A stretch of DNA of 64,000 bases from the NCBI RefSeq assembly GCF_006363815.1, contig NZ_RRYT01000020.1, positions 1-64,000 of the forward strand, written 5' to 3'. The stretch comes from Thermomonospora catenispora. GTDB lineage: Bacteria; Actinomycetota; Actinomycetes; Streptosporangiales; Streptosporangiaceae. A program made the translations under genes and the position numbers. This document shows, piece by piece, positions 1 to 64,000 of the stretch; positions within the stretch are counted from its first letter, which is position 1; each line of letters opens with the position of its first letter. The notes below the pieces were generated by a model. The model saw only the letters and a list, made by a program, of their open reading frames with translations. It did no database searches and was not told the DNA's origin.

Positions 1-17
1 GCGCGCAAGCCGCGCAC

Positions 18-38
18 GGCCGGCCGGGCGCGCCGGCC
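18..38. terminator. Possible terminator hairpin
   Basis: A 7-bp GGCCGGC/GCCGGCC stem with a 7-nt loop lies just past the end of the first minus-strand gene. There is no T-tract, so this is only a GC hairpin in a plausible place. Confidence 0.3.
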
Positions 39-53
39 GCGGCCCTGCGGCGC

Positions 54-692
54 TCACACCCGCCCGCGGGCGCGGAGCGCGCGCAGCACGAAGCGGCGCA
101 GGGGCAGCTCGAGGGGGAGGAAGCCGTCCTCCCCGCGGTCGGCGATGCCGCGGCCGAACATGTAGGCCGCGGCCAGGTCCAGCCCGAAGGCCTCCTGATC
201 GAAGGGCAGAGGGACGTCGGGGGCGCCGGCGTCGACGGCCTTCCAGTAGGGCTGTTCGACGGGCAGGCGCTCCCCCTGGTCGACCACCACCCCGTCCTCG
301 GCGGTGACGAACACGTCGCGGACCAGCTCGCCGCCCACGTACCGGCGGAACCAGCAGCCGGAGACCACGGCGTGCAGGACCAGCACCCCGGCGGTGCCGC
401 CGGGGAGGGCGCGGCCGACGGTGTCGGCGATGCGGCGAGCGTCCTCGTCCATCCCGTACAGCCGCCGGTCGCACACCAGCAGCGCGCGCTCATAGGCCCC
501 GACGAACACCTCGTCCTCGTACGGCCACAGCGCGAAGTCCAGCACCGTCTCGCCGGTCTCCACCACGCCCGCGGCGGGGTGCAGGCCCTGGGCGATCCCC
601 GCGGCGGCGGCCGCGTCCGGGCTCATCCCCGGGCGGAAGACCTCGGCGGGTTCCCCCTCGATGGCGCAGGCGAGCGCAACCGACCAGGCCAT
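54..692 (-). CDS. DUF6928-like hypothetical protein
   Basis: A 212-aa soluble protein with no signal peptide or membrane helix. The central stretch (VCDRRLYG, VLHAVVSGCWFRRY, LPVEQPYWKAVD, LPFDQEAFG) resembles the actinobacterial DUF6928 family as I remember it; no function is known for that family. The ATG at 692 has a strong ribosome site (GGAGGGGAG). It lies 97 nt downstream of pdxS on the same strand, so it could be co-transcribed with it. pdxT, the usual partner of pdxS, is not between them and must lie outside the window if present. Confidence 0.6.
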   Translation of the reverse strand: MAWSVALACAIEGEPAEVFRPGMSPDAAAAAGIAQGLHPAAGVVETGETVLDFALWPYEDEVFVGAYERALLVCDRRLYGMDEDARRIADTVGRALPGGTAGVLVLHAVVSGCWFRRYVGGELVRDVFVTAEDGVVVDQGERLPVEQPYWKAVDAGAPDVPLPFDQEAFGLDLAAAYMFGRGIADRGEDGFLPLELPLRRFVLRALRARGRV

Positions 693-789
693 AGTCTCCC
701 CTCCTGCCGCCCGCCCCGTCGCGTCCCTGCGCCGGGGCGGCAGCCGCCAGCGTAACCCGCATCGGAGCGGGCGGCGAGCGGCGGCCGCG

Positions 790-1728
790 TCACCAGCCGC
801 GGGTGGCCAGCCGCTCCCGGTCGGCGAGGGCGTCGACGTTGATGCCCACCATGGCCTCGCCGAGCCCGCGGGAGACCTTGGCGATCACGTCGGGATCGTC
901 GTAGAAGGTGGTGGCCTTGACGATGGCCTCGGCGCGGCGGACCGGGTCGCCGGACTTGAAGATGCCCGAGCCGACGAACACCCCCTCGGCGCCGAGCTGC
1001 ATCATCATGGCCGCGTCGGCGGGGGTGGCGATGCCGCCCGCGGTGAACAGCACCACCGGCAGCTTCCCGGTCTGCGCGACCTCCTTGACCAGCTCATAGG
1101 GGGCCTGCAGCTCCTTGGCGGCCACGTACAGCTCGTCCTCGGGCAGCGCCGAGAGCCGCTTGATCTCGGAACGGATCCGCCGCATGTGGGTGACGGCGTT
1201 GGACACGTCGCCGGTGCCGGCCTCGCCCTTGGAGCGGATCATCGCGGCGCCCTCGGCGATCCGGCGCAGCGCCTCGCCGAGGTTGGTGGCGCCGCACACG
1301 AACGGCACGGTGAACGCCCACTTGTCGATGTGGTTGCTGTAGTCGGCCGGGGTGAGCACCTCGGACTCGTCGATGTAGTCGACACCGAGGGCCTGCAGCA
1401 CCTGGGCCTCGACGAAGTGCCCGATCCTGGCCTTGGCCATCACCGGGATGGACACCGCGTCCATGATGCTCTCGATCATCTCGGGGTCGCTCATCCGGGA
1501 GACGCCCCCCTCGGCGCGGATGTCGGCGGGCACCCGCTCCAGGGCCATGACCGCGACCGCGCCGGCGTCCTCGGCGATCTTGGCCTGTTCGGGTGTGACC
1601 ACATCCATGATCACGCCGCCCTTGAGCATCTCCGCCATGCCGCGCTTGACCCTGGCGGTCCCGGTCTCGGGGGCGGTCTGGCCGGGCTGGGCGGTCTGGT
1701 CGGCGGGGACGGAACTGGCAGTGGACAC
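790..1728 (-). CDS. pdxS: Pyridoxal 5'-phosphate synthase subunit PdxS
   Basis: The lyase subunit of the DXP-independent vitamin B6 pathway. It builds pyridoxal phosphate from ribose 5-phosphate, glyceraldehyde 3-phosphate and ammonia supplied by PdxT. The 312-aa (beta/alpha)8 protein is colinear with the family after a 25-aa variable N-terminus. Asp42 (IMDVV), Lys99 (VMAKARIGH) and Lys167 (RSKGEAGTG) match the known catalytic Asp and the two Schiff-base lysines. The GTG start is preceded by GAGG at good spacing. A divergent-looking inverted repeat sits upstream at 1757-1775. Identification is near certain; its regulation is not shown. Confidence 0.97.
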
Positions 1729-1756
1729 CGGGTTACCTCACGAAACGGACGACTAT

Positions 1757-1775
1757 GGCATGTCCATGGTATGCC
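1757..1775. promoter_or_regulatory. Imperfect palindrome upstream of pdxS
   Basis: GGCAT and ATGCC arms flank a central CCATGG, giving a 19-bp nearly symmetric element about 30 nt before the pdxS start codon. It is placed like an operator; no regulator is encoded nearby. Confidence 0.3.
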
Positions 1776-1844
1776 TGCCCGACATGCACTACGACTCGCC
1801 GAAGTGTCGCTTGTGTCTCGTTCGGCGTTACACGGTGTCGGGGC

Positions 1845-2861
1845 TCAGGGGATCGTGGGGCCGTCCTCGTTGAGGAACACGACCCAGACCTGCCCGGGGG
1901 CGAACGTCATGGGGCGCCCGTCCGCCGTGGTGAAGGTCGTCCCCTGATCGGCGGCGGGGCGGGACCAGCGCGCCTCATAGGACTTCCCGTCGCGCAGCAC
2001 GAGCGCGCGGCCGCCGCCGACGGTGTGGATGACCGGGGTGTAGGCGCCGTTGACGTCCCGGTAGCGGGACCGGGTGGTCTTGGTGTACTGGACGACGACC
2101 GTCCGCGGGCCGATCACCCCGCCCTCGGCCGCGACGTTGGTGCGGCCGCCGTGGGTGGTCAGCCAGCGCCTCTGGGCGGCCGACCAGGTGAAGCCCATGG
2201 TCGCCGAGGGCCACCGGGCGGTGAAGGACGCGGTGGGCCGGCCGCCGGGGGGCGCCGGGCCGAAGCGGAAGCCGATGTCCCGGGGCCGGTCGGCCCGGGG
2301 CGCCTTCTTCAGCAGCTCCCGCGGGTCGGCGTACAGGTTGTAGGGGATCCGCCGGGCGCTGGAGCGGAAGTAGACCGAGCCGGCGGTCTCCTGGGAGATC
2401 TCATGGATCGGGGCGCGCCGGATCTGCCTTTTGAACGCGGGGTTCACGCCCGAGAAGGCGAAGGCGGGCCGGCCGTACTGGCGCAGGATCTCCAGGTCGG
2501 AGACGCGGGCGCTGCGCACCGGCCCGACCGTCCGCGGCAGCGCGGAGGAGTAGATCGCCATCAGCCTGGTCTCGCCGCCCTCGACCTGCTCGACGTAGAC
2601 GATGTCGGCGGCGCGGACCCCCGACTGCGGCAGCGCGGGCCGGGTGTTCTCGATCTTGACGGCCAGGACCGGGTTGTCCAGCCCCTCGGAGCCCCCGTTG
2701 AACGGGTGGTACGGCAGGGCGGTCGCGGTCGGCGACGCCGAGGCGATGGGCGGCCGGGTGGTCCCGTTCGGCGGCGATCCGTCCGATGAACAGGAGGTCA
2801 GCCCCGCTCCCAGCGCGCCGAGGGCCATCGCGGCGATCGCCCGGCGTTCCGCAAAGCGCAC
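1845..2861 (-). CDS. DUF3048-domain lipoprotein (YerB-like)
   Basis: A 338-aa exported protein. The N-terminus has an arginine-rich start, a hydrophobic segment and a lipobox-like LTSCSS around residue 24, followed by a Ser/Thr/Pro linker, which suggests a lipid-anchored surface protein. From about residue 58 it follows the DUF3048 pattern (NPVLAVKIENTRPALPQSG, ADIVYVEQVEGGETRLMAIY, GPVRSAR). The C-terminal half carries the family's second domain ending in GQVWVVFL. The role of the family is unknown; cell-envelope work is assumed from location. The start is GTG at 2861, with AAGGG about 10 nt upstream. Confidence 0.85.
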   Translation of the reverse strand: MRFAERRAIAAMALGALGAGLTSCSSDGSPPNGTTRPPIASASPTATALPYHPFNGGSEGLDNPVLAVKIENTRPALPQSGVRAADIVYVEQVEGGETRLMAIYSSALPRTVGPVRSARVSDLEILRQYGRPAFAFSGVNPAFKRQIRRAPIHEISQETAGSVYFRSSARRIPYNLYADPRELLKKAPRADRPRDIGFRFGPAPPGGRPTASFTARWPSATMGFTWSAAQRRWLTTHGGRTNVAAEGGVIGPRTVVVQYTKTTRSRYRDVNGAYTPVIHTVGGGRALVLRDGKSYEARWSRPAADQGTTFTTADGRPMTFAPGQVWVVFLNEDGPTIP

Positions 2862-3037
2862 ATCCAGCCCTTCCCTCGACTTTCACGTCGAACTGGGCCG
2901 AGAGTAACCGACCGGACACGATGCTTGAACCCGTCGGAGGTCGGGCTTCTTCGCCTGCGGCGGCCGCGCCCCGCGGGCGAAGGAACCCGGCGACGGAGCC
3001 CGGCGAAGGGGCTCGGCGGAAGAGACCGGCGGAGAAG

Positions 3038-3574
3038 TCAGAACTCGGGCGGATCGTCGTCGATCTCGAAGAAGTCGGGCACCGGCGCCCTGCCCGCCAG
3101 CGGGATCACCCGCACCAGCAGCTTGCGTCGCGCGTTCCGGGTGGCGGCCACCGCGTCGTTGTAGAACCGGCGGGCGAAGGTCACCTTGCGGCAGGCCGCC
3201 TCCAACTCGTCCAGCAGCGCGGTCCCCTCCCCGCGCGACTCCAGCGTGGCGCGGAAGTCCGGCTGGCCGACCACGGCGCGCAAGGCGCGCGACAGGTCGC
3301 TCTCGGCGAACTCGCGACCGTCGGCGTCGGCGGTGCGGGCCTCGTGCGCGGCGGTGGCCAGCACCAGGCTGGTGGCCGGGTCCAGCAGCCGGGAGGCGGC
3401 CAGCTCCAGGGCGACGGCGGCGCGCCGCACCAGCGCGGCGTCCAGCGCGGCCCGCGCGGTCTCCACCCGGACGTGCAGCCGGTCCAGCCGGGTCGCCCGC
3501 CACGACACATACAGCCCCGCCAGGACCAGCACGGCCAGCCAGAGCAGCAGATCGGGCAGCCAGGAGGGGATCAT
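3038..3574 (-). CDS. LemA-like membrane protein, last gene of the PIM operon
   Basis: A 178-aa protein with one N-terminal membrane helix (residues 7-22), then a long helical region. The stretch around residues 133-172 (FARRFYNDAVAATRN ... PDFFEI) resembles LemA-family proteins, whose function is poorly defined. Its ATG overlaps the stop codon of pimA in an ATGA, so translation is coupled to the mannosyltransferase. The position suggests an accessory role in lipoglycan synthesis or envelope upkeep; that is inference from gene order only. Confidence 0.7.
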   Translation of the reverse strand: MIPSWLPDLLLWLAVLVLAGLYVSWRATRLDRLHVRVETARAALDAALVRRAAVALELAASRLLDPATSLVLATAAHEARTADADGREFAESDLSRALRAVVGQPDFRATLESRGEGTALLDELEAACRKVTFARRFYNDAVAATRNARRKLLVRVIPLAGRAPVPDFFEIDDDPPEF

Positions 3575-4737
3575 CAGGCGGTGACTCCGGCCTCGACGAC
3601 CCGCGCCCCGTCCACCGCGACGGTCTCATAGACCCGCACCACGTCCCGCGCGACGGTGGACCAGTCGTAGGCGCGCACCGCCGCCCGGGCCTCCGCCGAC
3701 AGCTGCTTGCGGCGGGCCGGGTCGTCCAGCAGCTCGTCGGCGGCCTCGGCCAGCGCCCGATGGTCGCCGACCGGGAACAGCACCCCGGCCCTGCCGTCCT
3801 GCAGCACCTTGCGGAAGGCGTCGATGTCGCTGGCCAGGATGGGGGCGCCCGCCGCCATCGCCTCGGCCAGCACGATCCCGAACGACTCGCCGCCGAGGTT
3901 GGGGGCCACGAACACGTCCACGGAGTGGTAGGCGCGGACCTTGTCCTCGTCGCTGACCATCCCCAGCAGCGCCACCCGGTCGCGCAGCTCGGGGGAGACC
4001 TTGGACAGCACGTCGTCGGCGTCCCCCGGACCGGCCACCAGCAGCCGCAGCTCCGGCCGGCGCCGGCCGAGGATCTCGAACGCCTTCAACAGCACCTGCA
4101 GGCCCTTGCGGGGCTCGTCCATCCGGCCGAGGAACCCCAGCGTGCCGCCGCCGGGCCTGGGCTCGGCGCCGTCGCCGCGGCCGGGCCAGCCCGGCAGCGG
4201 GTCGGCCATCGCGTACCGCTCGGTGGCGACCCCGTTGGGGATCAGCACCGCGTCGCCGCCCAGATGCTCCACCAGGGTCTTGCGGGCCGCCTCGGACACC
4301 GCGATCCGACCGGTGATCTTCTCCAGGGCGCTCTGCAGGATCGGGGCGGTCACCGACACCACCCGGGAGCGCTCATAGGAGGCGTGGAACGTCCCGACGA
4401 TGGGGCCGTCGGCCGCCCAGCAGGCCAGGATGCCCAGCGAGGGGGCGGCGGGCTCGTGGACGTGCAGCACGTCGAAGCCGCCGTCGCGGATCCAGCGCCG
4501 CACCCGGCTCGCGGACAGGAACCCGAACGCCAGCCGCGCCACCGATCCGTTGTAGGGCACCGGCACCGCGCGGCCGGCGCCGACCACGTAATGCGGCAGG
4601 GGGGTGTCGTCGTCGGCGGGGGTCAGCACCGACACCTGATGCCCGGCCGCGAGCAGCGCCTCGGCCAGGTCGCGGATGTGCTGCTGGACGCCGCCGGGGA
4701 CGTCCCAGGTGTACGGGCAGACGATCCCGATCTTCAC
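3574..4737 (-). CDS. pimA: Phosphatidylinositol alpha-mannosyltransferase PimA
   Basis: A 387-aa GT-B, GT4-family glycosyltransferase that transfers the first mannose from GDP-mannose to phosphatidyl-myo-inositol at the inner face of the membrane. The N-terminus (GIVCPYTWDVPGGVQQHI) is the family hallmark, with the GG loop involved in acceptor binding. The donor site has GFLGRMDEPRKG and the E-x7-E motif GGESFGIVLAE. Overlaps of 4 nt with patA upstream and the lemA-like gene downstream show a tight operon. Assignment as PimA rather than another GT4 enzyme rests on sequence and on the pgsA-patA-pimA order known from mycobacteria. Confidence 0.95.
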   Translation of the reverse strand: MKIGIVCPYTWDVPGGVQQHIRDLAEALLAAGHQVSVLTPADDDTPLPHYVVGAGRAVPVPYNGSVARLAFGFLSASRVRRWIRDGGFDVLHVHEPAAPSLGILACWAADGPIVGTFHASYERSRVVSVTAPILQSALEKITGRIAVSEAARKTLVEHLGGDAVLIPNGVATERYAMADPLPGWPGRGDGAEPRPGGGTLGFLGRMDEPRKGLQVLLKAFEILGRRRPELRLLVAGPGDADDVLSKVSPELRDRVALLGMVSDEDKVRAYHSVDVFVAPNLGGESFGIVLAEAMAAGAPILASDIDAFRKVLQDGRAGVLFPVGDHRALAEAADELLDDPARRKQLSAEARAAVRAYDWSTVARDVVRVYETVAVDGARVVEAGVTA

Positions 4738-5651
4738 GACAGATCCTCCACCCAGACTTTCTGCAGCATATGCCAGTCCTCGGGGTGTTCGGCGATGCCC
4801 TCTTGGAAGGCCAGCGCGAGCCGCTGGGTCATCGCGCGGACCTTCTCCTTGCGGTCACCGGTGTCCGGGACGGGGATCTCCTCGTGCACCCGGGCCGCCC
4901 ATTTGTCGCCCTCGTACCACAGGGTCACGGGGAACAGCGCGGCGCCGGTCTGCACCGCCAGCGCGGCCGGCCCGGCGGGCAGGCGGGCGGGTCGGCCGAA
5001 GAACTCCACCTCCAGGCCGCCGGCGGTGAGATCCCGGTCGGCGACCAGGGCCACCAGCCGGCCGGCGCGCAGCCGCCGCGCCAGCGTGCCGAACGCCATC
5101 GCGCCGGTGCTGCCGCCGCCCAGCGGCAGCACCTCAAAGCCCAGGCTCTCCCGGAACGCCAGGAACCGGTCGAACAGCGACTCGGGGCGGAGCCGCTCGG
5201 CGACGGTGGTGAACGAGTAGCCGTGCAGCGTCACCCACGCCCCCGCCTGCTCGTAGTTGCCCATGTGGGGCAGGGCGAGCACCACGCCGCGGCCGGCGTC
5301 CAGCGTGGCGAAGACCCGCTCGTGGCCGCTGACGATCATGTCGTTCAGGATGCGCTCACGGCTGATCTCCGGGAGGCGGAAGACCTCCATCCAGTACCGC
5401 ATGTAGGAGCGCATCGCCCGCCTGGAGAGCAGGCGGACCTCCTCGTCGACGGCCTCCTTGCCCAGCACCCGGCACAGGTTCTTCTCCAGCTGCCGCACTC
5501 CCCTGCCGCGCTGCCGCCAGGCGCGGTCGGCCAGCGAGGCGAACAGCGTCCGCGCGGCCCGCTCGGGCATCCTGCGGACCACCTTCCAGCCCAGCGCGTA
5601 CGCGGCGTCGGCGGCCCGCTCCCGGATTCGGGCGGGGTCGGGAAGGGTCAT
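4734..5651 (-). CDS. patA: Phosphatidylinositol mannoside acyltransferase PatA
   Basis: A 305-aa member of the HtrB/LpxL lysophospholipid acyltransferase superfamily. In actinobacteria this enzyme adds a palmitoyl group to the 6-position of the mannose made by PimA. The catalytic H-x4-E motif is visible in ALPHMGNYEQAG, with the downstream FGRPARLPAGPAALA motif. I chose ATG 5651 (MTLPDP) because it overlaps the pgsA stop codon as ATGA and gives the usual length; the frame stays open far upstream but that sequence belongs to pgsA on another frame. Its stop overlaps the pimA start. Confidence 0.94.
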   Translation of the reverse strand: MTLPDPARIRERAADAAYALGWKVVRRMPERAARTLFASLADRAWRQRGRGVRQLEKNLCRVLGKEAVDEEVRLLSRRAMRSYMRYWMEVFRLPEISRERILNDMIVSGHERVFATLDAGRGVVLALPHMGNYEQAGAWVTLHGYSFTTVAERLRPESLFDRFLAFRESLGFEVLPLGGGSTGAMAFGTLARRLRAGRLVALVADRDLTAGGLEVEFFGRPARLPAGPAALAVQTGAALFPVTLWYEGDKWAARVHEEIPVPDTGDRKEKVRAMTQRLALAFQEGIAEHPEDWHMLQKVWVEDLS

Positions 5652-6289
5652 GCACTCGGCTCCGGAACGCGCGACGGGGAGGCGCCGTCGGCGAGCGCCT
5701 GCCGGCGGACCGCCATGAACCGCTGACCGACGGTGAAGGTGCTCAGCACGGCCAGCAGCCACAGCGCGCCGGCCAGCACGTGCGGGACGCCGAGCCCGTC
5801 GAGCCCGGTCGCCACCAGCACGATGATCAGTCGTTCGGAGCGTTCGGCGATCCCCACGTTGCAGGTGTAGCCCAGCCCTTCGGCGCGCGCCTTGGCGTAC
5901 GAGACGACCGCCCCGGCGACCAGGCAGTACAGCGCGAGGTAGGCGAGCGGGCGGCGGTCGGCGGCCAGCAGCCCGGCCATCAGCCCGGCGAAGATGGCCG
6001 CGTCGGCGACCCGGTCGGAGGTGGAGTCCAAGAAGGCGCCCCAGGGGGAGATCTTCCCGGTGACCCGGGCGACCGCGCCGTCCAGCATGTCGAACACGAC
6101 GAACGCGGTGATCGCCACGGTGCCCCAGAAGAACTCGCCGCGGGGGAACAGCCCGAGCGCGCCGGTGACCACGCCCACGGTACCGATCACGGTGATCATG
6201 TTGGGCGACACTCCGGTACGCGCCACGGCCTGTCCGATCGGGGTCAGGACGCGTCCCAGCGCGGGCCGCAGTTTGTTGAGCATCGCCAT
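5648..6289 (-). CDS. pgsA: CDP-alcohol phosphatidyltransferase, probable phosphatidylinositol phosphate synthase
   Basis: A 213-aa membrane enzyme heading the PIM operon. It carries the CDP-alcohol phosphatidyltransferase signature D-x2-DG-x2-AR-x8-G-x3-D-x3-D (FDMLDGAVARVTGK then GAFLDSTSD), which binds the metal ions and CDP-diacylglycerol. Five to six hydrophobic helices follow. The partner genes PatA and PimA point to inositol 1-phosphate as the acceptor rather than glycerol 3-phosphate. Two nearby starts are possible, ATG 6289 (MAMLNK) and ATG 6283; I chose the first. It reads divergently from the EF-G-like gene. Confidence 0.93.
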   Translation of the reverse strand: MAMLNKLRPALGRVLTPIGQAVARTGVSPNMITVIGTVGVVTGALGLFPRGEFFWGTVAITAFVVFDMLDGAVARVTGKISPWGAFLDSTSDRVADAAIFAGLMAGLLAADRRPLAYLALYCLVAGAVVSYAKARAEGLGYTCNVGIAERSERLIIVLVATGLDGLGVPHVLAGALWLLAVLSTFTVGQRFMAVRRQALADGASPSRVPEPSA

Positions 6290-6612
6290 CCGTTCTCGTC
6301 TCGGGATACGAAAGGCTCCGGGCGGATTGCCACGGGGCGCCCATCGTAGTGGCTGATCTGGCGGCAGGCGGACCTCGGGGCGGTGCCGCGCCTCCCCGTC
6401 TGGGCACACCTTGCCGCACCCGTGCCGTACATCTGGGTCTTTTCCGGGGATGACCCCTTGTGTTCGGCGTCAGGTCGGGAAATCGTGGTGCAACGGGTGT
6501 GACGCCGGTCACCCCACGGCGCCGCACTCGGCACCCCAACGGCCCGATCCGAGGCCGGAGCGGGCCGAAGCCGTGCGGGCCCGAGGGGCCCGCCCGTCCG
6601 AGGGAGGCAGCC
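6290..6612. promoter_or_regulatory. Divergent intergenic region between pgsA and the EF-G-like gene
   Basis: This 323-nt gap must hold promoters for both directions. The clearest structure is the inverted repeat GTGAC-GCCG-GTCAC at 6499-6512, about 100 nt before the GTPase start. No convincing -35/-10 pair stood out. Confidence 0.35.
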
Positions 6613-8760
6613 ATGGCGGAGAAGACTCACCCGGGAGCCGCGGGCAGGGCACCGAAGGCCGTCCGGCCCGACGAGATCCGCAACGTCGTGCTGGTCGGCC
6701 ATTCCGGGGCGGGCAAGACCACCCTCGTCGAGGCGCTGCTCGCTGCGACCGGTACGATCCAGCGGCCCGGTCGCGTCGAGGACGGCTCGACGGTCAGCGA
6801 TTACGACGAGGTCGAGATACGCCAGCACCGCTCGGTCAACCTCTCGGTGGCGCCGCTGGAGCACCGCGGCGTCAAGGTCAATCTGCTGGACACCCCCGGC
6901 TATGCGGACTTCGTCGGAGACCTGCGGGCCGGGCTGCGGGCCGCCGACGCCGCATTGTTCGTGGTCTCGGCGGTCGACGGCGTGGACGGGCTGACCCGGA
7001 TGCTGTGGGAGGAGTGCGCCCAGGTCGGCATGCCCCGAGCCGTGGTGATCACCAAGATCGACCAGCAGCGGGGCGACTTCGACGAGGTGCTGGCGGCCTG
7101 CCAGGAGGCGTTCGGAGAGGGCGTGCTGCCGTGCTGGTTCCCGGTCGGGAACAAGCTGTTCGGCCTGCTGACCCAGACCTGTTTCGACTACGCCTCCGGC
7201 ACGCGGGTGGAGTGCGAGCCCGACCCGCAGTACCTGGACCGGATCGCCGAGCAGCGCAGCGCGCTGATCGAGGGGATCATCCAGGAGAGCGAGGACGAGA
7301 CCCTGATGGACCGGTACCTGGCCGGCGAGGAGCTCGACGTCGCGTCGCTGATCGCCGACCTGGAGAAGGCGGTCGCGCGGGGCGGGTTCTACCCGGTGCT
7401 GTGCACCGCGGTGCCGCACGGCGACCGGCCCGGTCCGGTGATCGGCGTCCTGGAGCTGCTGGAGGTGATCACCCAGGCGTTCCCGTCTCCGCTGGAGCAC
7501 GGCCTGCCCCCGGTCACCACGATCGACGGCCGGCCGGTCGAGGACCTGACCTGCGACCCGGACGGGCCGCTGCTGGCCGAGGTGGTCAAGACCGTCTCCG
7601 ACCCGTACGTGGGACGGATCTCGCTGGTCCGGGTGTTCTCCGGAACGCTGCGCCCGGACACCGTGGTGCACGTGTCCGGGCACGGGCTGACCGACCGCGG
7701 ACATGAGGACCACGACGTGGACGAGCGGATCGGCGCGCTGTCCTCGCCGCTGGGCAAGCACCAGCGGACCATCGACGCCTGCATCGCCGGGGACGTCTGC
7801 GCGATCGCCAAGCTGACCCGCGCCGAGACCGGCGACACCATCTCCGACAAGGACCGGCCGTTGCTGATGACGCCCTGGCGGATGCCCGACCCGCTGCTGC
7901 CGGTCGCCATCGAGGCCAAGTCCAAGGCCGACGAGGACAAGCTCAGCCAGGCGCTGTCCCGGCTGGTGGCCGAGGATCCGACGCTGCGGCTGGAGAACAA
8001 CGCCGAGACCCGCCAGCTGGTGCTGTGGTGCATGGGCGAGGCGCACGCCGACGTGCTGCTGGACCGGCTCAAGTCGCGGTACGGGGTCGAGGTGGAGACC
8101 GTCGAGCTGCGCGTGCCGCTGCGGGAGACGTTCGGCGGACGCGCCCGGGGCATGGGCCGGCACGTCAAGCAGAGCGGCGGTCACGGCCAGTACGCGATCT
8201 GTCATGTGGAGGTCGAGCCGCTGGGCTCGGGCGAGGGGTTCGAGTTCACCGACAAGATCGTCGGCGGGGTGGTGCCGCGCCAGTTCATCCCGTCGGTGGA
8301 GAAGGGCGTCAAGACGCAGATGGCGCGGGGCGTGGTGGCCGGATATCCGGTGGTGGACATCCGGGTCAAGCTGTTCGACGGCAAGGCCCACTCGGTGGAC
8401 TCCTCCGACATGGCGTTCCAGACCGCCGGGGCGCTGGCCCTCAAGGACGCCGCGAGCAAGGTGCCGATGCTGCTGCTGGAGCCGGTGGACGAGCTGGAGG
8501 TGCTGGTGCCCGACGAGTACGTGGGCACGGTGATGTCGGATCTGTCGGCGCGGCGCGGCCGGGTGCTGGGCAGCGAGTCGGTGCCCGGCGGCCGGACGAT
8601 GATCAAGGCGGAGGTGCCGCAGCTGGAGATCACCCGGTACGCCATCGACCTGCGCTCCATGACGCAGGGCACCGGCACGTTCACCCGCCGGTTCCTGCGG
8701 TACGAGCCGCTGCCGTCGCACCTGGCCGACAAGGTGGCGGCCACCGGACAGCAGGGCTGA
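6613..8760 (+). CDS. Elongation factor G-like GTPase (EF-G2 type)
   Basis: A 715-aa translational GTPase with the five-domain EF-G layout. G1 is GHSGAGKT (residues 29-36) in place of the AHVDAGKT of canonical EF-G, G3 is DTPGY (93-97) and G4 is TKID (147-150) rather than NKMD. These substitutions and the RSVNLSVA switch-I region mark the actinobacterial EF-G2/FusA2 class, whose role in translation is unclear; it is not the housekeeping EF-G, which sits in the str operon. The ATG at 6613 has GGGAGG upstream. It is inverted relative to the flanking PIM-locus genes. Confidence 0.9.
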   Translation: MAEKTHPGAAGRAPKAVRPDEIRNVVLVGHSGAGKTTLVEALLAATGTIQRPGRVEDGSTVSDYDEVEIRQHRSVNLSVAPLEHRGVKVNLLDTPGYADFVGDLRAGLRAADAALFVVSAVDGVDGLTRMLWEECAQVGMPRAVVITKIDQQRGDFDEVLAACQEAFGEGVLPCWFPVGNKLFGLLTQTCFDYASGTRVECEPDPQYLDRIAEQRSALIEGIIQESEDETLMDRYLAGEELDVASLIADLEKAVARGGFYPVLCTAVPHGDRPGPVIGVLELLEVITQAFPSPLEHGLPPVTTIDGRPVEDLTCDPDGPLLAEVVKTVSDPYVGRISLVRVFSGTLRPDTVVHVSGHGLTDRGHEDHDVDERIGALSSPLGKHQRTIDACIAGDVCAIAKLTRAETGDTISDKDRPLLMTPWRMPDPLLPVAIEAKSKADEDKLSQALSRLVAEDPTLRLENNAETRQLVLWCMGEAHADVLLDRLKSRYGVEVETVELRVPLRETFGGRARGMGRHVKQSGGHGQYAICHVEVEPLGSGEGFEFTDKIVGGVVPRQFIPSVEKGVKTQMARGVVAGYPVVDIRVKLFDGKAHSVDSSDMAFQTAGALALKDAASKVPMLLLEPVDELEVLVPDEYVGTVMSDLSARRGRVLGSESVPGGRTMIKAEVPQLEITRYAIDLRSMTQGTGTFTRRFLRYEPLPSHLADKVAATGQQG

Positions 8761-8765
8761 GCGTT

Positions 8766-8789
8766 CCGCGGCCGGGCGCCCGGCCGCGG
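8766..8789. terminator. Bidirectional GC-rich hairpin
   Basis: A perfect 24-bp palindrome (CCGCGGCCGGGC and its complement) between the convergent EF-G-like and HIT genes. It lacks a T-tract, but the placement suits a two-way terminator. Confidence 0.5.
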
Positions 8790-8794
8790 GGCGC

Positions 8795-9415
8795 TCAGTC
8801 CTGCGGCCAGGCGTCGGCCACCAGACGGCGGGTGTCGCGCAGCAGCTGGGGCAGCACCTTGGTGCGGCCGATCACCGGCATGAAGTTGGTGTCCCCGCCC
8901 CAGCGGGGCACCACGTGCTGGTGCAGGTGCGCGGCGATGCCGGCCCCGGCGACCGCGCCCAGGTTGAGGCCGACGTTGAAGCCCTGCGCTCCGCTGGCCT
9001 TGCGCAACGCGGTCAACGCCCGCTTGGTGTAGGCGGCCAGCTCGGCGGTCTCCGCGTCGTCCAGCTCGGTGTAGTCGGCGATGTGCCGGTACGGGACGAC
9101 CATCAGGTGCCCGGAGTTGTACGGGTAGAGGTTGAGCACCACGAACACCGCTTCGCCGCGGGCGACGATCAACCCTTCCTCGTCGTCCATCTCGGGGATC
9201 TCGCAGAAGGGACACCCGTCCCCCGGCCCGGAGCCGGTGGGCTTGCCCTCACCCTTGATGTAGGCCATCCGGTGAGGCGTCCACAGCCGCTGGAACGAGT
9301 CGGGCACGCCCGCTCCGCCGCGTTCCTCCTCCAGGTCCCACGGCGGCTGGTCTCCGCCCCCGGCCGCGTCGAGACGTGTCTGCGGCAGGTCGGGTTCCTT
9401 CGGCTCTACGCTCAA
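8795..9415 (-). CDS. HIT-family protein, probable diadenosine tetraphosphate phosphorylase
   Basis: A 206-aa histidine-triad protein. The catalytic triad is HLHQHVV near the C-terminus; WTPHRMAYI, NLYPYNSGHLMVVPYRH and GLNLG are typical of the actinobacterial branch studied in mycobacteria (Rv2613c type), which cleaves Ap4A with phosphate. I chose the TTG at 9415 because AAAGGAG stands 9 nt upstream and the length then matches that branch; longer in-frame starts lack such a site. In mycobacteria this gene sits directly before pgsA; here the EF-G-like gene separates them. Confidence 0.88.
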   Translation of the reverse strand: MSVEPKEPDLPQTRLDAAGGGDQPPWDLEEERGGAGVPDSFQRLWTPHRMAYIKGEGKPTGSGPGDGCPFCEIPEMDDEEGLIVARGEAVFVVLNLYPYNSGHLMVVPYRHIADYTELDDAETAELAAYTKRALTALRKASGAQGFNVGLNLGAVAGAGIAAHLHQHVVPRWGGDTNFMPVIGRTKVLPQLLRDTRRLVADAWPQD

Positions 9416-9618
9416 GACGGCGCTCTCCTTTACTCGCCTGTCAATGCAGCATAGAGAGCGACGGGCGGGCGATTGAAGCCGGGCCACGCCGTGCGCCGGA
9501 TGTCGGTGCGGGGAACCACGGCGTTTCGCCCCTGCCGCGGCGGCCGATTCCGACACGATGGGCATCTGCGACGGACCCGGTGGAAAGCACCGACGATCGA
9601 CAGCGGTGGGGGCGGGCG

Positions 9619-10218
9619 ATGAGCGATCTGGACGACAGCCGTTCCGCCGAGGGCGGGATGCGCGACGAGGAGGCGGGACGGCCGGGAGGCGGGGTGACGC
9701 CGTTCTTCCCGGGCCCGTCGGGACGGCACGCGACGCCCCCGTCGGGGGTGCCGCTGTCGGGCGGGCCGCAGCCGCTGAGCGCCCCCACGGCGGCGCCCCC
9801 GATGGCGCCGCCGCCCTCCCCTCCCCCGCCCGGGGATCAGGCGGTGGCCGGTCCGGGCGAGAACCGGCCGGAGACCGCCGCGGTGGTCAAGGGCCGGATC
9901 ACGATCGAGGACGAGGTGGTGGAGAAGGTCGCCGCGCTGGCCGCCCTGGAGGTGTCCGGCGTCGCCGCGCTCAGTGAGCGCGCCGACGAACCCGTCCGGG
10001 TCCGGGTCCGCGACAACGAGGCGACGGTGGACCTGACCGTGGTGGTCGAGTACGGCTGCGTGGTCATGGACGCGGCCCGGCGGCTCAAGGCCAACGTGGC
10101 GCGGGTGATCAGCCGGATGCTGGGGATGCGGGTCGGCGCCGTGAACGTGATCGTCGACGACGTGCTCCCGCCCGGCGGTCCCGACGCGCACCGGGCTCCG
10201 CAGGGGAAGGGCATGTGA
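9619..10218 (+). CDS. Asp23/Gls24-family envelope stress protein
   Basis: A 199-aa protein. Residues 1-85 are a low-complexity Pro/Gly/Ser-rich tail. From VVKGRITIEDEVVEKVAALAAL (start near residue 90, shortened here) onward it matches the Asp23/Gls24 (DUF322) fold: VSGVAAL, ATVDLTVVVEYG, NVARVISRMLGMRVGAVNV. The family associates with the membrane and envelope-stress responses in Gram-positive bacteria. The gene stands alone between convergent and same-strand neighbours. The ATG 9619 follows GGGGGCGGGCG, a weak ribosome site, so the N-terminal boundary is less certain than the domain. Confidence 0.85.
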   Translation: MSDLDDSRSAEGGMRDEEAGRPGGGVTPFFPGPSGRHATPPSGVPLSGGPQPLSAPTAAPPMAPPPSPPPPGDQAVAGPGENRPETAAVVKGRITIEDEVVEKVAALAALEVSGVAALSERADEPVRVRVRDNEATVDLTVVVEYGCVVMDAARRLKANVARVISRMLGMRVGAVNVIVDDVLPPGGPDAHRAPQGKGM

Positions 10219-10238
10219 GGCCGGACCGGGATCCGGCC
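10219..10238. terminator. Hairpin after the Asp23 gene
   Basis: GGCCGGA/TCCGGCC stem with a 6-nt loop begins right after the stop codon, between convergent genes. Confidence 0.4.
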
Positions 10239-10245
10239 GCAGGGG

Positions 10246-10830
10246 TCAGGCCAGGGGGAGGTCGCAGGTCTGCGGGACGGTGGCCCCCACCGAGCGGACC
10301 TGGATGCGCTCCACCTGGTCGGCCAGCACCTGGCGGAAGGTGAAGGTGTAGGGCTGCCCGCCCTTGAGCTGGGCGGTCTGCTTGCGGCTGGTCAGGCCCT
10401 GCAGGTGGACCTCGACCTGGACGAACGATGCGCCCGACGTCTGCACGGTGACCTGCAGGTCGGTCATGGTGTACCGGACGGCGCCCATGCCGCGGGGGCA
10501 GTAGCGGCGGACCTGGCCGCCGGCCTGGGCGAGCGGGTCGCCGGAGCCGCCGATCTGCTGACGGTCGATCGGGTCGCCGCCGGTCGCGGCGGTGCCGCCG
10601 CGACCGGCGGTCGGCCGGACCGGGTCGTCGACGGGCGCGGCGGGCCCGCCGTCCTGCGGGGCGGTCGGCCGTGCTCCGCCGGAGGTCCGTTCGTCCGCCG
10701 CCGTCCGGGCTCCGTCGCCGGAGTTCAGCAGCGGCAGCGCCAGCACCACCAGCGCGGCCACCACCAACAGCAGGGAGCCGCCGTACCCGAGGTACCGCAG
10801 CAGACCGGCGTGCCGCGTCGCAGTCTTCAT
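10246..10830 (-). CDS. Hypothetical membrane-anchored or secreted protein
   Basis: A 194-aa protein. A short basic N-terminus is followed by a membrane helix (about residues 12-34, YLGYGGSLLLVVAALVVLAL) and a Gly/Pro/Thr-rich linker to about residue 95. The C-terminal 95 residues contain two cysteines (RYCPRGMG and PQTCDLPL) that could form a disulfide outside the cell. I do not recognise the domain. ATG 10830 is preceded by AGAGGC. It lies downstream of thrS, separated by a strong hairpin, so it probably has its own promoter. Confidence 0.7.
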   Translation of the reverse strand: MKTATRHAGLLRYLGYGGSLLLVVAALVVLALPLLNSGDGARTAADERTSGGARPTAPQDGGPAAPVDDPVRPTAGRGGTAATGGDPIDRQQIGGSGDPLAQAGGQVRRYCPRGMGAVRYTMTDLQVTVQTSGASFVQVEVHLQGLTSRKQTAQLKGGQPYTFTFRQVLADQVERIQVRSVGATVPQTCDLPLA

Positions 10831-10871
10831 CGGCTCTGCCTCTGATCGTGGTCGGGGGTCGAGGGCGGCGA

Positions 10872-10922
10872 CCCGCCGGGCCGTCCCCGGCCGATCTCCC
10901 GGCCACGGGACGGCCCGGCGGG
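10872..10922. terminator. thrS terminator
   Basis: A 16-bp perfect stem (CCCGCCGGGCCGTCCC and its complement) closes a 19-nt loop 10 nt past the thrS stop codon. It is well placed to end thrS transcripts on the minus strand. Confidence 0.65.
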
Positions 10923-10931
10923 GCCGACGGG

Positions 10932-12908
10932 TCAGATCTGCACGCGCTGCTCGACCGCCTGGACGATCTCCTCGATCGCCTCGTCGATCGGCACCCCGTT
11001 CTTCTGCCTCCCGGTGCGGTAGCGGAACGACACCGCGTCCTTGGACACATCGTCGTCCCCGGCCAGCAGCATGTACGGGATCTTGGCCTTCTGGGCGTTG
11101 CGGATCTTCTTCTGCATCCGGTCGGCGGAGGCGTCCACCTCGGCCCGGATCCCCCGGGCGCGCAGCGCGGCCATCACCTTCTCCAGGTGCGGCACGTGCG
11201 CCTCGCCGATCGGGATGCCGACCACCTGAACCGGCGCCAGCCACGGCGGCAGCGCCCCGGCGTAGTGCTCCAGCAGCACCCCGAAGAACCGCTCGATCGA
11301 GCCGAACAGCGCCCGATGGATCATCACCGGCTGCTGCCGGCTGCCGTCGGCGGCCTGGTACTCCAGCTCGAACCGCTTGGGCTGGTTGAAGTCCACCTGG
11401 ATGGTCGACAGCTGCCAGGTCCGGCCGATCGCGTCCTTGGCCTGCACGGAGATCTTCGGGCCGTAGAACGCGGCGCCGCCGGGGTCGTCCACCAGCTCCA
11501 GGCCGGAGGAGGCGGCGGCCTCCTGGAGCGCGGCGGTCGCCTCGGCCCAGTCGGCGTCGGTGCCGATGAACTTGTCGGAGTCGTCGCGGGTGGACAGCTC
11601 CAGGTAGAACTCGCTGAGCCCGTAGTCGCGCAGCAGGTCCAGCACGAAGCCCAGCAGGCTCTTGAGCTCGTCGACCATCTGCTCCCGGGTGCAGTAGATG
11701 TGCGCGTCGTCCTGGGTCATCCCGCGCACCCGGGTCAGGCCGTGCACCACGCCGGACTTCTCGTACCGGTACACCGACCCGAACTCGAACAGCCGCAGCG
11801 GCAGCTCGCGATAGGACCGCCCGCGCGCCCGATAGATCAGGTTGTGCATCGGGCAGTTCATCGGCTTGAGGTAGTACTCGCCCCCGTCCACGTCCATGGG
11901 CGGGAACATGTCGTCCTTGTACCAGCCCAGGTGCCCGGAGACCTCGTACAGGGCGCCCTTGGTGATGTGCGGGGTGTAGACGAACTCATACCCCGCCTCC
12001 TCGTGCCGCTTGCGCGAGTACTCCTCCATCACCTTGCGGACGATCCCGCCCTTGGGATGGAAGACGGCCAGGCCGCTGCCGATCTCGTTGGGGAACGAGA
12101 ACAGGTCCAGCTCGACGCCGAGCTTGCGGTGGTCCCGCTTCTCGGCCTCCTCGAGCATCTTCAGGTACTCGTCCTGCTTCTCGCGGGACTCCCAGGCGGT
12201 GCCGTAGATCCGCTGCAGCTGCGGGTTCTTCTCGCTGCCGCGCCAGTACGCCCCGCCGGAGCGCATCAGCTTGAACGCCGGGATGTGCCGGGTGGTCGGC
12301 AGGTGCGGGCCCCGGCACAGGTCCTTCCAGCACAGCTCGCCGGTCTTGGGGTCCAGGTTGTCGTAGATGGTCAGCTGTCCGGCGCCGACCTCCACGCTGG
12401 ACCCGTCGTCGGCCGAGGCGCCGCCCTTGAGATCGATCAGCTCCAGCTTGTAGGGCTCGTCGGCCAGCTCGGCGCGGGCCTCCTCGTCGGTGACCGCCCG
12501 CCGGGAGAACCGCTGTCCCTGCTTGATGATCTCGCGCATCCGCTTCTCGATGCGCTTGAGGTCCTCGGGGGTGAACGGCTCGGGCACGTCGAAGTCGTAG
12601 TAGAAGCCGTTCTCCACCGGCGGGCCGATGCCCAGCTTGGCCTCGGGGAACAGCTCTTGCACGGCCTGCGCCATGACGTGCGCGGTGGAGTGCCGCAAGA
12701 TGGCGCGGCCGTCTTCGGAGCCGATCTCGACGGGCTCGACCACGTCGCCGTCCTGTACCTGATAGGTCAGGTCGCGCAGCTCACCGCCGACCCGGGCGGC
12801 GATGACGTTCTTGCCGTCCGCGCCCAGCGCCTCGCCCGCGGTGGTGCCCGCCGCCACCACCTGCTCGCGTCCGTCGAGGGTGATGCGCAGCTCAGACACG
12901 GTGGACAC
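10932..12908 (-). CDS. thrS: Threonyl-tRNA synthetase
   Basis: Charges tRNA-Thr and edits mis-charged Ser. The 658-aa protein has the N-terminal TGS domain, the editing domain with the zinc-type [11 protein letters not shown] motif (near residue 80), the class II catalytic core ([20 protein letters not shown], motif 2 [10 protein letters not shown], motif 3 [13 protein letters not shown]) and the C-terminal anticodon-binding domain. GTG 12908 was chosen because GAGGAG lies 7 nt upstream; the frame remains open to 12992 but that part is leader. Upstream is a predicted threonine attenuator at 13039-13137. Confidence 0.96.
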
Positions 12909-13038
12909 GGGTTCTCCTCGGTCGGAAGGGTCAGGGTTGTCGGCGCCCGATGGTATCGAGCCGCCGACCTCACCGGGGGCAGCCGGCTTCATGATCGGGT
13001 TCCTTTCCGCTGTGGGGAGCGGGCTCCGGGAAACACCA

Positions 13039-13064
13039 AGGCCCCGGGACCGCTCCCGGGGCCT
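13039..13064 (-). terminator. Attenuator terminator hairpin in the thrS leader
   Basis: On the minus strand, AGGCCCCGGGA-GCGG-TCCCGGGGCCT forms an 11-bp perfect stem with a 4-nt loop, followed by TTGGTGTTT. It starts 16 nt after the leader-peptide stop and lies 131 nt before thrS. Its left arm contains CCGGGAG (13059-13053), which can alternatively pair with CTCCCGG inside the leader peptide gene (13108-13102). Confidence 0.75.
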
Positions 13065-13080
13065 GGCCGAACGCTCGTGG

Positions 13081-13137
13081 TCAGCGCGTGAGCGAGCACC
13101 GCCGGGAGACGCCCGGCGTAGTCGTGGTCTCGGTCAT
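13081..13137 (-). CDS. Threonine leader peptide of thrS
   Basis: An 18-residue reading frame, [18 protein letters not shown], with five threonine codons among its first seven (ACC, ACC, ACG, ACT, ACG) and another near the end. It lies upstream of thrS and is followed by a terminator hairpin. Within it, GCCGGG (13117-13112) can pair with CCCGGC (13106-13101); that structure leaves the terminator free to form. A ribosome stalled at the threonine cluster would cover GCCGGG and free CTCCCGG to pair with the terminator's left arm. This is the classic logic of ribosome-mediated attenuation. The ribosome site (GAGAGC) is weak. Confidence 0.75.
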
Positions 13138-13165
13138 GCTCTCGAACGCGCCTGCCATGCCCGCC

Positions 13166-13171
13166 ATCATA
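13166..13171 (-). promoter_or_regulatory. Candidate -10 element for the thrS leader
   Basis: TATGAT on the minus strand, about 30 nt before the leader-peptide start, between the end of the transporter gene and the leader. The region that should hold a -35 element is GC-rich with no clear match. Confidence 0.4.
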
Positions 13172-13199
13172 TCCGCCGTCGCGCCCCCGCCGGCGCGTC

Positions 13200-14663
13200 T
13201 CAGGCCCGCCGGGCCTTCGGCGTGCCGTACAGCTCGTCCATGTCCTCCAGCTCGCGGCCCTTGGTCTCGCGGACGGCCGTGCGGACGAACACGAACGCCA
13301 CGGCCGCCGAGAGCGTGTAGAAGCCGTAGGCGAAGCCCAGGCCGAGGTCGGCCATGGCCGGGAAGGTCATGGTGATCAGCCAGTTGGCGACCCACTGGGC
13401 GGAGGCGGCCACGGCCAGCGCGGCGGCCCGGATGAAGTTGTTGAACATCTCGCCCAGCAGCACCCACACCACCGGTCCCCAGGTGGCGCCGAAGGAGAAC
13501 ACGTACAGGTTGGCGGCGACCAGCGCGACCGGGCCGGCCACCGGGCCGAGCGCCGGCTCGCCGTCCACGACGGGCGCGGTGGCGAACGCGACGGTCATGA
13601 CGGCCAGCGTGACCGTCATCCCGGCGGCTCCGGCCAGCAGCAGCCGACGGCGGCCGATCCGGTCGATCAGCGCGATGGCGACCAGGGTGGTGACGATGTT
13701 GGTGATCGAGGTGATCACCGAGGTGAACATGGCGTCGCCCTCGCTGAAGCCGACCGCCTGCCACAGCGAGGAGGAGTAGTAGAAGATCACGTTGATGCCG
13801 ACGAACTGCTGGAAGACCGACAGCAGGATGCCCACCCACACGATCGGCAGCAGCCCCAGCCGGGGGCCGCGCAGGTCGCGCAGCTGGACCGGGCGGTCCT
13901 CGCGCAGTGTGCGGGCGATGTCGCGGATCCTGGCCTCCACGTCGGCGGCCGGCCCCATCACCCGCCGCAGCACCGGCCGGGCCTCCGCCTCGCGGTGCCG
14001 CTTGACCAGGAAACGCGGCGACTCGGGGATGCTCAGCGCGATCGCCCCGTAGATCACCGCGGGCAGCGCCGCGCTGGCGAACATCCACCGCCAGGCCGTG
14101 CCGCCCAGCGGGAACTCCCCGGACGCGCCGCCCTCGGAGATCCGGGCGATCAGGTAGTCGGCCAGCAGCGCGGCGAAGATGCCGGTGACGATGGCCAGCT
14201 GCTGCAGCGAGCCGAGCCGGCCGCGCAGACGCGCGGGCGCGATCTCGGCGATGTAGGCGGGTGCGATCACCGAGGCCGCGCCGATCGCCAGTCCGGCCGC
14301 CAGCCGCCAGGCCGTCAGGTCGTAGGGGGTGACGGCCAGCGCCGAGCCGATCGAGCTGATCACGAACAGCAGCGCGGCCACCAGCATCGTGCGGACCCGG
14401 CCGATCCGGTCGGCCAGCGGCCCGGCCAGCCATGCGCCCGCCGCACAGCCCAGCAGCGCCGAGGCCACCACCAGCCCGACGACGAACGAGCCGAGGCCGA
14501 ACTGCCGGCGCAGCGCGTCCACGGTCCCGTTGATCACGGAGGTGTCGTAGCCGAACAGGAATCCGCCCACCGCCGCCGCCGAGGCGATCATGGTGGCCAC
14601 GGCGGTGTTGTGCTCGTGGTGCGCAGGGGACGCGGGAGACGGTGTGCTGTCTTCGGCGGTCAT
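13200..14663 (-). CDS. MFS sugar porter
   Basis: A 487-aa transporter with 12 predicted helices. Sugar-porter signatures are present: GGFLFGYDTSVING in helix 1, a D-R-x-G-R motif (LADRIGRVR), PESPRFLVKR before the central loop, QQFVGINVIFYYS in helix 7 and DRIGRR in the second half, plus the terminal ETKGR. These are typical of proton-coupled hexose or pentose uptake; the substrate cannot be told from sequence. ATG 14663 is the most conservative start (MTAEDST). The gene stands divergent from the histidine kinase and just upstream of the thrS leader. Confidence 0.88.
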   Translation of the reverse strand: MTAEDSTPSPASPAHHEHNTAVATMIASAAAVGGFLFGYDTSVINGTVDALRRQFGLGSFVVGLVVASALLGCAAGAWLAGPLADRIGRVRTMLVAALLFVISSIGSALAVTPYDLTAWRLAAGLAIGAASVIAPAYIAEIAPARLRGRLGSLQQLAIVTGIFAALLADYLIARISEGGASGEFPLGGTAWRWMFASAALPAVIYGAIALSIPESPRFLVKRHREAEARPVLRRVMGPAADVEARIRDIARTLREDRPVQLRDLRGPRLGLLPIVWVGILLSVFQQFVGINVIFYYSSSLWQAVGFSEGDAMFTSVITSITNIVTTLVAIALIDRIGRRRLLLAGAAGMTVTLAVMTVAFATAPVVDGEPALGPVAGPVALVAANLYVFSFGATWGPVVWVLLGEMFNNFIRAAALAVAASAQWVANWLITMTFPAMADLGLGFAYGFYTLSAAVAFVFVRTAVRETKGRELEDMDELYGTPKARRA

Positions 14664-14798
14664 GGCCGGGGCTTGCCCGCTCCCGGTGGGCTTATGCGAG
14701 GTCGTGCGGGTGTCCGGGCGGTGATACCTCGGAGCCGGTCGCAAGATCCCGCTGCGGGGGCAGGCCGCCGGACGGGACCGCTCCTAAGCTCGTGCTCG

Positions 14799-16070
14799 AT
14801 GAGCGAGCATCCCACAGGCCGCCGCCCCGACAGGGCCGGCTCCCTCTATGCGATGTCCCGCCGCGCGTTGGCGGACGCCGCACTGCGCGCCCCCAAGGAA
14901 CCGCCGCGCCGGCTGACGCCCGACCGCCGCTGGGTGCGCTGGCTGGGACAGTCGCTGCTGCTGGCGATGGCGGTGGGCTTCGTCGGCGGGTCGATCGCCA
15001 TCCCGCTGATCCTGTACGCCCCGCCGCCGCGCCCCGTGGTGGCGTCGCTGCTGGCGGTGTCGCAGGCGGCGCCGCTGGCGCTGGCGTGGCGGTGGCCGCT
15101 GGTGGCCTGGCGGATCAGCGCGTCGGGCATGCTGGCCGGGGCGCTGCTGCTGCGCGAGGCCTACTTCTGGCCGTGGCCGGTGACGTCCTGGCTGGCGTTC
15201 GTGGTGATCTGCTTCTTCGTCGCGCTCGGGTACGAGCGGTCGGTCGCGGCGGGGGTCGGTGCGCTGACCGCCGGCGGTCTGCTCGTCCCGGCGGTGGCGG
15301 TGGCGGGGATGCCGGACTGGTTCGGGTTGATCCTGGCCGGGATCGTGGTGCTGGCGCTCAGCTTCGGGGACGCGGTCGGCGGACGGTACGCCGCCGAGCT
15401 GAGCTTGGCCGAGCAGGAGGCGTTGCGCCGGCAGGATCTGGCCCGGCAGGCCCGCCTGGAGGAGCGCGCCCGGATCGCCCGGGAGCTGCACGATGTGGTG
15501 GCCCACCACATGTCGGTGATCGCGATGCAGGCGGAGGCGGCGCCGTACAAGATCCCGGATCTGCCGGAGGCGGCCAAGGACACGTTCGCGCTGGTGCGGG
15601 ACGCGGCCCGGGAGGCGCTGACCGAGACCCGCCGGGTGGTGGGACTGCTGCGGGCCGAGGACGACGACGCCGAGCGGCGCCCGCAGCCCGGGCTGGAGCG
15701 TCTGGAGGACCTGGTCGCCGGGGCGCGGCAGGCCGGGCTGACGGTCGACGCGGTGATCGTGGGGGTGCCGCGTCCGGTGGCGGCGGGAGTGGACCTGTCG
15801 GCGTACCGGATCGTCCAGGAGTCGCTCAGCAACGCCGCTCGCCATGCGCCCGGCTCCCATGTGCGGGTCGAGGTCGCATACCGGTCGGATGCGCTGGCGG
15901 TGACGGTGACCGACGACGGGCCGCGCACCGCCCCGGCCGAGCCGGGCGGTGGGCACGGGCTGGTCGGGATGCGCGAACGGGTGGCGATGCTCGGCGGCGC
16001 CCTGTCGGCGGGCCCCGTCGAACCCGCCGGCTGGAGGGTGGCCGCGACGCTTCCCTACGGGAACGAGTGA
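14799..16070 (+). CDS. NarL-type sensor histidine kinase
   Basis: A 423-aa membrane kinase. Four to five hydrophobic helices (residues about 48-190) form a sensor without a large extracellular domain. The HisKA_3 dimerisation motif RARIARELHDVVAHHMSVI carries the phospho-accepting histidine, and SLSNAARHAPG and GGHGLVGMRERV are the ATP-binding N and G boxes. The ATG is 9 nt after a TAAGCT that could be a -10 element, so the mRNA may be nearly leaderless. It is followed within 46 nt by its response regulator. Confidence 0.92.
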   Translation: MSEHPTGRRPDRAGSLYAMSRRALADAALRAPKEPPRRLTPDRRWVRWLGQSLLLAMAVGFVGGSIAIPLILYAPPPRPVVASLLAVSQAAPLALAWRWPLVAWRISASGMLAGALLLREAYFWPWPVTSWLAFVVICFFVALGYERSVAAGVGALTAGGLLVPAVAVAGMPDWFGLILAGIVVLALSFGDAVGGRYAAELSLAEQEALRRQDLARQARLEERARIARELHDVVAHHMSVIAMQAEAAPYKIPDLPEAAKDTFALVRDAAREALTETRRVVGLLRAEDDDAERRPQPGLERLEDLVAGARQAGLTVDAVIVGVPRPVAAGVDLSAYRIVQESLSNAARHAPGSHVRVEVAYRSDALAVTVTDDGPRTAPAEPGGGHGLVGMRERVAMLGGALSAGPVEPAGWRVAATLPYGNE

Positions 16071-16116
16071 CGCCGCAGGGGGCGCCCCGGGGCCGTCCCC
16101 GCCTAGGGTGGTGATC

Positions 16117-16791
16117 GTGACCATTCGCGTGCTGATCGCCGACGATCAGGAGATGATCCGCGACGGACTGGCCGCCCTGCTGTCGTCCGCTCCCGACATC
16201 GAGGTGGTCGGACAGGCCGGCAACGGGGTGGAGGCCGTGGCGCTGGCCGGCGAACTGGCCCCGGACGTGGTGGTGATGGACGTCCGGATGCCGGAGATGG
16301 ACGGGCTGGCCGCCACCGCGAAGATCGTCGGCGAGCCGCTCGACGCCGACGACGGGAGTGCGACCGGGCCTCGGGTGCTGGTGCTGACCACGTTCGATCT
16401 GGACGAGTACGTCTATGAGGCGCTCGGCGCGGGGGCCAGCGGGTTCCTGCTCAAGGACGCGTCGGCGGCCGACCTGATCAACGGGGTGCGGGTGGTGGCG
16501 GCCGGGGACGCCTTGCTGGCCCCGTCGGTCACCCGGAGACTGATCAGGGACTTCGCCCGGCGCCGACGGCATCAACGACCCAGTCCGACGGCGACCGCCG
16601 CGCTGACCCCGCGCGAACTGGACGTGCTGCGGCTGATCGCGCGCGGCCTGTCGAACGCGGAGATCGCCGCGGAACTGGTGCTGGCCGAGCAGACCGTCAA
16701 GACCCACGTCGGGCATGTGCTGGCCAAGCTGGGCCTGCGGGACCGCACCCAGGCCGTGGTGTTCGCCTACGAGAACGGCCTGGCGGGCTGA
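16117..16791 (+). CDS. NarL/LuxR-type response regulator
   Basis: A 224-aa two-domain regulator. The receiver domain has the acidic pair (IADDQ), phospho-acceptor Asp in DVVVMDVRMPEMDG, and Lys in GFLLKDAS. The C-terminal LuxR helix-turn-helix reads LTPRELDVLRLIARGLSNAEI then TVKTHVGHVLAKL. GTG 16117 was chosen because AGGG stands 8 nt upstream; GTG codons at 16108 and 16111 are in frame too. It pairs with the kinase just upstream. Its 3' end overlaps the convergent pta gene by 25 nt. Confidence 0.93.
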   Translation: MTIRVLIADDQEMIRDGLAALLSSAPDIEVVGQAGNGVEAVALAGELAPDVVVMDVRMPEMDGLAATAKIVGEPLDADDGSATGPRVLVLTTFDLDEYVYEALGAGASGFLLKDASAADLINGVRVVAAGDALLAPSVTRRLIRDFARRRRHQRPSPTATAALTPRELDVLRLIARGLSNAEIAAELVLAEQTVKTHVGHVLAKLGLRDRTQAVVFAYENGLAG

Positions 16792-18812
16792 TCGGGGACC
16801 GCGGGGGCGGGCTGGGCCTGGATGGCGGTGATCGCCACCGCGTTCACGATGTCCTGCACCGTGGCGCGCGGCGGCAGCGCGTTCACCGGCCGGCGCAGCC
16901 CCTGCAGGACGGGGCCGATCACGCTGGCCCCGGCGGCGCGCCGGCGGCGCACCAGGGCGTCCCCGATGTCCAGGTCGGGGACGGCGTAGACGGTGGCCTC
17001 GGCGGCGACGTCGTCGTGCGCGACCGGCCCCTCCACCGCCAGGCCGGGGGCGCGCTCGCGGACGATCTCGACGGCCCGGGACCGTTCCGCGTCGTCGTCG
17101 GGCCCGTCGGGTCGGGACAGGATCGCGACCCGGGGGTCGATGCCGAACCGGCGGGCGGTGCCGGCGGCCGACAGCGCGATCGCGGCCAGCCGCTGGGGGT
17201 CCGGGGAGGGGACCACCAGGCAGTCCCCGTACACCAGCACCCGGTCGGACAGGCACACCAGGTGCACGCTGGAGACGATCCCGGCACCGGGAGCGGTCTT
17301 GACGATCTCCAGGGCGGGACGGACGGTGTGCGCGGTGGTGTGCACCGCACCGGACACCATTCCGTCGGCGAGGCCGAGGTGCACCATCAGCGCCCCGAAG
17401 TACTGCACGTCGGTGACCAGGTCGCGGGCCAGCCGGTAGGTCACGCCGCGGTGCTTGCGCAGCCGGGCGTACTCGACCGCGAACCGTTCCCGCAGCTCCC
17501 GGTCGAAGGGGCTGACCACCCGGGCGGCCGAGACGTCCAGGCCCAGCTCGGCGGCCTCGGTGCGGATCGTCTCCTCGTCGCCGAGCAGGGTCAGGTCCGC
17601 GATGCCGCGGCGCAGCAGGATGTCGGCGGCGTGCAGCACCCGCGGCTCGTCGCCCTCGGGCAGCACGATCCGCCGTCGATCGGCACGGGCGCGTTCCAGC
17701 AGCTCGTACTCGAACATCAGCGGGGTGACCGCGCTGCGGCGGCGCACCCCGAGCCGGCGCGCCAGCTCGGCGCCGTCGATGTGGTCGGCGAACAGGCCCA
17801 GCGCGGTCTCGATCTTGCCGTGCGCGTCGGGGGTGAACCGGCGGCCGGTGGCGGCCGACAGCCGGGTCGCGGTCTCGAAGGTGTCGCCCTCGGTGATGAT
17901 CACCGGCAGCCGCACCGACATGCCGTCCAGCAGCCGGGCGACCGATTCCGGCAGCTCCATCCCGCCGGTCATGATGATCCCCGACAGCGCCGGGAAGGTC
18001 GGGGCGGCGTGCGCGGTGAGCAGGCCGGGCAGCAGCGCGGCGGCCCGGTCGGAGGGGATCAGCACCGCCACGCCGTCGGTGAGGCGGTTGAGGATGTTGG
18101 GCAGCGTCATCGCGCCCACCATCAGCCCGGACGCCTCCCGGCCGAGCTGGTGCTCCTCCCCCAGCATCAGATAGCCGCCGCAGGCGTCCATCAGCGCGCT
18201 GATGGTCGGCCGCTCCAGCCGGGGGACCTCCGGCAGCGCGTACACCGGCAGGTCGTCGGAGCGCACGCAGGCCGCGCGGACCTCCTCCAGCCGCCCGGGC
18301 GGGACGCGGGTGACGACGACGGCCAGCGGCTCGGCGCCCTCGCCGCGGGTCTCCTTGACGGTCAGGTCGACGGCCTCGGCGGTCTGCCGCGGGGTGCGTT
18401 CCAGCCCGTTGACCACGCAGATCACCGGGACGCCCAGCAGGGCGCCGACGGCCGCGTCGAATCCGGCGGGCGCGGGCTCGCCCACGTCGCTGTGGTCGGC
18501 GCCGACCACCACGACCGCGGCGCACCGCGCGGCCAGCCGGCGGTAGCGCCTCTCGATCTCGCGGACGGCGGCCTCGCGGTCGGCGTGCAGGTCGTCGTAG
18601 GTGACCCCGATGCAGTCGTCGTAGGCGCACGTCAGCTTGAAACGGCTGCGCAGCGTCTCCACCAGGTCGTCGCGGACGCCCCGGCGGACCACCGGGCGGA
18701 ACACCCCGACCGATCCGACCCGCCGGGACAGGAGCTCGGTCAGCCCGAGCGCGATCGTCGCCTTGAGGCTGGCGGCGTCACCGGCCGCGACGTAGACCCC
18801 ACACGTCGTCAT
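16767..18812 (-). CDS. pta: Phosphate acetyltransferase
   Basis: A 681-aa long-form Pta, interconverting acetyl-CoA and acetyl phosphate. The N-terminal P-loop-like domain (GVYVAAGDAASLKATIALGL) and the central DRTGG domain (around GIIMTGGMELP, VIITEGDTFETA) are regulatory; the C-terminal PTA_PTB domain carries RRIVLPEGDEPRVLHAADIL, GMVSGAVHTTAHTVRPALEI and VNALPPRATVQDIVN. ATG 18812 (MTTCGVYVA) matches the family N-terminus; an upstream in-frame ATG at 18866 is less likely. No acetate kinase gene lies next to it or elsewhere in the window. Confidence 0.94.
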   Translation of the reverse strand: MTTCGVYVAAGDAASLKATIALGLTELLSRRVGSVGVFRPVVRRGVRDDLVETLRSRFKLTCAYDDCIGVTYDDLHADREAAVREIERRYRRLAARCAAVVVVGADHSDVGEPAPAGFDAAVGALLGVPVICVVNGLERTPRQTAEAVDLTVKETRGEGAEPLAVVVTRVPPGRLEEVRAACVRSDDLPVYALPEVPRLERPTISALMDACGGYLMLGEEHQLGREASGLMVGAMTLPNILNRLTDGVAVLIPSDRAAALLPGLLTAHAAPTFPALSGIIMTGGMELPESVARLLDGMSVRLPVIITEGDTFETATRLSAATGRRFTPDAHGKIETALGLFADHIDGAELARRLGVRRRSAVTPLMFEYELLERARADRRRIVLPEGDEPRVLHAADILLRRGIADLTLLGDEETIRTEAAELGLDVSAARVVSPFDRELRERFAVEYARLRKHRGVTYRLARDLVTDVQYFGALMVHLGLADGMVSGAVHTTAHTVRPALEIVKTAPGAGIVSSVHLVCLSDRVLVYGDCLVVPSPDPQRLAAIALSAAGTARRFGIDPRVAILSRPDGPDDDAERSRAVEIVRERAPGLAVEGPVAHDDVAAEATVYAVPDLDIGDALVRRRRAAGASVIGPVLQGLRRPVNALPPRATVQDIVNAVAITAIQAQPAPAVPDQPARPFS

Positions 18813-18874
18813 AAGGGTGATCGTCCCAACATCCGAAGGGAGGCCCGTATCCCGGGTGCCGGTCAACGGGGTCC

Positions 18875-18905
18875 GCGCACCCGGCGGGTTCGCCGCCGGG
18901 TGCGC
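18875..18905. terminator. Terminator between the quinone oxidoreductase gene and pta
   Basis: GCGCACCCGGCGG pairs perfectly with its complement around a GTTCG loop (13-bp stem), 36 nt past the stop of the upstream minus-strand gene. Confidence 0.65.
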
Positions 18906-18940
18906 GAGGACGCAGCCAGATTACGTGCTCGGCGCGACGC

Positions 18941-19897
18941 TCAGCGGGACGGATCGAGGACGAGCTTGCCCATGGTGCGGCGGGCGCGCAGGTCCTCGTG
19001 CGCCCTGCGGGCCTCGCTCAGGCCGTACTCCCCGCCCTTGATCACGCGCAGCCGCCCCTCGGCGGCCAGGGCGAACAGCTCGTCCAGGGCGGTGCGCATG
19101 ACGTCGCCGGGCAGCTGGAACACGTGCGTCAGCCACATCCCGGCGATGGTGGTGGAGTGCGCCATCAGGCTGGCGGGCTGGACGGGCGTCGGGGGCTTGC
19201 GGGAGGCCATCCCGTAGAACGCCAGCCGCCCGAAGGGGGCCAGCGCGTGCAGGCTCTGGTCGGTGACCGATCCGCCGGTCATCTCCAGCACCACGTCGAC
19301 GCGGCGGCCCCCGTTGGCCTCGATGAGGGCGGCCTTCATGTCCTCCGCGCCGGCGTCCACCGCCACGTCGGCGCCCAGCTCCAGGGCCAGGTCGCGCTTC
19401 TCCGCGGAGGAGGCGGTGGCGATGACGCGGCCGGCGCCCCATGCCTTGGCGAGCTGGACGGCGAGGCTGCCGACCCCGCCGGCGGCGGCGTGCACCACGA
19501 CGGACTCGCCGGGCGCCATGTGAGTGCTGCGACGCAGCAGCACCCAGGCGGTGGCGCCCTGCACGACCATGGCCAGCGCGGTGACGTCGTCGATCCCCTC
19601 GGGCACCTCCCAGGTCAGGGCCTTGGGGGCGGTGGCGTACTCGGCGTACCCGCCGGATCCGACCAGCGCCACCACGCGGCGGCCGTCGGGGGTGCGCCCC
19701 ACGACCTCGCTGCCGGGCACCAGCGGCAGGGTGGAGCGGCTCAGGTAGCTGTTCTCGGCCCGGTGGGTGTCGGCGTAGTTGACGCCCGCCCGGGAGACCT
19801 CGATGAGCACCTCGTCGGGGCCGGGTTCGGGACGGGGCAGCTCGGCCGGTCGCAGCACCTCGGGACCGCCGAACTCGGTGATCTGGATCGCGCGCAT
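18941..19897 (-). CDS. Zinc-independent quinone oxidoreductase-like MDR protein
   Basis: A 318-aa medium-chain dehydrogenase/reductase of the NADPH:quinone oxidoreductase group. The GroES-like N-terminal half has GPDEVLIEVSRAGVNYADTH; the nucleotide-binding half has VVVHAAAGGVGSLAVQLAK with the AxxGxxG NADPH motif. It lacks the cysteine cluster of structural-zinc dehydrogenases. Substrate unknown. It is 22 nt downstream of the SDR gene on the same strand, so the two are probably co-transcribed from the region controlled by the palindrome at 20704-20723. Confidence 0.87.
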   Translation of the reverse strand: MRAIQITEFGGPEVLRPAELPRPEPGPDEVLIEVSRAGVNYADTHRAENSYLSRSTLPLVPGSEVVGRTPDGRRVVALVGSGGYAEYATAPKALTWEVPEGIDDVTALAMVVQGATAWVLLRRSTHMAPGESVVVHAAAGGVGSLAVQLAKAWGAGRVIATASSAEKRDLALELGADVAVDAGAEDMKAALIEANGGRRVDVVLEMTGGSVTDQSLHALAPFGRLAFYGMASRKPPTPVQPASLMAHSTTIAGMWLTHVFQLPGDVMRTALDELFALAAEGRLRVIKGGEYGLSEARRAHEDLRARRTMGKLVLDPSR

Positions 19898-19919
19898 CGC
19901 AGTGTCCCTCCTCGTCGAT

Positions 19920-20675
19920 TCAGCGGGGGCCGGGGGCGCGGCGGAACCGGAACGGCTCCGAGGGGCGTCCCTTGACGACGAACCAGGCCTCGCCCGCGCC
20001 GTCCGAGGCCAGGATCGCCATGAACGCCTCCACCACGTCGGAGACCTCGAGGATGGGGAAGCCGGCCTTCTCCAGGTCCTCGCGGGTGTCGGCGATGATG
20101 GCGGTGTCGGCGAAGGAGGGGCACAGGGCGTTGATGCGGATGTTCTCCGACAGGTGGTTGGGACCCAGCCCGCGCACCAGCCCGATCACGGCGGCCTTGT
20201 TGGCCCCGTAGATCGGGTCGAAGGGGGTGGCGACCAGCCCGGCCATGCTGGCGGTGGCGATGATGTCCCCGCCGCCGCGGGCGCGCAGCGCCGGCAGGGC
20301 GGCCACCACGCCGTAGACCACGCCGTCGAAGTTGATCGCCATGGCGCGCCGGTAGGCCTCGATGTCGAAGTCGCCGCCGATCCCGGTGCGCGCCGACACC
20401 CCGGCGTTCAGGAACGCGATGTCCAGTCCGCCGAACCGCTCCACCGCGGCGGCGACGGCGGCCTCGTTGTCGGCCGGTTCGCGCACGTCGCAGCGCACGA
20501 ACGCGCCGTCCAGCTCCTCGGCCAGCGCGGTGCCGCGTTCGGCGTCGATGTCGGCCAGCAGGACGTGCGCCCCCTCCTCGGCCAGCCGCCGGGCGACGGC
20601 CGCTCCGATGCCGTTGGCGCCCCCGGTGATCCAGGCGACCTTCCCGGCGTGGCTCTGCCGGCTCGTCGCGTCCAT
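19920..20675 (-). CDS. Short-chain dehydrogenase/reductase
   Basis: A 251-aa classical SDR. Cofactor motif TGGANGIG near residue 18, an Asp after the second strand (LLADIDAE) suggesting NAD preference, NAG in FLNAGVS, catalytic Ser in ATASMAG and YGANKAA giving the Tyr-x3-Lys pair. The ATG has an ideal GGAGG five nt upstream. It is divergent from an acyl-CoA dehydrogenase gene with a shared operator, so a lipid or hydroxyacyl substrate is plausible but unproven. Confidence 0.88.
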   Translation of the reverse strand: MDATSRQSHAGKVAWITGGANGIGAAVARRLAEEGAHVLLADIDAERGTALAEELDGAFVRCDVREPADNEAAVAAAVERFGGLDIAFLNAGVSARTGIGGDFDIEAYRRAMAINFDGVVYGVVAALPALRARGGGDIIATASMAGLVATPFDPIYGANKAAVIGLVRGLGPNHLSENIRINALCPSFADTAIIADTREDLEKAGFPILEVSDVVEAFMAILASDGAGEAWFVVKGRPSEPFRFRRAPGPR

Positions 20676-20703
20676 CTGCACCTCCAGTGCCCCGAGCTCG
20701 TAA

Positions 20704-20723
20704 GTGACTGACGCGTCAGTTAC
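20704..20723. promoter_or_regulatory. TetR-type operator between SDR and acyl-CoA dehydrogenase genes
   Basis: GTGACTGACGCGTCAGTTAC is a 20-bp palindrome with one mismatched pair around the perfect core CTGACGCGTCAG. It lies in the 57-nt gap between two divergent start codons, 9 nt before the dehydrogenase ATG, so a bound protein would block both promoters. The TetR gene at 22188 is the obvious candidate regulator. Confidence 0.7.
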
Positions 20724-20732
20724 TGTATCGCC

Positions 20733-21956
20733 ATGGACTTCGGTTTGAGCCCTCGGGCCCAGGAATACCTGGGTCGCCTGCAGGAATTCATGGACGAGCA
20801 CGTCTACCCGGCCGAGCCCGTGTACGAGGCCCAGCGGGCCGAGCTGATCGCCGCCGGACAGGAGGGCACCGTCCCGCCGGTGGTGGAGGAGCTGAAGGCC
20901 GAGGCCCGCAGGCGCGGTCTGTGGAACCTGTTCCTGCCCGACGCCGACGACCCCGCCCACGGGCTGACCGTCACCGACTACGCCTCGCTGGCGGAGGTCA
21001 TGGGGCGTTCCCCGCACCTGGCGCCGGAGGCCACCAACTGCGCCGCCCCGGACACCGGGAACATGGAGGTGCTGCACATGTTCGGCACCCCCGAGCAGAA
21101 GGAGCGCTGGCTCAAGCCGCTGATGAACGGCGAGATCCGCTCGGCGTTCGCGATGACCGAGCCGGACGTGGCCTCCTCCGACGCCCGCAACATCAGCACC
21201 CGGATCGAGCGGGACGGCGACCACTACGTCATCAACGGCCGCAAGTGGTGGATCAGCGGGAGCCTCGATCCGCGCTGCAAGGTGATGATCGTCATGGGCA
21301 AGACCGACCCCGACGGCGATCCGTACCGGCAGCAGTCCATGGTGCTGGTGCCGATGGACACCCCCGGGGTCGAACTGGTCCGGCCGCTGCCGGTGTTCGG
21401 GTACTGGGACCAGCACGGCCACTGCGAGATCACCTTCACCGACGTGCGGGTCCCGGTGGAGAACCTGATCGGCGCGGAGGGCGACGGGTTCGCCATCGCC
21501 CAGGCCCGGCTGGGCCCCGGCCGCATCCACCACTGCATGCGCGCCATCGGCGCCGCCGAGCGGGCGCTGGAGCTGATGTGCCGGCGCGCACTCTCCCGGG
21601 TGGCCTTCGGCAAGCCGCTGGCCCGGCAGGGCGTGGTCCAGCAGCAGATCGCCGAGTCCCGGATGGCCATCGAGCAGGCCCGGCTGCTGACCCTCAAGAC
21701 CGCCTGGCTCATCGACAAGCACGGGGTCAAGGCCGCCCGCAGCGAGATCGCCGCGATCAAGGTGATCGCGCCGCGGGTCGCGCTGGAGGTCGTGGACCGC
21801 GCCATCCAGGTGCACGGCGCCGCCGGCGTCAGCGGCGACACCCCGCTCGCCCGGATGTACGCTTCACTGCGCACCCTGCGGATCGCCGACGGTCCCGACG
21901 AGGTGCACGTGCGCTCGGTGGCGCGTACCGAGCTGGGCAAGTACCTCGACGCCTGA
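20733..21956 (+). CDS. Acyl-CoA dehydrogenase
   Basis: A 407-aa flavoprotein of the acyl-CoA dehydrogenase family, catalysing alpha-beta desaturation of an acyl-CoA. Signature 1 is [12 protein letters not shown], followed by [19 protein letters not shown] in the beta domain; the C-terminal helical domain has [22 protein letters not shown] and [20 protein letters not shown]. The length is slightly above the short-chain class and resembles the FadE-like proteins common in actinobacteria. The very short distance from palindrome to ATG suggests a nearly leaderless mRNA. Confidence 0.92.
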
Positions 21957-22028
21957 CCCTCGCCACGGCCGCCGTCGGGGAACGCCGGCCCGCCGTCTCA
22001 CCGGCGGCGGCCTCCGCGTCGGTCCGGC

Positions 22029-22054
22029 CCCGAGGCCGCGCGCGGCTCCTCGGG
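22029..22054. terminator. Hairpin after the acyl-CoA dehydrogenase gene
   Basis: CCCGAGG and CCTCGGG arms enclose a further self-complementary CCGCGCGCGG, 72 nt past the stop codon. Confidence 0.45.
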
Positions 22055-22148
22055 CCGCGCGTTCCGCCGGGCCGCGGGCGGGCCGGCCCGGCTCTCCGAC
22101 CTCGGGCGTGACCGACCGTACACTGATCTGCGCGCTTTGTGTCGCATT

Positions 22149-22165
22149 CCTCCACCGGGTGGAGG
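22149..22165. promoter_or_regulatory. Palindrome upstream of the TetR gene
   Basis: CCTCCACC-G-GGTGGAGG is a perfect 17-bp inverted repeat 23 nt before the regulator's start codon. It differs from the operator at 20704, so it may be an autoregulatory site or a hairpin in the 5' UTR. Confidence 0.45.
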
Positions 22166-22187
22166 TCTGCATGCTGCAAGGAATCTC

Positions 22188-22859
22188 ATGACGAACACCA
22201 CGGGGGACGCCGGGGCCCGGCAGCGGATGACCCACGCCCGCCGCCGGGAGCAACTGCTCGCCGCGGCGCTCGGCGAGTTCGGACGACGCGGCTTCCACCT
22301 CACCCAGATGGAGCACGTCGCCTCGGCCGCGGGCGTCTCCAAGGCGCTGCTGTACCAGCACTTCGCCTCCAAGGAGCAGCTGTTCGCGGAGGTGGCGGGA
22401 GCGATCGTCACCGAGCTGACCGAACGGATGCGGGCCGCCGTGGCGGCGGTCGCCCCCAAGAGGTCCCCCGTGGAGGGCATCCGCGCCATGGTGCGGACGC
22501 TGTTCGACTACGCCACCGCCGAGCCGGCCGGGTGGGCGCTGGTGGTGCGGCATCTGGACAAGCCGGAGGTCGGCGACGACCTGCGCGAGCTGCGCGACCG
22601 GCTCGGCGAGGCGTTCGCCGACCTGCTGCTGCGCCGCCGCCGCGCCGACCCGACGCTGACCCCCGCCCAGCTGGCCGCCAACGAGCGCCGCGCCCGGCTG
22701 CTGGTGCCGCTGATGTACGGGTCGATGCTGTCGATGGTGTCGTGGTGGCTGGAGCACCCCGACACCCCCCGCCGCAAGGCCGAGGAGATGGCGGTCGAGT
22801 TCATCTGGCTCGGCCTGGACCGCATCCGCGCCGGCGAACGCATCCGGTTCGAGGACTGA
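22188..22859 (+). CDS. TetR-family transcriptional regulator
   Basis: A 223-aa repressor. The N-terminal helix-turn-helix is clear: RREQLLAAALGEFGRRGF, then MEHVASAAGVSKALLYQHFASKEQLF. The C-terminal ligand domain is helical with a Trp-rich end (SMVSWWLEH). ATG 22188 has AAGGAA upstream. It follows the acyl-CoA dehydrogenase gene and faces the glycosyltransferase-ligase gene. It is the likely regulator of the surrounding lipid genes; the ligand (perhaps an acyl-CoA) is a guess. Confidence 0.92.
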   Translation: MTNTTGDAGARQRMTHARRREQLLAAALGEFGRRGFHLTQMEHVASAAGVSKALLYQHFASKEQLFAEVAGAIVTELTERMRAAVAAVAPKRSPVEGIRAMVRTLFDYATAEPAGWALVVRHLDKPEVGDDLRELRDRLGEAFADLLLRRRRADPTLTPAQLAANERRARLLVPLMYGSMLSMVSWWLEHPDTPRRKAEEMAVEFIWLGLDRIRAGERIRFED

Positions 22860-22902
22860 TCGGCGGCCGAGGCGCCGGCTCCCCCTCCCCGCCCCGGGCG
22901 GA

Positions 22903-25236
22903 TCAGCGCACGAGCGCCCGCAGGGCCTCGCGATCGAGCTTGCGGGAACGGCCGGCGCGGGGGAAGCCGGGCAGCACCACGATCCGGTCCGGCAGCGCGC
23001 CCACGTCGATGACCTCCGGCAGCGCCCGCCTGAGCCGCTCGGGGAGCGTCTCCGGGGGCACGCTGCCGTCCGGTGTCACCGCGACCACCACCTCCTCGTC
23101 GAGGGTCTCGGGGTCGGACAGGCCGACCATGGCGGCCTCGGCGACGCCGGGCAGCGCGGCGATGGCGGGCTCGTACAGGCCCGGGTAGATGTTGACCGAG
23201 CCGCGGATCAGCATGTCCTTCTTGCGGCCCAGCATGACCAGCCGGCCCTTCTCGTCCAGCCGGGCCAGGTCGCCGGTGTGCAGCCACTCCAGCGGCGGCT
23301 CGCCCAGGTAGCCCAGGCAGGTGTTGGGACCGCGCAGCAGCAGCTCGCCGTCGGCGGCGACGCGGGCGCTCACCCCCGGCAACGGCGCGCCGAGCAGATC
23401 GCCGTCGGCGCCGCGGTCCCAGTGTGCGAGCTTCTCCTCGGCGCCGGCGATCGACACCGGCAGCATCTCGGTCATCGCGTACACCGACAGGATCTCGGTG
23501 CCCTCCCCCGCCGCGGCCAGCGCCCGCCGCAGCACGCCCGGCGACACGGGGGCCGAGCCCAGCAGCAGGTACCGCAGCGTCCCGGGCAGCCGGTCGGTCT
23601 CCTCCAGCATCCGCGCCAGATGCACCGGCACGCAGAAGGCGTGGGTCACGCCGCGGCGCGCCACCTCCGGCAGGAACCCCTCGACGGGGTCGCGTCCGGA
23701 CGGGATGGACCAGCGCGCCCCGGCGATGAGGGCGGGCAGCCCCAGCATGAACCCCGCGTCGTGGACCACGTCGCCGGGGCCCAGCGGGAAGCGTTCCCGG
23801 CACAGCTCCAGGCCCGCGGCCAGCGAGGCGGCCGAGTGCACGACGCCGCGCGGCCTGGAGGTGGTGCCGGAGGTGAAGACGACCACGGCCGGGGCCTGCG
23901 GGTCGCGCCGGTGGGCGGGCTCGGGCGCGGGCCCGCGCATCAGGTCGGCGAGGTCCAGCGCCCCGGCCGGGACGCCGGGAAGCCGGGGGCCGACGTGCAC
24001 GTGCCGCATCCGCAGGTCGGTCACCCCCGGCAGATACAGGCCGGCCCGGCGCGCGACCCGTCGCAGGGCGCGGATCCGGTTGAGGGAGTAGAGGGCGGAC
24101 TCGGCGATCACCCAGCGGGGGCGGGCGGCGCGCAGCCGGGCGGCGAACATCTCCGGTCCCGCCCCGGGGTCGGCGATCACCAGGGTGCCGCCGGCGGCGA
24201 CCACCGCCAGCGCGATGATCACGGTCTCCGCCGAGTGCCGCACCCCGACCAGCACGCCCTCTCCGGGCCGCAGGCCCGCCGCGCGCAGCCCGTGCGCCAC
24301 GGCCAGCACCCGGTGCCGCAGCTCCCCGTAGGTCATCGTGCGATCGCGCCGCCCGTGCACCAGCGCCACCGCGCCGGGATCGCGCTCGGCCCGGGCCAGG
24401 ACCCGCCCCACCAGGTCGGCGTCGTCGACCTCGCGGGGCGGGCGGGGGACGTAGGAGGGGGGATGCGGCCGCCGGGCGGGCAGCCGCACGTCGACGACCT
24501 CGGGGCGGTGGTCGCCGTGGCGGGCGTACCAGGCCAGGGTGCCGCGCAGCCCGTAGGCGCGGGCGCGGCGCATCGACCAGTACACCCACACGTCACGGCG
24601 GCGGCCGTAGGCGCGGGTCACCCTGCGAACGCGGTTGACCAGCACCCGGTCGTCGTGGACCTCCTCGATCGGGGCGCGCGGGAAGCCGCCGGACCGCTCG
24701 TACAGGTCGGCGGTGATGCCCAGCGTGCAGGCCGGGCTCATCACGTACGGGCCGAGGTAGTCGGGGCCGCGGTTGCCGGGCCGCCATCGTCCGAACAACG
24801 CCGCCGCCTCCTGCAGCAGCGGCAGCAGCCGGCGCTCCCGCCAGGTGAGGGGGAACTCATCGGTGCGGGGCCGCAGCCCGCCGGCGACCATCTCCAGGCC
24901 GTCGGAGAACGCCCGGGCGATCGCGGCGGTCCAGTGCGGCGGCGGGATGCAGTCGGCGTCGGTGCGGGCCAGATGGGTGGCGCCGCAGGCGATGGCGTGC
25001 CGCATCCCGGTGTCGGCGGCCGAGCCGGTGCCCTTCTGCGACTCGTGCAGCAGCTCCAGCCGCAGCTCGGGATGCGCGGCGGCGAACTCGCGCACCACGG
25101 CGGCGGTGCCGTCGGTGCTGGCGTTGTCCACGACCACCACCCCGTCGGGACGGCGGTGCTGGCGGGCGATGGCCTCCAGCGTCGCGGTGATGCCCGCCGC
25201 CTCGTTGTAGGCGGGCACGACGACCCACAGCTTCAT
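22903..25236 (-). CDS. Fusion of a family-2 glycosyltransferase and an acyl/AMP ligase
   Basis: A 777-aa two-enzyme protein. Residues 1-270 are a GT2 domain: VVVPAYNEAAGI, VVDNASTDGT and the Asp93-x-Asp95 metal motif (RTDADC). Residues 280-777 are an adenylate-forming (ANL) domain: FTSGTTSRPRG, YAMTEMLPVS, HTGDLARLD, GRKKDMLIRG and a terminal lysine in GRSRKLDRE. The TEMLPVS segment recalls OleC-type beta-lactone synthetases, a resemblance I cannot quantify. It starts 3 nt after the KAS III stop, so the two form an operon. The combination suggests building or modifying a glycosylated or condensed lipid. Confidence 0.85.
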   Translation of the reverse strand: MKLWVVVPAYNEAAGITATLEAIARQHRRPDGVVVVDNASTDGTAAVVREFAAAHPELRLELLHESQKGTGSAADTGMRHAIACGATHLARTDADCIPPPHWTAAIARAFSDGLEMVAGGLRPRTDEFPLTWRERRLLPLLQEAAALFGRWRPGNRGPDYLGPYVMSPACTLGITADLYERSGGFPRAPIEEVHDDRVLVNRVRRVTRAYGRRRDVWVYWSMRRARAYGLRGTLAWYARHGDHRPEVVDVRLPARRPHPPSYVPRPPREVDDADLVGRVLARAERDPGAVALVHGRRDRTMTYGELRHRVLAVAHGLRAAGLRPGEGVLVGVRHSAETVIIALAVVAAGGTLVIADPGAGPEMFAARLRAARPRWVIAESALYSLNRIRALRRVARRAGLYLPGVTDLRMRHVHVGPRLPGVPAGALDLADLMRGPAPEPAHRRDPQAPAVVVFTSGTTSRPRGVVHSAASLAAGLELCRERFPLGPGDVVHDAGFMLGLPALIAGARWSIPSGRDPVEGFLPEVARRGVTHAFCVPVHLARMLEETDRLPGTLRYLLLGSAPVSPGVLRRALAAAGEGTEILSVYAMTEMLPVSIAGAEEKLAHWDRGADGDLLGAPLPGVSARVAADGELLLRGPNTCLGYLGEPPLEWLHTGDLARLDEKGRLVMLGRKKDMLIRGSVNIYPGLYEPAIAALPGVAEAAMVGLSDPETLDEEVVVAVTPDGSVPPETLPERLRRALPEVIDVGALPDRIVVLPGFPRAGRSRKLDREALRALVR

Positions 25237-25239
25237 CGG

Positions 25240-26256
25240 CTACAGCTCCATGAACACCACGCCGAGGCTGATCCCGCCGGCCAGCCCGAGCAGCGCCACC
25301 TTGTCCCCGGGACCGCACCGTCCGTCGGCGATCGCCAGCGACAGCTGCAGCGGGAGCGTCGCCGACGCAAGGTTGCCGTGCTCGGGCAGGGTGAGCACCA
25401 GCCGGTCGGCGGGGATGCCGGCCTGTTCGCGGAGGATCTCCAGGTACGGCACGGCGACCTGATGGACGCACACGACGGCGAAGTCGTCCCAGCTCAGCCC
25501 GGTGCCGGCGAGGGCCTTGTCGAACAGCCCGGTGCCCATCGCCAGGAACGCGTCCCGCAGCCGCCGCCCGTCGGCGTGAAAGTAGGTCTTGTCGAGGTCG
25601 CGGGGGTGCATGGTGCCCCCGCCGGGGAGGGTGCCGACGTCCCAGACGGTGGAGTCGGCGGCGAAGGCGCGGTGGAAGATCCCTCCGCGCGGCACCGGCT
25701 CCAGCAGCGCGGCGGCGCCGCCGTCGGAGAGGGTGTAGCCGGGGAACGCCTCGACGAACTGCCGCAGGTCGCGCACCTTCCAGCGGATCGCCCGGGACGG
25801 CACCTCGCCGGTGCACACCAGCACCCGACCGTACTGTCCGGACTGGATCAGCGCCTCGCCGATCTGCACGGCGTTGAGGAAGCTGTTGCAGGCGTTGGAG
25901 ACGTCGAACACCGGGCAGGCGGAGCCGAGCTTGCTGGACACGATGTGGGCGGTGGCGGGCTCGACCAGGTCACGGCTGGCCGAGCCGAAGATCAGCAGGT
26001 CCACGTCGCCGGGCGTCAGGCCCCGCTCCGCCAGCAGCCGCCGGGCGGCCCGCACCGCCAGGTCGGAGGCCTGCTCGTCGTCCTCGGCCACATGCCGGGC
26101 GTCGATCCCGGTCATCCGGGCGACGATGCCGGGCAGCGGCCGGTAGCCGGCGCTGTGGCGGGCGACCCGCTCCTCGACCTCGGCGCTGGTCACCGTCCGC
26201 TCCGGCAGCACGGCGGTCACCCCCGTGACGCCGACCCGGACCGCGTGCTCGGTCAT
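25240..26256 (-). CDS. KAS III/OleA-like 3-oxoacyl-ACP synthase
   Basis: A 338-aa thiolase-fold condensing enzyme. The catalytic triad is complete: Cys123 (SNACNSF), His265 (CVHQVAVP) and Asn295 (EHGNLASAT). A GxGG-type terminal loop is AGGISLG. Its divergence from housekeeping FabH and its partnership with an ANL ligase fit secondary or specialised lipid synthesis, such as OleA-style head-to-head condensation. ATG 26256 follows AAGGGGG. Substrates cannot be read from sequence. Confidence 0.88.
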   Translation of the reverse strand: MTEHAVRVGVTGVTAVLPERTVTSAEVEERVARHSAGYRPLPGIVARMTGIDARHVAEDDEQASDLAVRAARRLLAERGLTPGDVDLLIFGSASRDLVEPATAHIVSSKLGSACPVFDVSNACNSFLNAVQIGEALIQSGQYGRVLVCTGEVPSRAIRWKVRDLRQFVEAFPGYTLSDGGAAALLEPVPRGGIFHRAFAADSTVWDVGTLPGGGTMHPRDLDKTYFHADGRRLRDAFLAMGTGLFDKALAGTGLSWDDFAVVCVHQVAVPYLEILREQAGIPADRLVLTLPEHGNLASATLPLQLSLAIADGRCGPGDKVALLGLAGGISLGVVFMEL

Positions 26257-26781
26257 CACGCCCCCTTCCCCGGCACGGTCCCCCGTCCGCCGGGTGTGAC
26301 GGCCGCCGCGTACGGCCGCCGAAAGACCATGATCGTTACTTTGCGGTGAATACCAGATCACACCGGTTTCCGATCCGACAAACCGGGCCCGACCAAGCCC
26401 AATCGGGACGGTCTACCGGATCGAAGCCGATGCACACCGGACGAACCGGATGGAAAATCCCTCGGATTTTACCGATCACGCACAAGAAGGTGATAGTTCG
26501 TCGTTACCGACCGGTCAGATTCCTTTATCGACCTGTCATCGTTCATATCGCCGACGCCAAGCACTCACCTGCTCCACGGCGCCGCGTGCCCGACGACGGG
26601 CCGCCCGACCGGCACCGAGGCCGGAACGGATCGGGCGGGTTCCGCCGCCCCCCTTCGGTGCGCCGGGGCCGAGGAGTGTCCGGTCGGCGGAAGGGCGGGT
26701 GCGCCGGCCATGACGGGTCAAGTCGAGCAGCGGGTACGGCCACGCCATGACGCGCACCCCCGGCCGCACGGGGAGGTCATG
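26257..26781. other. Gene-free intergenic region with lower GC
   Basis: 525 nt between divergent genes. From about 26340 to 26560 the GC content drops visibly against the rest of the window. It holds a 17-bp inverted repeat at 26454-26470 and repeated ACCGGA/CCGGA motifs at about 26415-26450. Reading frames here lack coding character. It probably carries the KAS III promoter and regulator sites. Confidence 0.5.
26454..26470. promoter_or_regulatory. AT-rich inverted repeat, possible operator
   Basis: AAAATCC-CTC-GGATTTT is a perfect 7-bp-arm repeat in an unusually AT-rich stretch about 200 nt upstream of the KAS III start. Confidence 0.35.
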
Positions 26782-27183
26782 ATGCCGGCAGGCAGGATAG
26801 GACCCGTAGGCGCCGTCCGCGGGATCCTGACGTTCGAGGGGAGCGCCGAGGACGTCGCCCGGGCGCGCAGATTCGTCGACCGAGCCCTGCGCCGTCATCC
26901 CCGGCGAGAGACCGCGGTCCTGCTCACCAGCGAGATCGTCACCAACGGCGTGGTGCACGGCGAGGGCCCGATCACGGTGGTGGTGCTGGAGTCCGAGGCC
27001 GGAGTGCGCGTGGAGGTCACCGACGCCGGATCCGGGTCGGTGCCGACGCTGCGGAAGTCCGGCACCGACGCCGAAGACGGCCGGGGCCTGCTGCTGGTGG
27101 ACCGGCTGGCCAGCCGATGGGACCATGTGCGCACCGCCGCCGGACTGACCGCCTGGTTCGAACTCGACGCCCCCGCCCACTGA
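26782..27183 (+). CDS. RsbW-like ATP-binding regulatory kinase
   Basis: A 133-aa single-domain HATPase of the anti-sigma-factor/serine kinase type. The N box reads LLTSEIVTNGVVHG, followed by VEVTDAGSG and GRGLLLVDRLASRWD. Such proteins bind sigma factors or phosphorylate STAS-domain partners. Two adjacent ATGs follow GGGAGG; 26782 (spacing 5 nt) is preferred over 26779, and a longer form from 26710 is possible. A STAS protein is encoded at 61263-61616, too far to assume pairing. Confidence 0.85.
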   Translation: MPAGRIGPVGAVRGILTFEGSAEDVARARRFVDRALRRHPRRETAVLLTSEIVTNGVVHGEGPITVVVLESEAGVRVEVTDAGSGSVPTLRKSGTDAEDGRGLLLVDRLASRWDHVRTAAGLTAWFELDAPAH

Positions 27184-27349
27184 GCGGCCGCCGCCCGCCG
27201 GACCGTCCGGAGTCCGACGCGGCCCCCGGACGTCCCGGACGGCGGGCCGCCGATGCGGCAGAGCACGTCCTGATCACGGATGCCTTCGAACGGCCCGCAG
27301 GCTCCGCCACGAAGCCCGGACCGCACTAACATCTGCCACGCCAGGACCT

Positions 27350-28225
27350 ATGGCACGCTCTGCACCGAAACGGCCCGACATGGATGATCTCGAGCACCGA
27401 CCCGCCGGGTCGGCCACGCTGCTCCCTCCTGCCCTGCGGCATCTGTTCAGCGACGGAGGCGCGGGACGTGCCCTGTCGGTGGAGCTGCCGCCGGGGAGCG
27501 TGGTGTGGCCCGACCCCGGCTATCCGCAGCGCCACCCGGTGCGCCGACCGGCGTTCTGGGTGAGCGACGATCCGGTGTCGGGGGAGCTGTGGAGCGCCCT
27601 GCGCGCCGAGCACCCGCGGTCCGGGCTGTGGCCGGTGCTGCTGGACGAGTCCACCCAGCCGTGGTCGGCGGGGCAGGTGGCGCCCGAGCCGGTGTCGGAG
27701 ATCGACAACTACGATCCGGCCGCGTTCATGGCCGAGGTGTGGGAAGACTGGTGCGCCCAGCAACCCGACGACGACTACTCCGAGCTGGAACCGTTCGGCC
27801 GGCACTGCCCGGGGCTCGCACCGCCCGGAACGCTGGTGCACGACCCCGACGAGCTCGCCGACCGGTACGCCCGCACGCTCGCCCGGCGGGGCCTGTCACT
27901 GGGCCTGGCGGCCGTGGACCGCGGCGCGGACGCCCTGGCCGCGATGGGCTGGCAAGGGGCGCTCAACCACAACGAGTGGACCGCCCCACTGGCGGCCGTG
28001 GTGCGCGGCTGGGAGGACCGCTTCGGGGTGCGGGTGGTGGGGCTGGGCTTCAACACCCTGGACCTGAGCGTGGCCGCGCCGCCGCTGACGGCGCGGCACG
28101 CCCTGCAGGTGGCCGCCGAGCACTGGGCGTTCTGCCCGGACATGATGTTCCAGGGCCCCGGGACGCTGACCGGGTACGCCGAGGAGATCCGCGGCAAGAC
28201 CTCGTGGTCGTTCTGGTGGGACTGA
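27350..28225 (+). CDS. DUF4253-domain protein
   Basis: A 291-aa soluble protein. The C-terminal part has the features of DUF4253: LGLAAVDRGADALAAMGW, GFNTLDLSVA, AAEHWAFCPDMMFQGPG and the terminal SWSFWWD. The family has no known function and is common in actinobacteria. The first ATG (27350) has AGGA only 3 nt upstream; ATG 27380 is an alternative. No operon partner. Confidence 0.8.
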   Translation: MARSAPKRPDMDDLEHRPAGSATLLPPALRHLFSDGGAGRALSVELPPGSVVWPDPGYPQRHPVRRPAFWVSDDPVSGELWSALRAEHPRSGLWPVLLDESTQPWSAGQVAPEPVSEIDNYDPAAFMAEVWEDWCAQQPDDDYSELEPFGRHCPGLAPPGTLVHDPDELADRYARTLARRGLSLGLAAVDRGADALAAMGWQGALNHNEWTAPLAAVVRGWEDRFGVRVVGLGFNTLDLSVAAPPLTARHALQVAAEHWAFCPDMMFQGPGTLTGYAEEIRGKTSWSFWWD

Positions 28226-28232
28226 CCGCCCC

Positions 28233-28571
28233 TCAGGGCACCAGTTCGCGGTCGGCCGCCGCCGTCGGCTCGTGCTCCTCGGAGAGGACCAGATCCAGCA
28301 GCCCGGGGAAGCGGGCGTCAAGGTCGTCGCGGCGCAGCGTCAGGTAGAGCTTGCGGCCCTCGGGCCGCTGGCGGATCACTCCGCTCTCGCGCAGCACCCG
28401 CCAGTGGGTGGTGAGGGTGGACTTGGGGGCGGGGATGTCGATCGCCCCGCAGGACGTCTCCTGACCCGAGGCCAGGGCCCGCACGATGCTGAACCGGATG
28501 GGGTGGCCCAGGGCGTACAGCACGTCCACGAGCCTGATCTGCTCGCGTGCGGGGTGGTGCAACACGGCCAT
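28233..28571 (-). CDS. ArsR-type winged-helix regulator
   Basis: A 112-aa regulator with a winged helix: LVDVLYALGHPIRFSIVRAL, then PKSTLTTHWRVLRESGVIRQ and a wing (RPEGRKLYLTLRR). It lacks the CxC metal site of classical ArsR/SmtB sensors; its cysteine in TSCGAID is single, so it may sense something other than metal. ATG 28571 with AGGG 8 nt upstream is preferred over the in-frame GTG at 28580. It converges on the DUF4253 gene with a 7-nt gap. Confidence 0.87.
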   Translation of the reverse strand: MAVLHHPAREQIRLVDVLYALGHPIRFSIVRALASGQETSCGAIDIPAPKSTLTTHWRVLRESGVIRQRPEGRKLYLTLRRDDLDARFPGLLDLVLSEEHEPTAAADRELVP

Positions 28572-28857
28572 GAGGCCCACCCTACGGCACGTTCACCGCC
28601 CCTTGGGCCTCCCGGTACGGCCTGGTGAAGAGAAGGTCGCCGGCCGGTCGGAGCCGCCCGCCGGACCGGGCCCCGCCCGGGTGCGGGAAGCGGATCCGAG
28701 TCCGCTCGGGCCCGCGCCGGAGGCCTTCGGAGGGCCGCTCCCCCTCGGTCCGGCGAGCCGGTTTTCTGCTTCGGCGCAGAATTCCGGGACGTGCTTGTGC
28801 ACGATGTGACAAGTTCCCCTCTGAGCGGAATGGGCGGTTGCCCCCGTGGAGCGACCG

Positions 28858-30090
28858 ATGGCATCCTCGCCTCGTTCGCACGTCCGCTGGACGCTCGACG
28901 ACCCCGCCGGAGGAGACACCATCAGGCGCACCCGACGAGCCGCCGGGCCCCGGCGCTGGCCGCCCGCCGTGATCGCCACGGCGGTGGCGGGAACCCTGAT
29001 CACCGACATCGGCCTGGTGGCGTTCGCCGACCTCGGCGGCGGGAACGCCCCGGCCCCCGGACGCGACGACCGGCTGGTGTCCATCTCCCAGGACGCGGTG
29101 CGGCCCGCCCTCCCGGTGGTGGCCCCGCTGCGCGAGCGCCGCACCCCGCATCTGCTGCTGGCCCACTCCGGGACGCTGCCCGCGGAGGCGGTCGAACGGG
29201 TCCGCCGGACCAAGGGCGTCGCCGCCGTGGAGGTGGTCGACGCCGCCCAGGTGCAGGTCGCCGGGCGGCGGGTGGGGCTGCTGGGGGTGGAGCCGTCGAC
29301 GTTCCGCGCGTTCGCCCCGCCGGCGTCGGCCGCCTCGGACCAGTTGTGGCAGACGGTCGCGGCCGGGGATCTGGTGGTGTCGTTCGAGCTGGCCCGCGCC
29401 GCCGGGCTGACGCTGGGCGGCACGGTCCCCGCCGGCCGTGTCTCGGCGCCGGGCCAGGCCAGGCTGGGGGCGTACGCGTCGCTGGGGATCAAGAACGTGG
29501 ACGCCGTGGTCTCCCGTGCGCGGGCCCGGGAGCTGGGCCTGCCCGCCGGGAACGCGCTGATCGTCAGCGTGTCGGGCAAGACCGACCCGGCCCGTCTCGG
29601 CGCCCGGCTGCGCAAGGCGCTGCCGCGCGGCACCAAGTCCTCGGTGCTCGCCTCGACCGCCCGGTCCAGGACGCGGCAGGCCCCTCAGGTGACGGGACGG
29701 CCGGACGGGCTGCGCGGCGACGTCACCACCATCACCGGCAACCAGATGACGCCGCGGATGCGGAACGTGGTGCTGGAGATCAACAACCGGTTCGGGCCGT
29801 TCCCGGTCATCGGCTGCTTCCGCACCGGCGCCGACGCCCAGGACCATGCACGGGGACGGGCCTGCGACTTCATGGAGAGCACGGGCGGGCGGATGCCCAG
29901 CGCCAGCGCGCTCCGGCACGGCGACCAGGTCGCCGCCTACGCCGTCGCCAACGCCTCCCGGCTGGGCATCCACTACGTGATCTGGAAGCAGCACATCTGG
30001 AACGTCCGAGGCGGCGGCTGGCGACGCATGGAGGACCGCGGCTCCCTCACCCAGAACCACTTCGACCACGTGCACATCTCGGTGTTCTGA
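28858..30090 (+). CDS. Membrane-anchored protein with a LAS-type (DD-peptidase-like) C-terminal domain
   Basis: A 410-aa protein. A basic N-terminus and one membrane helix (about residues 33-55) lead to an extracytoplasmic region. Residues 70-280 resemble the MacB-like periplasmic part of FtsX-type permeases but without permease helices. The C-terminal 130 residues hold a LAS-fold metal site: DHARGRACDFM (His and Asp) and HFDHVHIS (His), as in D-Ala-D-Ala carboxypeptidases and related ARB_07466-like domains. GGAG stands 6 nt before ATG 28858. Cell-wall hydrolysis is likely but not certain. Confidence 0.75.
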   Translation: MASSPRSHVRWTLDDPAGGDTIRRTRRAAGPRRWPPAVIATAVAGTLITDIGLVAFADLGGGNAPAPGRDDRLVSISQDAVRPALPVVAPLRERRTPHLLLAHSGTLPAEAVERVRRTKGVAAVEVVDAAQVQVAGRRVGLLGVEPSTFRAFAPPASAASDQLWQTVAAGDLVVSFELARAAGLTLGGTVPAGRVSAPGQARLGAYASLGIKNVDAVVSRARARELGLPAGNALIVSVSGKTDPARLGARLRKALPRGTKSSVLASTARSRTRQAPQVTGRPDGLRGDVTTITGNQMTPRMRNVVLEINNRFGPFPVIGCFRTGADAQDHARGRACDFMESTGGRMPSASALRHGDQVAAYAVANASRLGIHYVIWKQHIWNVRGGGWRRMEDRGSLTQNHFDHVHISVF

Positions 30091-30900
30091 GCGGGGAGCG
30101 GCCCGGTCGCCGCTCGTCTCCCCTGACGCCGGGCGCATCCGAGGCGCCCGACGCGCCGACCGCGCCCTGTGCCGCGGGCGGGCTCGTCACCACGGCCGCA
30201 GAGGACATGCCCGACGGTGAGATCGACACCTCACTGCTCCCGCCCATGGCCCCCGACCCGGTGCGCGACGGCCCTCACAACGCCGGCCGCCCGGCCGATG
30301 ATCGCCGCCGCCTGCACACCGGCCTGCAGCACCGCACCCGAAGCGGCGTCATCGGTCGCCCCTCACCGGGGACCGCCGAGAAAGGCCGTCCTCGCCTCAC
30401 CCGTACAGGGCTGCTCGTACAGGGCTTCGCCTCCGTACCGGACCTCCTCGGGCGGCCTCGGCACAGGCCGGAACGACCTGTGCCGCAGGCCGCGATGACC
30501 GGAGCGGCCCTCGCTCCCGACAGCCCGCTCTGCGGCCGCAGGCTCGCCCCGGAGCGGGCCCGGGAACACCCTTGGCCGGCGACGTACTGGGAAACGATCG
30601 ATCACATCCTGGAGCACGACGAGACAGTCGCCCGTCGCTTCCGAGCAGCCGCCGCCTCAGAACCCCCGAGTCAATGAAACGCCTCCCGCAAGGGCTCTCG
30701 TTTCCGGGAAGCCCGACCCGCCCGCAGACCCGTCGTCCGTGAACGGAGGGGGAAGCCCGACGCTCCTGCCTGCCGCCGTCCAGGACGAACCGCGCAGGCC
30801 GGGGTCAGGGCGTGAAGGTCGTTCGCCCGATCGAGGGCGCTCCGCCTCCCGAGTCCCGGCCCTGGTCGCTCCCCGCCGAAAGCCGCTGCGCGACCCCCCT
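30091..30900. other. 810-nt stretch without a convincing gene
   Basis: A terminator hairpin opens it (GAGCGGC/GCCGCTC, 30096-30115). The only frame with some protein character is 30495-30677 on plus (60 aa, ending ATYWETIDHILEHDETVARRF), without a ribosome site or recognised family. Base composition is slightly less biased than in neighbouring genes. It may be decayed coding sequence. Confidence 0.45.
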
Positions 30901-31761
30901 TCAGGGGGTGCCGAACAGCGTCCGAGGCGGCACGGGGACGTTCACGTCCTCGCCGTGCAGGGGGGCGACTCCGGCGCTGAAGCCGGCCAGGGCGTCGGAA
31001 TCCATGCAGCGGGCACGGATCGCTCCCCCGGCCGCCCGGCGGGTCAGCTCCGCGTCGGGCAGCTCGGCGTCGGAGGCGGCCAGGACGAGGTTGCCGAACC
31101 GGCGTCCCCGCAGCACTCCCGGATCGGCCAGCAGCAGCGTGTGCGCGAAGACGCCGCGCAGCGTGGCCACCATCCGCCGGGCGAACTCCAGGCCGCGCCC
31201 GTCGGCGATGTTGGCCAGGTAGACGCCCTCGGGCCGCAGCACGCGCCGCACCTCCCGGGTGAACTCCTCGGTGACCAGGTCCTTGGGGACGGTCGTGTCG
31301 GCGAACGCGTCCAGCACCACCAGGTCGTCGCAGGCGTCGGGCAGCGCCGCCACCCCGCTGCGCCCGTCGGTCACCCGCACCCGCAGGCCGCGCACGGTGC
31401 GCAGCGGCAGCCGCGTGCGCACCAGATCCAGCAGAACCGCGTCGGGTTCCAGCACGATCTGCCGGGAACCGGGCCGGGTCGCCGCCACATAGCGCGGCAG
31501 AGTGCAGGCGCCGCCGCCGATGTGGACGGCGTCGATCGGCTGGCCGGGCGGACGCACGCAGTCCACCACGTCGCCCATCAGCCGCATGTACTCGAAGCTC
31601 AGATGGGTGGGGTCGGCCAGGTCCACATAGGACTGCGGGACCCCGTCGAGGGTGAGCAGCCAGCCGCCGGCGCGGTGGGGATCGGGGCGCAGCTCGACCC
31701 GCCCGTCGGCGCTGCGCTCGACCTCGGGCGCCGCTTTGCGGATGTCTCGTCGCCGGCCCAT
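30901..31761 (-). CDS. Spermidine synthase-like methyltransferase-fold protein
   Basis: A 286-aa Rossmann-fold protein. VHIGGGACTLPRYVA is the nucleotide-binding loop, IVLEPDAVLLDL carries the acidic residue that binds the cofactor ribose, and DDLVVLDAFADTTVPKDL matches the region after strand 4 in polyamine aminopropyltransferases. The canonical catalytic Asp-containing motif is altered, so it is better called spermidine synthase-like. It stands alone, divergent from the CHAP gene. Confidence 0.82.
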   Translation of the reverse strand: MGRRRDIRKAAPEVERSADGRVELRPDPHRAGGWLLTLDGVPQSYVDLADPTHLSFEYMRLMGDVVDCVRPPGQPIDAVHIGGGACTLPRYVAATRPGSRQIVLEPDAVLLDLVRTRLPLRTVRGLRVRVTDGRSGVAALPDACDDLVVLDAFADTTVPKDLVTEEFTREVRRVLRPEGVYLANIADGRGLEFARRMVATLRGVFAHTLLLADPGVLRGRRFGNLVLAASDAELPDAELTRRAAGGAIRARCMDSDALAGFSAGVAPLHGEDVNVPVPPRTLFGTP

Positions 31762-31857
31762 GGGCCTCCTCTCCCTGTCCGGTTCGCGGGGTGCCGCACG
31801 GCCATGCCGCGCCGCCCGTCATGTCGGGAACGCCGACGACCGAGTCCGACCGACGAC

Positions 31858-31886
31858 TTGCCCGCCCGCTTTACCTCAAGTACATT
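31858..31886 (+). promoter_or_regulatory. Candidate sigma-70 promoter for the CHAP gene
   Basis: TTGCCC, a 17-nt spacer and TACATT. Transcription from here would give a 5' UTR of about 165 nt. Confidence 0.4.
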
Positions 31887-32056
31887 CCCCCGAGACCGAT
31901 TCGTGACCAACCCCCACCAGGAGGTCCGGTCGAGGCCGCCGCGCGTCCCGCGGTGCGGCCGCGTCGTCGGAACGTCGAGGACCCGAGCGTAACGGGCGGG
32001 CCCGGCCCCGGGCGCCGGGACCGGAGGCCGACCCGACCGGCGCTCCACGGAGAGCC

Positions 32057-33067
32057 ATGGACCCGATAGGCAGAAAGCTGCTCGAAGTCGCCGAGAAGGA
32101 ACTCGGTTACACCGAGAAGGCCGGCGGCTACACCAAGTACGGGAAGTGGTGGACCGAGCACGTCGACGCCGACCACGACCCGTACTTCACCACGGCGCCC
32201 TGGTGCGACATGTTCCTGGCCTGGGCGGCCGACAAGGCGGGGGTGACGGAGCAGGTCGGGCGGTTCGCCTCCACCGTCGAGCACGCCAAGTGGTTCGCCG
32301 CCCACGACGCATGGGGCGGCGAACCCGAGCCCGGCGCGATCGTGTTCTTCGACTGGAAGGGCTCCAACGACATCGAGGCCGTCGACCACGTGGGCATCGT
32401 CACCGCGGTCGACGGCGGCAAGATCCACACCATCGAGGCCAACGTCGACGGCGTGCATCTGCGGAAGAAGGTTCGCGACGAGAGCGTCATCGCCGGCTAC
32501 GGCTACCCGTCGAAGGTGAAGCCGGCCGCGCAGACCGCCAAGTACGTCCCCAGGCACGCCGCCCCGCCGCCCTCCCCCCGGCAGCTGACCGAGGCGCCCG
32601 GCGAGCAGGGGCGGGCCGCCGCCACCCGCGAGGCCGCCAAGGCCTCCGACGAGGGCGAGTCGCTGCTGTCGGGTCCGCAGGACGCGGTGCTGACGGGGCT
32701 GATGGCCGTGGCGGTCGTGGGGTCGGTGGCGCTGTCGGTCGGCAAGGCGGTCGCGGCGAAGATGCCCACGAGCTCTCCGGTGCGGATCCGCAAGCGCGGC
32801 AAGCACCACCGCCGTCCGGTGGCGCTGCCGCCCGACGTCACCCCCGAGCAGCTGGACCGGGCCGAGGCCGTCACCGCGCCGATGCCGGCGGTCAGCGCCG
32901 CGGTGGCCGCCGAGGCCGAGGACCGCGAGTTCTGGGGCCGGATCGAGCACCTCAAGGAGGACCAGGAGCTGGCGTTCTGGGACTCGTTGCACGCCGAGCT
33001 GGCCGAGGCCTCGGAGCGGCACGCGCTCCCGGCCGGCCACCGGATCCCGTCCTCGCTCAACGCCTGA
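32057..33067 (+). CDS. CHAP-domain amidase with an internal membrane segment
   Basis: A 336-aa protein. Residues 1-155 form a CHAP (cysteine, histidine-dependent amidohydrolase/peptidase) domain with Cys50 in APWCDMF and His111 in AVDHVGIV. There is no N-terminal signal peptide. After a Pro/Ala-rich linker, a single hydrophobic helix (about residues 213-240, VLTGLMAVAVVGSVALSVGK) is followed by a basic patch and a helical tail (EFWGRIEHLKEDQELAFWDSL). The topology needed to expose the enzyme to peptidoglycan is unclear. GGAGAGCC precedes the ATG. Confidence 0.85.
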   Translation: MDPIGRKLLEVAEKELGYTEKAGGYTKYGKWWTEHVDADHDPYFTTAPWCDMFLAWAADKAGVTEQVGRFASTVEHAKWFAAHDAWGGEPEPGAIVFFDWKGSNDIEAVDHVGIVTAVDGGKIHTIEANVDGVHLRKKVRDESVIAGYGYPSKVKPAAQTAKYVPRHAAPPPSPRQLTEAPGEQGRAAATREAAKASDEGESLLSGPQDAVLTGLMAVAVVGSVALSVGKAVAAKMPTSSPVRIRKRGKHHRRPVALPPDVTPEQLDRAEAVTAPMPAVSAAVAAEAEDREFWGRIEHLKEDQELAFWDSLHAELAEASERHALPAGHRIPSSLNA

Positions 33068-33083
33068 GCCGGATGCCGATCCG

Positions 33084-33125
33084 CCGGTGTGCGGCCGTGC
33101 GGGCGCCCGCACGGCCGCACACCGG
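33084..33125. terminator. 42-bp perfect palindrome, bidirectional terminator
   Basis: The two 21-nt arms (beginning CCGGTGTGCGGCCGTGCGGG) are exact complements with no loop sequence between them. It lies between convergent genes and is followed on plus by CCTTTG. Probably a strong two-way terminator. Confidence 0.65.
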
Positions 33126-33135
33126 GCGTCCTTTG

Positions 33136-33519
33136 TCAGTGCAGGCCGTGGCGGATGCGGGCGGAGTGCATCCGCGCCGCCGGCCCGGTCCGTGCGCGGG
33201 CCCGCATCAGGCCGCTGCGTTTGGCATGGGACCGGGTCCGGGTCATATGAACCGCACGGCGCCATGCGCTGCGATGACGCATCCGGCGGCGCCGCCACAA
33301 CCAGGCCACGACCGCCGCGGTGGCCACGGCGGCCAGACCCGCGCCCGCCGTGCCCGCCCTCGGGCCGGACCTGCCGGCGAACTGGCTCTTGACCTCGCTG
33401 AGCTTGTGCTGGGCCCGGGCCTTCACGTCGGCCTTGGCGGCCAGCGCCTCCATGGTCTCGCCGATCTCCGCACGGGTGCGCTCGATGTCGGCGGCCGCCC
33501 TCGACTCACTGGTGGTCAT
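33136..33519 (-). CDS. DUF3618-domain membrane protein
   Basis: A 127-aa protein. Residues 9-50 (AADIERTRAEIGETMEALAA, then KADVKARAQHKLSEVK) match DUF3618, a short helical domain. One membrane helix (about 61-77) is followed by an Arg/His-rich cytoplasmic or surface tail. The usual partners of this family (phage holin-like and DUF4235 proteins) are absent. Ribosome site GAGGAGA is 9 nt before the ATG. Confidence 0.85.
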   Translation of the reverse strand: MTTSESRAAADIERTRAEIGETMEALAAKADVKARAQHKLSEVKSQFAGRSGPRAGTAGAGLAAVATAAVVAWLWRRRRMRHRSAWRRAVHMTRTRSHAKRSGLMRARARTGPAARMHSARIRHGLH

Positions 33520-33680
33520 CGCGTGCTGTCTCCTCACGTGCAGTACGGCTCGCCGAAGGAGTTCCCTGCCGCGACACTGCGGACGAGTCCGACGACACGC
33601 GCTTTGCCGCAACTCGCCGTGATTTTGAGGGCCCGGATGCGAACTCGTTCCCTTGCGCCCGCTCCCTCGCGCGCCGCTCC

Positions 33681-34367
33681 TCAGGTCACCGGGCGCAGGT
33701 GCGGGCGGCGGCGCAGCCTGATCGACGCCAGCGTCATGGCCAGGACGGTCAGCGCCAGTGCGCACACCGTGCCGTGCGTCAGCCCCCGGGCCAGGTAGCC
33801 GCCGTCGGTGTGGTCGACCGCATAGGTGGCGATCTCGCGGCTGAACCAGAACGGCAGCAGCCGGGCCGCCGAGCCGGCGGGGTCCATCATCATCTGCAGC
33901 CCGACCACGGTGAGCAGCAGCAGCGTCCCCTCCAGCTCGCGCGGCACCAGCACGCTGAGCACCAGCCCGAACGGGGCGGCGACCGCCACCGTCAGCAGCA
34001 TGATCAGCGCGATGGCGCCGTGCTCGACCCGGTCGGCGTCGACCCGGATGAGCAGGAAGTACGGCGCCGACAGCACCAGCCCCAGCGTCCACAGCGCGGC
34101 CAGCCGCCCGGCGTACAGATGACCGGTTCCGTACCCGGACAGCCGCAGCCGGGGCTCCAGCCCGCGGGCGGCGCTGCCGCTGAACAGCGCCGCCGTGCTG
34201 AGCGCCCACCCCAGCCCCAGGCACACGAACCGGATGGACTGGCCGAGGTGGTCGCCGCGGCGGCTCAGGTAGAACGCCAGCGGCAGCATCAGGATGATCA
34301 CCAGCACGGCTCGGCGTCGAAGGATCTCCCGGACCGTCATCTCGGCCACTGTCAGCACCTTGATCAT
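33681..34367 (-). CDS. ABC transporter permease
   Basis: A 228-aa membrane protein with six predicted helices, cytoplasmic N-terminus (MIKVLTVAEMTVREILRRRA) and no recognised substrate signature. Its ATG overlaps the stop of the ATPase gene by 4 nt (ATGA), so the two form an exporter. GGAGG precedes the start. Related ABC-2-type systems controlled by PadR regulators export drugs, lipids or peptides; the substrate here is unknown. Confidence 0.82.
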   Translation of the reverse strand: MIKVLTVAEMTVREILRRRAVLVIILMLPLAFYLSRRGDHLGQSIRFVCLGLGWALSTAALFSGSAARGLEPRLRLSGYGTGHLYAGRLAALWTLGLVLSAPYFLLIRVDADRVEHGAIALIMLLTVAVAAPFGLVLSVLVPRELEGTLLLLTVVGLQMMMDPAGSAARLLPFWFSREIATYAVDHTDGGYLARGLTHGTVCALALTVLAMTLASIRLRRRPHLRPVT

Positions 34368-35203
34368 GCACGCGCCTCCGTCGTCCGCGCCGGGGTCAGG
34401 TCGAGCACGGTGTCGACCCGGTCGAGTTGGTCGAGCAGATGGGTGACCACGACGATCGTCTTGCCGGCGTCCCGCCACGCCCACAGCTGACGCCAGAAGT
34501 CCACGTAGGAGCCGCGGTCGAAGCCCTGGTACGGCTCATCGAGCAGCAGCACGTCGGGGTCGCCGAGTCCGGCCATGACCAGATTGAGCTTCTGCCGGGT
34601 GCCGCCGGACAGGAACCGGGCCTGCCCGGCCCCGGCGGGATCCCAGTCCAAGGCGGCGGCGTATGCGCGGCCGGCCCGGACGGCGGCGCCGCGTCGCATG
34701 CCGCGGCCGGCGCCGACCAGCGCGAAGTGCTCGTCGGGCACCAGGAAGTCGCTGGTCCCGCCGTCCTGGGGGCAGAAGCCGAGGGTGCCGCGGAGGCGGA
34801 CCTCCCCGCGGTCGGGGGATTCCAGTCCGGCGCAGATCCGCAGCAGGGTGCTCTTGCCGCAGCCGTTGGCCCCGACCACCGCGGCTATCTCCCCGGCCCG
34901 CACGGTCAGGTCCACTCCGGACAGCACGGTGCGGCGGCGGTGGCGCTTGACGATGCCGCGGGCCTCCAGCCGGACCGGGCCGGGCGCGGACCGGCGGTGC
35001 GGCGCGGACCGCACGGGTGATCCGACGCTCTCGGCGACGGCGGCGGCATAAGCGTCGGGAGGCCCGAACGCCGCCAGCGGGGCCTGCCGGCTGTCGCGCA
35101 GGTGCACGGCCGCCTCGGCGACCACGTGCCGGGCCAGGGCGGGGTCGATCCCCCGCCGTCGCAGCTCCCCGTCCAGGGCGTGCAGCCAGGCATCGGTGTT
35201 CAT
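34364..35203 (-). CDS. ABC transporter ATP-binding protein with an N-terminal prefix
   Basis: A 279-aa ATPase. Walker A GANGCGKST, a Q-loop in FCPQDGG, signature FLSGGTRQK, Walker B DVLLLDEPYQGFD and the switch His in VVVTHLLDQ are intact. Residues 1-70 form an extra helical prefix (DGELRRRGIDPALARHVVAEA) that resembles the HAAS/DUF1700-type signalling domains often found near PadR regulators; here it is fused to the ATPase. Start and stop overlap both neighbours by 4 nt. Confidence 0.88.
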   Translation of the reverse strand: MNTDAWLHALDGELRRRGIDPALARHVVAEAAVHLRDSRQAPLAAFGPPDAYAAAVAESVGSPVRSAPHRRSAPGPVRLEARGIVKRHRRRTVLSGVDLTVRAGEIAAVVGANGCGKSTLLRICAGLESPDRGEVRLRGTLGFCPQDGGTSDFLVPDEHFALVGAGRGMRRGAAVRAGRAYAAALDWDPAGAGQARFLSGGTRQKLNLVMAGLGDPDVLLLDEPYQGFDRGSYVDFWRQLWAWRDAGKTIVVVTHLLDQLDRVDTVLDLTPARTTEARA

Positions 35204-35538
35204 CGGGTCGCCACCTCCCGCAGCAGCGTGTCCACCCCGCGCGTGAACGTCTCCCAGTCGGCCGCGGTACGGCGCAGCATCTCGCCGCCCGCCTCGGTGA
35301 TCCGGTAGTACTTGCGGGCCGGACCCGACTCCCCTTCACGCCATTGCGCGGTGACCATGCCGGTGCGTTGCAGGCGCAGCAGCACCGGGTAGAGGGTGCC
35401 GCCGCGGATCGGTCCGAGCCCGGCCGCGTCCAGGGACTGCGCCAGCTCGTAGCCATAGGACTCGCGGCGGAGCAGGACGGCCAGAACGCACAGGTCCAGT
35501 ACTCCGCGCAGCCATTGGCCGCGTCGTTCGTGATCCAC
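35200..35538 (-). CDS. PadR-family transcriptional regulator
   Basis: A 112-aa regulator with the PadR winged helix: LRGVLDLCVLAVLLRRESYGYELAQSL (shortened motif LLRRESYGYELAQ), GGTLYPVLLRLQRTGMV and ARKYYRITEAG. GTG 35538 is chosen as start; an upstream TTG at 35577 would run through the likely operator. It heads the ABC transporter operon with ATGA overlaps and presumably represses it until the substrate appears. Confidence 0.9.
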   Translation of the reverse strand: MDHERRGQWLRGVLDLCVLAVLLRRESYGYELAQSLDAAGLGPIRGGTLYPVLLRLQRTGMVTAQWREGESGPARKYYRITEAGGEMLRRTAADWETFTRGVDTLLREVATR

Positions 35539-35556
35539 GCGCGACAAGCTAGCACA

Positions 35557-35570
35557 GCCATCTAGATAGC
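35557..35570. promoter_or_regulatory. Candidate PadR operator
   Basis: GCCATCTAGATAGC is a near-perfect palindrome around ATCTAGAT, 19 nt before the padR start codon. The position overlaps where the promoter should be and suits autoregulation. Confidence 0.45.
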
Positions 35571-35604
35571 ACCGCAAACTAGTTGGAATCCGCCGTCGGC
35601 GGGA

Positions 35605-36888
35605 TCAGCGGCGACGCGAGGCCGCCGCCGCGGCGCGACGGCGCCGGCGCATCAGCGGGCGGGTCGGAGGTCGGGGGGCGCGGGGGATGCGAAGGACCGA
35701 GCGGCGGATCACCGGGCGGCGCCGCGCCGAGCGGTGCGCCAGGGGTCCCCGCCCGGCGGCGTGCAGCTCGTCGATCAGACGGTCGAGGTGGACCAGCAGC
35801 TCGCCGTGCAGCGGCCAGTGGCCGGAGTCCTCGCGCAGCAGGCCGCCCAGGTCGTCGCGGCGGCGGCGGGCGCGGGACAGCCGGCTCGCCAGGTCGCCGG
35901 TGCACCGGGCGGCGTCGGCGGCGGTGGCCGCGGTGACGGCGCGGGTGTAGAGGTCGGTGCCGCGCGACAGCTCACGCAGCGCGGCGGCCAGCCGGTCGCG
36001 CACGTCGGCCTCCCACATCGCGGCGCCGAGGCCGGCTCGGTCGGCGTGCACCAGGGCGGTGCGGTCGGCCATGGAGCGGGCGAGCCCGCGGATGCTCACG
36101 GCCGCGTGTTCCAGGTGCTCCAGCGCGGTGCGCAGCACCGGCCCGGCCCGCCCGGCCGAGCCGACCCGGGTGCGCGGGTTGAGCCGGGCGCTGTCCTCGG
36201 CCTCGGTCAAGGCCCGGTCGACCTCGCGGATCTGCCGGGCCAGTTCGCGGGAGCGGTGCAGCCAGCGGTCGGCGGTCCTGCGGTCGGGCTCGACCGCCAG
36301 CCCGTCGGCCATGTGCTCCAGCAGCGTCCCCATCGACCGGCCGAGCTCGGCGACGGCCTCGGCGGCCGGCCGGACCCGCACCGGAGAGGTCAGCAGCCCG
36401 GCCGTCATCCCCACGCCGGCGCCGATCAGCGTCTCGACGATCCGGTCCAGCGCGGCGGTCTCGCTGCCGAGCTGCAGGATCAGCATCGCGCTGATCGGCA
36501 CCTCCAGCATGTGGTCGCCCAGCCGCAGCAGATGCCCCAACGCCAGCGCGGCGGCGACGGTCGCTCCCAGGCTCCACCAGGTGAAGCCGACCAGGTCGAC
36601 CAGGACGACCGCGACGATCACCCCGGCGGTGACGCTGACGATCCGTTGGACGCCGCTGCGCAGGGTCTGCAGCAGCGAGACCTGCACCACCAGCAGCGCG
36701 GTCAGCGGGGCCAGCACCGGCGCCGGCTCATCCAGCAGCCGCAGCGCCATCAGATACGCGGCCACCGCCGTCGCCACCAGCCTGGTGATGGCGACGGCGG
36801 CGGGCTGCGCCCTGCGGACGGCGATCCGGATCAGCCTCGGCGGGGCGACGGTGCGAAGACGACGGCGTACGGCATGGCGTACGAGCAC
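35605..36888 (-). CDS. FUSC/aromatic-acid-exporter-like membrane protein
   Basis: A 427-aa protein. Six hydrophobic helices between residues 30 and 175 (ITRLVATAVAAYLMALRLL, PVLAPLTALLVVQVSLLQTL, ...) form one FUSC-type half-transporter. The C-terminal 250 residues are a helical, charged cytoplasmic domain ending in an Arg-rich tail. Related proteins include aromatic acid exporters; transport of anything here is unproven. GTG start with GAGG 10 nt upstream. Confidence 0.75.
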   Translation of the reverse strand: MLVRHAVRRRLRTVAPPRLIRIAVRRAQPAAVAITRLVATAVAAYLMALRLLDEPAPVLAPLTALLVVQVSLLQTLRSGVQRIVSVTAGVIVAVVLVDLVGFTWWSLGATVAAALALGHLLRLGDHMLEVPISAMLILQLGSETAALDRIVETLIGAGVGMTAGLLTSPVRVRPAAEAVAELGRSMGTLLEHMADGLAVEPDRRTADRWLHRSRELARQIREVDRALTEAEDSARLNPRTRVGSAGRAGPVLRTALEHLEHAAVSIRGLARSMADRTALVHADRAGLGAAMWEADVRDRLAAALRELSRGTDLYTRAVTAATAADAARCTGDLASRLSRARRRRDDLGGLLREDSGHWPLHGELLVHLDRLIDELHAAGRGPLAHRSARRRPVIRRSVLRIPRAPRPPTRPLMRRRRRAAAAASRRR

Positions 36889-36915
36889 GATGCGGGAACC
36901 TCGGCGGAAAGGGGT

Positions 36916-36955
36916 GATCGAACGGAGATCGAACGCGATCGAGGGATCGGAACGG
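36916..36955. repeat. Short GATCGAAC-type direct repeats
   Basis: Four degenerate copies of GATCGAACG start at 36916, 36927, 36937 and 36945, just upstream of the FUSC gene. The spacing of 8-11 nt might seat a regulator, or it may be slippage. Confidence 0.4.
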
Positions 36956-37086
36956 GTCGGACGGACGCCCGATCGGGCGGAATCAACGACCCTCTAGGTT
37001 CGAACACCGCTCTCCGGCCGTTATTCCCGCTCGATTCCCGTGTCCGATCCCCGCCGGTGCGGCGTTCCCGCATCGTGCGCCGGACC

Positions 37087-38298
37087 TCAGCGCGAGACGC
37101 GCACCTCCCGCAGGCTCTGCACCGGGTGGTCGCCCTCGCTCTGCAGCCGGTACTCCTGGCCGAACATCTCGCGGTGCTCGTCGATCACGCGCTCGCTCGG
37201 CGGCTTCTCGTCGCCGTGGATGCGGCTCTGCATCCGCTCGAACCGCTCGTGCGCCTCCCGGACGTATCCGGCGCCCAGCGTGGTCAGGTCCACCTGGGTG
37301 GCCAGCAGTTCGCGGATGTACTCCTTGTTGGGCTCGAAGGTGACCGGCGGCGGCAGCTCCCGGGCCAGGATCGACTCCGGCTCGCGTCCGTCGTGCTTGC
37401 GCATCAGCTCGCAGGCCAGCCGCAGGTGCTCCAACTCCATGTTGAGGTGCAGCTCCCAGACGGCCTTCACCTTCGGATCGCTCTCGGTCTCCATGAACGA
37501 GTGGTACATGTAGCACTCGTTGTACTCGTGGTGGACCAGGCGCTCGTACCAGGTCTCACCGGGGTCGACCAGCGATTCGTAGTGGGTGACGTGCTCCTCC
37601 TCGATGAGGCCGATCTCCTGGTAGAGCTGGCGCGCGATCGGCTCCATGTACTGGGGACCGACGTTCATGTAGAAGTTCATGGTCTGCTGCTCGGCCGCCA
37701 TGATGGTCAGCGCGTGCAGTTTGGAGATCGGCTGCGCCTGGTTGCGGTCATAGGGGGTGCGCACGTTGTCCATCGGGTCCCGGTGATGGAGCATCGTCGG
37801 GCGGCCCGGCATCACCTCGGTGAGGTTGTCGACGAGCTTCTCCGCCTTGCGGTGCTCGATCATCTCGTACAGGTTGGCGTACCGGTACAGGTGGTCGAAA
37901 TCCTCCAGCACGCCGAATTCATAGGCCTGCTTGAGATAGGGATCGGGCTCCATCCGGGCCACCCACCCGGTCAGATCGACCGCCACCTGCTCATAGGCGA
38001 TGGTCGTCTCCAGCACCGAGGATTGGCCGGGCAGCAGCCAGTTCACGGTCTTCTGCTGCTGCTGTTCGATGTACCGGACCTCGGCGAGCTGCTGTTTGAC
38101 CTCCATCTCCGGACAGACCCGGGAGAAATGGTGGCTGAAGAAGATCGCCTCGGTCTCGATGCCGTTCATCGTGATGATGCGGCATTTGGTGTAGGGGTCG
38201 GCGCGATCGGGGTCGACGGGCTCGACGTTGAGCTCGCGCCAGTTGCGCAACTGCCGGTCCAGCGGGATGCCTCGGTGCTCCAGCGGGTTGAACGTCAT
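37087..38298 (-). CDS. Ferritin-like domain protein
   Basis: A 403-aa soluble protein of mostly helical character. Repeated Glu/His motifs in the middle and C-terminal parts (MAAEQQTMNFYMN, GLIEEEHVTHYESL, EYNECYMYHSFMET, MELEHLRLACELM) have the spacing of a four-helix di-iron site, as in ferritin-like and rubrerythrin-like proteins. I do not know a named family with this full length. It is divergent from a hemerythrin-like protein, which hints at iron or oxygen/peroxide handling. Confidence 0.7.
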   Translation of the reverse strand: MTFNPLEHRGIPLDRQLRNWRELNVEPVDPDRADPYTKCRIITMNGIETEAIFFSHHFSRVCPEMEVKQQLAEVRYIEQQQQKTVNWLLPGQSSVLETTIAYEQVAVDLTGWVARMEPDPYLKQAYEFGVLEDFDHLYRYANLYEMIEHRKAEKLVDNLTEVMPGRPTMLHHRDPMDNVRTPYDRNQAQPISKLHALTIMAAEQQTMNFYMNVGPQYMEPIARQLYQEIGLIEEEHVTHYESLVDPGETWYERLVHHEYNECYMYHSFMETESDPKVKAVWELHLNMELEHLRLACELMRKHDGREPESILARELPPPVTFEPNKEYIRELLATQVDLTTLGAGYVREAHERFERMQSRIHGDEKPPSERVIDEHREMFGQEYRLQSEGDHPVQSLREVRVSR

Positions 38299-38481
38299 CG
38301 TTTCGCTACACCTCACTGTGTCGTCGGTCGCTCGCCCGCCGTACCCGGTGATCGGTCGGTCTTCACCCATCCGCACCGCAAATTTGATTTGGTCACAGAC
38401 GCGCCGTACCGCAGGCATGATCCCGGTCTGCACCGGGTAGGGGGCCGCGCGCATCCGACGACCGTTGTGAGGAGTGGAGCG

Positions 38482-39036
38482 ATGGCCCAGGCGACGATGG
38501 TGAAGAACGACGTGGTCGATCTGCTGGTGGCCCAGCACTCGCAGATCCGGGACCTGTTCGCCGAGACGATGGACTCCGCCGGCGATCGGCGCAAGGACGC
38601 GTTCCGGCGGCTGGTGCGGCTGCTGGCCGTGCACGAGACCGCCGAGGAGGAGATCGTCCATCCGCTGGCCCGGCGCAGCCTGCCCGGCGGCGAGGGCATC
38701 GTCGACGACCGGCTCGCGGAGGAGCGGGAGGCCAAGGAGCTGCTGGCCGAGCTGGACGGGATGGACGTGGAGGACCCGCGGTTCCTGCCCAAGCTGGACC
38801 GGCTGCGGATCGCCGTGCTCACCCACGCCCGGGCGGAGGAGCGGTACGAGTTCTACCGGCTGGCCGACGAGTTCGACGACTCCCAGCGCGCCGCGCTGGC
38901 CCGCGCGGTCAAGGCCGCCGAGGCGACCGCCCCCACCCGCCCGCACCCGGGCACCGAGAGCGCGACCGCCAACCTGCTCACCGGTCCGGTGAACGCGATG
39001 GTGGACCGGATCCGCGACATCCTGCGCAAGGGCTGA
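38482..39036 (+). CDS. Hemerythrin HHE-domain protein
   Basis: A 184-aa protein. Its HHE cation-binding pattern is visible: LLVAQHSQIRDLF, LLAVHETAEEEIVHPLAR and VLTHARAEERYEFYRL supply the His/Glu ligands for a di-iron centre that could bind oxygen or react with peroxide. The last 50 residues are an Ala/Thr/Pro linker and an amphipathic helix. GGAG precedes the ATG. The divergent promoter region (38299-38481) is shared with the ferritin-like gene and contains an AT-rich patch near 38378-38400. Confidence 0.88.
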   Translation: MAQATMVKNDVVDLLVAQHSQIRDLFAETMDSAGDRRKDAFRRLVRLLAVHETAEEEIVHPLARRSLPGGEGIVDDRLAEEREAKELLAELDGMDVEDPRFLPKLDRLRIAVLTHARAEERYEFYRLADEFDDSQRAALARAVKAAEATAPTRPHPGTESATANLLTGPVNAMVDRIRDILRKG

Positions 39037-39272
39037 TCGGCCCGCCGCTCCCCGGGCGCGGAGCCGGTTCAGCGGGGGAACCGCGGCTCCACGATCGTCT
39101 CATCCGCCACGGCCTCCCGGTGGAGGCCGCGCGCCTGCGGCAGAAGCCGGAACAAGACCGGCGAACCCTCCCGGTGCGAATCGGACAAGGTTTCGGACTC
39201 GCCGAGCACGGTCACTATCCGTCGCACGGAGTGATCGCTTCCTTACGCTTTGCATCGGGGGTTTCTCAGGCG

Positions 39273-40898
39273 ATGAAGACGATCAACAGCGCGCGGCCTT
39301 GGACGGTGGCCGCGGGCTCGACGGCGGCGGTCACCGCCGCCCTGGTCACGGCCGGACTGGTGATCAAGGAGATCGCCGGTCCGGAGCTGCACGTGGCCGC
39401 CGTCCGCGACAGGGCGGTGCTCAACCGCGAGGAGGCGCGCGCCCAGACGGTCGCCGTCACCACCGACAGGCCGGGGAAGGTGCGGGCCCGGCTCGACGGC
39501 CGGCCGCTGGAGCTGCGGTCCCACGGCGGCAGGCTCGTCGCCGACCTCGGCCCGCTGCCGGAGGGCGAGCACAAGCTGACCGTCACCGCGCCCGGCGGAC
39601 TCCCGCTCACCGGCGGCACCGTCACCCGCACCTTCCGGGTGGACGCCACGCCGCCGTCCATCACCGTCGACGCGCTACGGCCCGCCGCCGCCGACGGGAG
39701 GCCCGCCCATCTGCAGGCGCGTTCGCTGCGCGAGCCGTTCACGGTGACCGGCCGCCTCCGCGGCGGGAGCCGGCTGCTCCACGAGGGACGTCCGGTGAAG
39801 CTCGACAAGGGCCGCTTCACGCTGCGGTACCGGACGCCGCCGGACGCGGTGCGGCTGACCGCCTATGACGCCGCCGGGAACCGCCTCGAGCGGCACATCC
39901 CCGTCGTCGTCCCGCATCCGGAGATCCGCGCGGTGCACGTGACCGCCCTGGCGTGGGCGTCCGAGACGCTGCGCAACCGCGTGCTGACGATGATCCGCGA
40001 GGGCCGGATCAACGCCGTCCAGCTCGACATCAAGGACGAGGACGGCATCATCGGCTACGCCTCGCAGGTCCCGCTGGCCCGCGAGGTCGGCGCGGCCCGC
40101 CCCATCTACGACGCCCGCAAGGCCATCGACGAGCTGCACCGGATGAACGTGCGGGTGATCGGCCGGATCGTGGCCTTCCGCGACCCGCAGCTGGGCCGGG
40201 CGTCCTGGAAGGCGGGCAAGCGCGACCGCCTGGTGCAGACCCCCGGCGGCCAGGCGTACGGGGCGCACTACGGCGCCCAGTCGTTCACCAACCTGGCCAA
40301 CCCCGAGGTCCGCAAGTACAACATCGACCTCGCGGTGGAGGCGGTCAAGCTCGGATTCGACGACATCCTGTACGACTACGTGCGCCGCCCGGACGGCCCG
40401 CTGAAGTCGATGCGCTTCCCCGGCCTCAAGGGGTCGGTGGAGGACAGCGTGGCGTCGTTCATCGCCGAGACCCGACGGCTGGTCCGCCCCCACGGGGCGT
40501 TCCTTGGGGCCTCGGTCTACGGCATCGCCGCGACCCGGCCGCTGGAGATCGGCCAGGACATCGCCAAGATCGGCAAGCACGTCGACTACGTCGCGCCGAT
40601 GCTGTACCCGTCGCACTGGGCGCCTGGGGAGTTCGGGATCGGCAACCCCAACGCGCAGCCGTACAAGACGGTCTACGCCTCGATGCTGACCTTCCACAAG
40701 GTGCTGCGCGGCACCTCGGCGCAGGTCATCCCGTGGCTGCAGGACTTCTCGCTGGGACACCCCTACGGGAAGGCCGAGGTCAGGGCGCAGATCGACGCCG
40801 CCGCCAAGACCGGCAGCAGATCGTTCCTGCTGTGGGACCCGGCCTGCCGCTACCACCCCGAGGCCCTCGAGCCCCGTGAGAACTGGAAGAGCGCATGA
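39273..40898 (+). CDS. Putative glycoside hydrolase (DUF4015/GHL-type), exported
   Basis: A 541-aa protein. An N-terminal hydrophobic segment (residues 9-30) acts as signal anchor. Residues 35-225 contain one or two beta-sandwich modules (RTFRVDATPPSITVDAL; AVRLTAYDAAGN). The TIM-barrel domain follows: INAVQLDIKDEDGIIGY, VRVIGRIVAFRDP, GFDDILYDYVRRPDG and YVAPMLYPSHW are typical of DUF4015, a predicted polysaccharide hydrolase. Its stop overlaps the start of the deacetylase gene (ATGA), so the pair probably acts on the same exopolysaccharide or wall glycan. Confidence 0.85.
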   Translation: MKTINSARPWTVAAGSTAAVTAALVTAGLVIKEIAGPELHVAAVRDRAVLNREEARAQTVAVTTDRPGKVRARLDGRPLELRSHGGRLVADLGPLPEGEHKLTVTAPGGLPLTGGTVTRTFRVDATPPSITVDALRPAAADGRPAHLQARSLREPFTVTGRLRGGSRLLHEGRPVKLDKGRFTLRYRTPPDAVRLTAYDAAGNRLERHIPVVVPHPEIRAVHVTALAWASETLRNRVLTMIREGRINAVQLDIKDEDGIIGYASQVPLAREVGAARPIYDARKAIDELHRMNVRVIGRIVAFRDPQLGRASWKAGKRDRLVQTPGGQAYGAHYGAQSFTNLANPEVRKYNIDLAVEAVKLGFDDILYDYVRRPDGPLKSMRFPGLKGSVEDSVASFIAETRRLVRPHGAFLGASVYGIAATRPLEIGQDIAKIGKHVDYVAPMLYPSHWAPGEFGIGNPNAQPYKTVYASMLTFHKVLRGTSAQVIPWLQDFSLGHPYGKAEVRAQIDAAAKTGSRSFLLWDPACRYHPEALEPRENWKSA

Positions 40899-41923
40899 AC
40901 GCAACGATGACGCGCCTCGCGGCGATCGTGTCGGCGGGGGCGCTGGCGGTGTCGGCCTGCGGAGACTCCACCGAACGGGCGGGCGACGCGGCCGGGAAGG
41001 CCGCCGGGAAGACCGCCGACGCGTCCGCCCGACCGGTGGACCCGGCGTCGGTGCGCGCGAACGAGCTCGGCCGGGTGCCGGTGCTGATGTACCACCAGAT
41101 CGTGCCCAAGCCCGCCAGCGTGTACGACCGGACCCCGGCCGAGTTCCGGGCCGAGCTGGAACGGCTGGCGCGGGAGGACTATGTGCCGATCACCGCGACC
41201 GAGTTCGTCACCGGGCGGATCGACATCCCGGCCGGCAAGCATCCGGTGGTGCTGACCTTCGACGACTCCACGATCAGCCAGTTCGCCCTGGGGCCGGACG
41301 GCGCCCCGCGGCCGGACACCGCGGTGGGGATCCTGCTGGACGTCGCCCGGCGGCATCCGGGGTTCCGGCCGGTGGCGACCATGTTCGTCAACTCGGCGCC
41401 GTTCAACGACCCGGACGGGCGGCGGACGCTGACCTGGCTGCACCGGAACGGCTTCGAGATCGGCAACCACACCGCCACGCACGTCAACCTGGGCTCCTCC
41501 AACGCCGCCACGGTGCAGCGGGAGATCGCGGCCAACCAGAAGGCGATCACCGCCGCCGTGCCGGGGGCGACGGTGCGGACGCTGGCGCTGCCGTTCGGGA
41601 TCAAGCCGAACCCGCCGTCGCTGGCGGTGCACGGTGAGCACGGCGGAGTCCGATACCAGCATCTGGGGGTGTTCCTGGTGGGGTCGAACCCCTCGCCGTC
41701 GGTGTTCGACGCGTCGTTCGACCCGCAGAACATCCCGCGGATCCGCTCGCAGGGTCCGAAGGGACCGGACGCGAACTTCGCCTCCACCCGGTGGCTGAAC
41801 GACCTGGCCTCCGGCAAGGTCGACCGCTACACCTCCGACGGGGACCCGACGAAGATCTCCTATCCGCGGGGGACGACCGCTCAGATCGCCCCGGCCTGGC
41901 GGAAGCTCGCCCGACCCTACTGA
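40895..41923 (+). CDS. Polysaccharide deacetylase lipoprotein
   Basis: A 342-aa exported lipoprotein: signal peptide with lipobox LAVSAC, Ala-rich linker, then a NodB-type carbohydrate esterase 4 domain. VPVLMYHQI, LTFDDST (the catalytic base and metal Asp) and NHTATHVNL (metal His pair) are all present. These enzymes remove acetyl groups from N-acetylhexosamine polymers. It is translationally coupled to the glycosidase-like gene upstream and followed by a strong terminator. Confidence 0.9.
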   Translation: MNATMTRLAAIVSAGALAVSACGDSTERAGDAAGKAAGKTADASARPVDPASVRANELGRVPVLMYHQIVPKPASVYDRTPAEFRAELERLAREDYVPITATEFVTGRIDIPAGKHPVVLTFDDSTISQFALGPDGAPRPDTAVGILLDVARRHPGFRPVATMFVNSAPFNDPDGRRTLTWLHRNGFEIGNHTATHVNLGSSNAATVQREIAANQKAITAAVPGATVRTLALPFGIKPNPPSLAVHGEHGGVRYQHLGVFLVGSNPSPSVFDASFDPQNIPRIRSQGPKGPDANFASTRWLNDLASGKVDRYTSDGDPTKISYPRGTTAQIAPAWRKLARPY

Positions 41924-41976
41924 GCCCGGGCCGCCTCCCGCTCCGACGCTCCGCGGGCCCGGTCCCGCCGAAGACG

Positions 41977-42008
41977 AAGGTCCCGCCGCCCGGTCGCGGC
42001 GGGACCTT
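41977..42008. terminator. Strong bidirectional terminator
   Basis: AAGGTCCCGCCGC and its exact complement form a 13-bp stem with a 6-nt loop, followed by TTTCCTT on plus. It separates the convergent deacetylase and copC genes. Confidence 0.85.
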
Positions 42009-42033
42009 TCCTTCGGCTCTCCTCGGCCGGGTC

Positions 42034-42594
42034 TCAGTCCTTCGCCGGTCGCCTGCGGAGCGCGGCGGCCCCGCCGGCCAAGGCGGCGATCACCAGCACC
42101 GCCAGGATGACCCACCACCAGGAGGCTCCGCCGTTCTGATCGTCCTGCGACCCCGCCGGGACGGCGGCGGGCGTCGACGCGGTCTCCTGGGACGGCGCGG
42201 ACCGGTCGGCCGGGGTCGAGGGGGCGGCCTGCCCCTCGACGGTGAAGGCGAAGCGGCCGGAGATCGGGTGGCCGTCCCGGGCGACCACCCGCCAGCCGAC
42301 CGTGTACTCGCCGGGCGGCAGCTCCGCCGCCAGCGGCTGGGTCACCACGGCGCCCTCGGCGACCGCCCCGCCGCTCTGGTGCTCGGCGCCGTCCGGGCCG
42401 GTCACCACGACCCGCGGCTCGATCGACCGGTTCACCTCGTCGGTGAAGGTCAGCACGACCTCCTTCGGCGGCGCCACGGTCTGCCCGTCGGCGGGCGAGG
42501 ACTCCTTGAGGGAGGTGTGCGCCTGAGCGGTCGGGGCCAGCCCGATCAGCAGGGCGGCCATCAGGGCGGGCAGCAGTCTGCGGGCATGCGTCAT
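42034..42594 (-). CDS. copC: CopC-domain copper-binding protein
   Basis: A 186-aa exported protein. The signal peptide ends at AQAHTSL, making the copper-ligand His the first mature residue, as in the CopC/YobA family. The beta-barrel core follows (SPADGQTV, EVVLTFTDEVN, GEYTVGWRVVARDGHPISG with the second His). A linker and one C-terminal membrane helix with a basic tail anchor it. It lies downstream of a membrane protein that may assist copper uptake. Confidence 0.9.
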   Translation of the reverse strand: MTHARRLLPALMAALLIGLAPTAQAHTSLKESSPADGQTVAPPKEVVLTFTDEVNRSIEPRVVVTGPDGAEHQSGGAVAEGAVVTQPLAAELPPGEYTVGWRVVARDGHPISGRFAFTVEGQAAPSTPADRSAPSQETASTPAAVPAGSQDDQNGGASWWWVILAVLVIAALAGGAAALRRRPAKD

Positions 42595-42641
42595 CGTGTC
42601 CTGGTGTCCTTTTCCTTCGTTCGGCCGGTGTCCTCTGGTCG

Positions 42642-43220
42642 TCACGCGCACCGAACGAGAGGCGGCCCCCGCAGCACCACCGAGTGGCGGATCTCCGTCC
42701 TCCGCGGCCGGGACGGCGTGTCGGGGTGCGGCGGAAGCCGGCGATCGGGGACCGGGAGCGGCTCCGGCGGCGCGGGCAGCGCGGCCAGGGCGAAGGCGGC
42801 CAGACGCCGGGCCAGCGACCAGGCCAGCCGCTCGCCCCGGCGCAGCCACCACGCCGCCGCGACGGCCGCGAGGAGATGCGCCAGCGTCATCCGAGGGCCG
42901 CTCGTCCCGGCGGCCTGCCCGACGTGCACGGCGTGCGCGGCGGCGGGCGGCCCCTGGTCCGCCTGCACGGCCGAGAACAGCACGTGCAGCCCGAACTGTC
43001 CGCCCAGCAGCCCGCCAAGGATGGTGGGCAGCGAACGCTCGTGCCCGGACAGCACCCAGGCCACCGCCGTCGTCCCCGCCCAGCCGATCGCCGCGGTGAG
43101 GACGGCCGCACGCGCGTCCGTCGCGCCCGACGCCGCGCTGTGCCCGATCAGCGTCAAGGACACGCACACGGCCGCGAAGACCGAGGCGCGCAACAGGCGG
43201 GCGGGCGGACGTACGGGCAT
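42642..43220 (-). CDS. Membrane protein upstream of copC
   Basis: A 192-aa protein with four predicted membrane helices between residues 8 and 150 and a Pro/Arg-rich cytoplasmic tail. Several histidines lie at helix ends (IGHSAAS, LSGHERS, HAVHVGQ), which could bind metal. No named family is recognised. It lies 47 nt upstream of copC on the same strand, so a joint role in copper handling is a reasonable guess. ATG 43220 follows GGAG. Confidence 0.65.
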   Translation of the reverse strand: MPVRPPARLLRASVFAAVCVSLTLIGHSAASGATDARAAVLTAAIGWAGTTAVAWVLSGHERSLPTILGGLLGGQFGLHVLFSAVQADQGPPAAAHAVHVGQAAGTSGPRMTLAHLLAAVAAAWWLRRGERLAWSLARRLAAFALAALPAPPEPLPVPDRRLPPHPDTPSRPRRTEIRHSVVLRGPPLVRCA

Positions 43221-43258
43221 GACGGCTCCATCATGCCACCCGGGCCCCCACCCCACTG

Positions 43259-43274
43259 TCGAACACAGGTTCGA
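43259..43274. promoter_or_regulatory. LexA box (SOS operator) upstream of alkB
   Basis: TCGAACACAGGTTCGA matches the actinobacterial/Gram-positive LexA consensus TCGAAC-N4-GTTCGA exactly. It sits 22 nt before the alkB ATG; a TAGACT at 43284-43289 could be the -10 element, so the box covers the -35 region. Confidence 0.8.
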
Positions 43275-43296
43275 TCTCTGGCCTAGACTCGGCGTC

Positions 43297-43926
43297 ATGA
43301 CGGCGTTCCAGGCGTCCCTGCTCGGCTGTGACGAGGACCCCCGGCCCGGTCCGCTCGGCGACACGGTGCACCGCACCCCGCTGGCCCACCGGGCCTGGAT
43401 CGACCTGCGCCCCGGCTGGCTCCTCGGCGCCGACGACCTCTTCGAGCACCTGTTGACGGTCGTCCCCTGGCGCGCCGAACGCCGCCGCATGTACGACCGG
43501 ATCGTGGACGTCCCCCGTCTGCTGGCCCGCTACGACGAGGGCGCCCCCCTCCCCCACCCCGTCCTGCGGGAGGCGCTCGAGGCCCTCAACGCCCACTACG
43601 CCGGCGAAGCCGGCTGGCCCTTCCGCACCGTCGGCCTCTGCCTCTACCGCGACGGCCGCGACAGCGTCGCCTGGCACGGCGACACCGGCGGCCGAGGCGC
43701 CACCGAGGACACCATGGTCGCCATCCTCTCCCTGGGCGCCCCTCGCACCCTGGCCCTGCGCCCCCGGGACGATCACCGCCGGACCGTCCGCCGCACCCTC
43801 GGCCACGGCGATCTGCTCGTCATGGGGGGTTCCTGCCAGCGCACCTGGGAGCACGCCGTCCCCAAGACCGGCCGTCCCGTCGGCCCTCGCATCAGCGTCC
43901 AGTTCCGTCCGCGGGGCGTCCACTGA
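43297..43926 (+). CDS. alkB: AlkB-type alpha-ketoglutarate-dependent dioxygenase
   Basis: A 209-aa Fe(II)/2-oxoglutarate dioxygenase that removes alkyl groups from DNA bases (1-methyladenine, 3-methylcytosine) by oxidation. The iron ligands are His127 and Asp129 in WHGDTG and His186 in TWEHAVPK. Arg198 and Arg204 (PRISVQFR) would bind the cosubstrate. GLCLYRDGRDSVAWH and SLGAPRTLALR are family motifs. A perfect LexA box upstream indicates control by the SOS response. No ada gene is adjacent. Confidence 0.92.
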   Translation: MTAFQASLLGCDEDPRPGPLGDTVHRTPLAHRAWIDLRPGWLLGADDLFEHLLTVVPWRAERRRMYDRIVDVPRLLARYDEGAPLPHPVLREALEALNAHYAGEAGWPFRTVGLCLYRDGRDSVAWHGDTGGRGATEDTMVAILSLGAPRTLALRPRDDHRRTVRRTLGHGDLLVMGGSCQRTWEHAVPKTGRPVGPRISVQFRPRGVH

Positions 43927-44001
43927 TCCCTTGACGATGCGCGAACCGCTCCCGGGATGCGCTACTCTTTCTTCCGACGGCACGCCCCGAGCGGCCGCCA
44001 A

Positions 44002-44073
44002 GGGCGATTAGCTCAGTGGGAGAGCGCTTCGTTCACACCGAAGAGGTCACTGGTTCGAACCCAGTATCGCCCA
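44002..44073 (+). tRNA. tRNA-Val (CAC)
   Basis: A full cloverleaf can be drawn: acceptor GGGCGAT/ATCGCCC, D arm GCTC/GAGC, anticodon arm CTTCG-TTCACAC-CGAAG with CAC anticodon, T arm ACTGG-TTCGAAC-CCAGT. The 3' CCA is not encoded. Its 3' half is duplicated at 46170-46217, so the gene served as an integration site. Confidence 0.97.
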
Positions 44074-44074
44074 C
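44027..44074 (+). other. att site in tRNA-Val (first copy)
   Basis: The 48 nt from the anticodon arm to just past the acceptor end are identical to 46170-46217. This is the chromosomal attachment core of the integrative element(s). Confidence 0.85.
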
Positions 44075-44080
44075 ACAGGT

Positions 44081-44115
44081 CAGCCCCCTAATCCGATCAT
44101 CGGACTAGGGGGCTG
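44081..44115. terminator. Terminator of tRNA-Val and of the integrase relic
   Basis: CAGCCCCCTAATCCG pairs with CGGACTAGGGGGCTG (one mismatch) around an ATCAT loop, placed between the tRNA and the opposing integrase fragment. Confidence 0.75.
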
Positions 44116-44132
44116 AGTGTCTATCTGGGTGA

Positions 44133-44639
44133 CTATGGCTCCCCGTTGGGCTCCCGTACGGCGGTGAAGATGCGATCCATCGCCGTCGCGCCATCGTCGA
44201 TGACCGGCCGAATCTGATGCCGGTACACAGTCTCTGTGACACCGGTTCCGCTGTGTCCGACCAACCGGGAGATACTTTCCAGTGGGATACCTCTGTCGGA
44301 CAGCACCGACACGAAGCTGTGCCGCATCTCCCGGGGCGTCCACTCTGCGGCAACCAGACCGGCCCGAGCGATCACGCGCCGGAACTCCCGCCGGACGTTG
44401 CCGGCGCTGAGTCGCCCGCCGGTCCGCGTGGCAAATACCAGCCCGTCACCCTGCCAGTCCTCCCGGGTCGCCTCCAGATGTACCCACAGCGCTTGCAGGG
44501 CATCGACGCAGCGCTGTGGGAGCTTGAGCGTCCGGCGAGACTTGGCGGTCTTGGTGTCCCCGCTGGCACGCACGGACCGCCAGACGTGAACCGCGAACTC
44601 CTCGTGTTCCCATCCGGCCTCACCGACTGGCCGCCACTC
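44133..44639 (-). pseudogene. Tyrosine recombinase (integrase), C-terminal fragment
   Basis: The frame, bounded upstream by a TAG at about 44640, encodes the C-terminal half of an actinobacterial integrase: HVWRSVRASGDTKTAKSRR, LSAGNVRREFRRV, TPREMRHSF, LVGHSG and the nucleophile Tyr in TETVYRHQI. The N-terminal DNA-binding and first catalytic segment are missing; beyond 44640 the sequence belongs to a different decayed gene on the other strand. Its 3' end faces the tRNA, the usual arrangement of int next to attL. Not functional. Confidence 0.8.
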
Positions 44640-44962
44640 CTACGGCCTACGTGGCTCTCCGCCAGCCGGAACGGGTTCAGGAGTACGCTGACCAGGCGAT
44701 GCCTGTCTTCGAGTCGTCACAGTCCTGCTGGAGCCAGTCCTTGGTGCGGCTGGACATCGCCACTGCCCTGGTGGTTGCCGAGCGGCCAGAGCCGGAACAG
44801 GCCGGACGGCTCGTCACAGACGCCTTGACCATCTCGGCTGAGCGTCCAATCACCTCGGTACTCAGCCGAAGCCGAGAGTTCTTGTCCGTCGCCTCGCGTT
44901 GGAGCAAGTTGCCCGAGATCGTCGAAGTAGCCGAGACCCTGCGAGCCGCGGAGCGCCGGTGA
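44630..44962 (+). pseudogene. C-terminal fragment of an XRE/TPR-type regulator
   Basis: About 110 codons (TAYVALRQPERVQEYADQA ... RSREFLSVASRWSKLPEIVE) resemble the last tetratricopeptide-like helices of Streptomyces-type helix-turn-helix regulators. The DNA-binding N-terminus is absent and the fragment abuts the truncated integrase. The stop overlaps the GTG of the next gene (GTGA), a coupling kept from the intact ancestor. Confidence 0.65.
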
Positions 44963-45627
44963 CCCAAGGCTCAACACTGTCCCCCCAGCATGAGGATTGG
45001 CTCCGCTTTGCGGAGCTGACCTCGATGAAAGATCACTGGGATCGCCCAGGCTGGACCCCGGATCGACAGGCCTACTACTGGTACCTGACGTTCAGTTCCC
45101 CCGACCTACGGGAGCTTGCCGGCTACTGCCAGGATCAGCTACGGCTGTCCTACCTTGACCCGGTGCCGCTCGATGGCCTGCATCTCACGCTGCCAAAGAT
45201 CGGCTGGTCAGACGAGCTGTCGGCCGATGAGGTAGACCTAGTGGCGGCAGCAGGCATGCGCTCATGCGCCGACCTTGAGCCCTTCACGCTGACGGTGGGG
45301 CCACTTGCCGGTTCACCCGGTGCCGTACGCTTCAGCGTCGCCCCCTGGGAACCGGTCGTGAAGCTGCACCAGCGTCTGCAGAAGGCCGTCAGGACCGTAC
45401 GCGGGGCAGCATGCAAGGAAGCAGAGTTCCGGCCGCACATCGGAATCGCCTACTGCAACAGCAAGGTGCCTGCCGAGGAGCTGATCACAGCGGTGGAGTC
45501 CCTGCGGGGCCTGCCGCCAGTCGATGTCCAGGTCTCCCAAGTGGAACTCGTATTGCTCCGCCGAGAAGACCACATCTATAAGTGGTCAACCGTCCACACG
45601 GTCCCCTTGGCTGGCCTGGACATCTGA
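44959..45627 (+). CDS. 2'-5' RNA ligase/2H phosphoesterase family protein
   Basis: A 222-aa protein with the two His motifs of the 2H superfamily: GLHLTLPKIG and FRPHIGIAYC. In the second, the usual Thr after the His is replaced by Gly, so activity may be altered. Relatives process 2'-5' or cyclic phosphate RNA ends. It is the only intact gene in the first integrated element, and pairs with XRE/TPR regulators in other actinomycetes; here the regulator is a fragment. Confidence 0.8.
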   Translation: MTQGSTLSPQHEDWLRFAELTSMKDHWDRPGWTPDRQAYYWYLTFSSPDLRELAGYCQDQLRLSYLDPVPLDGLHLTLPKIGWSDELSADEVDLVAAAGMRSCADLEPFTLTVGPLAGSPGAVRFSVAPWEPVVKLHQRLQKAVRTVRGAACKEAEFRPHIGIAYCNSKVPAEELITAVESLRGLPPVDVQVSQVELVLLRREDHIYKWSTVHTVPLAGLDI

Positions 45628-45697
45628 GCAGACAACCAGCCCTCAGAGCACCACCAGGCGCAACGGCGTCTGTGAGAACTTTCTGTACGTCTTCAAG

Positions 45698-45718
45698 GCG
45701 GCCCGGCAAGCGGGCCGC
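45698..45718. terminator. Hairpin after the 2H phosphoesterase gene
   Basis: GCGGCCCG-GCAAG-CGGGCCGC, an 8-bp perfect stem 70 nt past the stop. A second hairpin (GACCGGC/GCCGGTC) follows at 45772-45790. Confidence 0.5.
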
Positions 45719-46169
45719 ACGGGCGGCCGACTCGGCGCCGGCTCCCGCCCTCCGCTGGCGCTCCACCGGGAGACCGGCCGACAGCCGGTCGGCTCGCCCG
45801 CAAGAGGAGGACCAGTTCCGGGCCGCGCTCAGTCGCACGTACCGTGCAGGCCGCCGGGTGGCCGAGCGCCGGGGGCTGGGCGTGGGTGCCGCTGACCGGT
45901 TCCCGCCTTGCGCGGGGACCCCTCGCGGGGGCCGCCCCTCGGGCCATGCGGGCAGGCGGCAGCGCCAGCCCGTTCGCCGGTTCAGGCTAGCGGCCCCCGC
46001 CCCCGCGCAAGTCCGGAACCGTCCAGCTCCAGCGTGCAGGCCGTCGAACACTCCCTGGGGTGACCAACTGGGTGACAACCGGCGCGGACCACGCTGGACC
46101 CTCACAGACGAACATGGACCGTTTCGCCAGGTCAAACGGACTACGAGCGTGATCAACCGTTCGATGATC
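45719..46169. other. Right end of the first integrated element, no gene
   Basis: Palindrome-rich, GC-biased sequence between the 2H gene and the second att copy. No frame has coding character. Sequence near 46060-46165 is less GC-rich and borders the att repeat, as expected for the non-integrase end of such an element. Confidence 0.5.
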
Positions 46170-46217
46170 TTCGTTCACACCGAAGAGGTCACTGGTTCGA
46201 ACCCAGTATCGCCCACC
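46170..46217 (+). other. att site, second copy of the tRNA-Val 3' half
   Basis: 48-bp exact direct repeat of 44027-44074, ending ATCGCCCAC. It is attR of the first element and, because another integrase fragment follows at once, also attL of a second one. Confidence 0.85.
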
Positions 46218-46223
46218 AGAGTT

Positions 46224-46800
46224 TCACCAGGTCAAAGGCCGGTCCCATACAAGGGGAACCGGCCTCTTCCGTTGTGCGGGCGTCGATCCGGGCGGATGCC
46301 TGACCAACTGCCTGACTAAGTGGTCCGCCTGCCCTCCGGGGATCCACCCGGCCTCCGGGAAGATGCGATCCATGACGGTCGCCTCCTCCTCCATCACGGG
46401 CCGGATCTGCCGCCGGTACGCCTTCTCCGTGACCGTCGTCCCGTTGTGACCGACCAGGCGGGACATGTGCTCCAAGGGCACGCCGCTGTCCGACAGCACC
46501 GACATGAAGCTGTCCCACATCCCCCGAGGGGTCCACCCGGCGCCGACCGGCCCGGCGCGATCGATCACACGCCGGAACTCCCGCCGGACGTTGCCGGCGC
46601 TGAGCGGGTCGCCGGTACGGGCGGCGAACACCAGGACGCCGTCCGGCCGGGCCGCCCGCGCGTCGCGAGTGCGGTCCCACAGAGCGGCCAGGGCGGCGAC
46701 ACGGCGTTGCGGAAGCTTGAGGAGCCGCCGGGACTCGGCGGCCTCGGCGTCTCCCCGGGCCGTGTGCTCCGAAGGCCGGACCGCACCCCTCCCCGCACGC
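46224..46800 (-). pseudogene. Second integrase C-terminal fragment, catalytically dead
   Basis: Homologous to the fragment at 44133-44639 over its whole length (ESRRLLKLPQ, LSAGNVRREFRRVI, LVGHNG, EKAYRRQIRP). The catalytic Arg-His of box II is replaced (MRHSF in the first, MWDSF here), so it could not act even if complete. The coding trace can be followed to about 46800, where the kinase gene ends at 46828. A hairpin with AGGCCGGT arms (46237-46266) lies in its 3' end. Confidence 0.75.
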
Positions 46801-46827
46801 CGGCCGGGAGCGGCAGGGGCCAGCCCC

Positions 46828-49800
46828 TCACTCCTGGCAGACGCGGCGGAACGGGACCTGCGGCATGTACCGCTTCCACTCCTGCTCGGTGATCTCGCCG
46901 GCCTTCTCGCACAGCGCGGCGCGCACCCGCTGCGGGGAGACGGGGCTGGTGCGGATGTGGCCGTCCCTGGCGACGCTGTGCAGGACGCCGCCGTCGGCGG
47001 AGAAGACCAGGTCCTTGACCTCGTCGGCGTGGGTGGCGACGATCAGTCCGAACTGGCGGCCGGTGGCGGTGTCCCAGAGCCGCACCCTCCCCTCCCTGTC
47101 GCCGGTGGCCAGCAGCGAGCCGTCGGGCGAGAAGGCCGCGGCGGTCACGAGCGGCACGCGACGCTCGTCCTGCAGGGCGCTCATGGCGGGGCCGAGGGCG
47201 CTCCGGCGGTTCACGTCCCACAGGACGGCCTCTTGCGAGTCCGTCACCCCGAACGCCTTCGTTCCGTCGGGGCTGAGCGCCCACAGCCGGGTGAACGGCA
47301 GCGGACCGGACTTCACCCGGCCCGAGGGATACTCGACGAGGCCATAGCCGCCCACGGCGACGAAGCGGCCGTCGGAGGTGAAGGCGACGGTCGCCTCGGA
47401 CAGCTCGCCTTGGACCTCCGAGGCACGGATCTCCATCCTGTTCAGGACGTCCCCGGACGCGACGCTCCACGTCCACAGCTCTTCTCCCACCACGGCGCTC
47501 ACGGTCCTGCCGTCGGGGGAGAAGGCCGGGGGCACGGGGCTCAGCAGGGAGCCGACGGGAGGGCGCAGGGAGGCGACGCGGCCGCGGGTGCGAGTGTCCC
47601 AGACCTCGATCCTGGCGTCCGTGTCCTCGCCCACGCGGATCGCCAGGCGGCGTCCGTCGGGACTGAGCGCCACATCACGGGCAAGAAAGCTTCCATAGGG
47701 CAGGTCGGTCTTCAGCCGGCCGGGTTCCATGGCGCGACGGCGGACGTTCCAGAGGTCGGCTTCGCCGTCGTCGAAAAGCACCAGCAGTTCCCCGTTTCCG
47801 CTGAACCTCGTGGCATCACCGAGCCTTCTGGACTCCGAGATGGGAAGCCGGGTGCGTTCGGTGAATTCGGCGACGTCCATCGAAACCACGCTGCCGTTCC
47901 CCATCACACAGCGCAGGGCGCGGTCGTCGCGGCCGAATCGACAGTCGACGGCGACCTGTTTGTCGATCCGGTAGTCCATGATGGGCTCGCCGCCGCCCGC
48001 CTGCAGGTCCCACATGGTGAAGCCGATGGCCATGTAGCGCCCGTCGGAGCTGAACGCCGGGACGTCCGGCCACTGGAAGGGGAAGGCCTGGTCGAGGACG
48101 AGTCGCGCACCGGTGTAGGAGGACACGGTCACCGGGTCGGCGGTCAGGTCGAAGGACCAGACGTCCTTGGCCGTCACCAGGATCAGGTTCCGCCCGCGCG
48201 GGCCGAAGGCGACCTTGCGGATCTGCTCGTCTTCGAGGGCGTCCGGGAGCCAGGAGGCGGGAACCTTCGCGCCCCTGGCGAGGTCCCACAGTTCGAATCT
48301 GCGGTCGAAGGAGAGCGCGACGTAGCGGTCGTCAGGGCTCACCGCCCACTCGATCACCTCCTCGTCCCAGTCCAGGAGCACCCGCCGGGACCGGACGTCC
48401 CACAGCTCCGCCTTTCCGTCCTTGCGGACCTGGGGTTCGCCGTTCGGCTTCAGCACCATGGAGCCGCTGTCGACCATCAGCAGGTTCCCGCTGTGGCTGA
48501 ACCGGAACCGGTGCTGCCCGGGACCCAGATCCCCGCCGATCGGGCGTCCGGTCGCGACGTCGAACAGCTGACCGTTGTTCGGGGTCACCCTGGTGACGGC
48601 GGTGCGCCCGTCCGGGCTGAGGGCCACGGGATGGGGGACGCGGGTGTCGGCGGGGAACTCGCGGATCTCCCGGTGGGTCTCGGCGTCCCACATCCGCACG
48701 GCGGTGCCGGTGCCGGAGATCACGGTGTCGCCGTCGGGGCTGAGCGTGACCGCGTTGCGCCGCGTCCCGCCCGGCGGCACGAAGACGTCGTGCTGCCACT
48801 GGTACAGGGCGCTCAGCATGGCCTGGTGGGTCTCCTTGTCGTCGGCCAGGGCGCCCGCCGCGACGGCCAGCCGCCGGCCGGTGCGCGGATCGGTGCCGCG
48901 CAGCTCCTGGGAGCGGTCGGCGAGTCGTACGGCGACCGCCTGGTCGCGCTGGCGGGTCACGGTCCGGTGCTGCTCGACCACCACCGCCATGGCGGCGATC
49001 GTCACGACCAGCAGCACCGCCAGCGCCCCCGTGACCAGGCCGCGCAGCCGGATGCGACGTCTGGTCAGGGCGGCGCCGGCTTCGAGGAAGGCCCGTTCGA
49101 CCGCGTTGGGCATCAGATACCGGCGGCCGGTGGCCGCCCAGTCGAGGGCCAGGCGCAGCCGGGTGCCCTGGTAGAGGTCGCCGCTCTTGCGGCCGCCGGA
49201 ATCCCAGATCCGGGCCGCCTCCGCCAGCGACTGGTGGATCGGCAGCCCGTCGCGATCGGCGTCCACCCATTCGCGCAGGCGGGGCCAGGCGCGCAGCAGC
49301 GCGGCGTTCGCGATCGCCACGGTGTCGTCCTCGGCGACCAGCAGTCCCGCCGCGGTGAAGGCCTCGACGACCCGTCCGGCGGCCTCATCGTCGGCGAAGT
49401 CGGCGGCGTGCGCCTTGCGCAGCGTGTCGGCGGCGCCCTCGCCCGGCAGCACCATCCGCAGCAGCACCCGCGGCACGGCCTCCTGGGCCGCCGGATCCAG
49501 CCGCGCGTAGACCGCCTCGGCCTCCTCGCCCAGGGAGAGCGGCGGAGCCGCATCGGTGAGCGCGCCGCCGGCGGCCTCGCTGCCGGCGGCCAGCAGCACA
49601 CCGGTCTCCGCGTCGCCTTCCGCGCCGCCGATGAGCGACATCAGCACCTGCCGCGCGGTGGGACGCTCGGCGGGATCTTTGGACAGCGCGGCGGCCACGA
49701 CGGAACGCAGCGGCTCGGGAAGGACGTCCAGGTCCGGCCGGCGGTTCATGATGTCGTCCATCAAGGCCGGAATGCCGTCGCCCTCGAACGGGGGACGGCC

Positions 49801-50418
49801 GAGCGCGGCGAACAGCACCACCGCACCCCACGCCCACACGTCCGCGGCCGGGCCGGCACGCCCGCCGGTGATCACTTCAGGCGCCATGTAACGCGGGGTG
49901 CCCTTCATCCCGGTGCGGCTGCGGGTCATGTCCTCGGTGCGGGCGAGGCCGAAGTCGATCACCCGCGGCCCGTCGGGGCCGAGCAGCACGTTGGCCGGCT
50001 TGAGGTCGCGGTGCACCACCCCCGCCTGGTGGATCGCCGCCAGCGCCGTGGCCACCCCCACCGCCAGCCGCTGCAGCGCGTCCCCGGTGTAGGCGCCGCC
50101 GCCGTCGACGGACCGTTGCAGGTCGGGACCGGGCACGAACTCGCTGACCACGTACGGCGGGGTCGACTCCAGGTCCGCCTCCAGCACCCGCGCGGTGCAG
50201 AAGGAGGCCACCCGCCGCAACGCCCGGACCTCCCTGGCCAGCATCTCCCGGCGGGCGTCGGCGAGGAGCTCCCCGTGCAGCGTCTTGATCGCCACCCTGG
50301 TGCCCGCCGGGTCGTAGGCCTCGTAGACCACTCCCTGCCCACCGGCCCCCAGCCGGCCCGCCACCCAGTACTTGCCGAGCTGACGAGGGTCTCCGGGGAC
50401 GAGCGGCGCGGCGCCCAT
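46828..50418 (-). CDS. Ser/Thr protein kinase with nSTAND-like linker, membrane helix and WD40 propeller
   Basis: A 1196-aa protein. Residues 15-275 are a PknB-type kinase: glycine loop GRLGAGGQGVV, Lys45, HRD at 136-138, DFG at 155-157, MAPE at 178-181, all intact. Residues 320-510 (ALLRAWPRLREWVDADRDGL, QGTRLRLALDW) resemble the region after the NTPase in nSTAND1 proteins, but no P-loop is present. One membrane helix lies near 535-560; beyond it about a dozen WD40-like repeats (LSPDG...LWD) form one or two propellers. Thus kinase inside, propeller outside. Start has AAAGGAGGAGAC. Confidence 0.9.
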   Translation of the reverse strand: MGAAPLVPGDPRQLGKYWVAGRLGAGGQGVVYEAYDPAGTRVAIKTLHGELLADARREMLAREVRALRRVASFCTARVLEADLESTPPYVVSEFVPGPDLQRSVDGGGAYTGDALQRLAVGVATALAAIHQAGVVHRDLKPANVLLGPDGPRVIDFGLARTEDMTRSRTGMKGTPRYMAPEVITGGRAGPAADVWAWGAVVLFAALGRPPFEGDGIPALMDDIMNRRPDLDVLPEPLRSVVAAALSKDPAERPTARQVLMSLIGGAEGDAETGVLLAAGSEAAGGALTDAAPPLSLGEEAEAVYARLDPAAQEAVPRVLLRMVLPGEGAADTLRKAHAADFADDEAAGRVVEAFTAAGLLVAEDDTVAIANAALLRAWPRLREWVDADRDGLPIHQSLAEAARIWDSGGRKSGDLYQGTRLRLALDWAATGRRYLMPNAVERAFLEAGAALTRRRIRLRGLVTGALAVLLVVTIAAMAVVVEQHRTVTRQRDQAVAVRLADRSQELRGTDPRTGRRLAVAAGALADDKETHQAMLSALYQWQHDVFVPPGGTRRNAVTLSPDGDTVISGTGTAVRMWDAETHREIREFPADTRVPHPVALSPDGRTAVTRVTPNNGQLFDVATGRPIGGDLGPGQHRFRFSHSGNLLMVDSGSMVLKPNGEPQVRKDGKAELWDVRSRRVLLDWDEEVIEWAVSPDDRYVALSFDRRFELWDLARGAKVPASWLPDALEDEQIRKVAFGPRGRNLILVTAKDVWSFDLTADPVTVSSYTGARLVLDQAFPFQWPDVPAFSSDGRYMAIGFTMWDLQAGGGEPIMDYRIDKQVAVDCRFGRDDRALRCVMGNGSVVSMDVAEFTERTRLPISESRRLGDATRFSGNGELLVLFDDGEADLWNVRRRAMEPGRLKTDLPYGSFLARDVALSPDGRRLAIRVGEDTDARIEVWDTRTRGRVASLRPPVGSLLSPVPPAFSPDGRTVSAVVGEELWTWSVASGDVLNRMEIRASEVQGELSEATVAFTSDGRFVAVGGYGLVEYPSGRVKSGPLPFTRLWALSPDGTKAFGVTDSQEAVLWDVNRRSALGPAMSALQDERRVPLVTAAAFSPDGSLLATGDREGRVRLWDTATGRQFGLIVATHADEVKDLVFSADGGVLHSVARDGHIRTSPVSPQRVRAALCEKAGEITEQEWKRYMPQVPFRRVCQE

Positions 50419-50566
50419 GTCTCCTCCTTTCCGCCTCTTCAGACGCCGCACCGGGATGTGAAGTTTTAGCGGATCTCCATCATCGATATGACCTGCACTT
50501 TTTATCGGCGATGCCCACAGACGCCCTCTAGGTCCGATTCGACGTTCGCGCCCGCAGGAGGCGATC

Positions 50567-51136
50567 ATGGCCTCCGCGAGAACGCGGCCCGGTGCGATGC
50601 GGACCGCCCGAAACCGTCTCGCAGACCGTGATCGTCGAGAGGAACCGGACGGTGCCCCCGAGATGAGCGGCGTCGACTCGGTGCGGGAGCTGATCGAACT
50701 GATCAGGGGAAATCCTGACGAGTGCAACTTCACCGGCGGGTTGAGCGAGGAGGACATCGCCTGCGCCGAAGCCGAGCTGGCGGCGACGTTCCCGCCGTCC
50801 TATCGGCTCTTCCTCCGCGAACTGGGCAGCTGCGAGGCCGGCGGGGTGGAGCTGCTGGGCGTCTACCGGACGCCGGCGCGGGGCGACCGGCTGCTGGGGA
50901 CGGTGTCGCAGACCTTGGACGCCCGCCAGGACGAGCGTTTCCCGCCGAATCTGCTCGTCATCGAATACGACGGCATGGGCGGCATCATCGCGCTGGACAG
51001 CGCGGAGCAGAACGCGGACGGCGAATATCCGGTGGTCGCATGGGATCCGGGCGCCGAGGCCCGCGGCGGACCAGAACGTCTGGCCGAGGACTTCGGGGAC
51101 TACGCGCTGCGCCGCTGTCGGCTCGGCCTCTCCTGA
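50567..51136 (+). CDS. SMI1/KNR4 (SUKH) domain protein
   Basis: A 189-aa protein; the domain begins near residue 58: GLSEEDIACAEAELAATFPPSYRLFLRELG is the SUKH signature (quoted core: FPPSYRLFLRELG), then GGVELLGVYR, NLLVIEYDGMGGIIALD. SUKH proteins include immunity proteins against toxins, often standing alone. No toxin gene is adjacent. ATG 50567 has GGAGG five nt upstream; ATG 50663 is an alternative that would trim the basic N-terminus. A 15-bp tandem repeat spans its stop codon. Confidence 0.83.
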   Translation: MASARTRPGAMRTARNRLADRDRREEPDGAPEMSGVDSVRELIELIRGNPDECNFTGGLSEEDIACAEAELAATFPPSYRLFLRELGSCEAGGVELLGVYRTPARGDRLLGTVSQTLDARQDERFPPNLLVIEYDGMGGIIALDSAEQNADGEYPVVAWDPGAEARGGPERLAEDFGDYALRRCRLGLS

Positions 51137-51160
51137 CGCCACAAGTCCTGACGCCACAAG
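51131..51160. repeat. 15-bp tandem duplication at the SUKH stop codon
   Basis: TCCTGACGCCACAAG occurs twice in direct succession; the first copy contains the stop codon TGA. Confidence 0.85.
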
Positions 51161-51338
51161 ACTCGGGGCCGAGGCGTCCTTCCGGGCGGGTTTCCGGGCC
51201 GGTGGGTCCGCCGGGGCGGCCGGCGCATCGTCACGGCTTCCGTGTCCGCGGGAGCGGACGGGCAGACCGCCGAGATCACGCGGAATGTCAGAGGAGTTCC
51301 CTAGGGTCTCCCGACATGACCGGGCGGGGAGCACAGCC

Positions 51339-52370
51339 ATGAACGGCCCGACGACGGACAGGCCGACGACGGAGCCGGAGTTCGCCGATCCGGAGGAGGC
51401 CGGGCGGTGGCGGACGGCCCGGCGCGCGGTGCTCGACCATGTCCTGAGCGTGATGGCCGAGCCGGCGTGGGCGAACGGTCTGGTGCTGCGGGGGAGCATG
51501 GCCATGCTGGCATGGGCGGGAGAGGCCGCGCGGGAGCCCGCGGACCTGGACTGGGTGCTCCCGCCGCCTCCGATCGTCCCGGTGGACCCCCCCTGCATCC
51601 GTACCCCTATGTGGACGCCCTCGAGACGGTGCAGCAGTGGCCGGAGGCCGCCGAGGGCGCGGCGGCGTACGAGATGTGGCGGGACGAGGAGTTCGACACC
51701 GGCGGGCTGCATCCGGCGCTCCCGCCGGAAGGACTGCACTACGTCCTCGAACCGCTGCGCGAGGATCCCGGCATCGGCCTGTACGAGGAACTGATCCGCC
51801 TGCTCACCCGGCGACCGGAGGCCGCGCCCGGCGTGCTGGTGGACCCGGCCTCCGCCGAGCGTGACGTGCTGGGGGGTTACTACCGGCTGTACAACGCCTC
51901 GGGCGTCCGGCTCGTGATCTCCTGGCAGGCCGAAGGGCTGCCGCCGGGCCGGGTGCAGCTGGACTTCGCCCGGGACGAGTGGCTTCCCGAGGCCCCGGTC
52001 CCGGCGGCGGTGCCGCGGGCCGACGGCGGTGAGCCCTCGGTGGTGCCGGCCGCCGGGCCGGAGCTCTCGCTGGCGTGGAAACTGCTGTGGCTGCACACGG
52101 ACCGGCTCACCGAGAGACGGTGCCGGGGCAAGGACCTGTACGACGCGGTCCTGCTGGCCGAGGCGGAGCGCACGGCGCTGTCGCGCCCGCTGCTGGAGAA
52201 GGTCTTCCGGCGGGCCCTGGGACCGGGGTCGGCGGGCCTCGATCCCTCGTCGATCCTCCGCTGGGAGGTCGACTGGCGGTCCTTCCAGGCGACCTGCCCC
52301 CCGGGCTCGGGGGACGGCCGAGGAGTGGCTCGGCCGGCTTCATGCGGCGCTGGCCCCCGTGTTCCGCTGA
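51339..52370 (+). pseudogene. AbiEii-type nucleotidyltransferase, two frameshifts
   Basis: The coding trace starts at ATG 51339 (GGGGAG upstream) with VLRGSMAMLAWAG and EPADLDWVLP, the G-S and D-x-D motifs of AbiEii/MenA-like nucleotidyltransferases. At a run of seven C (51587-51593) the frame moves by -1 and continues as PYPYVDALETV ... LSLAWKLLWLHTDRL, GKDLYDAVLLAE. Near 52297-52321 (six C, then five G) it returns to the first frame and ends GTAEEWLGRLHAALAPVFR. The two indels cancel. Either sequencing error in homopolymers or a broken gene. Confidence 0.7.
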
Positions 52371-52468
52371 GGATCGCCGGCCGCGCGATCCGGCACCTCG
52401 GCGCTCACCGGGGGCGCCGCCCGCACGCGCCGGAGACGGGGCCTCCCCGGCACCCGCGCTCTGCGGAT

Positions 52469-52666
52469 TCACGCGATCGCGCGTCCGGACGGCGCTGCAC
52501 GTCGCGGCGCCGGGTAGAACGACCGGCAGGCGCGGGTGCGTTCTTCGAGGGCCCTTGGAGACCGGCGGACGCAGCCGAACGTCCGGAGCAGTTCTCCGGC
52601 CTGCTCGGAGGCGGGGCGGAAGCGGTGCTCGCGGGCCTGCTTCACGGCCTGCGCCACGCCTGACAC
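52469..52666 (-). pseudogene. TnpB (IS200/IS605 OrfB) N-terminal relic
   Basis: About 65 codons: VKQAREHRFRPASEQA, then GELLRTFGCVRR and ALEERTRA, align by eye with the start of actinobacterial TnpB proteins (typically RFYPT...Q...L...TFGCVR...AL..RT). The catalytic RuvC part is absent, and the Tyr-rich stretch after FGCVR is lost. A decayed insertion fragment. Confidence 0.5.
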
Positions 52667-52712
52667 CCTAGAGCACGATCAGTTGAAGATCTCGATGGAG
52701 CCGGTGATTCGC

Positions 52713-52730
52713 CCGGTGACCGATCACCGG
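52713..52730. promoter_or_regulatory. Inverted repeat upstream of the oxidoreductase gene
   Basis: CCGGTGA-CCGA-TCACCGG, a perfect 7-bp-arm operator-like repeat 65 nt before the start codon, with a further half site (CCGGTGA) at 52701-52707. Confidence 0.45.
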
Positions 52731-52762
52731 TCCGTGCCCTGCGCCGCAGGGGTCCGGTTCCT

Positions 52763-52780
52763 CCCCGCGTGAAGGCGGGG
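52763..52780. repeat. Hairpin, possible IS200/IS605 end
   Basis: CCCCGC-GTGAAG-GCGGGG. On minus it reads like the CCCCGCCTTCA-type hairpins seen at ends of TnpB elements. Its flank also contains CCTCC that could pair with the GGAGG ribosome site of the next gene. Confidence 0.4.
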
Positions 52781-52794
52781 TCTCGGAGGTTTCT

Positions 52795-53715
52795 ATGAAG
52801 GCGATCACGCTGGAGCGGTACGGAGGGCCCGAGGATCTGCGGGTGAGCGAGCGTCCGGAGCCGAAGGTGGCGCCCGGCGAGGTGCTGATCCGGGTACGGG
52901 CGGCCGGGGTCAACCCGGTGGACTGGAAGCTGGCCGCAGGCCGGCTGGACGCGATGATGGAGACCCGGTGGCCGCTGATCCCCGGTTGGGACGTCGCCGG
53001 GGTGGTCGAGGCGGTGGGGCTCGACGTTCCCGAGTTCTCCGTGGGCGACGAGGTCATGGGGTACATCCGCAAGGACGTGGTCCAGCTGGGGGCGTACGCG
53101 GAGTACGTGGCCGCGAACGTGCGGTTGCTGGCCCGCAAGCCCGCCTCGATGAGCTGGGAGGAGGCGGCCGGGCTGCCGCTGGCGGGGCTCACCGCCCTGC
53201 AGGCGCTGGACCGGGTCCGCGTCGGCGAGGGGGACACGGTGCTGGTGCACGCGGCGGCCGGCGGCGTGGGGTCGCTGGCGGTGCAGATCGCGGTCGCCCG
53301 CGGCGCACGGGTGATCGGCACGGCCAGTGAGCGCAACCACGACTTCCTGCGGAGCCTGGGCGCGGAGCCGATGGCCTACGGGGACGGGCTGGCCGAACGG
53401 GTCAGGAAGGCGGCGCCCGGCGGGGTCGACGCCGTGCTGGACCTGGTGGGCGGGACCGCCGACGTCTCGCGAGAGGCGGCCTCGCAGGTCGAACGGATCG
53501 TGTCCGTGGTCGATCGGGAGGCCCCGCAGTGGGGCGGGCGGTACGTATGGGTGCGGCCCGACTCGGCCGGCCTGAGCGGGCTGGCCGACCTCGTCGAGGC
53601 CGGGCGGCTGACGGTGCCCGTGGAGAAGGTGCTGCCCCTGGAGGAGGCGGCGGAGGCCTGGCGGCTCAGCCAGACGGGCCGCACCCGGGGCAAGATCGTC
53701 CTCTCCGTCTCCTGA
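52795..53715 (+). CDS. NADP-dependent MDR oxidoreductase
   Basis: A 306-aa medium-chain reductase of the quinone oxidoreductase type: GEVLIRVRAAGVNPVDWKL, GWDVAGVVEAVG, VLVHAAAGGVGSLAVQIAV and terminal GRTRGKIVL. No zinc-ligand cysteines. It lies 4-6 nt after a GGAGG. It is distinct from the similar protein at 18941-19897. Substrate unknown; a role in quinone or aldehyde detoxification is common for the group. Confidence 0.88.
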   Translation: MKAITLERYGGPEDLRVSERPEPKVAPGEVLIRVRAAGVNPVDWKLAAGRLDAMMETRWPLIPGWDVAGVVEAVGLDVPEFSVGDEVMGYIRKDVVQLGAYAEYVAANVRLLARKPASMSWEEAAGLPLAGLTALQALDRVRVGEGDTVLVHAAAGGVGSLAVQIAVARGARVIGTASERNHDFLRSLGAEPMAYGDGLAERVRKAAPGGVDAVLDLVGGTADVSREAASQVERIVSVVDREAPQWGGRYVWVRPDSAGLSGLADLVEAGRLTVPVEKVLPLEEAAEAWRLSQTGRTRGKIVLSVS

Positions 53716-53836
53716 CGAGGACTCCCCCACCGGTCGAGAAGGCCTCCCCGCGGTGCGGGGACCGCGGGCACCGGGCCCGGCGGCGATGCGCGGCCGGGCC
53801 CGGTGCGGCGGCGGACGACGAGATGAGAGGGTGCGC

Positions 53837-54382
53837 ATGACGCGTCAGCGGGCGTTCCGGCCCGAGGAGCTGGACGGGGAACGGCTGGAGCTCTACCGGG
53901 CGATCACCGCCGGTCCGCGCGCCGGGGGGCCGTTCCGGCTGGTGTCGGAGGAAGGGGTGCTGCTCGGCCCGTTCAACGAGTTCCTGCTGTCGCCCCTGGT
54001 GGGGGACGCCCTGCAGCGGCTGGGGGCGGCCATCCGGTACGAGAGCGGGCTGAGCGACCGGGTGCGGGAGATGGCGATCTTGACGGTCGCGGCGGCCTGG
54101 GACAGCGCGTTCGAGCGGCAGGCGCACGAGGCGGTGGGACGGGCGGTCGGGCTGACCGATGAGGAGATGACGGCGATCGCCGAAGGGGCGCCGCTGGAGC
54201 CGGAGGATCCGCACGAGGCCGCCGCGCTCCGGCTGACCCGGGCGCTGGTGGCGGGGGACGTGGACGAGGAGACCTGGACGGCGTGCGTGCCGCCGCTGGA
54301 CCGGGAGGCGGTCTTCGAGCTGACGACGCTGGTGGGTTACTACGCGACGCTGGCGCTGCAGATGCGGGTCTTCCGGGTCTGA
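53837..54382 (+). CDS. Carboxymuconolactone decarboxylase-family protein
   Basis: A 181-aa AhpD/CMD-fold protein. GPFNEFLLSPLVGDALQRLG and SDRVREMAILTVAAAWDSAFERQAH (quoted core: REMAILTVAAAWDSAFE) match the family, as does LVGYYATLALQMRVF. The CxxC pair of peroxide-reducing AhpD is absent (AAAWDSAFE in its place), so it is closer to the decarboxylase-like branch. ATG 53837 follows GAGAGGG. It lies 121 nt downstream of the oxidoreductase gene and may be co-transcribed. Confidence 0.85.
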   Translation: MTRQRAFRPEELDGERLELYRAITAGPRAGGPFRLVSEEGVLLGPFNEFLLSPLVGDALQRLGAAIRYESGLSDRVREMAILTVAAAWDSAFERQAHEAVGRAVGLTDEEMTAIAEGAPLEPEDPHEAAALRLTRALVAGDVDEETWTACVPPLDREAVFELTTLVGYYATLALQMRVFRV

Positions 54383-54660
54383 GCCCCGCCTTGAGGGACC
54401 GGCGGGGCGGCCCGGCGCCGTCCGGCGGTCCTCTCGGCGAGGATCGGCGGCGCTCCTCGCTCCGCATGCCGGCCGGGAACGCGCGCTGTTCCCGGGCGGC
54501 GTATCCGTTCACCGGGCCGCGGATCTCGTCGATCGTCACGGGCGCGTCCCGGCCGGGGGCGGCGGCGCGGTGACGGCCGCGTCCGGATCGGTCGTGCCCG
54601 AAGCGACCGCCCCGACCGCTACGATCTCCGCATACCCGATCACGAAAGGCGACCCGACAG

Positions 54661-55137
54661 ATGACGGACTTCGGGCTCGGAGCCGGCTTCGAGAGCTTCC
54701 AGCAGGACATGGAGGCGATGATGGGCGGCTTCACCGAGATGCGAGAGCGCATCAAGGAGATCACCGGTCGCGGTGAGGCGGCCGACGGGCGGATCGTCGC
54801 CGAGTACAGCGCCGAGGGCGGGCTGACCAAGCTGGAGCTGGACCCGCGGGCGCTGCGGCTGCCCTCGGCCGATCTGGCCGAGCAGATCCGCACGGCGGTC
54901 AACGCCGCCTCCGAGGACTTCCAGCGGCAGGTGCGGGAGTTGACCAGCGCCCAGTTCCCGATGTCGGAGAACCCCGAGGAGGAGGGGCTGGACCCGGCCC
55001 AGGCGCTGGCCTCCCTGGACAAGATCGCCAACGGGTTCGCCAGCCAGATGCGGGAGCTGGCGCACGAGCTGGGCGTCCAGCAGCAGCGGATGCAGGAGGT
55101 GATGCAGCAGTACCGCCGCTCCGGGCCGCCCCGCTGA
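54661..55137 (+). CDS. YbaB/EbfC-family protein
   Basis: A 158-aa protein with the YbaB fold: a long N-terminal helix (FQQDMEAMMGGFTEMRERI), a beta segment (GRIVAEYSAEGGLTKLELDPRAL) and a C-terminal helix. Family members bind DNA as dimers; in actinobacteria related proteins (EspL-like) are found with type VII secretion genes. Here a WXG100-type protein gene lies 1.3 kb away on the other strand. Starts with a long helix that would be a tweezer arm. Confidence 0.8.
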   Translation: MTDFGLGAGFESFQQDMEAMMGGFTEMRERIKEITGRGEAADGRIVAEYSAEGGLTKLELDPRALRLPSADLAEQIRTAVNAASEDFQRQVRELTSAQFPMSENPEEEGLDPAQALASLDKIANGFASQMRELAHELGVQQQRMQEVMQQYRRSGPPR

Positions 55138-55154
55138 GGCGGCCCGCCCGAGCG

Positions 55155-56432
55155 CTACTTGCTCTTGTGCTCGGTGGTCCCGAAGGGGGTCTCGACCTTG
55201 GACGAGGTCTTGACGCCGTCCGGCCCCCCGTACTCGACCGTCCCGGTCCGCTTGTGGACGTCGCCGCCCTGCGCCTGGACGCTGCCGTACCCCTCGACCT
55301 TGCCTTGACCGGTCTCGAAATTGTGCTCGCCTGAGATGCCGCCGGTCACGCCGACGTTCGGCAGCGACACGCTCGGCGAATTGGGCTGCTGCGGGTTGGG
55401 CGTGTAGCTGCCGGGGGTGGTCCAGCCGACGTTGGCCCCGTACTTGAAGCTGCCGTCCTTGCCCCGGCCGATGCCGTCCTCGTCGGTGTACTCGACGTTG
55501 CCGCCGAAGGACAGCCCGCTGGCGTCATGCTTGCCCTGGTAGGACAGGTCGCCTCCGGCGAAGCCCTCGTCGCCCCACTTGACGTGCCCGTTCACGGTGT
55601 GACTCATGCCGCCCGCGTTCACGGTGGCGCCGCCGCCCACGTTCCAGGTGTGGTTGGCGTTGCGGTCGGCGTCCAGGTCGATCGACGGCACGGGAGTCTT
55701 GACGCCGGGAGCGGTCGCGCCCGGCGTGGTGCGGAAGGCCAGCGCCCCGTTCACCGCGTTCTGCGCCAGGTTGGCCAGGGCGGTGGCGGACGCGGTGAGC
55801 TGGGCCTGGGCGAAGTCGCCCAGGGCGGCCTCGTTGCCCTTGAAGTGCTGCAGGGCGGCGTTGACCATCGTGCCGCCCTGGAAGACCCCGGCGGCGAGCT
55901 GGGCGGCGGCGGCCAGGATTCCCGTGGCCACGTAGGTGATGGTCAGGCAGGTGCCGGCGATCGCCAGGCACTTGGCGTAGACGGGGGCGGTGAACACCCC
56001 CGCCAGCGCGGCGACGGCGACCGCGGCCAGGCCCGCCAGGAAGGTGCCGATCGCCACGGCGAAGATCGCGAAGGCGAACAGCGCCCAGGCCAGCACCAGC
56101 AGCGCGATGCTGATGATCTTGCAGAAGACCTGCATGATCGTCAGCTGTGAGCACAGCTCGTCGACCTTGGTCTCATAAGCCCGCCGGTCGTCGGCGTCCC
56201 ATGCCGTGGCGGGGACCGCCCGGAGCGAGCCGCGCAGCTGCTCGACCGTCTTGCCGATCTCAGTGGAGGCCTTGTCCCACTTCTGGGCGGCGCTTTCCAA
56301 AGTGAGCGGGTTTCCCTTGGCCAGCCGGAACTGGAAGCCGATCATCACCGCCGGAGGCAGGATGAACTGGGCCACATCGGTCTCCAGCTGGGCGGTGCCC
56401 ATCAGGGCGTTGTAGGAGTTGAAGGCGCTCAT
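55155..56432 (-). CDS. WXG100-like membrane protein with a beta-rich C-terminal domain
   Basis: A 425-aa protein. Residues 1-95 are helical with WDKAS and a WD near residue 79, like WXG100/type VII substrates fused to a larger body. Residues 100-190 hold three to four hydrophobic helices. The last 190 residues are Gly/Asn/Thr-rich with alternating pattern (NHTWNVGGGATVNAGG, GDLSYQGKHD, GSFKYGANVGW), suggesting beta strands, and no recognised toxin motif. It lies 29 nt downstream of the small WXG100 gene on the same strand. Function unknown. Confidence 0.65.
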   Translation of the reverse strand: MSAFNSYNALMGTAQLETDVAQFILPPAVMIGFQFRLAKGNPLTLESAAQKWDKASTEIGKTVEQLRGSLRAVPATAWDADDRRAYETKVDELCSQLTIMQVFCKIISIALLVLAWALFAFAIFAVAIGTFLAGLAAVAVAALAGVFTAPVYAKCLAIAGTCLTITYVATGILAAAAQLAAGVFQGGTMVNAALQHFKGNEAALGDFAQAQLTASATALANLAQNAVNGALAFRTTPGATAPGVKTPVPSIDLDADRNANHTWNVGGGATVNAGGMSHTVNGHVKWGDEGFAGGDLSYQGKHDASGLSFGGNVEYTDEDGIGRGKDGSFKYGANVGWTTPGSYTPNPQQPNSPSVSLPNVGVTGGISGEHNFETGQGKVEGYGSVQAQGGDVHKRTGTVEYGGPDGVKTSSKVETPFGTTEHKSK

Positions 56433-56461
56433 CAGATCCCCGTCGCGTGCCGCCGGCCGTC

Positions 56462-56764
56462 TCAGACCCGCCGGATGGTGCTGTGCTCTTCGGCGGACTG
56501 GTAGTTCTTCACCGTGGTCTCGATGCCTTTCACCAGGCCGTCGAGCATCTGCAGGTGGGTGTTCAGGTCCTCGTAGGCGAACTGCAGGGCCGTCGGGTAC
56601 GTCATCGCCGCCATCGTGCAGGTGATGCTGAAATCACCGCCCTCGATGGTGCCGCCGCTGTTCAGCTCCTCGCGGGCGGTGGACAGGTGGGGCTTGACGT
56701 TGGTCTCGATGTCCCGGCCGTGTTTGGCGATGTGGGTCCTGTTGACCTCGATTCCCTTGCCCAT
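56462..56764 (-). CDS. WXG100-size type VII secretion-like protein
   Basis: A 100-aa all-helical protein with the size of ESAT-6-like partners and an N-terminal half IEVNRTHIAKHGRDIETNVK; the tryptophan of the WXG turn is not present. A second helix ends ALQFAYEDLNTHLQMLDG. I chose ATG 56764 because AAAGG is 5 nt upstream. The next gene is the large WXG100-like membrane protein; the pair may form a heterodimer. Confidence 0.65.
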   Translation of the reverse strand: MGKGIEVNRTHIAKHGRDIETNVKPHLSTAREELNSGGTIEGGDFSITCTMAAMTYPTALQFAYEDLNTHLQMLDGLVKGIETTVKNYQSAEEHSTIRRV

Positions 56765-56815
56765 GCCCACCTTTCCCGACGGTCGTGGATGCGGACGGTG
56801 ACGCCCGTGCCCGCA

Positions 56816-57268
56816 TCATCGCATCTTGGCGAGGCAGAATATCTGGAATCGATATCTTTCGTCTCGGCCGTGGTTGCTGCCATAGCCGAAGTGGTCGACC
56901 CAGGCGATCCCGTTCGCGCCGGGCACGTCGCCGCAGTGACGCTGCACCACCGGGCCGGTGTGAAGGAGCTCACGGCGCAGTTCGCCCAGGTCCTTCGGCA
57001 CGTCCGCCTGATGGGTCGCGCGCAGGACCCGCCAATGGGCGTCCTCGCCGTCGCAGTCGACGATCACGGCCGCCCGGTTGAGGCAGTCGTCCTCGTGGGC
57101 CGAGGTGATGGTGAAATCGAGCGGGTCGCGGGCGGTGGGGTCGTCGGAGCCCGGCACGCAGCCCGGCAGGCACAGCACGGCGACCAGCAGCGCCGCGCCT
57201 CGACGGGGCGCGGAGAGGAACGACGTGACGGCGGACCATCCGGGAATGACGACCACCCCATGGAGCAC
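56816..57268 (-). CDS. Small secreted lipoprotein, function unknown
   Basis: A 150-aa protein. A signal sequence (RRGAALLVAVLCLPGC) ends in a lipobox LCLPGC at about residue 37. The mature part has four further cysteines (DDCLNRA, IVDCDGE, QRHCGDV, IFCLAKM), enough for two disulfides. It resembles septum-formation-type or DUF4333-like small actinobacterial lipoproteins only in outline. GTG 57268 is the first start; a later GTG (57256) is possible. It may belong to the adjacent WXG100 group. Confidence 0.6.
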   Translation of the reverse strand: MLHGVVVIPGWSAVTSFLSAPRRGAALLVAVLCLPGCVPGSDDPTARDPLDFTITSAHEDDCLNRAAVIVDCDGEDAHWRVLRATHQADVPKDLGELRRELLHTGPVVQRHCGDVPGANGIAWVDHFGYGSNHGRDERYRFQIFCLAKMR

Positions 57269-57327
57269 GGCGCACGCGGCGCGTCGGGTCTTTTCGACGA
57301 GAGGGTAGAACAGATCGTTGCCGCAAT

Positions 57328-57347
57328 ATAGTTCAACCTTTGACTAT
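57328..57347. promoter_or_regulatory. MarR operator upstream of marR
   Basis: ATAGTTCAACCTTTGACTAT has ATAGT/ACTAT outer arms. The TTTGACTATTTC in and after it recurs upstream of hmgA at 57948-57959. Confidence 0.65.
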
Positions 57348-57364
57348 TTCGATAAGGTGACGGC

Positions 57365-57904
57365 ATGGCCGATGACGAGGTGGACCCCGCCCCCGAGCTG
57401 GACTTCTGGTCGTTCATCGAGTTGGCGGGACGGCGGCTGCGCGAGCACGGGTTCGGCGACGGGCTGGCCACCCAGGTGCTGCTGACCCTCAACCGGGCCT
57501 CCGACATCGTCACCTACGACCTGGAGGCCGCCGTGCACCGGCCGCGGGGGCGGTCGTGGTCGGCGTTCCGGCTGCTGTTCGTCACCTGGCTGGCCGGGCC
57601 GCTGGAGGCCAAGAAGGCGGCCGAGCTGACCGGGATGAGCCGGGCGGCGGTGTCCGCGCTGAGCAAGCCGCTGGTCGCCGAGGGGCTGTTGCGGCGCACC
57701 CCCGACGAGCGGGACCGGCGTGCGGTGCTGTTGTCGCTGACCGAGCGCGGGCGGCGGGAGATGGCCGCCACCTTCGAGGCGCAGCGCCGTCGCGAGCTGG
57801 AGTGGACGTCCGTGCTGACCGAGACCGAGCAGCGGATCCTGGTGATGCTGCTGGACAAGCTGATCACCGACCGGCACCAGTTCGACGTGCGCGGCCGCCG
57901 GTGA
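57365..57904 (+). CDS. MarR-family regulator of homogentisate catabolism
   Basis: A 179-aa winged-helix regulator: RSWSAFRLLFVTWLAG, KKAAELTGMSRAAVSALSKPL as recognition helix and DERDRRAVLLSLTERG as wing. Operator-like elements precede both this gene and hmgA, so it probably represses itself and the catabolic operon until an aromatic intermediate binds. The short leader and AAGG before the ATG fit a normal start. The N-terminal 40 residues are an acidic helix not found in shorter MarR proteins. Confidence 0.88.
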   Translation: MADDEVDPAPELDFWSFIELAGRRLREHGFGDGLATQVLLTLNRASDIVTYDLEAAVHRPRGRSWSAFRLLFVTWLAGPLEAKKAAELTGMSRAAVSALSKPLVAEGLLRRTPDERDRRAVLLSLTERGRREMAATFEAQRRRELEWTSVLTETEQRILVMLLDKLITDRHQFDVRGRR

Positions 57905-57932
57905 CCCTTGACCGGAGTCGGAGACCTGCCGG

Positions 57933-57956
57933 ATAGTTGGTCAATGATTTGACTAT
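57933..57956. promoter_or_regulatory. MarR operator upstream of hmgA
   Basis: ATAGT and ACTAT arms flank GTCAA-TGAT-TTGAC; the whole 24 nt lies 48 nt before the hmgA start and shares TTTGACTATTTC with the marR promoter. Confidence 0.65.
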
Positions 57957-58003
57957 TTCACGCCGGAGGCCCACAAGGCCGTGACGGCTCGGGAGGCGAG
58001 ATC

Positions 58004-59200
58004 ATGCCCTACTACCGGCGAGTCGGTTCCGTTCCGCCCAAACGGCATACCCGACACCATGCGCCCGGTGGCGGCCTGTACTACGAAGAGCTGATGGGCG
58101 AGGAGGGGTTCTCCAGCGACTCCGCCCTGCTGTACCACCGGCACATCCCGTCGGCCATCGTGGACGCCGCCCCCTGGACGCTCCCCGACTGCAAGACCGA
58201 GCCCAACCACCCGCTCAAGCCCCGACACCTGCGGACCCACGACCTGTTCCCCGGCGAGGAGTGGCGGGGGCGCGATCCGGTGAACGGCCGGCGGCTGCTG
58301 CTGGGCAACGACGACGTGCGGATCTTCTACGTCGCCGCCGGACAGGCCTCGCCGCTGTACCGCAACGCGATCGGCGACGAGTGCGTCTACATCGAGTCCG
58401 GCACCGGCAGCGTGGAGACCGTCTTCGGGGTGCTGAACTTCCGGCAGGGCGACTATGTGGTGCTGCCGCGCGGCACCACCCACCGGTGGATCCCTGCCGG
58501 GGACGGTCCGGTGCGGGCGTACTGCATCGAGGCGTCCTCGCACATCCAGCCCCCGCCGCGCTACCTGTCGAAGGCCGGGCAGTTCCTGGAGCACGCCCCG
58601 TACTGCGAGCGCGACCTGCACGGTCCGGAGGAGCCGCTGCTGGTCGACGGGGAGGACGTGGAGGTGCTGGTCAAGCACCGCGTCCCCGGCGGCGTCGCCG
58701 GGACCAGGTACGTGTACGCCCGGCACCCGTTCGACGTGGTCGGCTGGGACGGGTGCCTGTATCCGTACACGTTCAACGTCGAGGACTTCGAGCCGATCAC
58801 CGGGCGGGTGCACCAGCCGCCGCCGGTCCACCAGGTCTTCGCCGGTCAGGGCTTCGTGGTGTGCAACTTCGTGCCCCGCAAGGTCGACTACCACCCGCTG
58901 GCGATCCCGGTGCCCTACTACCACTCGAACGTGGACTCCGACGAGGTCATGTTCTACTGCGGCGGCGACTACGAGGCCCGCAGGGGCTCGGGGATCGGGC
59001 CGGGCTCGGTGTCGCTGCACCCGGGCGGGATCGCGCACGGCCCGCAGCCGGGCGCCTATGAGGGCGGCATCGGCAAGGACTTCTTCGACGAGCTGGCGGT
59101 CATGGTGGACACGTTCCGGCCGCTGGAGCTGGGCGAGGGCGGCCTGGCCGTCGAAGACCCCGGTTACGCCTGGACGTGGGCGGGACGGGGGCCGCGGTGA
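58004..59200 (+). CDS. hmgA: Homogentisate 1,2-dioxygenase
   Basis: A 398-aa ring-cleaving dioxygenase that opens homogentisate to maleylacetoacetate in tyrosine/phenylalanine catabolism. Family motifs: GLYYEELMGEEGF, FRQGDYVVLPRGTTHRW, YHSNVDSDEVMFYCGG (His and Glu iron ligands) and HPGGIAHGPQPG (third His ligand). The actinobacterial short form is typical. Strong GGGAGG before the ATG. Its stop overlaps the next gene's GTG (GTGA), the first link of a three-gene coupled operon. Confidence 0.95.
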   Translation: MPYYRRVGSVPPKRHTRHHAPGGGLYYEELMGEEGFSSDSALLYHRHIPSAIVDAAPWTLPDCKTEPNHPLKPRHLRTHDLFPGEEWRGRDPVNGRRLLLGNDDVRIFYVAAGQASPLYRNAIGDECVYIESGTGSVETVFGVLNFRQGDYVVLPRGTTHRWIPAGDGPVRAYCIEASSHIQPPPRYLSKAGQFLEHAPYCERDLHGPEEPLLVDGEDVEVLVKHRVPGGVAGTRYVYARHPFDVVGWDGCLYPYTFNVEDFEPITGRVHQPPPVHQVFAGQGFVVCNFVPRKVDYHPLAIPVPYYHSNVDSDEVMFYCGGDYEARRGSGIGPGSVSLHPGGIAHGPQPGAYEGGIGKDFFDELAVMVDTFRPLELGEGGLAVEDPGYAWTWAGRGPR

Positions 59201-60041
59201 ACGAGACCTGGTTCACGGGGCTGCTGGACGACGCCGCCGTCTTCCCGCCCGGTTCGATGCCGCTGCCGGAGGCGATCGACGCGCACGCCCGGCACCGCGC
59301 CGCCCCCTACGCCGACCTGGTCGGCCCCCTGGTGCTGCCCGCCGCCGCGCTGGCGGAGCCAGTCGAGCTGCCCGCGCTGGACGTGGTGATCACCCTGCCG
59401 GAGGGGCCCTCCCATCTGCTGCCGGCGCTGGCCCGGGCGGCGGGGCTGCCGGTGCGGGTGCGGGCGGTCGAGGTGGCCGTCCCGGAGGAGATGACGCCGG
59501 GACGGCTGTTCGCCGAGCTGGAACGGGCCCTGGAGACGGTGGGCGAGCTGCCGGTGTTCGTGGAGATCCCGCGCGACGGCCGCCGCCACGCGCTGATCGC
59601 GGCCTGCCAGGGGCCGCGGTTCCGGGCCAAGTTCCGCACCGGCGGGCTCACCGCCGAGATGCACCCCGGCGAGGGCGAGCTGGCCGAGGCGATCTTCGCG
59701 ACGGTCAAGGCGGGGGTGTCGTTCAAGGCCACCGCCGGGCTGCACCACGCGGTGCGCAACACCGATCCGGACACCGGGTTCGAGCAGCACGGGTTCCTCA
59801 ACCTGCTGGCGGCCGTGGACGCCGCCCTGAGCGGCGCGGACGAGCGGACGCTGGCCGGCATCCTGGCCGAACGCGACGGTGCCGCGCTGGTCCACCGGCT
59901 CACCGCCGCCGGACCGCGGCGGGCGCGCCAGGTGCGGTCCCGATTCCTGTCCTTCGGCACGTGCAGCATCGCCGAACCGGTGTCCGAACTGGCCGAGCTG
60001 GGCCTGGTGCCGCTCTCGTACGTCGGAGAAGGAGCCCTGCG

Positions 60042-60045
<4 letters not shown>
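59197..60045 (+). CDS. Conserved protein of unknown function in the homogentisate operon
   Basis: A 282-aa protein of alternating beta/alpha character, with conserved-looking blocks WFTGLLDDAAVFPPGS, LDVVITLPEG, LPVFVEIPRDG, RFRAKFRTGG, VSFKATAGLHHAVRN and FEQHGFLNLLAAVD. The Lys/His-bearing KFRTGG and FKATAGLHHAVR are placed like a TIM-barrel active site. I recognise no enzyme family. It is overlapped by 4 nt with hmgA and fahA on either side, so it very likely acts in the same pathway; the operon has no maleylacetoacetate isomerase. Confidence 0.75.
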
Positions 60046-61229
<1,184 letters not shown>

Positions 61230-61262
61230 CCGTCCTGCGGGTCTCCCGGGGACCCGCGGGGG

Positions 61263-61616
61263 CTAGCGGCCGGTCGGGCGATGCGCGCGGACCGGCCGCG
61301 GCCCCATCGGCCGGATGTCGAAGTAGCCGTAGAACCCGCTGGCCTGCAGCAGCTTGCGGAGCTGCGGACGCGGGCCGACCAGGGCCAGGGACTTGCCGTG
61401 CAGCCGGGCGCGGCGGCGGACGGCGATCAGGACGCGCAGCCCGGCGGAGTCCATGAAGCCGACCCGCGACAGGTCCACCACCAGGCCGTCCTCGGCCAGG
61501 AGGAGCCCGCGGACGAGGTCGATGCACAGCCGGTGCGCGGTCATCGCGTCCACGGTGCCGACCACCCGAGCGATGATCTGACCGTATTCGGGGTTCAAGA
61601 TCGTGCGCAGGTCCAT
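61263..61616 (-). CDS. STAS-domain anti-sigma factor antagonist
   Basis: A 117-aa single STAS domain. IIARVVGTVDAMTAHRL and VVDLSRVGFMDSAGLRVL are the family core; the Ser in FMDSAGL is the site that an RsbW-like kinase would phosphorylate. The 20-residue C-terminal extension is basic. GGGAGG precedes the ATG. No kinase or sigma gene is adjacent. The RsbW-like protein at 26782-27183 is a possible but unproven partner. Confidence 0.88.
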   Translation of the reverse strand: MDLRTILNPEYGQIIARVVGTVDAMTAHRLCIDLVRGLLLAEDGLVVDLSRVGFMDSAGLRVLIAVRRRARLHGKSLALVGPRPQLRKLLQASGFYGYFDIRPMGPRPVRAHRPTGR

Positions 61617-62080
61617 ACGGACCTCCCATGCATGATCGGGGATGCGGCCGGGGGGCGGGCCGGTCGACGTCCTCGCCGACGGCGCGGCCGGTGCGGGCCG
61701 GGCGCGAGGAGCGTGCTGCTCGTTCGATGCGGATCGCCGCCTGGGGGAAGCGGATCGTGTTGTGAAGCGGCGTCGGGCGCCCGGCGGCGGGGTCGTCACC
61801 CCATGAATCGACAAAACAGTACAAATCCGACTGTACCCCACTCCTTCTCCGGCCGGACGATCATCAAAGCCTCCGAGGAGACCCGCCGTCGGACGGGGAG
61901 GAACCGACCCCCTGCGGAGGAGCGGGGCGGGCGATTCGCCGGCCGGCGTCGGCGCGGAGCGGTTGTGGCCCTCCAGGCCCCCGCCGGGCCCCGGATGGGC
62001 GCGCGCACAGAACGCGCCCGGCGCCGTTGACCCCCGCGGCGCGCCCGCCGGACGCTGTGCCCGACGACGAGGAGGGCGCG
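61617..62080. other. Divergent intergenic region between STAS and lipase genes
   Basis: 464 nt without coding character. It has an AT-rich patch at 61800-61850 containing ACAGT/ACTGT arms (61816-61834) that may belong to a promoter for the STAS gene. Nothing else stood out. Confidence 0.4.
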
Positions 62081-63382
62081 ATGGTACGCAGGCTCGTGGC
62101 GCTGCTGGCGACGCTGCTGCTGGCGGGGGCGCTCGCTCCGCCGGGTCAGGCCCGGGCGCGCGCACCGCACAGACCGGTGATCTTCGTGCACGGGTTCAGC
62201 GGCTCGGGCGGTCAGTTCGAGACCCAGGCGCGCCGGCTGACCTCCAACGGCTACCGGGGCGACCTGATCGAGGCGCACGAGTACGACTCGCTGTTCCAGG
62301 AGAACACCCGCGAAGAGGTGTACGCGGCCCTGGACGCCCGGATCGACCGGCTGCTGGCCAGGTCGAGGGCGGACAAGGTGGACCTGCTGGCGCACTCGCT
62401 GGGCACCGTCCTGATGCAGGAGTATCTGCGCAGCTCGCCGAAGCGCGCGGCGAAGGTCGCGCACTACGTCAACCTCGACGGGGCCCCGTCGGCCGACCCG
62501 CCCGGCGGGGTGCCGACGCTGGCGGTCTGGGGCGAGGGCTCGCCGGAGCGCCGGATCGGCGGCGCCCGCAACGTCCGCCTCCCCGACCAGGCGCACACCG
62601 AGGTGGTCACCTCGAAGGAGACGTTCGCCGAGTTCTTCGCGTTCTTCACCGGCCGGGCCCCGCGCACCACCGAGATCACCGCGGAACGCGGGGCGATCGC
62701 CCTCTCGGGCCGGGCCGTGCTGTTCCCCAGCAACCTCGGAGCCGCGGGCGTGCGGCTGGAGGTCTATGAGGTGGACCCGCGGACCGGCCGGCGCCGCACC
62801 CGCCTCCCGGTGGCGATCCGGACGACCGGGCGGGACGGGTCGTGGGGGCCGATCCCGGCCCGGCCCGACGCGCACTACGAGTTCGCCCTGGTGTGGAGTC
62901 CCACCTCGGTGCACCACCTGTACTTCCAGCCGTTCCGTCGCTCCGACCGGCTGGTGCGGCTGCTGACCGGCCGCCCCGGCGAAGGGCTGTCGGGACTGAT
63001 GGAGACCGGGGACCGGCACGTCAATCTGGTGATCAGCCGGCAGCGCGAGTGGTGGGGCGACCAGGGCGCGGCGGGCGACTCGCTGCGGATCAACGGCCGG
63101 GAGGTGCTGAACGCCGCCAACGCCCCGCGCGCCGAGCGCGTCATCGGGATCTTCGCGTTCGACGCGGGCGTCGACCGGATCACCGACCTGTCCGAGCCGC
63201 TTCAGCCGTTCTTCGGCCAGCCCTTCATGACCGGGATGGACGTGTACGTCCCGGTCGGGCGGCCGGTGACCGTGACGGTCCGCCCGCGCGGCGGGAACGG
63301 CGAGGTCGACACGCTGACGGTGCCGGGCCTGCCCTCCAGCGGGCATCGGATGAGCCTGCAGTTCGACGATCACCTGGGCTGA
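62081..63382 (+). CDS. Secreted alpha/beta hydrolase (lipase-like) with C-terminal modules
   Basis: A 433-aa exported enzyme. Signal peptide to about residue 28. The hydrolase domain has the oxyanion loop VIFVHGFSGSGG, nucleophile elbow LLAHSLGT (Ser), and AHTEV as the likely catalytic His. From residue 205 on, two beta-rich modules follow (AIALSGRAVLFPSNLGAAG, EVDTLTVPGLPS). This layout matches secreted triacylglycerol lipases/esterases of actinomycetes. GAGGAGG precedes ATG 62081; an in-frame upstream start lacks one. Confidence 0.87.
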   Translation: MVRRLVALLATLLLAGALAPPGQARARAPHRPVIFVHGFSGSGGQFETQARRLTSNGYRGDLIEAHEYDSLFQENTREEVYAALDARIDRLLARSRADKVDLLAHSLGTVLMQEYLRSSPKRAAKVAHYVNLDGAPSADPPGGVPTLAVWGEGSPERRIGGARNVRLPDQAHTEVVTSKETFAEFFAFFTGRAPRTTEITAERGAIALSGRAVLFPSNLGAAGVRLEVYEVDPRTGRRRTRLPVAIRTTGRDGSWGPIPARPDAHYEFALVWSPTSVHHLYFQPFRRSDRLVRLLTGRPGEGLSGLMETGDRHVNLVISRQREWWGDQGAAGDSLRINGREVLNAANAPRAERVIGIFAFDAGVDRITDLSEPLQPFFGQPFMTGMDVYVPVGRPVTVTVRPRGGNGEVDTLTVPGLPSSGHRMSLQFDDHLG

Positions 63383-63397
63383 CCGGCGGCCTCACGA

Positions 63398-63430
63398 CGA
63401 GGGCTCCGGGGCGGTGCGCCGGAGCCCTCG
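63398..63430. terminator. Bidirectional terminator
   Basis: CGAGGGCTCCGG pairs exactly with CCGGAGCCCTCG (12-bp stem, 9-nt loop) between convergent genes. Confidence 0.75.
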
Positions 63431-63442
63431 GTGCGCTCGCGC

Positions 63443-63958
63443 TCAGGGCTTCGCGTCCCAGGGGGTGTAGTCGGTGATGTTCCAGGGCAGCGTGAACTCG
63501 TAGATCACGAGATAGGCGATGATCAGGGCGCCGGCCAGCAGGCCGCCGACCACCGCCAGGATCGTGTTGCGCCTCTTCGTGCGCGGATCGAGCGCCTTCT
63601 CCCTGGCCTTCTCCGCGGCGGCCTTGGCGCGGTGCAGCGCCCGCTGCGCCCAGGCGAACTCCGTGGCCAGGATCGCCAGCCCGACGATGATCCCGAGGAT
63701 GCCGGGGCCGGGGGCGATCATCATCACCAGCCCGCCGGCCAGCACGGTGACGCCGACCGTGAACACCCCGATCCGCCAGGTGGTGTTGAGCAGCCGATTG
63801 CGTCGGATGAAGGCGCGGAACCGCTGGAACCGGCCGGCGACCGCCTCGGTGGCGTCCTTGACGGCCTCCCCCGCGTCCTCTGCCATGTCCCCGACCGCTT
63901 CGGCCGTCTGGCGCATCATCTCGGCCTGTCTCGTGCGTCCGTCGTCACCGCTCGCCAC
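63443..63958 (-). CDS. TIGR02611/PGPGW-type membrane protein
   Basis: A 171-aa protein. An acidic-basic N-terminal helix (residues 10-55) precedes two adjacent membrane helices with the APGPGILGIIVGLAILATEF motif (quoted core: PGPG...ILATEFAWA), a cytoplasmic helix (RAKAAAEKAREKAL) and a third helix. The PGPG motif defines a widespread actinobacterial membrane family of unknown role. GTG 63958 follows GAGG at 7 nt. The 42 nt beyond it to the window edge hold no gene. Confidence 0.82.
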   Translation of the reverse strand: MASGDDGRTRQAEMMRQTAEAVGDMAEDAGEAVKDATEAVAGRFQRFRAFIRRNRLLNTTWRIGVFTVGVTVLAGGLVMMIAPGPGILGIIVGLAILATEFAWAQRALHRAKAAAEKAREKALDPRTKRRNTILAVVGGLLAGALIIAYLVIYEFTLPWNITDYTPWDAKP

Positions 63959-64000
63959 GTTGGAACCTCATGTGCTCTCCCCGGCCGAAGGCCACGGTCG

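Follow-up and report, generated by a model that had tools for sequence, protein, structure and literature searches.

The window, a 64,000-nt stretch of Thermomonospora catenispora DNA, contains a short threonine-rich frame and a hairpin between a transporter gene and the gene for threonyl-tRNA synthetase (ThrRS), raising the question of whether these elements constitute a device that senses charged threonine tRNA. A first-pass annotation of the same DNA had proposed a complete threonine attenuator at this site. Comparison with related genomes strengthens this proposal: the Thr codons and the pairings are retained, thrS lies downstream in every strong match that was opened, and two of the three helices display compensated pairing. 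Judged from these features, the region is very probably a ribosome-mediated transcription attenuator of the classical kind, sensing threonyl-tRNA, and thrS would most likely be switched on as charged threonine tRNA falls. The identity of the downstream gene was also borne out: its product matches TIGR00418 (threonine--tRNA ligase) with 654 bits, against a cut-off of 383.65, and comprises tRNA_SAD, core and anticodon-binding domains according to Pfam. The features of the locus are listed in Table 1.

Table 1. Features of the thrS upstream region in the window, in the direction of transcription.
Feature	Position	Strand	Remarks
P1, -10-like hexamer TATGAT	13171-13166	-	7 nt upstream of leader ATG 13158
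Leader gene (thrL-like)	13158-13081	-	ATG 13158 to TGA 13081; peptide of 25 residues
Fifth Thr codon	13134-13132	-	apart from the run of four
Thr codon run ACC ACG ACT ACG	13128-13117	-	proposed stall site
Region 1, GCCGGG	13117-13112	-	partner CCCGGC 13106-13101
Region 2, CTCCCGGC	13108-13101	-	partner region 1 or else region 3
Region 3, AGGCCCCGGGAG	13064-13053	-	terminator 5' arm and first loop base; its CCGGGAG is the partner of region 2
Region 4, TCCCGGGGCCT	13049-13039	-	terminator 3' arm
T-rich tail, weak, TGGTGTTT	13038-13031	-	directly after region 4
Region 5, CCGCTCCC	13022-13015	-	complementary to 13057-13050 (terminator apex)
ATG2 frame	12992-12909	-	purine-rich stretch before ATG2; open, in frame with thrS
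P2, promoter-like motif TCGATACCAT	12959-12950	-	-10 TACCAT 12955-12950; between terminator and thrS
thrS, full-length ThrRS	12908-10932	-	GTG start 12908; GAGGAG 12919-12914 upstream

The leader gene is longer than first described. The annotation had it begin at ATG 13137, from which five Thr codons in the first seven are indeed found; this codon is internal and has no TANNNT box, and the start is ATG 13158. Indeed, a TANNNT hexamer lies 6-7 nt upstream of a start codon of the leader frame in all 29 leaders examined, and the same box is found in 33/33 opened matches of a covariance model, seven of which are duplicate loci of the 29. Ahead of the Thr run the peptide varies between the five genomes of the genus, and the box stays 6-7 nt upstream of a start codon of the frame. 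Given this short distance, the P1 transcript is probably leaderless, starting at or next to the leader ATG, so that the leader would be read from this codon. In each of the 29 loci the site comprises two to four Thr codons, and a -10-like box precedes a start codon of the frame. The Thr run precedes thrS together with the same pairings in all five genomes of the genus; the comparison with relatives, suggested as a check by the annotation itself, found the Thr run and the three pairings preserved.

All three pairings drawn previously are present in the window: stem 1:2 between GCCGGG and CCCGGC, the antiterminator (2:3) between CTCCCGG at 13108-13102 and CCGGGAG at 13059-13053, and the terminator (3:4), an 11-bp hairpin formed by 13064-13054 and 13049-13039 with the loop GCGG. 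Since the regions overlap, these pairings are mutually exclusive. In an alignment of 53 leaders, all six pairs of stem 1:2 are formed in every sequence, and two of them, L160 and L204, which belong to different genera, carry a compensated change from G-C to A-U; the terminator has 97.1% of its cells paired and double changes in 7 of its 14 pairs. Jointly, stem 1:2 and the terminator reach 98.0% of paired cells versus 35.5-62.6% when slid, with none of 500 shuffles as high, a comparison that overstates independence because the sequences are related. The same picture was obtained with a 29-sequence alignment, where a longer terminator helix shows double changes in 10/17 pairs. The antiterminator is conserved in a different way: its five core pairs are formed in 53/53 leaders, its outer two pairs are broken in 16 and 20 of the sequences, and its values are matched by 13/500 shuffles with 53 sequences and by 187/500 with 29. 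Thus, the compensatory changes that had been named as support for the model occur in the terminator and, in 2/53 sequences, in stem 1:2, while the antiterminator exhibits little covariation. It can be argued that low covariation would be expected for helix 2:3, as region 2 must also fit region 1 and region 3 must also fit region 4. An inner arm of the antiterminator was considered as a consensus helix and discarded, since alifold on the 53 sequences retained only the five core pairs; among single folds of the 29 loci the inner arms differ in shape. In these 29 loci, region 3 follows the last Thr codon at a distance of 55-65 nt. For the 53-row alignment and a 52-row count used below, seven repeats were dropped among 30 loci around the top family model matches; the 29-row counts omit L160, which was found by the model only and reads TSTPD, and L024, with 289 upstream bases and no leader seen.

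All four bases occur at the wobble position of the Gly codon immediately outside region 1, and the wobbles of the ACG and CCG codons inside it are invariant; moreover, a family of sister leaders, described below, retains the 8-mer UCCCGGCG but in a different reading frame. From these two observations the constraint reads as acting on the RNA, and what is conserved looks like RNA rather than peptide, with a bias toward conservation of region 1 that derives from the choice of the loci, which were in part picked up with the covariance model or with a Thr-Pro-Gly pattern that left the wobbles free. Codon choice in the Thr run is also peculiar. ACG occupies three positions of the run in 29/29, 21/27 and 29/29 leaders, the last G of the run falling within region 1 and the first two codons outside it; 30 ORFs of the window with a gene-like composition use ACG for 24.7% and ACC for 72.7% of their Thr codons, and in 25 thrS genes ACG accounts for 2.1%. 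Binomial values for the ACG excess overstate its significance, as the sequences are related. One reading of this preference is a sensitive isoacceptor; another is the avoidance of extra C runs beside region 1. The leader of the Escherichia coli thr operon has eight ACC codons (PMC1183508), whereas the leaders of the window type have mostly ACG, and the reason for ACG at this site is amenable to experiment.

The computed stabilities of the isolated helices are -10.5 kcal/mol for 1:2, -28.1 for 2:3 with its arm and -25.1 for 3:4. When the footprint of a stalled ribosome is masked and the RNA ends before region 4, helix 2:3 is the minimum, at -25 to -29 kcal/mol; when region 4 is added under the same mask, the minimum is the terminator state, at -42 to -43 kcal/mol. 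Antitermination would consequently have to be kinetic, as is usual among such attenuators. The 11-bp terminator stem is followed merely by TGGTGTTT, and with such a weak U-tract efficient intrinsic termination is not assured. From the arrangement of the elements we infer two promoters, ribosome stalling, termination, the response to threonine and the ratio of P1 to P2, according to the following scheme. A leaderless transcript would start from P1 at or beside the leader AUG and be translated immediately. With ample threonyl-tRNA, the ribosome would pass the Thr run and proceed to the stop codon, stem 1:2 would form behind it, region 3 would join region 4, and transcription would end near 13031. 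With scarce threonyl-tRNA, the ribosome would halt on the Thr run, masking region 1; helix 2:3 could then form ahead of the synthesis of region 4, and the polymerase would continue into thrS. P2 would add a baseline of thrS transcription bypassing the terminator.

The putative P2 motif belongs to a recurrent type. Of 52 thrS-type loci, 45 have the motif TCGNTANNAT in the stretch that separates the terminator from thrS; six of the seven lacking it have at most 34 bases beyond the terminator. It resembles the Streptomyces motif TCGGTANNAT, which is located upstream of thrS in 9/10 regions from that genus, and it occurs without ATG2 in L027, indicating that it is not merely a part of the ATG2 frame. 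P2, a candidate promoter, would if active yield a thrS mRNA devoid of the attenuator and so limit the attenuator's share of thrS transcription; attenuation may perhaps cover only part of it. For the annotation, attenuation would be refuted by transcription that starts downstream of 13064: a promoter-like motif does occur there, and the objection, if P2 is active, applies to part of the transcription. As for ATG2, it stands behind a purine-rich stretch in 24/29 loci and its frame is open in all 24; in 20 of them it is in frame with thrS, and in four it stops shortly after the beginning of thrS. The in-frame stretches have a GC3 of 0.62, which is not gene-like, and a possible role of the frame is that of an N-terminal extension or a coupling frame.

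The distribution of the thrS-type leader was examined in 176 thrS upstream regions (76 from the loci and 100 more, a few of them short), 113 from the family of the source organism and 63 from outside it. A TTTPG-type frame or a close variant was recognized in 29 of the 176, besides L160, which was recovered by the model, all within the family; the leader was found in 0/63 regions from outside, which belong to those thrS genes listed for the class that match best, distant families being thinly covered. The covariance model was built from the 29 leaders, including that of the window, and in the window's genome it has a single good match, of 83.5 bits; the next-best is the same hairpin on the opposite strand (25.6 bits), followed by one at 21.1 bits. 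Among 341 genomes of the family, 91 matches score at least 65.9 bits, one per genome, and the next lower scores 54.2 bits. The 91 strong matches span 10 of 68 genera (g38 65, g53 8, g1 5, g17 3, g51 3, g49 2, g58 2, and one each in g2, g21 and g67), and the 33 that were opened all lie directly upstream of thrS. A sample of 394 genomes of the class gave four matches above 53 bits, all in the family; both searches employed stricter filters, with 10-12 candidates scored for each genome. A quick tree was built from 76 ThrRS proteins, and three changes are required to explain its 25 rows with a leader: 22 are contained in one group (support 93), L010 and L011 branch off the same unresolved node as this group, and L043 (g17) is at the base of the other group of the tree. 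L024, scored on the tree as lacking the leader with its 289 upstream bases, falls into the same group as these 22 rows. By eye, a tRNA-like sequence, GGGCGATTAGCTCAG..., was noticed upstream of thrS in L024, L095 and L111 (two Streptomyces and g27).

The lower matches of the class search revealed a second type of leader. At the 26 loci opened, scoring 42.0-52.2 bits, frames of the form M(K/Q/M)RAxxTTTPExVPAR* were found, which in 19 cases (L234-L257) precede a short ThrRS, about 410 residues long; no ThrRS was present within the stretch examined at the other seven, and for this reason the matches of this second tier were not taken as leaders throughout. One short ThrRS was inspected with Pfam and has the core and anticodon domains and no tRNA_SAD match. 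Among the best 30 paralogue loci in the family (L259-L288), 28 have the leader by pattern, L282 has a degenerate one and L270 none; all of the 28 and of the 19 sister leaders have a TANNNT box 6-7 nt ahead of their start codon. In the best 80 of 376 named relatives, the sister leader was detected by pattern in 74; of the six misses, two are at a contig end, L354 and L361 have a variant frame recognizable by eye, and L325 and L341 have none. L341, where no Thr leader frame was seen, still has the sister-type terminator hairpin upstream of the short ThrRS. The hosts include Streptomyces, Streptosporangium, Nonomuraea, Frankia, Saccharopolyspora, Nocardia and Kineosporia. The shared 8-mer reads VPAR in the sister leaders versus SRR in the thrS type, with L249 reading SRR. 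One internal TGA was noted in the short ThrRS matches of G037, G086, G164, G155, G151, G156, G158 (g34), G110, G506, G511 and G517, which may be the true stop codon, overrun by the match, or may mark a gene that is broken or recoded.

Region 5 distinguishes the two types further. In thrS-type loci at least seven bases complementary to the terminator apex occur in 14/52, and region 5 was consequently rejected as a general part of this device. In an alignment of 45 sister leaders, from which the duplicates L241 and L278 were omitted, its pairing with the apex (A2 columns 65-74 with 108-115) involves 97.2% of cells versus 38-59% when slid, and none of 500 shuffles is as high for paired cells or covariation score; double changes occur in two pairs only, a value equalled or exceeded in 143/500 shuffles. 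The ribosome site is an alternative partner of region 5 in these leaders, with 93.8% of cells paired and a covariation no better than that of shuffles (231/500). A possible second switch would thus consist of region 5 with either the apex or the ribosome site as its partner.

Several explanations other than attenuation were weighed. The hairpin might be a mere 3' terminator of the transporter gene, with the leader a chance frame; the gene ends at 13200 and the hairpin starts 136 nt beyond, a position compatible with such a role, but the order and spacing of Thr run, regions 1 and 2 and hairpin are kept across several genera, and the -10-like box precedes the leader start at every locus examined, making this explanation very improbable. 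It is extremely improbable that the element is a T-box or belongs to the other known RNA elements that regulate genes for aminoacyl-tRNA synthetases: ileS T-boxes are known in Actinobacteria (PMC1262725), but Rfam 15, searched with gathering thresholds over the whole window, returned one tRNA elsewhere and nothing at the leader, and such elements were discarded.

An action mainly on translation, in which the leader would free the ribosome site of ATG2 or thrS instead of affecting termination, would accord with the weak U-tract, with the frequent purine-rich stretch and ATG2, and with the capacity of the sister region 5 to pair with the ribosome site. However, thrS GTG lies 131 nt downstream of the hairpin end in the window, the sister ribosome-site pairing covaries like shuffled sequences, and the apex-complementary region 5 is confined to a minority of thrS-type loci; translational control as the main mode is therefore unlikely. 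There is a real but lesser chance that P2 drives most thrS transcription, leaving the P1 attenuator a minor role except in severe starvation, as the motif is widespread and similar to the one before Streptomyces thrS; against this, the motif is missing in 7/52 loci and the attenuator is clearly conserved. A dominant P2 is compatible with attenuation, the difference being a matter of proportions.

With a cut-off of E <= 1e-125, the short paralogue occurs in 124 of 338 family genomes, belonging to 28 genera, and no genus of the family sample has both paralogue and thrS leader. Genome gaps or the E cut-off may hide copies behind this exclusion, which may moreover stem from one or few events, since the leader-bearing rows cluster on the tree; in addition, both are absent from 30 of the 68 genera, and the two are not simple substitutes everywhere. 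It can be tentatively proposed that Actinobacteria solved inducible threonine charging in two ways from one leader type. Many lineages might have a leader-controlled short paralogue and a separately driven thrS, in which case the paralogue-type region 5, by covering the apex or the ribosome site, could couple termination to translation; the group of the window, which is without the paralogue, might instead rely on one thrS, with the leader on P1 and a constitutive P2, for both jobs. Bacillus subtilis thrZ is an inducible second ThrRS gene controlled by T-boxes. Another inducible second ThrRS gene is Anabaena T2 (PMC9437257). Their logic, that of an inducible ThrRS, is nearest to the short paralogue with its leader; unlike in thrZ and T2, the sensor would be a leader peptide, and in the group of the window the leader is located on full-length thrS.

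The attenuators of the trp, thr and leu operons of Enterobacteria, in which the regulatory codons adjoin region 1 and pairings 1:2, 2:3 and 3:4 exclude one another (PMC1183508), share codon placement and exclusive pairings with the device of the window. The latter differs in its predicted leaderless start, in the control of a synthetase gene and in the promoter-like motif after the terminator. Leader-peptide attenuators before synthetase genes have likewise been described for Streptomyces trpS and leuS, which concern other amino acids; according to its accessible text, the same 2005 survey saw no conservation of RNA structure ahead of threonine operons and lists no threonine element for Actinobacteria (PMC1262725). 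The present locus thus represents a well-bounded thrS attenuator in a group for which that survey had no such structures, and it is tied to a wider-spread sister leader before a short ThrRS paralogue. Two further questions become testable: how sensing is achieved by a leader that is itself leaderless, and whether an inducible paralogue can be replaced by a bypass promoter. Apart from S. lividans thrL, neither the thrS-type leader nor the sister family was found described in the literature searched, in which subscription journals were poorly covered. A comparative study from 2010 (Lopatovskaya and others) may be relevant here.

In Streptomyces lividans, thrL (MKRVRPFLETTPGFVPAR) was placed by RNA-seq, as a leaderless leader, upstream of a gene annotated thrS (SLIV_19410); it is a single case, with one hairpin and without a U-rich run, and its termination was called unclear (PMC8079986). 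Both this leader and, by prediction, that of the window are leaderless Thr leaders before a threonine-tRNA ligase gene, but the signature of the S. lividans peptide, MKRA..TTTPE.VPAR, is that of the short-paralogue type and not of the window's type, as judged from the leader peptide. TTPG was found in no frame of any of 10 regions upstream of the main Streptomyces thrS, which led to the rejection of an S. lividans-type leader at that gene; the signature was found before the paralogue instead. SCO3778 has been named threonyl tRNA synthetase (PMC10771440), and PMC7157823 mentions neither SCO3778 nor SCO1531 in its main text. TTTPG, present in the thrS leaders, also occurs in the metL peptide of S. 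lividans (PMC8079986, Table 4).
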